Of a stretch of 37,588 nt of DNA, positions 1-37,588 are shown piece by piece. The position numbers were made by a program, and so were the translations under genes. The DNA comes from Phascolarctobacterium sp. (GTDB taxonomy: Bacteria > Bacillota > Negativicutes > Acidaminococcales > Acidaminococcaceae), in contig JAGAPX010000044.1 of the NCBI GenBank assembly GCA_017623055.1, positions 1 to 37,588 on the forward strand. Direction: 5' to 3'. Numbering within the stretch: the stretch's first letter is position 1; every line of letters begins with the position of its first letter. Under the pieces are notes generated by a model that was given only the letters and a program-made list of their open reading frames with translations, was not told the DNA's origin and ran no database searches.

Positions 1-79
1 CCGAACACAGTAGTTAAGCCCTTAAACGTCGAAAGTACTTGGCTGGAAGCGGCCTGGGAGGATAGATAGCTGCCGGTTA
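1..79 (+). rRNA. rrf: 5S ribosomal RNA, 3' part (cut by window start)
   Basis: The first ~79 bases match the 3' two-thirds of bacterial 5S rRNA: CCGAACACAG at the start (the conserved loop region), then the AGTACT/GGCTGG segment, and the closing GGGAGGATAGATAGCTGCCGG end. The 5' end is outside the window. A strong intrinsic terminator follows within a few bases, so this is the end of an rRNA operon. The exact 3' end is estimated. Confidence 0.9.
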
Positions 80-82
80 GGA

Positions 83-115
83 AACAGCACTGCAGATGCA
101 GTGCTGTTTTTCTTT
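83..115 (+). terminator. Intrinsic terminator of the rRNA operon
   Basis: Perfect 12-bp inverted repeat: AACAGCACTGCA (83-94) pairs with TGCAGTGCTGTT (97-108). A T-rich tract TTTCTTTTT follows. It lies directly after the 5S rRNA and before the trkA promoter. Confidence 0.92.
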
Positions 116-141
116 TTGCAATCTTTGTTATTAATGTACTT

Positions 142-170
142 TTGTCTTTTATATTTAAATATGGTATAAT
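142..170 (+). promoter_or_regulatory. Sigma-70-type promoter for trkA
   Basis: TTGTCT (142-147), a 17-base spacer and TATAAT (165-170). It lies downstream of the rRNA terminator and about 40 bases before the trkA start, so it probably drives the trkA-trkH-trkH-larA run. Confidence 0.7.
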
Positions 171-211
171 TACAATGATTTTTTATATTTATCCGTAAAG
201 GAGAATTTACC

Positions 212-1555
212 ATGCGTATTGTAGTGGCTGGTGCCGGTAAACTTGGATATAGTATTGCTGAACTTTTAGCTGATGATGAATTTGACGTTATCGTTGTTGA
301 AAATGACCCTAAACGTAAGGACGTTGTGCAAAATTCTTTGGACGTACTTGTAATAGAAGGAAATGCCTGCAGTCCCTCCATGTTCAGAGACCCTGACATT
401 CGTACTGCTGATATACTTATTGCTTGTACCGACAGTGACGAAGTGAATATGATAACCTGTATGATGGCAAAGAACATTGGTATAAAACATACCGTTGCCC
501 GTATTCGTAATGTGGATTATGCAATCAACTCTCCTGAAATGCTCAATAATGACATGAAGATTGATTTGATTCTTAATCCGGAACGTATTACCGCTTCTGA
601 AATTGACCATATCTTAATGACTCCTTCTGCTTTGAACGTAGATGACTTTGCTGACGGTAAGGTGCGTATGTTTGAAGCAAAGCTGAAGGAAAATTCTCCT
701 TATACCAATATTCAACTGAAGTATTTGAAGATTCCTAATGATATTTTGGTTGCAATGCTTTTTAGAAAGCATAAGATGATTATTCCTCGTGGTAACGATG
801 TGCTCTTGCCCGGTGATAACGTTTATTTTGTTGGTAAGCAGGATGCCATCTTACAATTCGAGCAGAATTTTACTAATACCTATGAAAAATTAGAGAAAGC
901 TTTACTCATCGGTGCTGGTCGTACCGGTCGCTTCCTTGCTCCTATGCTAGAAAAGCAAGGCTTGATGGTTAAGGTTATTGAAAAAAATAAAGAGCGTTGC
1001 CAAATGTTGGCAGCTCAACTTGAAAAGGGCTTGGTGCTCTGTGGTGATGGTACTGATATTGACCTCTTGACCGAAGAAGGCGTATCCGAGGCTGACGTTG
1101 TAGTATGCATTACTGAAGACGACAAGCTGAACCTTTTGCTTGCGCTTTTGGCTAAGCACTTGGGTGCTAAGAAAACCATCGTGCGTGTTGCCCGTAATGA
1201 ATACATTGAGCTTATGGAAAAGGTTGGCGTTGACGTGGTACTTTCTTCCCGTCTTCTGAGTGCGGGCGAAGTGCTGCGCTTTATCCGCAAGGGCGGCATC
1301 GTATCCGTTTCCTTGCTGGAAGGTGCGCAGGCTGAAGCTTTGGAAATTATTGTTGGTGAAGGTAGTGAGGTAGAAGGTAGAGCATTACGTTTTATCAAGC
1401 TCCCCCAAGAATGTTTGATTTGCGCCATCGTACATGATGGTGAGGCTATTATTCCTAATGGTGATACGGTGCTGCACGCTAATGACCGCATCATTCTTTT
1501 CGCTAAGAGTGAACTTGTTAAGAGCACTGTACCTATGTTTGAAAGCAGAGGCTGA
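212..1555 (+). CDS. trkA: Trk potassium uptake system NAD-binding regulatory protein TrkA
   Basis: Cytoplasmic regulatory subunit that gates a TrkH potassium channel. The 447 aa match full-length TrkA, with two tandem RCK units. The first starts with a Rossmann glycine motif, VAGAGKLG (residues 5-12), followed by an acidic strand end (VVEND). The second has its own motif, IGAGRTGRFLA, near residue 233. Each half ends in a TrkA-C domain (e.g. LPGDNVYFVG in the first half). The start has AAAGGAG upstream at good spacing. The stop lies 5 bases before trkH, so the genes are co-transcribed and probably translationally linked. The partners are the two TrkH proteins immediately downstream. Confidence 0.95.
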   Translation: MRIVVAGAGKLGYSIAELLADDEFDVIVVENDPKRKDVVQNSLDVLVIEGNACSPSMFRDPDIRTADILIACTDSDEVNMITCMMAKNIGIKHTVARIRNVDYAINSPEMLNNDMKIDLILNPERITASEIDHILMTPSALNVDDFADGKVRMFEAKLKENSPYTNIQLKYLKIPNDILVAMLFRKHKMIIPRGNDVLLPGDNVYFVGKQDAILQFEQNFTNTYEKLEKALLIGAGRTGRFLAPMLEKQGLMVKVIEKNKERCQMLAAQLEKGLVLCGDGTDIDLLTEEGVSEADVVVCITEDDKLNLLLALLAKHLGAKKTIVRVARNEYIELMEKVGVDVVLSSRLLSAGEVLRFIRKGGIVSVSLLEGAQAEALEIIVGEGSEVEGRALRFIKLPQECLICAIVHDGEAIIPNGDTVLHANDRIILFAKSELVKSTVPMFESRG

Positions 1556-1560
1556 ATTGC

Positions 1561-3015
1561 ATGAATTTTAAGCTGGTGTTGCGTCTGTTAGGGTTATTGA
1601 GCAAAGCGTTTTCCGCAATAACAATTATTCCTTTGCTCATTGCCATGGCAGTGGATCATGAGCAAATCATAGTATTTCTGGAAACACTGATAATTTCCGT
1701 GGGTGTTTCCAGATTATTCCTTTACTATGGAACTAAAAAAACTACACAAAGATTGCGTATACGTGAGGCCATGGCTATAGTTGGTTGTGGCTGGATGTTG
1801 GTGTGCATATTAGGTGCTATACCTTATTTACTGTATGGTATGGGTATGGTTGACTCCTTGTTTGAAAGCGTTTCAGGTTTCACGACAACGGGTGTTACTA
1901 CCGTGCGTACATTTGATGAGTTTTCTAAAAGCGTTCTGGCGTGGCGTTGTCTAACTCACTGGTTTGGTGGTATAGGGGTAATTATGCTTTTTATCGTAAT
2001 TATGCCCCAGATGAATAATGGTGCCAGCTATCTATTCAACGCAGAGCTTCCCGGTGCCGTTGCAGAACGTACCTTGCCGAGAATTAAAGAATCTGCTGCC
2101 TTGATTGTAGGTATATATGCAGGTCTTACTATTATTGAAATATTCTTGCTGATGTTAGGTGGAGTGCATTTTTATCAAGCAATTAACTTAGCTCTGGCAA
2201 CTATGGCGACAGGTGGCTTCTCCTTTTATCATGACAGCTTGATTAAGTTTGACTCCGTTTATGTTGAAGTTGTTTGTATTGCCTTTATGTTAATCTCCAG
2301 TATGAACTTTTCTTTGTACTACAAGATTTGGCGTGGAGATTGGCAAGCCTTTAAAGATGACAGTGAGCATCGTTATTATTTAGGGCTATTGGCTGTAGCT
2401 GCTGTGGCTATTACCTTGAACTTGTATCACACAGGCTATATGGATTGGGAAAACAGCTTGCGTCACGGCTTATTCCAAGCAATTTCCATTGGGAGTACAA
2501 CGGGCTTTGCTTCTGACGACTTTAACAACTGGCCGTCCTTTAGCCGTTATGTATTGCTTATTTTGATGTTCATCGGTGGTTGTAGTGGTTCTACTGCAGG
2601 TGGTATGAAGATTTCCCGCGTGGTTATCCTTTTAAAAGCCAGCTGGGCAGAGCTGCTCCGTACCTTGCATCCTCGTATCGTTTATTCCATTAAGATGGGT
2701 GGTTCCGTAATCGAGCCTGCGATTATCGGTAATATTACCCGCTTCTTCTTCTTATATATGATAGTGTTTATGGTTTTGACCATCGCTATTTCCTTAACAG
2801 GCATTTCCATTATGGAATCAATTGGTATCATTGCTGCTTGCTTGAGTAGTGTAGGCCCTGCCTTCGGTGTTGTTGGCCCTACTTCTACCTACAGCGATAT
2901 TTCTACTTTTGGGCGTATCGTTACTATTTGCGCTATGCTTTTAGGTCGTTTAGAAATCTTTACCCTGCTTGTTATTTTACGCCCTGATTTTTGGCGTAAT
3001 AAACAAAACTGGTAA
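1561..3015 (+). CDS. trkH: Trk potassium uptake channel protein TrkH (first copy)
   Basis: Integral-membrane potassium-translocating subunit of the TrkH/KtrB/HKT superfamily. The 484 aa show the four pore-loop repeats expected of this family, each with a filter glycine: GFTTTGVT (106-113), ATGGFS (216-221), GSTTGF (311-316) and SVGPAFG (430-436). The family motif LLGRLEIFTLLVIL is near the C-terminus. It follows trkA by 5 bases and is followed 17 bases later by a second trkH. The length is normal and there is no sign of decay. Its ion selectivity (K+ with or without Na+) cannot be read from the sequence. Confidence 0.93.
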   Translation: MNFKLVLRLLGLLSKAFSAITIIPLLIAMAVDHEQIIVFLETLIISVGVSRLFLYYGTKKTTQRLRIREAMAIVGCGWMLVCILGAIPYLLYGMGMVDSLFESVSGFTTTGVTTVRTFDEFSKSVLAWRCLTHWFGGIGVIMLFIVIMPQMNNGASYLFNAELPGAVAERTLPRIKESAALIVGIYAGLTIIEIFLLMLGGVHFYQAINLALATMATGGFSFYHDSLIKFDSVYVEVVCIAFMLISSMNFSLYYKIWRGDWQAFKDDSEHRYYLGLLAVAAVAITLNLYHTGYMDWENSLRHGLFQAISIGSTTGFASDDFNNWPSFSRYVLLILMFIGGCSGSTAGGMKISRVVILLKASWAELLRTLHPRIVYSIKMGGSVIEPAIIGNITRFFFLYMIVFMVLTIAISLTGISIMESIGIIAACLSSVGPAFGVVGPTSTYSDISTFGRIVTICAMLLGRLEIFTLLVILRPDFWRNKQNW

Positions 3016-3032
3016 ATGCTTGGAGGATAACT

Positions 3033-4490
3033 ATGTACACAAAAATTATTGCTTATCTTCTGGGCAGATTAAGTTTTGGCATGGGTATGGCAATGGTAAT
3101 TCCTTTTATTGTTGCAGTTTTTAATGATGAACCTTGCTTTTTAGACTTTTTCTTTTCTATAATGACTGCAGGTGTTTTATATTTGCTGCTTACTGAATAC
3201 GGGAAAGACGCTAATCGTAAGGATATTTCTGTGCGTGAGGGGATAGGCACTGTATTTTTCGCATGGATATTGGCTGCAATGCTTGCTGCCTTACCATTTA
3301 TTTACAGCGGTATCCTAGATCCAATTAGTGCTTTCTTTGAAAGTATGTCCGGCTTGACTACTACGGGTGCAACATCCATTGCAGATTTGGATGTTGTTCC
3401 TAGCTCTATTTTGCTGTGGCGTAGTTTGACTCACTGGATTGGTGGCATCGGTATCATCGTACTCTTCGTTGCCTTGCTCCCGCAAATCGCAGGTAGCGCT
3501 GTGTACCTTTTCAACGCAGAGGTTTCCGGCTTTGCCAACAGTCGTATCCTGCCTCGTATACACACGACGGCGGTAGCGCTGTTCATCATTTATTTCTTAA
3601 TGACCTTGGGGTTAACAATAGCCTTGATGTTTTTAGGTATGTCTCTTTTTGACGCAGTGAACCATGCTTGCTCCGCCATTGCGACTGGGGGCTTCTCTCC
3701 CTATAATAATAGTGTTGCTTATTTTGATAGCGCAGCCATTGAATTCGTACTTGGCTTTGCAATGATTATGGCAGGCGGTAACTTTGCGCTGTATTATTAT
3801 ATGACCCATTCTGGAATTAAGGCGCTCATTAACGATTTAGAGTTTAGGGTTTATATCTGCGTACTCTTTATTGTGACTGGTATGATTACCTGGAATATCG
3901 TCCATGTTAATGGGTTCACCCTCTTTGAAGGCTTCCGCTATGCCTTCTTCCAAGTTGCGTCCTTTGGTTCCACAACAGGCTTCGTCTCCTATAACTACGA
4001 TGAATGGCCTGCGTTTTCCAAACTGCTTTTGGCGTTGATGTACTTTACTGGTGCTTGTGCAGGGTCTACTGCTGGTGGGATTAAGATTTGCCGCTTCATC
4101 GTGCTGGTGAAAACTGTAGCCGCAGAGCTTCGTCGTGCATTGCACCCCCAAATGCTTTTGACTGTTTATTACAACAAGAAGATATTGCCTGTTTCTACTA
4201 TTATAAATATCAGTCGTTTCTTCTTTATGTATATTCTTGTTATCGTAGTGCTGTCCTTTGCACTCTCCTTTACAGGACTTTCTGTAGAAGATTCCCTTTT
4301 TGGTGTTGCTTCCTGTATCAGTAGCGTAGGTCCTGCCTTTGGTACTTTAGGTGCTGTCAGCAATTTCGCTGAAGTTACTCCTATGGGTAAGGTTGTGCTG
4401 AGTGTTGCCATGCTTTTAGGTCGTTTGGAACTTTTTACCGTACTGGCTTTGTTGAGAAGTGAATATTGGACTAAATCAAAACGTTGGTAG
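3033..4490 (+). CDS. trkH: Trk potassium uptake channel protein TrkH (second copy)
   Basis: A second full-length TrkH-family channel (485 aa) in tandem with the first, with the same four pore loops: GLTTTGAT, ATGGFSPY, GSTTGFVS and SVGPAFGTLG, and the LLGRLELFTVLALL C-terminal motif. The overall layout is colinear with the preceding gene but the sequences differ widely, so this is an old duplication or a second acquisition. The start has TTGGAGG upstream (AGGATAACTATG). Only one TrkA is encoded here, so both channels presumably share it or form alternative complexes; this is inference. Confidence 0.93.
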   Translation: MYTKIIAYLLGRLSFGMGMAMVIPFIVAVFNDEPCFLDFFFSIMTAGVLYLLLTEYGKDANRKDISVREGIGTVFFAWILAAMLAALPFIYSGILDPISAFFESMSGLTTTGATSIADLDVVPSSILLWRSLTHWIGGIGIIVLFVALLPQIAGSAVYLFNAEVSGFANSRILPRIHTTAVALFIIYFLMTLGLTIALMFLGMSLFDAVNHACSAIATGGFSPYNNSVAYFDSAAIEFVLGFAMIMAGGNFALYYYMTHSGIKALINDLEFRVYICVLFIVTGMITWNIVHVNGFTLFEGFRYAFFQVASFGSTTGFVSYNYDEWPAFSKLLLALMYFTGACAGSTAGGIKICRFIVLVKTVAAELRRALHPQMLLTVYYNKKILPVSTIINISRFFFMYILVIVVLSFALSFTGLSVEDSLFGVASCISSVGPAFGTLGAVSNFAEVTPMGKVVLSVAMLLGRLELFTVLALLRSEYWTKSKRW

Positions 4491-4507
4491 AAAATACGGA
4501 GATTCTC

Positions 4508-5806
4508 ATGAAAAAATTTGCATTACCTATTGGCAAGCGCTTTGAAGAAGTGCTTTTGCCGGAAGATAAAATTTTATATGACATTCACGGTAACGAAGCA
4601 CCTGTCTGTGCTGATGTTGCTGCTGCTGCTCTCGAAGCAATTCGCAATCCTATTGGTACTAAACCTTTACGTGAAATTGTACAGGCTGGTGAAAAAATTA
4701 TCATAATCATCAGCGACATTACCCGTTTGTGCGGTACTGCTGACTTTTTACCTGTCATCGTCAACGAACTGAATAGTGTTGGCGTGAAGGATGAGGACAT
4801 AACTGTAATCGTGGCTACTGGTACTCATCGTGGTCATACTGCAGAAGAAGATGCCATCGTTTGCGGTGCGGAAATGGCTAAGCGTTTAAACATTGTGCAA
4901 CACGATTCTCGCAACGATAACGATATGGTTACCTTGGGTGTCACCAAGTACGGAACTAAGGTAGCAATCAACAAAGTTGTTGCCAACGCTGATAGAGTAA
5001 TTTTGACTGGCGCTGTTACCCTGCATCCCTTTGCTGGCTTTGGTGGGGGACGTAAGGCAGTTCTGCCAGGTGTTGCTGCTTATGACAGTATTATGCACAA
5101 CCATGCCATGACTCTTTCTCCGGTAGAAGGTGGTGGCTGCAATAGCGCTTGTGATAGTAGCCTATTGGAAGGCAATCCCATTCACGAAGATATGACGGAA
5201 GCCTGCGCAATGTTGGAGCCTGACTTCCTTTTGAACACAGTCTTTACTCCTGATGGTGCCGTGAGCGAAATTGTTGCAGGTCATTGGTATGAAGCTTGGG
5301 AAAAAGGCTGTCAAGATTTGCTGAAGATGGCAGGAGTAAAAATAAAAGAGCTTGCTGATGTAGTAATTGCTTCTGCAGGTGGTTATCCCAAGGATTTAAA
5401 CCTGTACCAATCAACTAAATGTCATATGAACGCAGCCTTTGCAGTAAAAAAAGGTGGTATTATGATTTTCACCTTGGACTGTGAGGATATTAAAGAGCCT
5501 GCTATTTTTACTGATTGCTTTAGCCGCAGTAATCTCGAGCAGTTCGAAAAGGATATTCGCGAAGCGTTTACCGTGCCTGCCTTTGTGGCGTTTAAAGGTC
5601 GCAATATTTTAAGTGATGTTACTGCGTATCTCGTAACCCGTCCGGAAAATTTTGATTTCGTAAAACGTACTGGTCATATTCCTTGCGCAACCTTGGAAGA
5701 AGCGTGGTCTTTAGCTCAAGCTAAATTAGCAAAACAAGGTAAGCATGATTATACTATTACCATTATGGGACATGGTAGTGCAACCTTACCGATATTAGAG
5801 CAATAA
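4508..5806 (+). CDS. larA: LarA-family nickel-dependent 2-hydroxyacid racemase homologue
   Basis: Homologue of lactate racemase LarA (432 aa; Lactiplantibacillus LarA is about 424). LarA enzymes use a nickel-pincer cofactor bound through a lysine and a histidine and interconvert D/L 2-hydroxyacids. The signature residues are present in order: SDITR (D70, R73), ATGTHR (H107), HPFAGFGGGRKAVLPG (H173, K183) and HNH (H197/H199). They sit one residue below the corresponding LarA positions (H108, H174, K184, H200). I chose ATG 4508 because GGAG (4498-4501) lies 6 bases before it; an in-frame upstream start would overlap trkH. The substrate is not certain. The family includes racemases and epimerases of several 2-hydroxyacids, and the cofactor genes larB/C/E are not in this window. 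The downstream L-2-hydroxyacid dehydrogenase suggests a linked pathway. Confidence 0.82.
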   Translation: MKKFALPIGKRFEEVLLPEDKILYDIHGNEAPVCADVAAAALEAIRNPIGTKPLREIVQAGEKIIIIISDITRLCGTADFLPVIVNELNSVGVKDEDITVIVATGTHRGHTAEEDAIVCGAEMAKRLNIVQHDSRNDNDMVTLGVTKYGTKVAINKVVANADRVILTGAVTLHPFAGFGGGRKAVLPGVAAYDSIMHNHAMTLSPVEGGGCNSACDSSLLEGNPIHEDMTEACAMLEPDFLLNTVFTPDGAVSEIVAGHWYEAWEKGCQDLLKMAGVKIKELADVVIASAGGYPKDLNLYQSTKCHMNAAFAVKKGGIMIFTLDCEDIKEPAIFTDCFSRSNLEQFEKDIREAFTVPAFVAFKGRNILSDVTAYLVTRPENFDFVKRTGHIPCATLEEAWSLAQAKLAKQGKHDYTITIMGHGSATLPILEQ

Positions 5807-5850
5807 AAAGACCTGCAGTATTAAAGCAGGTGTAATATATGGAGGATGTT

Positions 5851-6810
5851 ATGCATAAGATTAGAAAAGTTGGTATTTTAGGCGTAGGTCACGTTGGTGC
5901 ACATTGTGCTTACAGCCTGGCTATTCAGGGTATTGTTGATGAATTGGTCTTAGTTGATTTAAAAGAAGATAGAGTGAAAAGTGAATGCCAAGATTTGCGT
6001 GACGCAGTTATGTATATGCCTCACAATGTTACTGTAAACGTTGGTACCTATGCTGATTTAGGTGACTGTGACGTGTTGGTAAATTCCTTAGGTGATATTA
6101 CTCTTGTGGCAACTGGTGACCGTAATCATGAAATGCGTTTTACTGTTGCCCAATTAAAAGCTACCATGCCTAAAGTAATGGCAAGTGGCTTCAATGGGGT
6201 AATCATTACCATTACAAATCCCTGTGATACAATCGCTAACTTGGTTTATAAATTAAGTGGTTTACCTAAAGGAAGAGTGTTTGGTACTGGGACAGGTCTG
6301 GATACTTCTCGCCTTGTTTCAGCTTTAGCAATGCAAACTGGCATTGACCATCAAGCTATTAGCGCTTATATGATTGGTGAGCACGGTGATTGTCAGATGG
6401 CTGCCTGGTCTTGCGTAAGCTTTGGTGGTGCACCGTTGAGTGCCTTGGAAGGCAAAGACCAACGCTTCACCTTCGATAAAGAAGAATTGCAAAAGCGTGC
6501 CATCAACGCTGGCTGGGTAACCTATCACGGCAAACAATGTACAGAATATGGTATTTGTTCTACCTTGGCACGCATGGTTCGTGCAGTGCTTCACGATGAA
6601 AAACGTATTATGCCTGCCAGCATGCTGCTTGACGGTGAGTATGGTGAACACGACGTGTTTGTTGGTGTTCCCTGCGTAATTGGCAAGAACGGTGTTGAGG
6701 AAGTTGTTGAACTGCCGCTGACCGCAGAAGAAAAAGTATTGTTCCATCAATGTTGTGATAATGTTCGCAAGCATATTGCTGACTCTGAAAAGATTGAAGC
6801 AGCAAAATAA
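5851..6810 (+). CDS. L-2-hydroxyisocaproate dehydrogenase-like / L-lactate dehydrogenase family enzyme
   Basis: NAD-dependent L-2-hydroxyacid dehydrogenase of the LDH/MDH superfamily (319 aa). It has a Rossmann motif GVGHVG (11-16), D36 at the end of beta-2 (favours NAD), substrate-loop R91 (ATGDR), ITNPCD (121-126), D151/R154 (GLDTSR) and catalytic H178 (GEHGD). The substrate loop reads LGDITLVATGDR rather than the GAGxxKPGETR of true L-LDH. The GDI...TGDR form resembles lactobacillar L-2-hydroxyisocaproate dehydrogenase, so a branched or bulky 2-keto acid substrate is plausible. ATG 5851 is the start because GGAGG (5841-5845) precedes it; the upstream in-frame ATG 5839 overlaps that site. 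It is co-directional with larA, 44 bases apart. Confidence 0.8.
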   Translation: MHKIRKVGILGVGHVGAHCAYSLAIQGIVDELVLVDLKEDRVKSECQDLRDAVMYMPHNVTVNVGTYADLGDCDVLVNSLGDITLVATGDRNHEMRFTVAQLKATMPKVMASGFNGVIITITNPCDTIANLVYKLSGLPKGRVFGTGTGLDTSRLVSALAMQTGIDHQAISAYMIGEHGDCQMAAWSCVSFGGAPLSALEGKDQRFTFDKEELQKRAINAGWVTYHGKQCTEYGICSTLARMVRAVLHDEKRIMPASMLLDGEYGEHDVFVGVPCVIGKNGVEEVVELPLTAEEKVLFHQCCDNVRKHIADSEKIEAAK

Positions 6811-6829
6811 AATGTTTAGGATAAAATTA

Positions 6830-6863
6830 AAACTCCGACAGTTGATACTGTCGGAGTTTGTTT
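6830..6863. terminator. Bidirectional intrinsic terminator between the 2-hydroxyacid dehydrogenase gene and fba
   Basis: A perfect 13-bp stem: AAACTCCGACAGT (6830-6842), loop TGAT, ACTGTCGGAGTTT (6847-6859). GTTTTG follows on the plus strand; on the minus strand the stem is followed by TAATTTTA. It lies between convergent genes and serves both. Confidence 0.92.
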
Positions 6864-6875
6864 TGTATTATGTGA

Positions 6876-7817
<942 letters not shown>

Positions 7818-7826
7818 TTAGATTTT

Positions 7827-7838
7827 ATATCTAGATAT
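7827..7838. promoter_or_regulatory. 12-bp palindrome in the fba leader
   Basis: A perfect ATATCTAGATAT palindrome lies between the fba -10 box and its ribosome-binding site, a position where a repressor could bind. The function is inferred from position only. Confidence 0.35.
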
Positions 7839-7842
7839 CTTA

Positions 7843-7848
7843 ATTATA
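7843..7848 (-). promoter_or_regulatory. Probable -10 box of the fba promoter
   Basis: A consensus TATAAT on the minus strand (context GCTATAATTAAG), about 40 bases upstream of the fba start codon. No good -35 hexamer is seen at 17 bases; that place is occupied by an 18-bp palindrome (7853-7870). Confidence 0.6.
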
Positions 7849-7852
7849 GCAC

Positions 7853-7870
7853 ACTATTAAATTTAATAGT
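7853..7870. promoter_or_regulatory. 18-bp perfect palindrome upstream of fba
   Basis: ACTATTAAATTTAATAGT is a perfect palindrome. It overlaps the rluA stop codon and covers the spacer/-35 region of the fba promoter. It could be an operator or activator site for fba; A+T richness makes chance formation less remote than its length suggests. Confidence 0.4.
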
Positions 7871-8519
7871 ATATGATTCTCCGTAAATCTTCGGGTAAAG
7901 TTCTGGTAATTTCTACGGGCGTATCGCTAACAGGATGAATGAAACGCAATTTAAAGGCGTGGAGTGCATGACGGCTTTGGGGACCAGGTGTTCCGTACAG
8001 GTTGTCGTTAAAAAGGGGACAGCCAATGTATGCCATATGCACGCGAATTTGATGAGTTCGTCCTGTAAAAAGCTTTACCTGTAAAAGGGATAAGCCTTTG
8101 CGATTTTCTAAAAGCTTGTAGCTTGTCTTAGCGTACTTGCCGTTTTCACTAACGCAACGCTCGATGATGCTTCCTTCTTTGCGGGCGATAGGTGCTTCGA
8201 TAATTCCTGCGTCATTAGGGAGCTCACCCGTTACAATAGCAAGGTACTCCTTATCCATCTGCTGTTGGCTTAGCCAATGTTGGATGATTGGTTCCTTGGC
8301 AAAGATTACTAAACCAGAAGTGTGCCTGTCCAAACGGGAAACTGGGTGGATGTTGGCAGTGATACCCTTACGTTGGTAATATTCTGTAACGTAATCGTAA
8401 AGGGTACAACCACATTCGTTGACGGTAGGGTGCACCAACATTCCCGCAGGCTTATCAATTATGAGTAGGTAATCGTCCTCGTAGGCGATGGTTCCTTCAT
8501 TTAAAATAAAGTTAGTCAT
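7863..8519 (-). CDS. RluA-family 23S rRNA/tRNA pseudouridine synthase
   Basis: Converts specific uridines in structured RNA to pseudouridine. It has 218 aa, short for the family: there is no N-terminal S4 domain and it begins almost directly with the catalytic fold. Motif I is DKPAGMLVHP (22-31). Motif II, SRLDRHTSGL (61-70), holds catalytic D64. Later RTHQIRVHM and GCPLFNDNLYG are typical. The exact target (RluA-, RluC- or RluD-like) cannot be decided. Its ATG overlaps the upstream DUF896 stop codon in a TGATG junction, so the two are translationally coupled. Its stop lies within the palindrome upstream of fba. Confidence 0.88.
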   Translation of the reverse strand: MTNFILNEGTIAYEDDYLLIIDKPAGMLVHPTVNECGCTLYDYVTEYYQRKGITANIHPVSRLDRHTSGLVIFAKEPIIQHWLSQQQMDKEYLAIVTGELPNDAGIIEAPIARKEGSIIERCVSENGKYAKTSYKLLENRKGLSLLQVKLFTGRTHQIRVHMAYIGCPLFNDNLYGTPGPQSRHALHAFKLRFIHPVSDTPVEITRTLPEDLRRIIYY

Positions 8520-8707
8520 CAGTGCTTAGGTTGTTCTGCGTCAACAATAGTAATATTGTCCAGATGACCTTTTACTTGACCGCGGATGTTGTCCAGATAT
8601 TCACGGTATAATTTTTTTTGCTCGATTTCTTCATCAACGGTGAGGCCAACGGTACGTTTTTTCTTGGCAATTTCGTTGATGCGTTTAATGAGTTCGTTCA
8701 TTTCCAT
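8519..8707 (-). CDS. DUF896 family small protein (YnzC-like)
   Basis: A 62-aa cytoplasmic protein of the DUF896/UPF0291 family, widespread in Bacillota. The recognisable core is ELIKRINEIAKKKR, then LTVDEEIEQKKLYREYLDNIRGQ, which forms two helices. The molecular role is not established; B. subtilis YnzC is SOS-inducible in its operon, but no LexA site was recognised here. ATG 8707 is preferred: GAGGAG lies 8 bases upstream, whereas the in-frame GTG at 8716 overlaps that site. It overlaps rluA by one base (TGATG). Confidence 0.85.
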   Translation of the reverse strand: MEMNELIKRINEIAKKKRTVGLTVDEEIEQKKLYREYLDNIRGQVKGHLDNITIVDAEQPKH

Positions 8708-8728
8708 TTTAATCACTCCTCGTTAGAC

Positions 8729-8757
8729 ATTATAACAAAGTGAGGCTTTAGTAACAA
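8729..8757 (-). promoter_or_regulatory. Promoter for the DUF896-rluA operon
   Basis: On the minus strand: TTGTTA (8757-8752), 17-base spacer, TATAAT (8734-8729), about 22 bases from the start codon. It is divergent from the fecCD promoter at 8769-8797. Confidence 0.75.
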
Positions 8758-8768
8758 GGCGTTTTGCG

Positions 8769-8797
8769 TTGACTGATGTTGTAAAAAATGCTATGAT
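8769..8797 (+). promoter_or_regulatory. Promoter for the FecCD/FecE transporter genes
   Basis: TTGACT (8769-8774), 17-base spacer, TATGAT (8792-8797). It matches the sigma-70 consensus at 10 of 12 positions and lies about 57 bases upstream of the permease start. I could not recognise a Fur box or a cobalamin riboswitch in the short leader. Confidence 0.75.
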
Positions 8798-8853
8798 TTA
8801 AAATAGTTAATGAGACTTAGTTCTAATTCGAATAAAATTTAGAGGTTGTATAG

Positions 8854-9879
8854 ATGAGTAAACAGCTTGATGCTTCCCAAACTATAGAGCGTTTTGGCGT
8901 CTCCCGTACCGCTTGGCGAGTAGGGGTTATTTGCTTTTTTGCACTCTTTGCTTTGCTGGGAGCAGTGCTTAGCTTAGTAAATGGTTCTACTGACATTCCC
9001 TTTAGCCAGATTATGGAAATCTTGGCGGCACCGGGAACAGATCCTCATAGTATGATTATCTGGAATATTCGCTTGCCCCGTACCATCGTAGGCGCATTGG
9101 TTGGCATTAACCTTGCTTTGAGTGGTGCCATCTTGCAAGCAATCTTGCGTAATCCCTTGGCAGACCCGCATCTAATTGGTATCTCCTCCGGTGCTGGCGT
9201 TGCAGGCGTTGTGATTATGATTTTGTATCCTGCTTTAGAGTATTTGATTACTCCCGTGTCCTTTATTGGTGCAATGGTTGCAGCTGTGTGTATTTACATT
9301 CTGGCGTGGAAGAATGGTATTAAGCCTGTGCGTATCATTCTTGCGGGCGTAGCTGTTTCTGCATTTTTGAGTGCAGGCATCAGCGGTTTGATGATTTTCT
9401 ACAGCGACAGGGTACATGGCGCGTTGATGTGGATGGTGGGTGGTTTGGCTGCTCGCTCTTGGCCCCACGTTTCCATTATTTTACCTTACGCAGTAATTGG
9501 TGTAGTGCTTGCCTTAGCGAGTGCTGCTTATCTTAATATTCTCCAGCTTGGCGACGAGATGGCTCGTGGTTTAGGCATCAATGTAGAAATTACCCGAGTT
9601 GCCCTTACTGCCATTGCAGCTCTCCTTGCCGCAAGTGCAGTTAGTGTTGTAGGTCTTTTAGGTTTCGTAGGCTTGGTGGTTCCACACGCTGCAAGGCTTC
9701 TTGTTGGCAGTGACTACCGTTATCTTTTGCCTGCGTCCGCATTCTTGGGCATTGCTACCATTACCTTAAGCGATACCTTTGCAAGAGTAGTCTTTGCTCC
9801 CATTGAATTACCTGTTGGTATTATTATGGCGTTCTTAGGTGCGCCCTTCTTCTTGTTCTTGTTAAGGAGGGAAATCTGA
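8854..9879 (+). CDS. FecCD-family ABC transporter permease (iron-siderophore/corrinoid type)
   Basis: Inner-membrane permease of the BtuC/FhuB/FecCD family (341 aa, normally ten membrane helices). Typical segments: WNIRLPRTIVGALVGINLALSGAILQ near residues 68-93, RNPLADPHLIGISSGAG, and the coupling/exit motif GLLGFVGLVVPHAARLLVG. It imports an iron chelate, haem or cobalamin; the sequence does not tell which. The ATPase gene overlaps its stop (TGATG). No periplasmic binding-protein gene or TonB receptor gene is adjacent, so the system must borrow one from elsewhere. Confidence 0.9.
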   Translation: MSKQLDASQTIERFGVSRTAWRVGVICFFALFALLGAVLSLVNGSTDIPFSQIMEILAAPGTDPHSMIIWNIRLPRTIVGALVGINLALSGAILQAILRNPLADPHLIGISSGAGVAGVVIMILYPALEYLITPVSFIGAMVAAVCIYILAWKNGIKPVRIILAGVAVSAFLSAGISGLMIFYSDRVHGALMWMVGGLAARSWPHVSIILPYAVIGVVLALASAAYLNILQLGDEMARGLGINVEITRVALTAIAALLAASAVSVVGLLGFVGLVVPHAARLLVGSDYRYLLPASAFLGIATITLSDTFARVVFAPIELPVGIIMAFLGAPFFLFLLRREI

Positions 9880-10661
9880 TGAGCGCAATTATTAAGGCAC
9901 AAAATATTTGTGTAAGCATTAACGATAAAGAGATTGTACATAACCTGTCTTTGGAAATTCCTGAAGGTAAGGTTACGGCAATTATTGGACCTAACGGCTG
10001 TGGTAAGAGTACCACCTTAAAGGCACTCTCCCGCATTTTACCCTACAAAGGTAGCGTAACCTTCAAGGGTAACGAGATGTCCGCACTTTCCCAAAGAGAA
10101 TTTGCCAAGAGCCTTGCTATTTTAACCCAATCACCTCAAGCTCCAAGTGACTTGACTGTTAACGACTTAGTAGAGATGGGACGCTTCCCTCATCGAGGAT
10201 TCTTAGGGCGTGGAGGTAAGGACGATAAGGAACATGTGGAATGGGCGCTTGCGCAGACTGGCGTAACTGCAATGCGTAATCGTTTGCTCAATACACTTTC
10301 CGGTGGCGAGCGTCAACGTGCATGGATTGCCATGGCTCTTGCGCAACGACCGGAGGTTCTTCTTCTTGATGAACCCACTACTTATTTAGACATCTGCCAC
10401 CAGCTGGAGATTATGCAGCTCATTGGCAGGCTTAATCAAGAATTAGGCTTGACTGTGGTGATGGTAGTGCATGATTTGAACCACGCCATTATGTACGCTG
10501 ACCACGTCGTTGTAGTTAAGGCAGGTAAGCTTGTAACAAGCGGTGCTCCTCGTGAAATTATTACTGCTGATTTGTTGGCAGAGGTGTTCCGTGTCAAGGC
10601 GGATGAGTTTACCCTGAGTAATGATCTACGGGCGTTGGTGCCAGTAGATTTATATAAGTAA
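9879..10661 (+). CDS. FecE-family ABC transporter ATP-binding protein
   Basis: Cytoplasmic ATPase partner of the preceding permease (260 aa). It has Walker A GPNGCGKST (37-45), a Q-loop (LTQSPQAP), the ABC signature LSGGERQRAWIAMALAQ, Walker B VLLLDEPTTYLD and a switch histidine (VVHDLNHA). The family is that of iron-siderophore and B12 importers (FecE/FhuC/BtuD). The start codon overlaps the permease stop, so stoichiometric translation is likely. A repeat element begins only 4 bases after its stop codon. Confidence 0.92.
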   Translation: MSAIIKAQNICVSINDKEIVHNLSLEIPEGKVTAIIGPNGCGKSTTLKALSRILPYKGSVTFKGNEMSALSQREFAKSLAILTQSPQAPSDLTVNDLVEMGRFPHRGFLGRGGKDDKEHVEWALAQTGVTAMRNRLLNTLSGGERQRAWIAMALAQRPEVLLLDEPTTYLDICHQLEIMQLIGRLNQELGLTVVMVVHDLNHAIMYADHVVVVKAGKLVTSGAPREIITADLLAEVFRVKADEFTLSNDLRALVPVDLYK

Positions 10662-10664
10662 GAC

Positions 10665-10777
10665 TTGCCATAAGCACCATCTAACTTTGTTACAACTTCG
10701 CTTGCTTGCTTGACGTACGTTTAGTACGTCTGCGCGGCACAAGCTTGTTGCGCCTCGTTATATGGCACTTCTGACAA
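10665..10777. repeat. 113-bp element with imperfect 21-bp terminal inverted repeats
   Basis: The left arm (10665-10685) and right arm (10757-10777) pair at 16 of 21 positions, e.g. TTG/CAA, AAG/CTT, CCAT/ATGG and TAAC/GTTA. Inside are a CTTG triplet repeat (10701-10712), a perfect hairpin GACGTAC-GTTTA-GTACGTC (10712-10730) and the palindrome ACAAGCTTGT (about 10739-10748). The element occupies the gap after the ATPase gene. It resembles a REP/MITE-like dispersed repeat, but only one copy is in the window, so dispersal is not shown. Confidence 0.6.
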
Positions 10778-10824
10778 TTCTTGGATTAAAATATATGGCA
10801 CTTCTGACAATTCTTGGATTAAAA
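10759..10824. repeat. Exact tandem duplication of a 33-bp unit
   Basis: Copy 1 (10759-10791) and copy 2 (10792-10824) are identical over 33 bases, beginning TATATGGCACTTCTGACA and ending GGATTAAAA. The unit contains most of the right arm of the inverted-repeat element, so the element has two alternative right arms. Exact identity suggests a recent duplication. Confidence 0.95.
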
Positions 10825-10828
10825 TGTT

Positions 10829-10857
10829 AAAAGGGACGGCTTGTGCCGTCCCTTTCG
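10829..10857 (-). terminator. Intrinsic terminator of the exported DUF4163/DUF3298 gene
   Basis: A perfect 10-bp stem AAGGGACGGC (10831-10840), loop TTGT, GCCGTCCCTT (10845-10854). Read on the minus strand the stem is followed by TTAACATTTTAA. It lies just after the minus-strand stop codon at 10863. It may also stop plus-strand transcription from the transporter operon, although the plus side has only a short T run before the stem end. Confidence 0.8.
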
Positions 10858-10862
10858 TACGT

Positions 10863-11492
10863 TTAATGTTCAATTTTTCTTGCATCATTCTGTGTAATCT
10901 TAATATAAGTATTACCATCAGCGTAGCTTGCCAGTTCGTAAGGTTGGTAAATTAGATAAACGCTTTTGTCACTGTCTATGTAGTAGCTGTGGCTTACACG
11001 GTCCAGAGCAAAAGGTTCTGCTAGGGTGATGGGCTTGTTGTTGGTGTTGTAAATCGTAAGCTTTCCGTCTTGAACCATACGCTTTAAATTTCTTACGTTA
11101 AGTTCTGGAACGAAATGTTTTAAGTTGACAAGCTTACCAGTGTGTTTATCAAAGACGATACCGCTGGTGTTATACATTCCATGGGCAGCGTTTTGATAGT
11201 ACCACCAATAAGTAAATACGATGGAAAGAAAATTATCATCTTCGTATTTAAGCTCATAATCTAAAATGCCAAGAGTGTAATTGTGATTGTTGTACACCTT
11301 GCGATAGGCTTGTATCTTTTTGTTGATGAAGCGATTGATTTCGTTAGCAGCTTCTTTATTTTCTAAGGTAATATATGGATAATTAACTTGAAAATTATAG
11401 GTAGACTTTCTGTTTTCAATGGAAGCTTCTGCTGCGAATGCAGTGCTTGCAAATATGAGTAGGCAAGTTAAAATTCCAAGGATTCTTTTCAC
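10863..11492 (-). CDS. Exported DUF4163/DUF3298 domain protein
   Basis: A 209-aa secreted or envelope protein. The N-terminus MKRILGILTCLLIFASTAFAAEA is a signal peptide with a likely AFA-A cleavage. The rest follows the DUF4163-DUF3298 (RsiV/PdaC-like) layout: a YPYITLENKEAANEINRFINKKIQ segment, then the aromatic AHGMYNTSGIVFDKHTGKLVNLKHF segment typical of DUF3298, ending in a YELASYADGNTYIKI strand. The biochemical role is unknown. I chose GTG 11492 because AGGAGGG (11506-11500) lies 7 bases before it; an in-frame TTG at 11498 would be only one base from that site. It is a single gene with its own promoter and terminator. Confidence 0.8.
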   Translation of the reverse strand: MKRILGILTCLLIFASTAFAAEASIENRKSTYNFQVNYPYITLENKEAANEINRFINKKIQAYRKVYNNHNYTLGILDYELKYEDDNFLSIVFTYWWYYQNAAHGMYNTSGIVFDKHTGKLVNLKHFVPELNVRNLKRMVQDGKLTIYNTNNKPITLAEPFALDRVSHSYYIDSDKSVYLIYQPYELASYADGNTYIKITQNDARKIEH

Positions 11493-11546
11493 AAACAATC
11501 CCTCCTGATTGATTAGGCTGTATATATTATAGCAACAAGCCTTTTA

Positions 11547-11575
11547 ATAATATAGGGGGTTCCTAGTTTTTTCAA
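11547..11575 (-). promoter_or_regulatory. Candidate promoter for the exported DUF4163/DUF3298 gene
   Basis: On the minus strand: TTGAAA (11575-11570), 17-base spacer, TATTAT (11552-11547), followed about 50 bases later by the GTG start. A second TATAAT nearer the gene (around 11525-11530) lacks a good -35 box. Confidence 0.5.
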
Positions 11576-11770
11576 AAATAATTTTGACCCTTGCAACATT
11601 TTTGAAAGCAGTAGGTAGATATACCAGAAGTTTTTACATTTTTAACAGAAGCTTTAGGCTATAATAAAAGGAGAGATTGCATTAAAATTCAATGCTCAGG
11701 CAGGATTTTTTTGCAATATACACGAATATATACAGTTATAATTGTTGTTACGTATTAAGGAGATGATTTT
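11576..11770 (+). other. Leader region upstream of the lapA-recJ operon
   Basis: A 195-base A+T-rich stretch without a supportable gene. It holds a consensus -10 box TATAAT (11660-11665) without a clear -35 at 16-18 bases, then GGAG (11670-11673) not followed by a usable start codon, and a T7 tract (about 11706-11712). AAGGAG before ATG 11771 is the lapA ribosome-binding site. The TATAAT probably marks the operon promoter. Confidence 0.5.
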
Positions 11771-12133
11771 ATGCCGTTCATTATTTTAACTGCAATAATC
11801 AGTATAGGAGTTGCGATATTTGCTATTCAAAATGCAATGAGCGTACCCGTAAACTTTTTTATCTGGCATGGTGATGCTTCCCTCGTTTTAGTTATCTTGG
11901 GCAGCTTCTTGGCAGGCATTTTGGTTGCAACCCTCTACCTGCTGATGGTTAAGGCTCGTCATTTCTTGACAACTAAAAAATTGGAAGACGAAATTTACAA
12001 TTTGAAGAGAGATAAAAAGACTTTGGAAGAACGAGTAAATATGTTGATGCATACCCAAATGATGCACGATAAAGCTGCACAGCACGCTAACGAGAAGGTT
12101 ACTGCTGAAAAGACCGAAACAACTGCAGGTTAA
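11771..12133 (+). CDS. LapA-domain (DUF1049) membrane protein
   Basis: A 120-aa protein with two membrane helices (about residues 2-22 and 38-60: FIILTAIISIGVAIFAIQNA, then LVLVILGSFLAGILVATLYLL) and a cytoplasmic coiled coil (KKLEDEIYNLKRDKKTLEERVNML). This is the LapA/DUF1049 layout, equivalent to B. subtilis YrvD, which also sits upstream of recJ. LapA/LapB in Gram-negatives act in LPS assembly control; whether that applies here is not known. It ends 5 bases before recJ and is probably co-transcribed with it. Confidence 0.85.
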   Translation: MPFIILTAIISIGVAIFAIQNAMSVPVNFFIWHGDASLVLVILGSFLAGILVATLYLLMVKARHFLTTKKLEDEIYNLKRDKKTLEERVNMLMHTQMMHDKAAQHANEKVTAEKTETTAG

Positions 12134-12138
12134 GTGCA

Positions 12139-14457
12139 ATGTTAGGAAAGCAGAAGATATGGGATATACAAGAATATAATAGAGAAAAAGCTGGCTTTTA
12201 CGCCGCTGAATTAGGGATTTCTTCTTTAGTAACCGGAATTTTGCTGGAGCGTGGCTTCAGTGATGTGGATTCCATGCGCGACTTTTTATATGGAAGCAAG
12301 ACGCCTTTCCACGATCCGTTTCTTTTGAAAGGGATGGAGGCAGCTGTTGAACGTATAGAGCGCGCTTTAGCAGACGATGAACAAATTACTGTTTACGGTG
12401 ATTACGATGTAGATGGTATTACTGCGTCCTCCTTACTCTTTGTATATTTGGAGCGTCGTGGTGCGAAAGTAAATACCTATATTCCCAAGCGTAAGAGCGA
12501 GGGCTATGGCTTAAACGATGAAGCATTAAAGAACATTTTTGAAAATGGTACCACCTTAGTCATTACGGTAGACTGTGGTATTAGTGGTTTGCACGAGGTG
12601 GAGCAGGCACCTGTGGGTTTGGATATTATTTTGACTGACCACCATACTGTTCCTAATGAATTGCCTCCTGCTTACGCCATCATCAATCCTAAACAAGAAG
12701 ATTGCAGCTATCCTTTTAAGGATTTAAGTGGTGTTGGTGTTGCTTTTAAGCTGTGCCAAGCTTTAGAGCAAAAGCGTACAGGTACTTCCGATTTTTGGGA
12801 GGATTTGACGGAGCTGGCTGCTTTAGGTACTGTTGCAGATATCGTTCCCCTTTTGGGTGAAAATAGAGAATTGGTGCGTCGTGGTCTTAAAGCTATGGAG
12901 CGTACTTCCTTAGTTGGCTTACAGGCTCTGATTCAGTACAGTGGTTGTTCAAGAGAGAATATTTCTTCTGAAAATATTGGTTTTATCCTGGCACCCCGCC
13001 TGAACGCAGTTGGACGCTTAGAGCATGCCCAATCTGCAGTGGAGCTTTTAGTTACAAGCGATAGGGATAAAGCCGAAGCCATTGCTGCGGAGTTGAACAG
13101 GGAAAATGCCCTGCGTCAGGAAATTAGCCGCAAGATTATGGAAGAAGCAGAGGCTCTTCTTGCTAAGGAAGAGCATATTGATACTGCCATCATACTTGCT
13201 TCCGAAGGCTGGCACCAAGGCGTAGTTGGCATTGTTGCTTCCCGTTTGGTGGATAAATATCACTTGCCTACAATCTTGATTAGCATTAACGATGGTATGG
13301 CTAAGGGGAGTTGCCGCAGTATTCCTGCCTTGAATTTGTACGAAGCTATTGCCGCTGAAAGCGATATCCTTACCCAGTTTGGTGGTCATCATCAAGCTGC
13401 CGGCTTGACCATGCCTGCTGATAAGGTTCCTGAATTTATCGCTCGTTTTAAGGAATATGTGCGTAAAAATTTAAAAGAGGAAGATTATACTCCTCGTCAA
13501 ATTGTGGATTGCATTTTAAGTGACCATGGCTTGATTACTGTACGCGATTTAGAGGAGCTTTCCCTTTTAGAACCCTTTGGTTGTGGAAATGCAAGCCCTG
13601 TTTTTGCTTTTAAGAATGCTCTTTTACATAACCATCGTGCTATTGGCCGCGATAGAACTCATTTGCAGTTAGTGGTTGATAAGGGGGATTATTCATATAA
13701 GACCTTGATGTGGAATAAGGCGGAGCTTCTGCCCATCTTGTGTGAGAATATGGTGACGGACATCGCTTTTATGCCTCGCATCAATGAATGGAATAACGAA
13801 ACTAGTGTCCAGCTTCACGCTGTTGCCTTGCGACAACGCTGGAACGTGTGCGACCTGCGTCAGAGCAACGATAAGAAGGATAGAATCTTACAAAGCTTCG
13901 TGCGTATTTATGATGCGGTAACTGTTCTTGTTAATGATAAAGAGGCATACGTAGGCTATCGCGATGATAAGCATATGCAGGTTGTAAATTATGGTGAGCA
14001 TATTACTGCTCCCATCGTGGTGCTTTACGATTTACCCAAGCTGCCGTTGAAAAATATTTTCAAGCAGCTGCGTAAGGAGAAAGCTAAAACCGTAGTGCTT
14101 CTGTTTAATTCTAATGATAGATTTGTTTTAGAAAAGCAATTATATTTGCACTATCCTCAACGGGAGCAAATGACCGTTGCTTATAAAAACGTTATGGAAA
14201 GCCTTGCGAAAGGCGATACAGATAAAAAAACTTTACTGCTGAATTTTGCTGATAGCGTTTCTGAAAACGCTTTGCTCGTAATGAAAGAGCTTGGCTTCAT
14301 CTATGAACAGGATGGAGTGCTTACAAAAGGCATCATTAAAAAGAGCAGCTTGGACGATTCACCCCTGTACCGTTCCTTGCAGCAGGAAAGACAGCAAAAA
14401 CTGAACTGTTATTTTGATAATTTGCGCTTGTCACATCACGAACTATTACGTATCTGA
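12139..14457 (+). CDS. recJ: Single-stranded-DNA-specific exonuclease RecJ
   Basis: 5'-3' ssDNA exonuclease for recombination and mismatch or base-excision repair. The 772 aa are close to B. subtilis RecJ (about 786), longer than the E. coli enzyme because of the C-terminal extension. DHH-family metal motifs are present: YGDYDVDGITAS (86-97), VDCGIS (144-149), LTDHHTV with DHH at 167-169, and the DHHA1 motif FGGHHQAAG near residue 415. ATG 12139 follows lapA closely. RelA begins 27 bases after its stop; the apt gene that separates recJ and relA in B. subtilis is absent here. Confidence 0.95.
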   Translation: MLGKQKIWDIQEYNREKAGFYAAELGISSLVTGILLERGFSDVDSMRDFLYGSKTPFHDPFLLKGMEAAVERIERALADDEQITVYGDYDVDGITASSLLFVYLERRGAKVNTYIPKRKSEGYGLNDEALKNIFENGTTLVITVDCGISGLHEVEQAPVGLDIILTDHHTVPNELPPAYAIINPKQEDCSYPFKDLSGVGVAFKLCQALEQKRTGTSDFWEDLTELAALGTVADIVPLLGENRELVRRGLKAMERTSLVGLQALIQYSGCSRENISSENIGFILAPRLNAVGRLEHAQSAVELLVTSDRDKAEAIAAELNRENALRQEISRKIMEEAEALLAKEEHIDTAIILASEGWHQGVVGIVASRLVDKYHLPTILISINDGMAKGSCRSIPALNLYEAIAAESDILTQFGGHHQAAGLTMPADKVPEFIARFKEYVRKNLKEEDYTPRQIVDCILSDHGLITVRDLEELSLLEPFGCGNASPVFAFKNALLHNHRAIGRDRTHLQLVVDKGDYSYKTLMWNKAELLPILCENMVTDIAFMPRINEWNNETSVQLHAVALRQRWNVCDLRQSNDKKDRILQSFVRIYDAVTVLVNDKEAYVGYRDDKHMQVVNYGEHITAPIVVLYDLPKLPLKNIFKQLRKEKAKTVVLLFNSNDRFVLEKQLYLHYPQREQMTVAYKNVMESLAKGDTDKKTLLLNFADSVSENALLVMKELGFIYEQDGVLTKGIIKKSSLDDSPLYRSLQQERQQKLNCYFDNLRLSHHELLRI

Positions 14458-14484
14458 TAAGCTGGAGAGATGGGAGTGGGGCAT

Positions 14485-16713
14485 ATGCCTAGCACAAATG
14501 ATATTGTAACAATTGAAGATTTTTTTGAGCAGATCAAGGGCTATTTGAACGAAGCGCAGATTGACTACGTTCGTAAGGCTTATATCTTGGCGGCGGATGC
14601 TCACAAGGAGCAACGTCGTAAATCCGGTGAGCCTTATATTATTCATCCTATTGGTGTAGCCAACATTTTGGCAGGCTTACAAATGGATGAGTACACTTTG
14701 GCTGCTGCTTTCCTGCACGATGTGGTGGAAGATACGGAATATACTTATGATGATATCCGCAATATCTTCGGCGGAGTTGTTGCAAATCTTGTAGACGGCG
14801 TTACCAAATTGGGTAAGATTGCCTACATTTCTAAGGAAGACAGACAAATCGAAAACTATCGTAAGATGTTCCTTGCCATGGCACGTGACATTCGCGTAGT
14901 ATTGATTAAGCTAGCAGATAGATTGCATAATATGCGCACCATGAAATATATGCCTGCTCATAAACAGCAGTCTATTTCTCGTGAAACCTTGGAAATCTAC
15001 GCTCCTTTGGCTCATCGCTTAGGTATCCATACTATTAAGTGGGAGCTGGAAGATTTAGCTTTCCGTTATATGGAGCCTGACATTTACTACACCTTGGTGG
15101 AACAAGTAAAGACCAAGCGTCGTGAACGTGAAGCTATGATTTTTGAAGCTATGGATGAAATGCGCGATAGCTTGGAAAAAGCTAACATCAAGTGTGAAAT
15201 CCAAGGTAGACCTAAAAATTTTTACAGCATTCATAAGAAAATGCTGCGTGACCATAAAGAACTGAACGAAATCTATGACCTTTTGGCAATCCGTGTACTG
15301 GTTGATTCCGTGAAGGATTGTTATGGCACTTTGGGTATTGTCCATAGTATGTGGCGTCCTATTCCCGGTCGCTTCAAGGACTATGTAGCAGTACCTAAGT
15401 CCAATATGTACCAATCTCTCCATACCACCGTGCTTTCTGCTGGTGGTCAACCCTTGGAAATTCAAATCCGTACCTTTGAAATGCACCGCATAAGTGAATA
15501 TGGTATCGCTGCTCACTGGCGCTATAAGGAAAGTGGCGGTAGCAAGCCTGCTACAGGTAGCGATAAAGGCTTTGACGCTAAGCTGTCTTGGGTACGTCAG
15601 CTCTTAGAATGGCACCAAGATATGAACGATTCCAATGACTTCGTGAACGCGGTCAAGATGGATATCTTCGCTGATGAAGTATTCGTATTTACTCCGCGTG
15701 GTGACGTTATTGATTTACCTGTGGGCTGCTGTCCCATCGACTTTGCGTACCGCATCCATACTGATGTTGGCAACCGTTGCGTAGGTGCCAAGGTTAATGG
15801 TCGCATCGTTCCCTTAGATTTTAAGCTGAGCAATGGTGACATCGTTGAAGTAATTACTTCCAAACAAGCTAATGGTCCTAGCCGTGACTGGATTAACATT
15901 GTTGGCGCTTCCGATACCCGTAACAAGATTAAAGGCTGGTTCAAGAAGGAGCGTCGCGAAGAAAATATCGTTAAAGGTCGCGAAATGCTGGACAAGGAAG
16001 CAAAACGCTTGGGTTATGAACCTAAGAACTTTGCTAGCCCTGAAAAGCTTAAAGAAGTAGGCACACGTCTGCGCATTAACTCTGATGATGATTTACTGGC
16101 TACCCTTGGTTATGGCGGCGTAACATTAAACAGTGTCATCTCCAAGCTGGTAGAAATTTATAAAAAAGAACAGAAGCTTAACACTAACAAAGACCTGTCT
16201 GAAATGCTGGCAGAGCTGAAGCCTCGCAAGTCCAAGGCTAAAGCAAGCCATGGTATTTTAGTTAAGGGCGAAGAAGGTATTATGGTTAAGCTGGCACGTT
16301 GCTGTAATCCCATCCCCGGTGACCCGGTTGTGGGATACATTACCCGTGGTAGTGGTGTATCCGTCCATCGTGCTGACTGCCCCAATGTACTCAGCAATAA
16401 TCCGGATGAACAAAGTCGTCTGATTGAAGTTGCTTGGGATATCAGCCTTGATGCTGCTTACAAGGTAAACATTTTGATTACCGCTAATGATAGGGCAAAT
16501 CTGGTAGGCGATATTTTAACTATTACCAGCGAATCTAAGCTGAACATCTTCTCTATGAACTGTAAGGCTGACAAGAACAAGATTGCTACCATGCAATTTG
16601 GTATCGATATTAATAGCTTAGAACAGTTGGAATATGTTATGAACCGCATCCGTCGTTTGAAGGGTGTTTATAGCGTAGAACGTGTGATTTCCGGTTATGG
16701 AGGAAGAGAATGA
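14485..16713 (+). CDS. rel: Bifunctional (p)ppGpp synthetase/hydrolase RelA/SpoT (Rel)
   Basis: Makes (p)ppGpp from GTP/GDP and ATP and degrades it: the stringent response. The 742 aa contain an HD hydrolase domain with [10 protein letters not shown] (HD at 78-79, so the hydrolase centre is intact), a synthetase domain with [13 protein letters not shown] and [22 protein letters not shown], then TGS ([14 protein letters not shown]) and a C-terminal ACT domain. The RFKD signature marks the bifunctional Rel type rather than monofunctional RelA (EXDD). I prefer ATG 14485, with GGGAG (14472-14476) 8 bases before it, over ATG 14470, whose GGAG is only 2 bases away. Its stop overlaps the dtd start (ATGA). 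Confidence 0.95.
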
Positions 16714-17159
16714 GGGCTGTAGTACAGCGTGTAGATAAGGCTGATGTTACCGTTGATGGGCAAGTTACCGGTAGCGTAAAGAAAGGTTTGTTAGTTCTTT
16801 TAGGTGTTGCCGACGGCGATACTGAAAAGGATTTACAATATATGGTTGATAAGGTTACTGGTTTGCGTATTTTTGAAGATGACGCAGACAAGATGAACCT
16901 TTCTGTGAAAGATGTAGGCGGTGAGCTTTTGGTGGTTTCTCAGTTTACCTTGTGCGGTGACGCACGTAAGGGTAAACGTCCTTCCTTCGATAAGGCGGCG
17001 AAACCTGACCTTGCCAACGCTTACTACGAAAAATTTGTGGAGCTGTGCAGAGCGCAAGGATTGCATGTGGAAACTGGCGTGTTCCGTGCTCATATGCTGG
17101 TAGGACTGGTGAACAACGGTCCTGTTACCATACTTTTGGACAGCACTAAGTTATTTTAG
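16710..17159 (+). CDS. dtd: D-aminoacyl-tRNA deacylase
   Basis: Hydrolyses D-aminoacyl-tRNA (e.g. D-Tyr-tRNA) and glycyl-tRNA-Ala, recycling mischarged tRNA. The 149 aa match DTD length, with the two active-site motifs SQFTL (about 76-80) and [11 protein letters not shown] (the Gly-Pro motif, near 136-146). The start [17 protein letters not shown] is typical. It overlaps the rel stop by 4 bases (ATGA) and is followed after 8 bases by the MBL hydrolase; rel-dtd-MBL is the standard Bacillota order (relA-yrvI-yrvJ neighbourhood). Confidence 0.96.
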
Positions 17160-17167
17160 GAGGAACT

Positions 17168-17788
17168 ATGAAAATTTACAGATTAGAAGTAGGCATGCTT
17201 GCTACTAACTGCTATATTGCTATGAACGAAGAGCTGAAAGAGGGCGTAATCGTTGACCCTGGTGGCGACGCTGCCCGCATCATGAGCCTTGTTGATGAGT
17301 TAGGTATCAATGTTGCAGCAATTTTTGTAACCCATGGTCATAGCGACCATATTGGTGCTCTTAGTCAAGTGCGTGAAGCAACTGGTGCACCTGTTTATAT
17401 TAGCGAAGAAGATGCAGACATGCTGACTAAGGCAGACCGCAACCTGTCTATGTATATGGCAAGCAGCATTATTTGCAAGCCTGCAGATTACTTCTTTAAA
17501 GAGGGCGAAGACGTTACTATTGCAGGCATGACCTTCAAAGTTTACGCAACCCCCGGTCATACCAAGGGTGGTGTATGCCTCCACGTTGAAGATATTGTTT
17601 TTGCTGGTGACACCGTGTTCTGCGAATCCATCGGTCGCACTGATTTCCCTGGTGGTAGCTACAAACAGATAATTGAATCCATTAAGAATAAAATTTTAGT
17701 ATTAGACGATGAAACAAGACTGCTGCCCGGTCATGGCCCTGCCACCACAGTAGCTTGGGAAAGAAAGAGAAATCCGTTTTTACAATAA
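17168..17788 (+). CDS. Metallo-beta-lactamase-fold hydrolase (glyoxalase II-like, YcbL type)
   Basis: A 206-aa MBL-fold metal hydrolase. The HxHxDH motif is THGHSDHIG (H56, H58, D60, H61). Further metal ligands are H131 in ATPGHTKGG and D148 in FAGDTVF, and the last ligand is in LLPGHGPAT. The length and arrangement fit the small glyoxalase II-like YcbL group, cytoplasmic. The substrate is unknown (S-lactoylglutathione is unlikely in a glutathione-free Bacillota). A near-ideal AGGAGGA ribosome-binding site precedes ATG. The stop is 3 bases before the next gene. Confidence 0.9.
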   Translation: MKIYRLEVGMLATNCYIAMNEELKEGVIVDPGGDAARIMSLVDELGINVAAIFVTHGHSDHIGALSQVREATGAPVYISEEDADMLTKADRNLSMYMASSIICKPADYFFKEGEDVTIAGMTFKVYATPGHTKGGVCLHVEDIVFAGDTVFCESIGRTDFPGGSYKQIIESIKNKILVLDDETRLLPGHGPATTVAWERKRNPFLQ

Positions 17789-17791
17789 GCT

Positions 17792-18859
17792 ATGTTTAAG
17801 TATTGGCCAATAATCAGGAAAAGTACAATCTTCAAATTGAGTGTTACTGCTACCGTGTCTTATGTAATGTATAAGCTGGCGGTAGTGCTTTTGCCAATCT
17901 TCCTTGCAGTATTTTTGGCTTTTGCCTTGTATCCCTTGGCAAATATTATTGGCAGGGTTAGAGTGGGGCAGGGGACTATTCATCTGTCACGTGTAGTAGC
18001 AATTATTTTAGCCTTCTTAACCCTCGGACTAGTAGTAGCTGTGTCCATAGGGTTCATTTTGCTACCCTTGTTTGGTGAAATTAACGAGCTCTTAGTAAAG
18101 ATGCCCGATGTTTTGCAGGCTAATAAGAGTGGCTTAGAGGATATTTTAAATGACCCCAGTACTTTCCCTGTCTTGCCGTCAAGCTTTGCAATGCTTTTAG
18201 ACGATATCGTTAGCTGGGCAATGGGCTTTGTTGCTGGTATGGGTCGTAACCTGTTGACTTCCAGTATGGACATAGCCAAGAACTTAATCGGCTTGGCGAT
18301 CGTACCGTTCCTTGCTTTTTACTTTGTTAAGGATTGGCGCGAACTGCGTGCAATGCTCATAAGCTTCTTTAGCTACGACGTGCAACCCCGTGCTGCTCAT
18401 ATTATTGACGAAATTGGCAGAACCTTGAGCGCATACATTCAAGGCTTAGGAAAGCTGAGCCTTATCGCTGGCTTCTGCATTACTATTGGTACTGCTTGGC
18501 TTGGCTTGGAGTTCCCCTTTGTATTAGGCTTCCTTGCCTTGTTAGCAGAGACTATTCCTATGGTTGGTCCCATCATTGGTGCTGTTCCTGCAATCTTCAT
18601 TGCATACGGACAATCTTCGACGGACGCCTTCCACGTAGCATTATTCTATTTAATCTTCTATCAAATTGATGCCAACTTCATTATGCCCAAGGTGATGGGC
18701 GAGCAAATTGACCTGCACCCTGTAATTTTAATTATCAGCCTTTTGATTGGAGCAAAAATGTTTGGTATCGTTGGTATGCTTTTTGCCGTGCCTGTGGCGG
18801 CGGTGTACCGCGTGCTTTATAAAGAGCTGTGGCATGAAGGCGAAGGGGAGAACGCATAA
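17792..18859 (+). CDS. AI-2E family membrane transporter
   Basis: A 355-aa polytopic membrane protein of the AI-2E/TqsA-YdiK family (Pfam AI-2E_transport). Hydrophobic blocks occur near residues 20-50 and 60-95, then several from about 160 on. The conserved segments LPFLAFYFVKDW (seen as VPFLAFYFVKDWREL) and VGPIIGAVPAIFIA are present, and PKVMGEQIDLHPVILIISLLIG is the family's most conserved stretch. Substrates differ between members (autoinducer-2, Na+/H+ antiport and others), so no function is assigned. The ATG lies 3 bases after the MBL stop with only a weak ribosome-binding site, suggesting translational coupling. Confidence 0.88.
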   Translation: MFKYWPIIRKSTIFKLSVTATVSYVMYKLAVVLLPIFLAVFLAFALYPLANIIGRVRVGQGTIHLSRVVAIILAFLTLGLVVAVSIGFILLPLFGEINELLVKMPDVLQANKSGLEDILNDPSTFPVLPSSFAMLLDDIVSWAMGFVAGMGRNLLTSSMDIAKNLIGLAIVPFLAFYFVKDWRELRAMLISFFSYDVQPRAAHIIDEIGRTLSAYIQGLGKLSLIAGFCITIGTAWLGLEFPFVLGFLALLAETIPMVGPIIGAVPAIFIAYGQSSTDAFHVALFYLIFYQIDANFIMPKVMGEQIDLHPVILIISLLIGAKMFGIVGMLFAVPVAAVYRVLYKELWHEGEGENA

Positions 18860-20289
18860 TGAAAACTTATCGTTTACACCATAATTTAGAATTTGATTTA
18901 ACGCGGTCTGTTCCCGATATGGCCGCGTTATTTGCATATTATCCTGCCACTGGCGAAGAGGCAGATGTAATTTTAAAGGTAGCCTTCCAGGACGGAAGCT
19001 TCACAGCAATTTTGGAAAGAAACGGTGCATTTTGGAAGAGTGCTCCTGTAATTTGCGACGAGCTGGTGAGTGGCGAGGTAAGCCGTTGCGTGAAGCTTGC
19101 CGTTTTAGATGCTTTTACCCACATGACGGGACAAGCGGTGGAATTGCCTTGGGGCATATTAACTGGCGTGCGTCCTGGTAAATTGGCACATAAGCTGGTA
19201 GATGGGGGAACTTCCTTCGCATTGTTACCTAATTATCTACAAGAAAAATATTTGCTTCCGGCAGAGCAGGCGCAAATGCTTACCAACATCTGCAAGCTAC
19301 AAAAACAGCTTGTTCCTGACGCCAATAAAGAGGCTGGAATCTACATAGGCATACCCTTTTGCCCTACAAAGTGTACTTATTGCTCTTTCCCCTCAGGAAT
19401 TGTGCCTAAAGATGAAGAAAGTCAACAAAACTTTTTAAATTTCATTGAACAAGATATAAAAAATGTGGTAAAATTACTAGGTGTGCAAAATTTAAATGTT
19501 ACTTCTTTGTACATCGGTGGTGGTACTCCCACCAGCCTAAGTGAGAAGGCTTTTACAAGGCTATTACAAATGGCGGCGGATAATCTGCTGTTGCCTTCCA
19601 TTCGTGAATTTACGGTGGAAGCTGGCAGACCGGATTGCTTTAGTTACGGTAAGCTTGCTGCTATGGAGGCAGTAGGAGTGAACCGTATTAGCGTAAACCC
19701 GCAAACCTTCCACGATAAAACATTAAAGCTAATCGGTCGTGCTCATACTCTTGCAGATTTTTATAATGCTTATGAGATGACCGTCAAGAGTAAGATACCT
19801 GTTATTAATACAGATTTAATTATTGGTTTGCCCGGTGAAACAGAGGAAGACATTGCCTATTCCCTGCAAAAGGCTGCGGAGCTAAAGCCCCATAATTTAA
19901 CTGTACATACCTTAACCTTGAAGCGTGATTCTGCTCTTTTTGGCTCGCAAATTGGTTTGCCTGCTGAAAGTGCGGCAAGAATGGTGCGTAATGGGGAAGA
20001 GGTAGCGAGAGAGATGGGGATGCATCCCTATTATCTGTACCGTCAGCATTATATGCTTGGTCATCTTGCTAACATTGGTTATGCACTTCCGGGAACGGAA
20101 AGCATTTACAATGTGCAGATGATGGAAGAACGTCACACCGTTATCGGCATTGGTCCTTCTTCTGCAACGAAGCTTCCTCACGCAGACGGACACCATATCT
20201 CACGCTTGAGTATGCCCAAGAATATTTTTACATATACCAGTAATATCCAGCAGCTTGGCGAAAAGCGAATGCTGTTGTTTAAAGAATAG
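18859..20289 (+). CDS. hemZ: HemZ-type radical SAM protein (coproporphyrinogen dehydrogenase-like)
   Basis: A radical SAM enzyme of the HemN/HemZ group (476 aa). The 4Fe-4S binding motif is CPTKCTYC (C168, C172, C175) inside GIPFCPTKCTYCSFPSG, followed by SLYIGGGTPTSL. An N-terminal domain of about 160 aa precedes it, as in HemZ. HemZ proteins are annotated as oxygen-independent coproporphyrinogen III dehydrogenases, but close relatives may act as haem chaperones or in other reactions, so the activity is uncertain. The ATG overlaps the preceding stop (TAATG). B. subtilis also has hemZ in this part of the chromosome. hisS follows with a 11-base gap. Confidence 0.85.
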   Translation: MKTYRLHHNLEFDLTRSVPDMAALFAYYPATGEEADVILKVAFQDGSFTAILERNGAFWKSAPVICDELVSGEVSRCVKLAVLDAFTHMTGQAVELPWGILTGVRPGKLAHKLVDGGTSFALLPNYLQEKYLLPAEQAQMLTNICKLQKQLVPDANKEAGIYIGIPFCPTKCTYCSFPSGIVPKDEESQQNFLNFIEQDIKNVVKLLGVQNLNVTSLYIGGGTPTSLSEKAFTRLLQMAADNLLLPSIREFTVEAGRPDCFSYGKLAAMEAVGVNRISVNPQTFHDKTLKLIGRAHTLADFYNAYEMTVKSKIPVINTDLIIGLPGETEEDIAYSLQKAAELKPHNLTVHTLTLKRDSALFGSQIGLPAESAARMVRNGEEVAREMGMHPYYLYRQHYMLGHLANIGYALPGTESIYNVQMMEERHTVIGIGPSSATKLPHADGHHISRLSMPKNIFTYTSNIQQLGEKRMLLFKE

Positions 20290-20300
20290 GAGGAATCAGC

Positions 20301-21560
20301 ATGCTGACTACGGCACCGAGAGGTACTAAAGATATCATGCCTGCGGATGTTGCGGCATGGCGTTACCTTGAAGATACCATGCGCAAGGTTTGCGCTCAGT
20401 ATGGCTACAAAGAAATTAGAACCCCTGTGTTTGAACACACGGAGCTGTTCCTGCGTGGTATTGGCGAAACCACCGACGTCGTTGAAAAGGAAATGTATAC
20501 CTTTACCGACCGTGGTGAAAGAAGCCTGACCCTGCGCCCTGAGAATACCGCTTCTGCAGTTCGTGCTTACATTGAGCACAAGCTTTACGCAGAACCTGCT
20601 CCCACTAAATTGTTCTACATTGGTCCTATGTTCCGTTACGACCGTCCCCAAGCAGGTCGTTACCGTCAATTCCATCAATTCGGTATCGAAGCATTGGGTA
20701 TCCAAGGTCCTAACATTGATGCAGAAATTATCTTATTGGCAGTACAAATTTTGCAAAGCCTTGGCTTGAAGGATTTGAAGCTGAAAATCAACTCCGTAGG
20801 TTGTCCTAATTGCAGACCGGGACACAGAGAAAAGCTCCAAGAATTCTTCAAACCCAATTTCGACCAGCTGTGCAAAGATTGCCAATCCCGTTACGATAGA
20901 AATCCCTTACGTTTGCTGGACTGCAAAAATCCTAAATGCCAAGAGCTTGGCGTAGGTGCTCCCAGCTTGGAGGAATGCCTGTGTGATGAATGCAAGGCTC
21001 ACTTTGACGGCTTGAAAGAGCTGCTCACTGCGGCTGGCGTTGATTTCGAGGTTGACCACAATCTGGTACGCGGTCTTGATTACTATACAAAAACTGCTTT
21101 CGAAATTCAATACAAACCCCTCGGTGCACAAAGCGCTGTATGTGGTGGCGGTCGTTACGACGGCTTGATTGAAGAAGTAGGTGGCCCTGCAACTCCGGGT
21201 ATCGGTTTTGCAATGGGTATGGAACGTGTGCTCCTTGCTTTGGAAAGTCAAAACCTTTTGCCGGCGGCAGATGATGCAATGGATGTTTTCATTGTTTGCC
21301 CCAAAAAGGAAAACTTTACCTTAGCTTTCAAAACTGCCATTGAACTGCGTCGTGCAGGTCTTAAAGTTGATTACGACTTCCAAGGTCGTAGCATGAAGGC
21401 GCAAATGAAGGCAGCAAATAGGGTACAAGCTAAATACGTGTTAATTTTCGGTGAGGACGAAGTTGCCCGCGGACAAGTTGTTCTGCGCAATATGGCTAAC
21501 AGCGAGCAAAACGAAATCGCCATCAGTGATATACTCACTAAACTACAAGTAGAGGTGTAA
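20301..21560 (+). CDS. hisS: Histidyl-tRNA synthetase
   Basis: Class II aminoacyl-tRNA synthetase (419 aa, usual length). Visible: the N-terminal APRGTKDIMP, motif 2 region TLRPENTASAVRAYIEHKL and FYIGPMFRYDRPQAGRYRQFHQFG, the histidine-specific LVRGLDYYTKTAFE, and motif 3 GGRYDGL...GIGFAMGMERVLLAL. The last ~95 residues form the anticodon-binding domain. An insertion with CPNCRPGHREKL, CKDC and CKNPKCQ carries cysteine pairs typical of many bacterial HisRS. The AGGAGGA ribosome-binding site is good. No T-box leader fits in the 11-base gap upstream. aspS starts 4 bases after its stop. Confidence 0.96.
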   Translation: MLTTAPRGTKDIMPADVAAWRYLEDTMRKVCAQYGYKEIRTPVFEHTELFLRGIGETTDVVEKEMYTFTDRGERSLTLRPENTASAVRAYIEHKLYAEPAPTKLFYIGPMFRYDRPQAGRYRQFHQFGIEALGIQGPNIDAEIILLAVQILQSLGLKDLKLKINSVGCPNCRPGHREKLQEFFKPNFDQLCKDCQSRYDRNPLRLLDCKNPKCQELGVGAPSLEECLCDECKAHFDGLKELLTAAGVDFEVDHNLVRGLDYYTKTAFEIQYKPLGAQSAVCGGGRYDGLIEEVGGPATPGIGFAMGMERVLLALESQNLLPAADDAMDVFIVCPKKENFTLAFKTAIELRRAGLKVDYDFQGRSMKAQMKAANRVQAKYVLIFGEDEVARGQVVLRNMANSEQNEIAISDILTKLQVEV

Positions 21561-21564
21561 GATT

Positions 21565-23355
21565 ATGATTAAAGCAAAACGTAGCCATAACTGTGGCGAA
21601 CTTGGCAAAGACCTGGCAGGTCAACAAGTAGTATTGTGTGGTTGGGTAGCAAAACGCCGTGACCATGGTGGATTGATTTTCGTTGACTTGCGCGACCGTA
21701 GCGGTATCGTACAAGTTGTAGCTGACCCTGACACTGCAGGTGCTAGCTTCAAAGTTGCAGAAGACATCCGCAACGAATATGTAATCAAAGTTTCCGGTAA
21801 AGTAGCTCTCCGTGACGAAGCAACTGTTAACGCTAACATTGCTACCGGTGCTATCGAAGTAATGGCAGAAGAAATCGAAGTATTGAACGCTGCTAAAACT
21901 CCGCCGTTCTACATTCAAGACAACATCGACACCGATGAAAACCTGCGCTTGAAATATCGTTACTTGGATCTCCGTCGTCCGGAAATGCAACGTAACATCA
22001 TTCTCCGTCATAAAGTAACCAAATTGATGCGCGATTACTTGGATACCCGTAACTTCCTTGAAATCGAAACACCGATGCTTACCAAATCCACTCCGGAAGG
22101 CGCACGCGACTATTTGGTTCCCAGCCGTGTAAACCCCGGCAAATTCTATGCACTTCCCCAATCTCCGCAAATCTTCAAACAACTTTTGATGGTTTCCGGT
22201 ATGGAAAGATACTTCCAAATCGCACGTTGCTTCCGTGACGAAGACCTGCGTGCTGACCGTCAACCCGAATTCACCCAATTGGATATGGAAATGTCCTTCA
22301 TGGAAATGGACGAAATCCTCGAATTGATGGAAGGCTTGATTGCTTACATCTTTGAAGGCGCTCTCGGTAAAAAAATCCAAACTCCGTTCCAACGTTTGAC
22401 TTGGGATGAAGCTATGGACCGTTATGGCAGCGATAAACCGGACCTTCGTTTTGGTATGGAACTCATTAATATGGTTGACGCTGTTAAAGATTCCAACTTC
22501 AAAGTATTTAACCAAGTTATCGAAAACGGTGGCGTAGTTAAAGCTATCAACGTAAAAGGTTATGCAAACATTCCTCGTCGTGAATGTGACAGCTTGGTTG
22601 ACTTCGTTGGCATTTACGGTGCAAAAGGCTTGGCTTGGATGCAAATTCAAGAAGATGGCAGCGTAAAATCCCCGATTGCTAAATTCTTCAGCGAAGAACA
22701 ATTGGCTAACATCCTTGCAACTGCTCAAGCTGAAGCAGGCGACTTGGTTATGTTCATCGCTGACAAACCGGCAGTAGTTGCTCAAGCTTTGGGTGCACTG
22801 CGTATTGAAATGGCAAAACGCCGCAACCTTATCGACAACGATGCTTTGGCATTCGCTTGGGTAGTAGATTTCCCCATGTTCGAATACGACGAAGAAGAAA
22901 AACGCTATGTTGCTATGCACCATCCGTTCACCTCTCCTCGCGACGAAGATTTGGAACTCCTTGCTACCGACCCGGGCAAAGTATATGCAAAAGCTTACGA
23001 TATGGTTCTTAACGGCACCGAAATCGGCGGCGGCTCCATCCGTATTCATCGTCGTGATGTTCAAAAACAAATCTTCTCTGCTATCGGCTTGTCCGATGAA
23101 GAAGCTCAAGAAAAATTTGGCTTCATGATGAATGCATTTGAATACGGTGCTCCTCCTCACGGTGGCTTGGCATTCGGTCTGGACCGCTTGATCATGATCA
23201 TGGCTCAACGCGACTCCATCCGCGACGTAATTGCTTTCCCGAAAACTCAATCCGCAGCTTGCGTAATGACACAAGCTCCTAACGACGTTGACGACAAACA
23301 ATTGCGTGAACTCCACATTAAAACTTCTATGCTCCCCAAAAAGGAAGAGAAATAA
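21565..23355 (+). CDS. aspS: Aspartyl-tRNA synthetase
   Basis: Class II aspartyl-tRNA synthetase of the bacterial type (596 aa with the GAD insertion). Order: N-terminal OB-fold anticodon domain (QQVVLCGWVAKRRDHGGLIFVDLRDRSG), motif 2 (RYFQIARCFRDEDLRADRQPEFTQLD), the inserted domain about 280-415, and motif 3 (GAPPHGGLAFGLDRLIMIM). Codon use is strikingly biased compared with hisS next to it: by eye every lysine is AAA except one near the end, glutamines are CAA, and TTA/CTA/TCA are absent in frame. Whether it is discriminating or charges tRNA-Asn too cannot be told here. Confidence 0.96.
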   Translation: MIKAKRSHNCGELGKDLAGQQVVLCGWVAKRRDHGGLIFVDLRDRSGIVQVVADPDTAGASFKVAEDIRNEYVIKVSGKVALRDEATVNANIATGAIEVMAEEIEVLNAAKTPPFYIQDNIDTDENLRLKYRYLDLRRPEMQRNIILRHKVTKLMRDYLDTRNFLEIETPMLTKSTPEGARDYLVPSRVNPGKFYALPQSPQIFKQLLMVSGMERYFQIARCFRDEDLRADRQPEFTQLDMEMSFMEMDEILELMEGLIAYIFEGALGKKIQTPFQRLTWDEAMDRYGSDKPDLRFGMELINMVDAVKDSNFKVFNQVIENGGVVKAINVKGYANIPRRECDSLVDFVGIYGAKGLAWMQIQEDGSVKSPIAKFFSEEQLANILATAQAEAGDLVMFIADKPAVVAQALGALRIEMAKRRNLIDNDALAFAWVVDFPMFEYDEEEKRYVAMHHPFTSPRDEDLELLATDPGKVYAKAYDMVLNGTEIGGGSIRIHRRDVQKQIFSAIGLSDEEAQEKFGFMMNAFEYGAPPHGGLAFGLDRLIMIMAQRDSIRDVIAFPKTQSAACVMTQAPNDVDDKQLRELHIKTSMLPKKEEK

Positions 23356-23362
23356 AAATATC

Positions 23363-23396
23363 AAAGGAAGCGTTGAAAAACGCTTCCTTTTTTGTT
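23363..23396 (+). terminator. Intrinsic terminator after aspS
   Basis: A perfect 12-bp stem AAAGGAAGCGTT (23363-23374), GAAA tetraloop, AACGCTTCCTTT (23379-23390), then TTTGTT. It ends the long lapA-to-aspS transcription unit. Confidence 0.93.
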
Positions 23397-23449
23397 ATTA
23401 TAAAGGTGTGAAAACAAGCTAAGGCTTGCTGAAATGAATTTAATTATTA

Positions 23450-23623
23450 CCCTGCGATGTACGTCACATTGCTCCACAGGTTTTGAGCCAACACTCATAC
23501 CTAGGGAGCCTGATACTCCGCTTGCTAAAAACCAGCCTCCTTTGAGTGGACTTTTGCGGTAAGTGGGAAGGCACCCACCTGCACATGCAGGTTCAAAACA
23601 CGGGGCGGGACGGCATTGTGGGG
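23450..23623 (+). ncRNA. ssrS: 6S RNA
   Basis: 6S RNA binds the housekeeping sigma-70-type RNA polymerase holoenzyme by mimicking an open promoter. Position: between aspS and tcdA(yrvM), where B. subtilis carries 6S-1 RNA (bsrA). Fold traced by hand: the closing stem pairs CCCTGCGATGT (23450-23460) with GCATTGTGGGG (23613-23623), CGTC (23462-23465) with GACG (23609-23612), TTGCTCC (23469-23475) with GGGGCGG (23602-23608), and TTTTGAGCC (23481-23489) with GGTTCAAAA (23590-23598). The terminal arm pairs CACTCA (23492-23497) with TGAGTG (23543-23548) and AGGGAG (23503-23508) with CTCCTT (23537-23542). The large central bubble has a hairpin GTGGG/CCCAC (23563-23578) on its 3' side, as in the family. 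The exact ends are approximate. No own terminator is visible before tcdA. Confidence 0.85.
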
Positions 23624-23647
23624 CATAATACTTTTTAGAGGTAGTTT

Positions 23648-24331
23648 ATGGATTTATCTAGGGTTGCTTACGTTATTGGACAAGAGAATATTGCCAAGCT
23701 CCAAGCTGCTCACGTTGCTGTCGTAGGCTTGGGCGGGGTAGGCAGCTATATTGCGGAAGCTCTTGCCCGTAGCGGAGTTGGTGCATTAACCTTAGTTGAC
23801 GCTGACGAGGTAGCAAGCAGTAACATCAATCGTCAGCTTCCTGCTTTGACCACAACCATGGGTAAGCTCAAGACGGAAGTTATTGCAGAGCGCATTGCCC
23901 AGATAAACCCTGAATGTAAGGTAACTCTTCGCAGTGAATTCTACCAGCCTGGAGATTTTGATAAGTTCTTTCCTGAAAAGCTGGACTTCGTGGCAGATGC
24001 CATAGATTCCACTGCGTCTAAGATAGATTTACTTACAGAATGTTATCGCCGCCAAATACCGGTGATTTCTTCCATGGGAACGGGCAACAAGCTTGACCCC
24101 AGTACCCTGCAGGTTGCAGATATTAGTAAGACCCACACTTGCCCCTTGGCAAAAAGCGTGCGTAAGCGTTTGCGTATGGCAGGCATTGAAAAGGGTGTTG
24201 CAGTAGTTTTTTCTACAGAAAGTCCTATCTTTGCCAGCAAGGAAGCTGTGCCCGGAAGTTTGGTTTTTGTTCCTGCAAGCGCCGGACTTTTAATTGCTTC
24301 CCACGTTGTGCGTAAGCTTATTGGAGTATAA
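23648..24331 (+). CDS. tcdA: tRNA threonylcarbamoyladenosine dehydratase TcdA (ThiF/E1-like)
   Basis: ATP-dependent enzyme that cyclises t6A37 of tRNA to ct6A (CsdL/TcdA, B. subtilis YrvM). The 227 aa contain the E1-like adenylation fold: VAVVGLGGVGSYIAEALARSGVG (glycine motif), LVDADEVASSNINRQ (D and NxxRQ nucleotide-binding residues) and DAIDSTASKIDLL. The C-terminal SLVFVPASAGLLIASHVVRKL is family-typical. GAGG precedes ATG 23648. It starts 24 bases after the 6S RNA 3' end and ends 3 bases before rarA, as in B. subtilis yrvM-yrvN. Confidence 0.9.
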   Translation: MDLSRVAYVIGQENIAKLQAAHVAVVGLGGVGSYIAEALARSGVGALTLVDADEVASSNINRQLPALTTTMGKLKTEVIAERIAQINPECKVTLRSEFYQPGDFDKFFPEKLDFVADAIDSTASKIDLLTECYRRQIPVISSMGTGNKLDPSTLQVADISKTHTCPLAKSVRKRLRMAGIEKGVAVVFSTESPIFASKEAVPGSLVFVPASAGLLIASHVVRKLIGV

Positions 24332-24334
24332 ATT

Positions 24335-25615
24335 ATGGATAGCTTATTTAGTTTTGCATATGAACAGAAAAAGCCTTTAGCAGACAGAATGCGTCCGGAA
24401 AAATTAAGCGACTTCGTTGGGCAGGAGCGTGCAGTGGGGGCAGGTAGTCCTCTGCGTCGCATGATTGAGCGTGATATGCTTCAATCTGTTTTGTTTTACG
24501 GACCTCCGGGAACAGGCAAGACAACTCTTGCTACTGTCATTGCTAACGTTACCGGTAACCAGTTTGTTTCCATTAACGCTGTTTCTTCCGGCGTGCCGGA
24601 ACTGCGCAAGCTTATCAGTAAAGCTCAGGAGCTGCAGCGGAGTGGTATGGGTAGAACCATCGTCTTTATTGATGAAATTCATCGTTTCAACAAAGCGCAA
24701 CAGGACGTACTGCTTCCCTATGTTGAAAACGGTACCATCGTTTTGATAGGTGCTACCACGGAAAACCCTTTCTTTGAAATAAATTCTCCCTTGCTTTCTA
24801 GAATGAAGGTCATTCGTTTGGAAAAGCTTACGCCCCAGCATATGCAACAAATCATTTTGCGTGCTATTGCAGATAAGGAGCGTGGCTTTGGTGGTAGCTT
24901 TGCCATTGAAGAAGATGCTCTTAAAATTTTGGCAGATTTTAGTGCTGGAGATGCACGTAGTGCCTTAAATATGTTAGAGCAAGCAGAGTTTATGCTTCCT
25001 GAAACTGGCGAGCGTAAAATTACCATTGAGGTTTTGCGTAGCGTAATCGGTACAGCAATGCAACGCTACGATAAAAAAGGTGACCAGCATTATGACATCG
25101 TCAGTGCTTTTATCAAGAGCATGCGTGGTAGCGATGCGGATGCAGCGCTTCACTATCTTGCCCGTATGATTGAAGGGGGTGAGGATTTACGCTTCATTGC
25201 TCGCCGCATTGTTATTTGCGCAGCAGAAGATGTAGGCCTTGCAGACCCACAAGCACTAGTTATTGCCAACGCTGCAGCTCAGGCTGCGGATTTTGTTGGC
25301 TGGCCAGAAGCGCAGATTCCTCTTGCCGAAGCTGTGTGCTATATTGCCAACGCTCCTAAGAGCAACGCTTCCTATATGGGGATTGCCAACGCTCGTGCTG
25401 ACGTGCGTAAGAAAAATTGCGGTAGCGTGCCCAAGCATTTACGCGATGCTCATTACCCTGGTGCTAAGGAGCTTGGTCACGGTATTGACTATAAGTATCC
25501 TCATAGCTACGGTGGATGGGTTCAGCAACAATACTTGCCTGATGAACTGGTTGGCGTAAAATATTATGTTCCTTCTGGTAACGGTCAAGATACTGGTAGA
25601 AAAAAGAATAAGTGA
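24335..25615 (+). CDS. rarA: Replication-associated recombination protein A (RarA/MgsA)
   Basis: AAA+ ATPase acting at stalled replication forks and single-strand gaps (426 aa; E. coli RarA 447, B. subtilis YrvN about 421). It has Walker A GPPGTGKTT (56-64), Walker B IVFIDEIHRF (109-118), sensor 1 IGATTENPFFEINSPLLSR, and the C-terminal tetramerisation region with SNASYMGIANARADV and LPDELVGVKYY near the end. It follows tcdA by 3 bases and ends before a strong terminator convergent with the secretin gene. Confidence 0.95.
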   Translation: MDSLFSFAYEQKKPLADRMRPEKLSDFVGQERAVGAGSPLRRMIERDMLQSVLFYGPPGTGKTTLATVIANVTGNQFVSINAVSSGVPELRKLISKAQELQRSGMGRTIVFIDEIHRFNKAQQDVLLPYVENGTIVLIGATTENPFFEINSPLLSRMKVIRLEKLTPQHMQQIILRAIADKERGFGGSFAIEEDALKILADFSAGDARSALNMLEQAEFMLPETGERKITIEVLRSVIGTAMQRYDKKGDQHYDIVSAFIKSMRGSDADAALHYLARMIEGGEDLRFIARRIVICAAEDVGLADPQALVIANAAAQAADFVGWPEAQIPLAEAVCYIANAPKSNASYMGIANARADVRKKNCGSVPKHLRDAHYPGAKELGHGIDYKYPHSYGGWVQQQYLPDELVGVKYYVPSGNGQDTGRKKNK

Positions 25616-25625
25616 AAAAGTTAAA

Positions 25626-25656
25626 GCGGAGGGCTGATGCCTTCCGCCTTTGTAGT
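25626..25656. terminator. Bidirectional intrinsic terminator between rarA and the secretin gene
   Basis: A 9-bp stem with one G-T pair: GCGGAGGGC (25626-25634), loop TGAT, GCCTTCCGC (25639-25647). Plus side: CTTTGTAGTTTAATTTTA follows. Minus side: TTTAACTTTTTC follows. It lies between convergent stop codons. Confidence 0.85.
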
Positions 25657-25687
25657 TTAATTTTATATTTTTAGTTATTCTTGGTTA

Positions 25688-26848
25688 TTAAATATGTTCT
25701 GTTGAATATATCGCAGGGGACTTTCCTGCTTCTGTAATGTGGGGAGTGAGAATCATAATTACTTCTGTTTTGGCTTTACGTTTGGTACGATTTTTAAATA
25801 GCTCGCCAAAGAGGGGAATGTTGGAGAGCAGGGGAACCTTTTGGATACTTTTTTGTTCTTCTTCGTTAATGAGTCCACCGATTATAAGTGTTTCGCCCGT
25901 AAGCATACGAACATTGGTATCTGCTGTGCGGCTGGTAATGCGATAATTTTTCATTTCGCTTACCAAGGTTGGCGTGCTCACTTCTGTGTGGACAGTGGCA
26001 GTAACCATTTTACCATCACCACTTACGATAGGCGTATAAGTTAATTTTATTCCGGCATCTAAATATTCAGTAGTGGTATAGCTTCCTGTACTATTATGTT
26101 TTTCAGTTTGCACGGGAATGTGGTCACCGATGAATATACTTGCCTCTTTGCCAGGAATTGTGATGATGCTGGGGGTAGCAAGTATTTTAGCCTTGCCTTT
26201 GGCAAGAAGAGCGTTTAGATTGGCATTAAATTTAAAGGAGTATCCTCGCCAAAACTTAAAATTGCCGCCAAAATCTTGACCATTATTTTCGTCATAGTCA
26301 TTATTATTTTGGAGTTCTTCGTTTTGGGGAATCTTGTCCCAATTCCAACTTACACCTAAATTTTTACTGTCCTCTTTATTGAGGGCGATAATCTTGGCTT
26401 CTAAGGTTACTTGCTTAGTGGGTACGTCTAGGGAATTGACTGCTTTAAGCAAACGCTTCCCTTCACTAGGAGAACCTTTGAATAAGATGGCATTGGTAAT
26501 ACCATCAACAGAAATTCTATTACTTCCAAAAATATCCTTTAAGGATTTGGCAAGGTCTCGTGCTCGTGCGTAGTTAAGCTTCACAATGAGCAAATCCTCT
26601 CTTTTTTGAAGTGATTTCTGTTGTTCTGGTATTAAGGTGATGTCATTATGGTTGTAATGACTGGTAGCTTGGGGAGCTGTAAAAGGGTTGCGCACTTCAT
26701 TTTCCACTCGTGCTGGCGCAACGAAGCCTTCCTGCAAATTTTGACCTTGCACCATTGGCAAGGAGCTGCCCCAAATTAAAAGATATGCAAGAAGGGTACT
26801 GCTTAATTTTTTGGGAGTGGTCTTAGGGTAAAAAGTTTGTTTCTTAAT
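25688..26848 (-). CDS. Compact secretin (PilQ/GspD-type outer-membrane pore), probable ATT start
   Basis: Outer-membrane secretin of the type II/IV-pilus family. From ATT 26848 it is 386 aa, much shorter than PilQ (about 700). Layout: a signal peptide (about 1-33; KK start, then LSSTLLAYLLIWGSS), a linker, one N-domain (about 85-140), and the secretin core (about 145-372) with VTLEAKIIALNKEDSKNLGVSW and the VPLLSNIPLFGELF signature at 338-352. It has no AMIN or repeated N domains. No ATG, GTG or TTG occurs in frame upstream of TTG 26761, yet the 29 codons before it encode the signal peptide. ATT 26848 has GAGG (26861-26858) and AAGG (26856-26853) upstream and a promoter with +1 near 26881. 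The alternative, TTG 26761 or ATG 26755, would leave the protein without an export signal. Confidence 0.82.
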   Translation of the reverse strand: MKKQTFYPKTTPKKLSSTLLAYLLIWGSSLPMVQGQNLQEGFVAPARVENEVRNPFTAPQATSHYNHNDITLIPEQQKSLQKREDLLIVKLNYARARDLAKSLKDIFGSNRISVDGITNAILFKGSPSEGKRLLKAVNSLDVPTKQVTLEAKIIALNKEDSKNLGVSWNWDKIPQNEELQNNNDYDENNGQDFGGNFKFWRGYSFKFNANLNALLAKGKAKILATPSIITIPGKEASIFIGDHIPVQTEKHNSTGSYTTTEYLDAGIKLTYTPIVSGDGKMVTATVHTEVSTPTLVSEMKNYRITSRTADTNVRMLTGETLIIGGLINEEEQKSIQKVPLLSNIPLFGELFKNRTKRKAKTEVIMILTPHITEAGKSPAIYSTEHI

Positions 26849-26887
26849 AAAACCTTACCTCTTTTCCAAAAATTAAACTACATCTTA

Positions 26888-26916
26888 ATTTTAAAACAAA
26901 GTTGTCGCACTGGCAA
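26888..26916 (-). promoter_or_regulatory. Promoter of the secretin gene
   Basis: On the minus strand: TTGCCA (26916-26911), 17-base spacer, TAAAAT (26893-26888). It predicts a start near 26881, about 33 bases before the proposed ATT start codon at 26848. Confidence 0.6.
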
Positions 26917-26941
26917 GAATTTTAAGAAAATATGAAAGATT

Positions 26942-26972
26942 TTTGCTAATCTTCTTGTGTTAAATTAGCAAA
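26942..26972. promoter_or_regulatory. Perfect 9-bp inverted repeat in the secretin-pilB intergenic region
   Basis: TTTGCTAAT (26942-26950), 13-base gap, ATTAGCAAA (26964-26972). It overlaps the likely pilB -35 box (TTGTGT 26955-26960, 16-base spacer, TAAAAT 26977-26982). It is a candidate operator for the divergent secretin/pilB pair; a leader hairpin is less likely because it precedes the predicted +1. Confidence 0.45.
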
Positions 26973-27015
26973 GTGATAAAATTAAATTAACTAAAGAAAA
27001 GGAGGTATTCTTTTT

Positions 27016-28224
27016 GTGATGCCAATTAATTTGGCAGTACAAAATTTTTCGCTCACCAGTTTATCAGGAGAAGTTCAAGTAGTAAAATTTGTTAATGCTT
27101 TATTAGAGGTGGCTGTAAAAGAACGGGCAAGTGATGTTCATATTGAACCCTTGGAGAAAATGACTCGTGTGCGTTTACGCGTTGATGGATTTTTGTGTAC
27201 AGCAGTGGAGGTGCCACGCAATGTTCATAATGCTATCGTAAGCCGCATCAAAATTATTAGTGGTATGGACATTGCTGAAAAGCGTTTACCCCAAGATGGA
27301 CGTGTACAGTTGGAAGTGTTTGAGCGTAAGGTAGACTTGCGTATTTCAACTTTGCCTGTCATTAACGGAGAAAAAGTTGTTATCCGTATTCTTGATAAAT
27401 CACAAACGCTTCTAGAACTAGAGAACCTTGATTTTACAAAAGGTAATCTTGAAATCTATAAACGCCTTATCAATTTGCCTCATGGCATTATTTTACTTAC
27501 AGGACCAACAGGAAGTGGTAAGTCCACCACACTGTATGCTACTCTCCAAAAATTAAATAGTGTAACAAAGAACATAATCACCATTGAAGACCCCATCGAG
27601 CGTACCATCGATGGGATTAACCAAATAGCAGTGAACACTAAAGCAGGCTTGACCTTTGCTACAGGACTGCGTTCCATCGTGCGCCAGGATCCTAATATTA
27701 TTATGGTAGGAGAAATTCGTGACGCTGAAACTGCTCGGATAGCAGTACAAGCAGCTTTGACAGGGCATTTAGTTTTCAGCACTCTGCACACCAATAGTGC
27801 AGTGGGAGCAGTAACTCGCCTGCTTGATATTGGCATTGAACCTTTCCTCTTGGCAGCAGCTTTGCGTGGTGTAGTGGCGCAGCGCTTAGTGCGTAGAATT
27901 TGTATTGATTGTCAAAAACAGTATGAAACTAGCGAGATGGAGCTTACTGCCCTTGGATGTGATACTTGTGAAAGCTTTAAGCTTAACAAGGGGAGCGGTT
28001 GTGAGAATTGTAATCATACTGGTTACAAGGGACGTATTGCAGTACAGGAAGTTTTAGAAATTACACCTGTTCTACAAAAAGCAATAATCCAAGGTGCAGA
28101 GGAAAACGTGCTTTTGAAATTGGCTAGCGATGCTCACTTCACAAGCCTATCAGATGATTGCAGGGAAAAGGTTTTGACGGGGAAAACTTCCGTGGAAGAA
28201 CTTATGCGCATCGCGTATTGCTAA
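27016..28224 (+). CDS. GspE/PilB-type secretion/pilus assembly ATPase (short form)
   Basis: Hexameric cytoplasmic ATPase of the type II secretion/type IV pilus family. It has 402 aa, lacking the N-terminal ~150 aa (N1 domain) of full PilB (about 560). Visible: RASDVHIEP (about 37-45) in the N2 domain, Walker A GPTGSGKST (163-171), an Asp box (IITIEDPIE), Walker B IMVGEIRDAETA (229-240) and a His box (STLHTNSA). The zinc tetracysteine is C296/C299 and C329/C332, and an additional CDTC pair is at 315/318. GTG 27016, 10 bases after GGAGG (27001-27005), is preferred to ATG 27019. It is divergent from the secretin gene and 13 bases from pilT. No pilC or pilin gene is adjacent. Confidence 0.9.
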   Translation: MMPINLAVQNFSLTSLSGEVQVVKFVNALLEVAVKERASDVHIEPLEKMTRVRLRVDGFLCTAVEVPRNVHNAIVSRIKIISGMDIAEKRLPQDGRVQLEVFERKVDLRISTLPVINGEKVVIRILDKSQTLLELENLDFTKGNLEIYKRLINLPHGIILLTGPTGSGKSTTLYATLQKLNSVTKNIITIEDPIERTIDGINQIAVNTKAGLTFATGLRSIVRQDPNIIMVGEIRDAETARIAVQAALTGHLVFSTLHTNSAVGAVTRLLDIGIEPFLLAAALRGVVAQRLVRRICIDCQKQYETSEMELTALGCDTCESFKLNKGSGCENCNHTGYKGRIAVQEVLEITPVLQKAIIQGAEENVLLKLASDAHFTSLSDDCREKVLTGKTSVEELMRIAYC

Positions 28225-28237
28225 GGTGGTGATTTAA

Positions 28238-29227
28238 ATGGAACTTTTAGAAGATATATTAACTGAAGCTAGAAAGTTGAAGGCTTCGGATTTACATTTA
28301 ACTGCCAATGAGTTTCTCACCTTACGTATTAATGGCTCGCTAGTGAGAATTAAACTACTCATTACGCAAGAACAGATTGATAATATTACGGCTGCTACCT
28401 TAAATAAAGAACAACTAAAGATTTTACAAGAGGTAGGAGAATTTGACTGTGCCTATATAGATGGCAAAGGATTATCCTATCGTTTGCATGTAGCCAAAAG
28501 TAAGGGAGAGAAAATTTTAACCTTTCGTATCATCAGAGCTAACGTTCCTACTTGTGAGGAGCTGTTTTTGCCTGAGGTAGTGCAAGGTCTTGCAAATCTA
28601 AGGAAAGGGTTAGTTTTAGTTTGTGGTGCTACAGGTTGTGGTAAGAGTACGACCTTGGCAGCTTTGATAGAGAAAATAAATAACGAACGCAAGGTACATA
28701 TTGTCACCTTGGAAGACCCTATAGAATATAAATATGTAAATAAAAAAGCTCTCATTCATCAGCGCGAAGTAGGGAGCGATACCACTTTCTTTGCAAGTGG
28801 TTTACGAAGTGCTTTGCGGCAGGACCCTGATGTAATTTTAGTAGGGGAGTTGCGTGAACGAGAAACCATTGCCGCAACTCTAACTGCTGCTGAAACAGGG
28901 CATTTAGTTTTTGCAACGTTACATACAAATGACGTGACGGGTGCGATAACTAGAATTTTAGATAGCTTCGACGAGGGACGGCAGCTTATTCGTAGTCAAC
29001 TTGCTGAGGTGTTGGAAGCAATTGTCTGCCAAGAGCTTTTGTTAAGGGCAGATGGTAATGATAGGGTGGCAAACTTTGAAGTATTAATTGCTACGCCCGC
29101 ACTGCGTAGTTTAATTCGTGAAGGAAGAACGCATCAGATTGCCAGCTATCTTGTTACCGGTAGACAGCAGGGAATGCTTACGAAAGCAGAGCATCGTAAT
29201 TTTTTAGAAACTCAAGGCATAATTTAA
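28238..29227 (+). CDS. pilT: PilT-type twitching/retraction ATPase
   Basis: Pilus-retraction ATPase family (329 aa; typical PilT about 345). N-terminal: KASDLHLT and LRINGSLVRI (PilT PAS-like domain). Then Walker A GATGCGKST (130-138), Asp box (IVTLEDPIEYKY), Walker B VILVGELRERETIAATLTAAETGHLV, and His box (ATLHTNDV). The C-terminal TPALRSLIREGRTHQI corresponds to the AIRNLIRE retraction motif of PilT, which distinguishes it from PilB. It lacks cysteine pairs. The start has AAGGTGGTG upstream. With the secretin and short PilB it forms an incomplete type IV pilus/transformation gene set. Confidence 0.88.
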   Translation: MELLEDILTEARKLKASDLHLTANEFLTLRINGSLVRIKLLITQEQIDNITAATLNKEQLKILQEVGEFDCAYIDGKGLSYRLHVAKSKGEKILTFRIIRANVPTCEELFLPEVVQGLANLRKGLVLVCGATGCGKSTTLAALIEKINNERKVHIVTLEDPIEYKYVNKKALIHQREVGSDTTFFASGLRSALRQDPDVILVGELRERETIAATLTAAETGHLVFATLHTNDVTGAITRILDSFDEGRQLIRSQLAEVLEAIVCQELLLRADGNDRVANFEVLIATPALRSLIREGRTHQIASYLVTGRQQGMLTKAEHRNFLETQGII

Positions 29228-29242
29228 TATTGTAAATTTACG

Positions 29243-29275
29243 AAACGGCAAGTACCCTTGCCGTTTTCTTATTTG
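29243..29275 (+). terminator. Intrinsic terminator after pilT
   Basis: A perfect 10-bp stem AAACGGCAAG (29243-29252), loop TACC, CTTGCCGTTT (29257-29266), then TCTTATTT. Confidence 0.9.
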
Positions 29276-29324
29276 GTGTGATATAATTAACTGATTTCAT
29301 ATGTTTATTTTGAAGGAGACAGCA

Positions 29325-30620
29325 ATGTTAGGCAATATTAGCGGTGTACGCAAGCATAGTTTAGCTGAAAACGCAGGTATTAAAGCAGGCGAGAAGCTTT
29401 TAAGTGTTTGTGGTGCCCAAGTTAAGGATATAATTGAACTTAGCTTTTACACTTCCGATTATGAAGTGGAGCTGGAAATTGAAAATGCAGCAGGGGAAAA
29501 TCGCCTTGTTACAATTGCCAAGCATCCCGACGAGGACTTGGGAATTGAGTTTGAGTCCGCTGTTTTTGATAGTGTTAGAACCTGTTACAACAATTGCATC
29601 TTTTGTTTTGTTGACCAAATGATTCCGGGCATGCGTCCCGGTCTTTATGTGCGAGATGACGATTACAGATTGTCTTTCTTGTATGGTAACTTCATTACCC
29701 TTACCAATATGAAGGATGAAGATTTTGACCGTATCATCAGCACGCATATGTCACCCTTGTACGTTTCAGTACACGCTACTGACCCGGAAGTGCGTTGTCA
29801 AATGATGCATAACCGTTTCGCTGGCGAACTGATGGAAAAACTGCACCGCCTTCTTGATGCAGGAATCCAAGTGCATACGCAAATTGTGTGTTGCCCCGGT
29901 TACAACGATGGTGAAGTTTTAGCAAAGACCTTTGCAGATTTGTATGCACTTCATCCGGGCGTGTTGACTATGGCGATTGTTCCTGTTGGCTTGACCAAGA
30001 ACCGCGAACATTTGCATCAATTACGCACCTTTACTAAAGAAGAGGCTGCTGCCATTGTAGAGATGGTTACTCCTTGGCAAGAACGTTGCCGTAAGGAAAC
30101 CGGTAAGAGCTTCGTGTATTTGGGCGATGAGTTCTACCTTTTGGCTGAAAAGGAATTGCCTCCTGAAAGTTGGTATGACGGCTTCCCTCAATTAGAAAAT
30201 GGTATCGGTTTGACAAGTAGCTTTTTGTTAGAGTGGGAAGAGACCTTGAAAGTTTTGAGCCAAGCTCAAGCTGCAAGACCTGCAGTGATTCCTGTAGGCG
30301 AAAGCGCTTATAAAGTGCTGAAGCCTGTATTAGATAAATTCAATGAAAAGTATCAAGCGGAGCATAAGCTTGTTGCTGTTAAAAACGAATTCTTCGGTGG
30401 TAAGGTAAATGTTACCGGTCTTTTGGTGGGTGCCGATATTTTGAAGGCTGTTCCCACTGACGCACGTGTAATTTTACCAGCCGTTGTTTTAAACAAGGAT
30501 AATTTGTTCCTTGATGATATGTCCTTTGACCAATTTAAGGAAAACCACCAAGGTACTGTAGAAGTTGCCGTTGGTGCTAAAGAGTTGTTGCATTTACTGA
30601 CAGTTCCGAAGGAGGGCTGA
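29325..30620 (+). CDS. PDZ-radical SAM-DUF512 protein (TIGR03279 type)
   Basis: A 431-aa protein with a PDZ-like N-terminus (about 1-65: ISGVRKHSLAENAGIKAGEKLLSV), a radical-SAM-type CX3CX2C motif CYNNCIFC (C87, C91, C94) in NNCIFCFVDQMIPGMRPGLYVRDDDYRLSF, and a C-terminal DUF512 domain (PVGLTKNREHLHQLRTFT...). This family is conserved in Clostridia, Negativicutes and cyanobacteria, often next to der and plsY as here. Its reaction is not established. ATG 29325 is preferred because AAGGAG lies just before it; the in-frame ATG 29301 has no ribosome-binding site. Confidence 0.88.
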   Translation: MLGNISGVRKHSLAENAGIKAGEKLLSVCGAQVKDIIELSFYTSDYEVELEIENAAGENRLVTIAKHPDEDLGIEFESAVFDSVRTCYNNCIFCFVDQMIPGMRPGLYVRDDDYRLSFLYGNFITLTNMKDEDFDRIISTHMSPLYVSVHATDPEVRCQMMHNRFAGELMEKLHRLLDAGIQVHTQIVCCPGYNDGEVLAKTFADLYALHPGVLTMAIVPVGLTKNREHLHQLRTFTKEEAAAIVEMVTPWQERCRKETGKSFVYLGDEFYLLAEKELPPESWYDGFPQLENGIGLTSSFLLEWEETLKVLSQAQAARPAVIPVGESAYKVLKPVLDKFNEKYQAEHKLVAVKNEFFGGKVNVTGLLVGADILKAVPTDARVILPAVVLNKDNLFLDDMSFDQFKENHQGTVEVAVGAKELLHLLTVPKEG

Positions 30621-30622
30621 AT

Positions 30623-31132
30623 ATGCTGCAAGTTTATACCGGAACAGGTAAAGGAAAGACAACTGCTGCCTTAGGCGTTGCCTTTCGTGGTGCTGGTTAT
30701 GATTTAAAAACTACGATGTTCTCTTTTTTGAAGGATGACCCTAATTATGGTGAAGCACGTGCTGCCAGCATTTTACCTGGCTTTGTGCTGAAGCAGGTTG
30801 GGCGAGATGAGTTCGTTAATTTTTATGATCCTGACCCAATTGATCTGCAAATGGTGCGAGATGGTTGGGAATTAGCGAAAAAGGCAATTGCTGCTCGTGA
30901 GGCAGATATCTTCATTTTAGATGAACTGAATATCGTGCTTGCTACTAATATGTTGTCTACGGAAGAAGTGGTAGAGTTCTTAGGTCAGCATAAAGATGAA
31001 GTAGAGATTATTCTGACGGGGCGTGGTGCTCCTATGGAGATTATGAATATAGCAGATTTAGTGACTGATATGAAGGAAGTTAAGCACTATTTTTCCAAAA
31101 GTGTTAGCTCCCGTAATGGTATCGACCACTAA
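30623..31132 (+). CDS. cobO: Corrinoid (cob(I)alamin / cob(I)yrinate a,c-diamide) adenosyltransferase, CobO/BtuR type
   Basis: Transfers adenosyl from ATP to Co(I) corrinoid to make adenosylcobalamin (169 aa, typical CobA/CobO/BtuR size). Residues 1-18 hold the P-loop YTGTGKGKTTAALGVAF. DIFILDELNIVL is Walker B-like, and LTGRGAPMEIMNIADLVTDMKEVKHYF is the family's conserved C-terminal block. The N-terminus is short (starts at the P-loop strand), as in several Bacillota members. It lies 2 bases after the DUF512 gene and 17 before der. A link with the FecCD-FecE importer at 8.8-10.7 kb is possible but unproven. Confidence 0.88.
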   Translation: MLQVYTGTGKGKTTAALGVAFRGAGYDLKTTMFSFLKDDPNYGEARAASILPGFVLKQVGRDEFVNFYDPDPIDLQMVRDGWELAKKAIAAREADIFILDELNIVLATNMLSTEEVVEFLGQHKDEVEIILTGRGAPMEIMNIADLVTDMKEVKHYFSKSVSSRNGIDH

Positions 31133-31149
31133 GATAAGGAGAGAGTAGA

Positions 31150-32478
31150 ATGGGAAAACCGATAGTTGCCATCGTTGGCAGACCTAATGTAGGTAAATCT
31201 ACATTATTTAATATTTTTGCTAATAGCAGAATCTCTATCGTTGAAGACACCCCCGGTGTTACCCGCGATAGACTTTATGCAACTGCTGAATGGCTTGATC
31301 ACGAATTTATGATGGTTGATACCGGTGGTATTGAAATCATGAATGCGGACGCAATTGCTGTGTCTATCCGTCAACAAGCACAAATTGCTATTCGTGAAGC
31401 AGATGTTATTCTTTTCGTTTGTGATGCACGTACTGGCATCAGCACTGAGGACGCAGACGTTGCTAGAATTTTACGTCAATCTAAAAAACCTATCGTCCTT
31501 GCAATCAATAAGGCGGATTCTCCTAAACAAGAGATGAACGTTTACGAGTTCTATAATCTTGGTATTGGCGAGCCCATCCCTGTATCTGCAGCAAACCATT
31601 TGGGTTTGGGCGATTTGTTGGACGCTATTGTTGCTAAGTTTGGCGATAAAAATACCTTTGGCGAGCCTGAAGACGAAGATGAAATTAAAGTTGCTCTTAT
31701 TGGTCGACCTAACGTTGGCAAATCTTCCATCTTTAATGCGTTGGTAGGCGAAGAGCGTTCCATCGTAAGTAATGTAGCTGGCACAACCCGTGATGCTATT
31801 GACACTCCTGTTGTACGTAATGGTCAACGTTATTTGTTCATTGATACTGCTGGTATGCGTCGTAAATCTAAAATTGACGAACCTATTGAAAAATACAGCA
31901 TTATGCGTTCCTTGCGCGCAGTGGATCGTTGCGACGTAGTTCTGATGGTTTTTGACGCAGTGGAAGGCGTAACTGAACAAGATAAAAAGATTGTTGGCTA
32001 TGCACACGAAGCAGGCAAGGGTGTAATCCTAGTTGTAAACAAATGGGACCTCTATGAAAAAGACAATACCTCTACCTTGCGTTACACTGAAATGCTCCGT
32101 AAGGAACTGGTTTTCCTGCAATACGCTCCTGTTGTTTATGTATCTGCTGTAACCAAGCAACGTATTCATCGTTTGCCGGAAGTAATTTCTTATGCAGCTG
32201 AACAAAATGCTATGCGTATTTCTACAAGCGTACTGAACCAAGTAATTGAAGACGCAGTGGCAATTAACCCCACTCCCACTGAACATGGCAAGCGTTTGAA
32301 AATCTTGTATGCTACTCAAGTTAAAATTAAACCGCCCACATTCGTTATTTTCGTTAACGAACCGGAAATCATGCATTTCTCTTACCAACGTTATTTGGAA
32401 AACAAACTGCGTGAAGCCTTTGGCTTTGAAGGCACTCCCATCCAAATGATTATCCGTGGTAAGAATGAAGACGATTGA
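31150..32478 (+). CDS. der: Ribosome biogenesis GTPase Der (EngA)
   Basis: Double-GTPase required for 50S subunit assembly (442 aa, usual length). First G domain: G1 GRPNVGKST (10-18), G3 DTGG (57-60), G4 NKAD (120-123). Second G domain: G1 GRPNVGKSS (185-193), G3 DTAGMRRKSKI, G4 NKWD. The C-terminal ~90 residues form the KH-like domain (RLKILYATQVKIKPPTFVIFVNEPE). AAGGAGAG precedes ATG. It sits between cobO and plsY, the common DUF512-der-plsY order. Confidence 0.97.
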   Translation: MGKPIVAIVGRPNVGKSTLFNIFANSRISIVEDTPGVTRDRLYATAEWLDHEFMMVDTGGIEIMNADAIAVSIRQQAQIAIREADVILFVCDARTGISTEDADVARILRQSKKPIVLAINKADSPKQEMNVYEFYNLGIGEPIPVSAANHLGLGDLLDAIVAKFGDKNTFGEPEDEDEIKVALIGRPNVGKSSIFNALVGEERSIVSNVAGTTRDAIDTPVVRNGQRYLFIDTAGMRRKSKIDEPIEKYSIMRSLRAVDRCDVVLMVFDAVEGVTEQDKKIVGYAHEAGKGVILVVNKWDLYEKDNTSTLRYTEMLRKELVFLQYAPVVYVSAVTKQRIHRLPEVISYAAEQNAMRISTSVLNQVIEDAVAINPTPTEHGKRLKILYATQVKIKPPTFVIFVNEPEIMHFSYQRYLENKLREAFGFEGTPIQMIIRGKNEDD

Positions 32479-32493
32479 GATTGGAGATAAAAG

Positions 32494-33126
32494 ATGTTAG
32501 GTAACGAAATTGGAGTGCTGCATTATGTCTTAGGCTATGCACTGGGACATTTGTTCGGCTCCGTTCCCTGTGGCTTGTGGATTGCGCAAGCCCTCCATGG
32601 TATTGATATTCGTGAATATGGTAGTAAAAATATTGGTACCACCAACGTATTCCGCACTGTAGGTGCTAAGACTGCCGCTCTTGTTATGGCAGCGGATATG
32701 CTTAAGGGCATCATTGCTGTTGCGTTGATTAACTACTTGTTCCATGACCATATGGTAAACGTAGTTACTGCCTTGGGTGCAGTGCTTGGTCACAGTTATT
32801 CCTTGTTCCTTGGTTTAAAAGGTGGTAAGGGTGTTGCAACTGGCTTGGGCTTGTTGTTGTACTTGATGCCTGAAGCTTGTACTATTAGCTTTGGTGTGTG
32901 GCTGGTAACTGTTCTTATTACAAGGTATGTTTCCTTGGGTTCTATTATCGCGTCATTAACTACACCTGTCTTGGCGTGGTATTTTGATTATCCTGTTTCT
33001 TATATCTGTCTTTCTGTTTTGTGTACTTTCTTCATTGTGATTCGTCACACTGAAAATATTAAGCGTCTCCTGAATGGCACCGAAAGCAAAATTAAACAAG
33101 GTAAAGCAGACGATTTGAAGAAATAA
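32494..33126 (+). CDS. plsY: Glycerol-3-phosphate acyltransferase PlsY
   Basis: Inner-membrane enzyme that transfers acyl from acyl-phosphate to glycerol-3-phosphate, the first step of phospholipid synthesis (210 aa; usual 195-215). Family motifs: GSVPCGLWIA (about 22-31), GSKNIGTTNVFRTVG (motif 1, Ser/Arg-containing) and LGHSYSLFLGLKGGKGVATGLG (motif 2, glycine-rich). Several membrane segments are clear. The extended C-terminus (about 25 residues after HTENIKRLLNGTESKI) is charged. It is followed directly by a terminator. Confidence 0.94.
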   Translation: MLGNEIGVLHYVLGYALGHLFGSVPCGLWIAQALHGIDIREYGSKNIGTTNVFRTVGAKTAALVMAADMLKGIIAVALINYLFHDHMVNVVTALGAVLGHSYSLFLGLKGGKGVATGLGLLLYLMPEACTISFGVWLVTVLITRYVSLGSIIASLTTPVLAWYFDYPVSYICLSVLCTFFIVIRHTENIKRLLNGTESKIKQGKADDLKK

Positions 33127-33128
33127 TT

Positions 33129-33156
33129 GGCGAGCTTAGGCTCGCCTTTTTAATTT
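33129..33156 (+). terminator. Intrinsic terminator after plsY
   Basis: A perfect 7-bp G+C-rich stem GGCGAGC (33129-33135), loop TTAG, GCTCGCC (33140-33146), then TTTTTAATTT. It ends the DUF512-cobO-der-plsY unit. Confidence 0.93.
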
Positions 33157-33181
33157 AATTTGTTTTTTTAAGAAATTCATG

Positions 33182-33210
33182 TGTACATTTGGAAAGAACG
33201 GTGCTATAAT
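33182..33210 (+). promoter_or_regulatory. Promoter of the ACT-hom-thrB operon
   Basis: TGTACA (33182-33187), 17-base spacer, TATAAT (33205-33210). The -35 box is imperfect, which would fit a regulated promoter. Transcription should start near 33217, inside the inverted repeat at 33215-33232. Confidence 0.65.
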
Positions 33211-33214
33211 AACC

Positions 33215-33232
33215 GTAGTAAAAATTTACTAC
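33215..33232. promoter_or_regulatory. 8-bp perfect inverted repeat at the hom-operon transcription start (candidate operator)
   Basis: GTAGTAAA (33215-33222), AA, TTTACTAC (33225-33232). It begins 5 bases after the -10 box, the classic position for a repressor operator. The first gene of the operon encodes an HTH-ACT protein that could bind here; that is inference. Confidence 0.5.
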
Positions 33233-33256
33233 AAATAATTTTAAGGAGGAAACAGT

Positions 33257-33700
33257 ATGGCTGAAAAATCTACCTTTTATCTAGTTCGCGAAGAAATTCT
33301 TCCCGAAGCAATCAAGAAAACAATCAAAGTAAAAGAAATTTTGAAAAGAGGCGAGATTAAAACCATCAACGAAGCTGTTGAGAAAATGGGTTTAAGCCGC
33401 AGTGCTTATTATAAATATAAAGACTATGTTTTCCCGTTCTACGAAGCAAGCAAAGAAAAGATTATTACTCTTTCTCTTTTGTTGGAACATAAATCTGGAG
33501 TTCTGTCTAAGGTGCTGAATACTGTTGCTGACGACAGTGGTAGCATTATGACTATCAACCAAGGTATTCCTCTGCAAGGTGTAGCGAATACCACTATCTC
33601 TATTGAAACTAAAAACTTGACCATCGACTTGGAAGCTTTGCTTGACAAGCTGCGCATGATTGATGGCGTAAAACGTTTGGAAGTGTTAGGTCAAGTTTAA
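33257..33700 (+). CDS. HTH-ACT domain protein, UPF0735/PheB type (candidate amino-acid-responsive regulator)
   Basis: A 147-aa protein. Residues about 1-65 contain a helix-turn-helix-like segment, INEAVEKMGLSRSAYYKYKDYVFPF. Residues about 70-147 are an ACT domain (LSLLLEHKSGVLSKVLNTVADDSGSIMTINQGIP). This is the UPF0735/PheB architecture found beside hom, thrB or pheA genes in Bacillota. ACT domains bind amino acids, so feedback regulation by threonine or another amino acid is plausible, but no enzyme activity is seen. AAGGAGGA gives a strong start at ATG 33257. It leads the hom-thrB operon and is preceded by an inverted repeat. Confidence 0.85.
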   Translation: MAEKSTFYLVREEILPEAIKKTIKVKEILKRGEIKTINEAVEKMGLSRSAYYKYKDYVFPFYEASKEKIITLSLLLEHKSGVLSKVLNTVADDSGSIMTINQGIPLQGVANTTISIETKNLTIDLEALLDKLRMIDGVKRLEVLGQV

Positions 33701-33730
33701 TCTATATTAATTTGTATTGGAGGGGTCCTC

Positions 33731-35032
33731 ATGAAAGATTTTATCAATGTTGGCTTATTGGGTGCCGGAACTGTTGGTGGCGGCGTAATTCATGTATTAG
33801 AAAGAAACGCTGCTGACATCGCAAAAAAAGTTGGTATGCCCATTAAAATTACAAAAATTTTCGGTCGCGAAGCAGCTCAATTGGCAGCTGTCTACGGCGA
33901 TGGTTACTACTACACAACCAATGCTGATGAGATTTTGGAAGACCCTGAAATTGACATCGTAGTAGAATTAATTGGTAGGGAACACCCTGCTAAAGAATTC
34001 ATTGCAAAGGCATTTGAAAACGGCAAGAGCGTTGTAACTGCAAATAAAGATGTTTTGGCTAAGTACGGTGCAGAGTTGTTCCCCTTGGCAGAAGCTGCTA
34101 ATCGTGACTTTATGTTCGAAGCAAGCGTTGCTGGTGGTATTCCTATTCTGCAAACTATGAAAACCTCTTTGGCTGCTAATAAGATTACCTCTGTAATGGG
34201 TATCGTAAATGGCACCACTAACTATATGCTTACTAAAATGTCTCAAGAGCATATGGATTATGAAGATGTTTTGAAAGAAGCGCAAGCTATGGGCTACGCG
34301 GAATCCGATCCCACTGCTGACGTTGGCGGTTTGGACGCAGCTCGTAAAGCTGTAATTTTGGCTTCCATTGCATTCAATACTCGTGTATCCTTAGATGATG
34401 TACAAATTGAAGGTATCCAAAATATTGGAATTCAAGACATTGACTACGCAGAAAAACTTGGTTATGTAATCAAGCTGTTGGCTGTTGCTAAAAATGACCC
34501 GGAAAATGGTATTAGTGTTTCTGTACGTCCTACTATGCTTCCTAAGGAGCATCCTTTAGCAAGCGTTAATGACGTATTCAATGCAATCTTCGTAACCGGT
34601 GATGCGCTGGGTGACGCAATGTTCATGGGTCGTGGTGCAGGCAGATATCCTACTGCTAGTGCTGTTTGTGGTGATATCATCGATGCTGCTCGTAACTTGA
34701 TTCATCACGAAGGTAACCGTGTAAGCTGCACCTGCTTTGAAGAAAAACGTATGTGCTCTATTGAAAAGCTGTGTGCTCCTTGCTACATCCGTATGCAAGT
34801 TACTGACCAGCCCGGTGCCTTGGCTGCAATCGCTGCTGCCTTCGGTGCTCAAAACGTTAGCTTGCGTAGTGTAGTACAAAGCCGTACTGTTGACGGTTGT
34901 GCTGAATTGGTATTCATTACTCATTCCGTATCTGAGTTTAATTTACAAATGGCTTTGCAAATTTTGAAGGTGCTGCCTGTTGTTAAAGAAATTTGCAGCA
35001 TTATTCGTGTTGAAGATAATGATTTGAAATAA
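33731..35032 (+). CDS. hom: Homoserine dehydrogenase
   Basis: Reduces aspartate semialdehyde to homoserine in threonine/methionine synthesis (433 aa, full length). The NAD(P) motif is GLLGAGTVGGGV (8-19). NKDVLAKYG and MGIVNGTTNYMLTKM are the standard substrate-domain motifs. ESDPTADVGGLDAARKAVILASIAF contains the catalytic Asp/Lys pair. A C-terminal ACT domain (about 350-433; RMQVTDQPGALAAIAAAFGAQNVSLRSVVQ) indicates threonine feedback. GGAGGGG precedes ATG. thrB follows 14 bases later. Confidence 0.96.
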   Translation: MKDFINVGLLGAGTVGGGVIHVLERNAADIAKKVGMPIKITKIFGREAAQLAAVYGDGYYYTTNADEILEDPEIDIVVELIGREHPAKEFIAKAFENGKSVVTANKDVLAKYGAELFPLAEAANRDFMFEASVAGGIPILQTMKTSLAANKITSVMGIVNGTTNYMLTKMSQEHMDYEDVLKEAQAMGYAESDPTADVGGLDAARKAVILASIAFNTRVSLDDVQIEGIQNIGIQDIDYAEKLGYVIKLLAVAKNDPENGISVSVRPTMLPKEHPLASVNDVFNAIFVTGDALGDAMFMGRGAGRYPTASAVCGDIIDAARNLIHHEGNRVSCTCFEEKRMCSIEKLCAPCYIRMQVTDQPGALAAIAAAFGAQNVSLRSVVQSRTVDGCAELVFITHSVSEFNLQMALQILKVLPVVKEICSIIRVEDNDLK

Positions 35033-35046
35033 GTTGGTGATTAGTT

Positions 35047-35958
35047 ATGAACAAAGTTAGTATTCGCGTTCCTGCAACATCTGCCAACTGTGGTTCTGGC
35101 TTTGACACTTTAGGTTTAGCTTGTACCTTATATAATGAAGTAACTTACGAAATCACTTCTTCCCGTGGCTTCCATCTGGAAGTTACCGGTGAAGGAGCTG
35201 AATATTTAAAACCTTGCGGTCGCAATCTCGCTTTCGCCAGTTTTTTACGAGTTTGGAATGAAGTAACCGCAAGGGAGCGTATTGGCTTGAAGGTTACCAT
35301 GCATAATCGTATTCCCATGTCTCGTGGTTTGGGTAGTAGCTCCAGTGCCATTGTGGCTGGGATTTATGCTGGTAATATTTTGAGTGGCAATAGATTTAAT
35401 GATGATGAACTTTTAGGTTTTGCTACGGAAATTGAAGGTCATCCTGATAATGTTGCTCCCGCGCTTTTAGGTGGCTTTACCATCAGCTATATGGATGGTC
35501 GCAAGGCACATTCTTTAAGAGTGGAGCCTGCTAAACCTTTAAAATTCATTGCCGTTGTTCCTGAACGTCGCTTACCAACAGTATTGGCTCGTCAGGCAAT
35601 CCCTAAGACTGTGTCTCATCATGATGCAGTGTTCAACACTTCCAGAGCATCCCTTTTAGTGGGTGCACTTTTAAGTGGAGAGTACCAATATCTGGCTTCT
35701 GGTTTAGAAGATAAGCTGCACCAACCTTATCGTGCGCATCTTATTCCGGGCTTAGATGATGTGTTCGAGGCGGCGCGTAACGCTGGCGCCTACAACGCAA
35801 TTATCAGTGGTGCTGGTAGTACTGTGATGGCGTACGCAGATGTGAATGCTGACCATGAAAAGATTGCGCGTGCCATGCAGGACGCATTCTTAAAAAATAA
35901 TGAGCCTTGTGCTTATCATATTCTTGATCTTGATTTGGACGGTGTAAAAGAAATCTAA
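35047..35958 (+). CDS. thrB: Homoserine kinase
   Basis: GHMP-family kinase making O-phosphohomoserine for threonine synthesis (303 aa). GHMP motif 1: VPATSANCGSGFDTLGLA (8-25). Motif 2, the ATP-binding loop: PMSRGLGSSSSAIVAG (90-105). Motif 3: AIISGAGSTVMAYA near residue 257-270. No threonine synthase (thrC) gene follows; a tRNA gene with its own promoter comes next, so thrC must be elsewhere. The start has TTGGTGATT upstream, a modest ribosome-binding site, consistent with coupling to hom. Confidence 0.95.
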   Translation: MNKVSIRVPATSANCGSGFDTLGLACTLYNEVTYEITSSRGFHLEVTGEGAEYLKPCGRNLAFASFLRVWNEVTARERIGLKVTMHNRIPMSRGLGSSSSAIVAGIYAGNILSGNRFNDDELLGFATEIEGHPDNVAPALLGGFTISYMDGRKAHSLRVEPAKPLKFIAVVPERRLPTVLARQAIPKTVSHHDAVFNTSRASLLVGALLSGEYQYLASGLEDKLHQPYRAHLIPGLDDVFEAARNAGAYNAIISGAGSTVMAYADVNADHEKIARAMQDAFLKNNEPCAYHILDLDLDGVKEI

Positions 35959-35976
35959 AAATTTCAGAAAAAACCG

Positions 35977-36005
35977 TTGACAATTATACATATAATCTGT
36001 ATAAT
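35977..36005 (+). promoter_or_regulatory. Perfect-consensus sigma-70 promoter for tRNA-Pro
   Basis: TTGACA (35977-35982), exactly 17 bases, TATAAT (36000-36005). Both hexamers are identical to consensus. It ends 13 bases before the tRNA 5' end. Confidence 0.93.
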
Positions 36006-36018
36006 AGTTTTTGTGATT

Positions 36019-36095
36019 CGGGGCGTGGCTCAGCTTGGTAGAGCGCTTCCTTGGGGTGGAAGAGGTCGTGGGTTCGAATCCCGCCGCTCCGACCA
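36019..36095 (+). tRNA. tRNA-Pro (anticodon GGG)
   Basis: A 77-nt cloverleaf. Acceptor stem CGGGGCG pairs with CGCTCCG (one G-T). D arm: GCTC...GAGC. Anticodon stem CTTCC/GGAAG with loop TTGGGGT gives anticodon GGG at positions 34-36. T arm: GTGGG-TTCGAAT-CCCGC. Discriminator A and an encoded CCA end at 36095. It is a single tRNA gene with its own promoter and terminator. Confidence 0.96.
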
Positions 36096-36108
36096 TTTCG
36101 GATCGATT

Positions 36109-36141
36109 GCCTTTACGGGTTCCACCGTAAAGGCTTTTTTT
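36109..36141 (+). terminator. Intrinsic terminator after tRNA-Pro
   Basis: A perfect 10-bp stem GCCTTTACGG (36109-36118), loop GTTCCA, CCGTAAAGGC (36125-36134), followed by TTTTTTTG. Confidence 0.94.
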
Positions 36142-36174
36142 GTATGTCTAAATCTATTCTTGGAGGTAACAGTA

Positions 36175-36735
36175 ATGATTCGTACCTTGCAGCTTGTTTG
36201 CAGCGAATGTGGTAACAAATTCTTACCGGAAGGTGAGCTTTATTACCGTGATAACTACATCAGCACTAATATTCGAGATACAAAGTTTATTTGTCCTGCC
36301 TGCATCAAAGAATGGCGTGATAAATGGAAAGTAAAAGACGCCGTTTATTTTGAAGAGGACTACGTTCTTACCGTTACCATTGAACTGGAAGACGGTACTG
36401 TTTATAAAAACATGGACTGCACTCCCATTGACGAAACAGAAACCGTTGTGACCGGTGAGGATATTCCTGTGGAAGCTCAACAAAAGCTGTACCAAATTTA
36501 TTTAGCTTGGGATACAGAACGTAAGGCGAAACTTTTGAAGGATTGTATCTTCAATGATGAGTTCATGCGTACTACCGTAACTTGTGAAACTTATTCCGGT
36601 GAAAGATTTGAAAATCTTGCCTTCCGCTTCAATATGAAAGGCGAGCTGGAAACTGAACGTCCCATTCCTGATTATGTGAAGGAACAAATCATCGAAGCCT
36701 ATAGATTATATGAAGCTCAAAATATGATGGATTAA
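36175..36735 (+). CDS. Unrecognised 186-aa protein with two CxxC pairs (zinc-ribbon-like)
   Basis: I do not recognise this family. ATG 36175 has GGAGG (36162-36166) 8 bases upstream; the open frame continues 5' through the tRNA gene, but that part is not coding. The N-terminus has CSEC (C9, C12) and CPAC (C40, C43), which could bind one zinc ion or Fe-S cluster. The rest is acidic and has no membrane segment or signal peptide, so it is cytoplasmic. Two similar-looking segments (about 65-110 and 130-180) each contain a T-V-T...G...Y/F-N...-P pattern ending in a helix with [14 protein letters not shown] or [14 protein letters not shown], suggesting an internal duplication. It lies 13 bases before prfC, so it may share its transcript and a role near translation, which is inference. 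Confidence 0.75.
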
Positions 36736-36748
36736 GAGAGGGTACCAA

Positions 36749-37588
36749 ATGGAAGAATTATTAGAAAAGATTGAGAAGCGTCGCACCTTCGCGATTATCT
36801 CTCACCCTGACGCAGGTAAAACTACCTTAACTGAAAAACTTTTGTTATACGGCGGAGCAATTCATTTGGCTGGCTCCGTTAAAGCAAGAAAAAGCAATAA
36901 GCACGCTGTTTCCGACTGGATGGAAATCGAAAAGCAACGTGGTATTTCCGTTACTTCTTCTGTTTTGCAATTTGATTACGATGGTTATCGCGTAAACATT
37001 CTTGATACCCCTGGTCACCAAGACTTCTCTGAAGATACCTATCGTACTTTGATGGCAGCAGATAGCGCAGTAATGCTTATTGACGCAGCGAAGGGTGTAG
37101 AACCTCAAACTAAAAAGCTGTTCTGGGTTTGCCATCGTCGTAAGCTGCCTATCTTTACCTTTGTAAACAAATTGGACCGTTATGGACGCAATCCCTTTGA
37201 TTTGATGGACGAGCTGGAAAAAGTACTTCACATTAGAGCGTATCCCATTAACTGGCCTATCGGTATCGACGGTCATTATAAAGGCGTTTATAACCGTTTG
37301 GAAAATAGCATTGAGCTCTTTGAAGAAGATGGTAGCCACGGTGCTAAGAAACTGAAATCTACTACCGGTTCCTTGGATGACCCGAAGATTCAAGAAATGT
37401 TGGGTGATGAGCTGTACGAAAACCTGTGCAACGATATCGAACTGCTGGATATGGCTGGCGATGAATTCGATATGGAAAAGGTAAATAATGGCGAACTTAC
37501 CCCTATGTTCTTTGGTAGTGCTATGACTAACTTCGGTGTACAGGCGTTTCTGGAAAAATTCTTGGAATTGAGTCCTAAACCACAGCCC
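36749..37588 (+). CDS. prfC: Peptide chain release factor 3 (cut by window end)
   Basis: GTPase that removes RF1/RF2 from the ribosome after termination. The first 280 codons are present with no stop; the 3' half lies beyond the window. Translation factor GTPase motifs: G1 HPDAGKTT (19-26), G2 [10 protein letters not shown]3 DTPGHQDF (86-93), G4 NKLD (140-143) and G5 GSA in [11 protein letters not shown]. The segment [24 protein letters not shown] is characteristic of RF3 rather than EF-G or LepA. GAGAGGG lies upstream of ATG 36749, 13 bases after the preceding gene. Confidence 0.95.

Follow-up and report, generated by a model that had tools for sequence, protein, structure and literature searches.

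The window, as we call the whole 37,588-nucleotide stretch of Phascolarctobacterium sp. DNA analysed here, encodes on its minus strand a secretin that probably starts at an ATT codon (26846-26848). We consider it probable that an ancestral ATG became ATT in this lineage and that AUU 26848 initiates the full secretin precursor, signal peptide included, at a reduced rate. Sequence comparison places the start, leaves no canonical alternative that would keep the signal peptide, and reveals purifying selection on the gene together with an otherwise open set of pilus genes.

The secretin gene and its pilus context

Read from ATT, the gene (25688-26848, minus strand) comprises 386 codons and a stop. 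Pfam detected a Secretin domain at residues 214-372 (PF00263; E=5.4e-41, 140.4 bits against a cut-off of 27.5) and a Secretin_N domain at residues 88-146 (PF03958; E=3.1e-10), and the protein is 72-76% identical to the secretins of three other Phascolarctobacterium species. It is the sole secretin of the genome. The HofQ (NF010083), PilQ (TIGR02515) and GspD (TIGR02517) models all remain under their curated cut-offs (166.5 bits against 284.35 for PilQ), and the assignment is to the secretin level only. The window protein has in common with HofQ, PilQ and GspD secretins the Secretin domain preceded by one Secretin_N domain, but it lacks an N0/STN domain. This domain is also absent from the secretins of the other species of the genus (L031-L033) and from a member of another genus (L014), and present in those of the two sister genera tested (L005 and L013).

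The product is best explained as the outer-membrane secretin of a type IV pilus or DNA-uptake machine. Divergent from it lies a gene for a PilB/GspE-type ATPase of 402 aa (27016-28224, plus strand; Pfam T2SSE, E=9.9e-133), for which the best NCBIfam models are GspE and PilB, under cut-off, followed by a pilT-family retraction ATPase (28238-29227, plus strand; TIGR01420, 361.6 bits against a cut-off of 319.1). The first of these ATPases begins near profile position 100 of the GspE model and 175 of the PilB model, without the usual N-terminal region. Both adjoining genes are open and, with other pilus genes in the genome, provide a type IV pilus context: contig C6 carries pilC with pilin-like genes, and contig C3 a prepilin-peptidase-like gene with pilN and pilO, all open. 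Throughout Phascolarctobacterium the secretin gene is isolated and divergent from pilB rather than downstream of a pilus operon.

The part of the secretin after TTG 26761 has no internal stop and differs from the congeners with a dN of 0.15-0.18 and a dS of 1.6-2.5 (near saturation). The resulting dN/dS of about 0.1, in the range found between congeners, indicates purifying selection. Together with the open pilus genes and the lack of a second secretin, this argues against long-standing decay, though a recent damaging change would be compatible with it.

The start region and its counterparts in congeners

Upstream of the conserved domains the secretin frame reads TAA (26857-26855) GGT TTT ATT (26848-26846) AAG AAA CAA ACT TTT TAC CCT AAG ACC ACT CCC, then AAA AAA TTA AGC AGT ACC CTT CTT GCA TAT CTT TTA ATT TGG, and finally GGC AGC TCC TTG (26761) CCA ATG (26755). 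Between the in-frame stop TAA (26855-26857, minus strand) and TTG 26761 it contains no ATG, GTG, TTG or CTG, which confirms for the first three what the preliminary description had stated. The TTG (26759-26761, minus strand) is the first canonical in-frame start codon. It is unconserved: the aligned congener codons are TTC, TTC and others that are not starts, and ATG 26755 likewise faces non-start codons.

The comparison set consists of three further Phascolarctobacterium species, all metagenome-assembled genomes from roe deer gut that carry the label Phascolarctobacterium sp.; the genus in the collections amounts to four species with one genome each. In one of them, G002, the alignment to the window is free of gaps from GTAGTTTAATTTTT up to and including the start, with GAGGTAAGGTTTT-ATT in the window facing GAGGTAAGCCTTC-ATG in G002. 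A Shine-Dalgarno motif GAGGT (26857-26861, minus strand) lies 8 nt before ATT and is found in all three congeners, where it precedes the ATG by 8 nt (G002), 7 nt (G003) or 9 nt (G001). Of the more distant family members examined, nearly all have an ATG near a signal peptide, and two have TTG as the first canonical codon. The ATT thus occupies the orthologue start position, and no ATG, GTG or TTG gives the conserved N-terminus, both of which are expected of a non-canonical start. A regulatory AUU, on the other hand, would be conserved among relatives, and here the congeners have ATG and the other members ATG or TTG. The preliminary description had named ATT 26848 as the start and proposed comparing the 5' ends of orthologues; the gap-free alignment and the common GAGGT bear this out, and the orthologues have their canonical start at this same place with a homologous signal peptide, rather than elsewhere with a different one.

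These alignments support ATT 26848 as the ancestral start site. With ATT at that site, the simplest history would be descent from an ATG-started gene through one G-to-T substitution in the window lineage. Weak initiation would then be private to the window genome, because the congeners and nearly all examined family members have ATG. Frameshifting or readthrough from an upstream start is ruled out, as the TAA 9 nt before ATT closes the frame and the congeners use a simple ATG. Viral contigs searched for exact matches to the start region gave none.

The region missing from a TTG 26761 product, KKQTFYPKTTPKKLSSTLLAYLLIWGSSLPM (26756-26848, minus strand), was identified by alignment and hydropathy as the signal peptide, with a possible cleavage site VQG|Q shortly 3' of it. 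It aligns with the congener signal peptides, with which it shares KL(N/S)ST(L/I)L and then a hydrophobic stretch, and the earlier claim that a signal peptide is encoded upstream of TTG 26761 therefore holds. Read from ATT, the best 12-residue hydropathy mean is 1.76 and is preceded by five positive charges, the congeners reaching 2.2-2.8; read from TTG 26761 it is 0.17, without any hydrophobic segment. Judged by hydropathy, the N-terminal Sec signal peptide characteristic of the secretin family (a basic n-region followed by a hydrophobic stretch) is accordingly present only from ATT. Secretins need export, and because a TTG-started product would lack a hydrophobic segment it would be useless. 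The truncation by automatic annotation that had been foreseen is supported in this sense: with a start at TTG 26761 the signal peptide would be lost, and a pore that is exported would be mistaken for a protein of the cytoplasm.

Signal peptides evolve fast, and the upstream region (24-27 codons, dN/dS 0.6-0.8) is too short and too fast-evolving for its substitution pattern alone to prove that it is coding. It is the KL.ST.L motif and the Shine-Dalgarno motif that carry the argument for a coding upstream region.

Of the promoter TTGCCA-17-TAAAAT claimed earlier, the site itself stands (26888-26916, minus strand; 10/12 matches to a sigma-70-like promoter), and its position is kept in two congeners, G002 and G003, which have TTGCGT-17-TACAAT aligned to it. 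Shuffled sequences average 0.8 such sites per 400 bases, so that the match by itself is weak evidence of a promoter. Just after this site, in an otherwise conserved leader, the window has an ATG TAG start-stop pair (26878-26883, minus strand); in its place the congeners carry TTG, CTG or no start. We detected no special RNA structure at the secretin start, the folding energy being that of shuffled sequence (z 0.04).

Proposed initiation at AUU and competing readings

We envisage that a third-position G-to-T substitution turned the ancestral ATG into ATT in the window lineage, and that ribosomes would still bind at the conserved GAGGT. Initiation with fMet-tRNA at AUU 26848 would then yield the complete precursor of 386 residues, signal peptide included, at a rate lowered by the discrimination of IF3 against AUU. 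We infer both the use of AUU in the cell and the extent of the drop in expression. Lower secretin synthesis in the window lineage is a likely consequence, because in published reporter assays AUU reaches about 10% of AUG initiation or less: the natural AUU of Staphylococcus aureus cvfC1 is functional, at about 10% of AUG (PMC13009471), and the starts of Listeria rsbW rank ATG > ATA > ATT, the ATT version being barely detected and nearly a loss of function (PMC13068326). Repression of non-canonical starts by IF3 has been shown for the GTC of sigR (PMC5472188). The preliminary description's view that AUU keeps translation low agrees with these reporters (PMC13009471, PMC13068326). Its suggestion that low translation would suit a toxic outer-membrane pore does not fit, since the congeners make the same protein from ATG, and low expression to avoid toxicity is for the same reason rejected as a general rule.

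Several observations weigh against initiation at AUU as the explanation. The ATT occurs in no other species, which leaves no comparative evidence of selection; the window genome is a metagenome assembly; the five-base GAGGT is not extended, unlike the Shine-Dalgarno sequences of the conserved S. aureus AUU and AUA starts, and strong compensation is not apparent; and the ATG-to-ATT change in Listeria rsbW left barely detectable product (PMC13068326).

One unlikely alternative is a mixed-strain artefact or a consensus error, the latter a possibility that the preliminary description had also raised; the real codon at 26848 would then be ATG, and the assembly would have T for G at position 26846. 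ATT does differ by a single base from the ATG that all three congeners have, and the assembly consists of 46 contigs with an estimated contamination of 2.77%. We screened starts by alignment in 588 reciprocal orthologue pairs, from 1.38 Mb of the window genome and 1.12 Mb of G002, which cover part of the genes. A canonical start column is common to 576 of the 588 pairs, which means that the assembly does not produce start-codon differences as a general artefact. The remaining 12 are mostly antisense or shifted frames or pairs with two different canonical starts, and in the window genome only two genes, the secretin and, on contig C13, an amidase-like paralogue, have clearly lost a canonical start. 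That there is just one other such loss among the pairs compared speaks against the artefact, and the C13 gene is a diverged paralogue with no congener-like ATG to restore. A chance error would also have to strike a start codon, with three bases per gene at risk, which should be improbable at normal consensus quality.

The amidase-like gene (L070, C13 1764-2345; HWTAG motif) has no ATG, GTG or TTG near its start and shows AAAGGAG followed by ATT ATC where TTG stands in its relatives. Its contig is small, and a paralogue with a canonical start is present on C42.

Equally doubtful is a real damaging mutation, by which the start would be lost, the secretin too scarce for piliation and decay of the gene just beginning. 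The ATT is private to the window genome, and in Listeria a change of the same type in rsbW, which arose when loss of function was selected for, left hardly any expression (PMC13068326). Set against this, the secretin gene carries no further lesion, its dN/dS is as low as between congeners, and the other examined pilus genes are open as well. All of this is weak evidence, as a very recent change would leave no such trace. It is still more improbable that the ATT is fixed and selected, placing synthesis of the sole secretin under IF3 control, a species-specific translational brake on this outer-membrane pore, and limiting piliation or DNA uptake.

Translation from TTG 26761 or ATG 26755 (357 or 355 residues), the outcome expected of automatic annotation, is the least credible reading: these are the first canonical codons in frame and GGGG lies 8-11 nt upstream of TTG, but both codons are unconserved in congeners, the conserved Shine-Dalgarno motif is 95 nt away, and the product, without a hydrophobic signal, could not reach the outer membrane.

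Apparent weak starts in the clade and known systems with such starts

Weak starts appear to be used at infC in this clade, judging from the sequences, a point in favour of AUU initiation at the secretin. The infC of the window genome (L084, C9 near 31143) and of its relatives (L078-L085) lacks a usual start at the expected position. The candidate is ATA, or ATT in P. faecium, at a distance of 9 nt from the preceding GGAGG, a codon choice inferred from this spacing. The codon before the Acidaminococcaceae infC ATA varies (ATT, CTT, ATG, ACG) and is too near the Shine-Dalgarno sequence.

If the secretin ATT is real, it would be another natural replacement of ATG by AUU, a known though rare kind of start, in an envelope-machine gene, and the close relatives that keep ATG would offer a natural comparison. 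Its relevance is modest and concerns annotation and natural variation in start codons.

In Escherichia coli, infC and pcnB (both cited in PMC5472188 and PMC13009471) are AUU-started genes, and the AUU of infC is tied to autoregulation. Like the window secretin, they have AUU as the sole start behind a Shine-Dalgarno sequence, and repression by IF3 is expected in each case; their AUU use is experimentally established, whereas the window ATT is private to one genome and predicted from sequence. The S. aureus cvfC1 (AUU) and ccpN (AUA) genes resemble it in their non-canonical starts, which give about 10% of AUG in reporters, but those starts are conserved across species and have extended Shine-Dalgarno sequences, neither of which is true of the window secretin (PMC13009471). 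The ATG-to-ATT and ATG-to-ATA mutants of Listeria monocytogenes rsbW are likewise single-base changes in one lineage with lower translation expected; they came from laboratory selection for the loss of an antagonist, whereas the window ATT occurs in a natural assembly and in an envelope machine gene (PMC13068326). Finally, the GTC of Streptomyces sigR is a rare start misplaced by annotation, as for the window secretin, but it is conserved within its genus, and its repression by IF3 has been demonstrated (PMC5472188).
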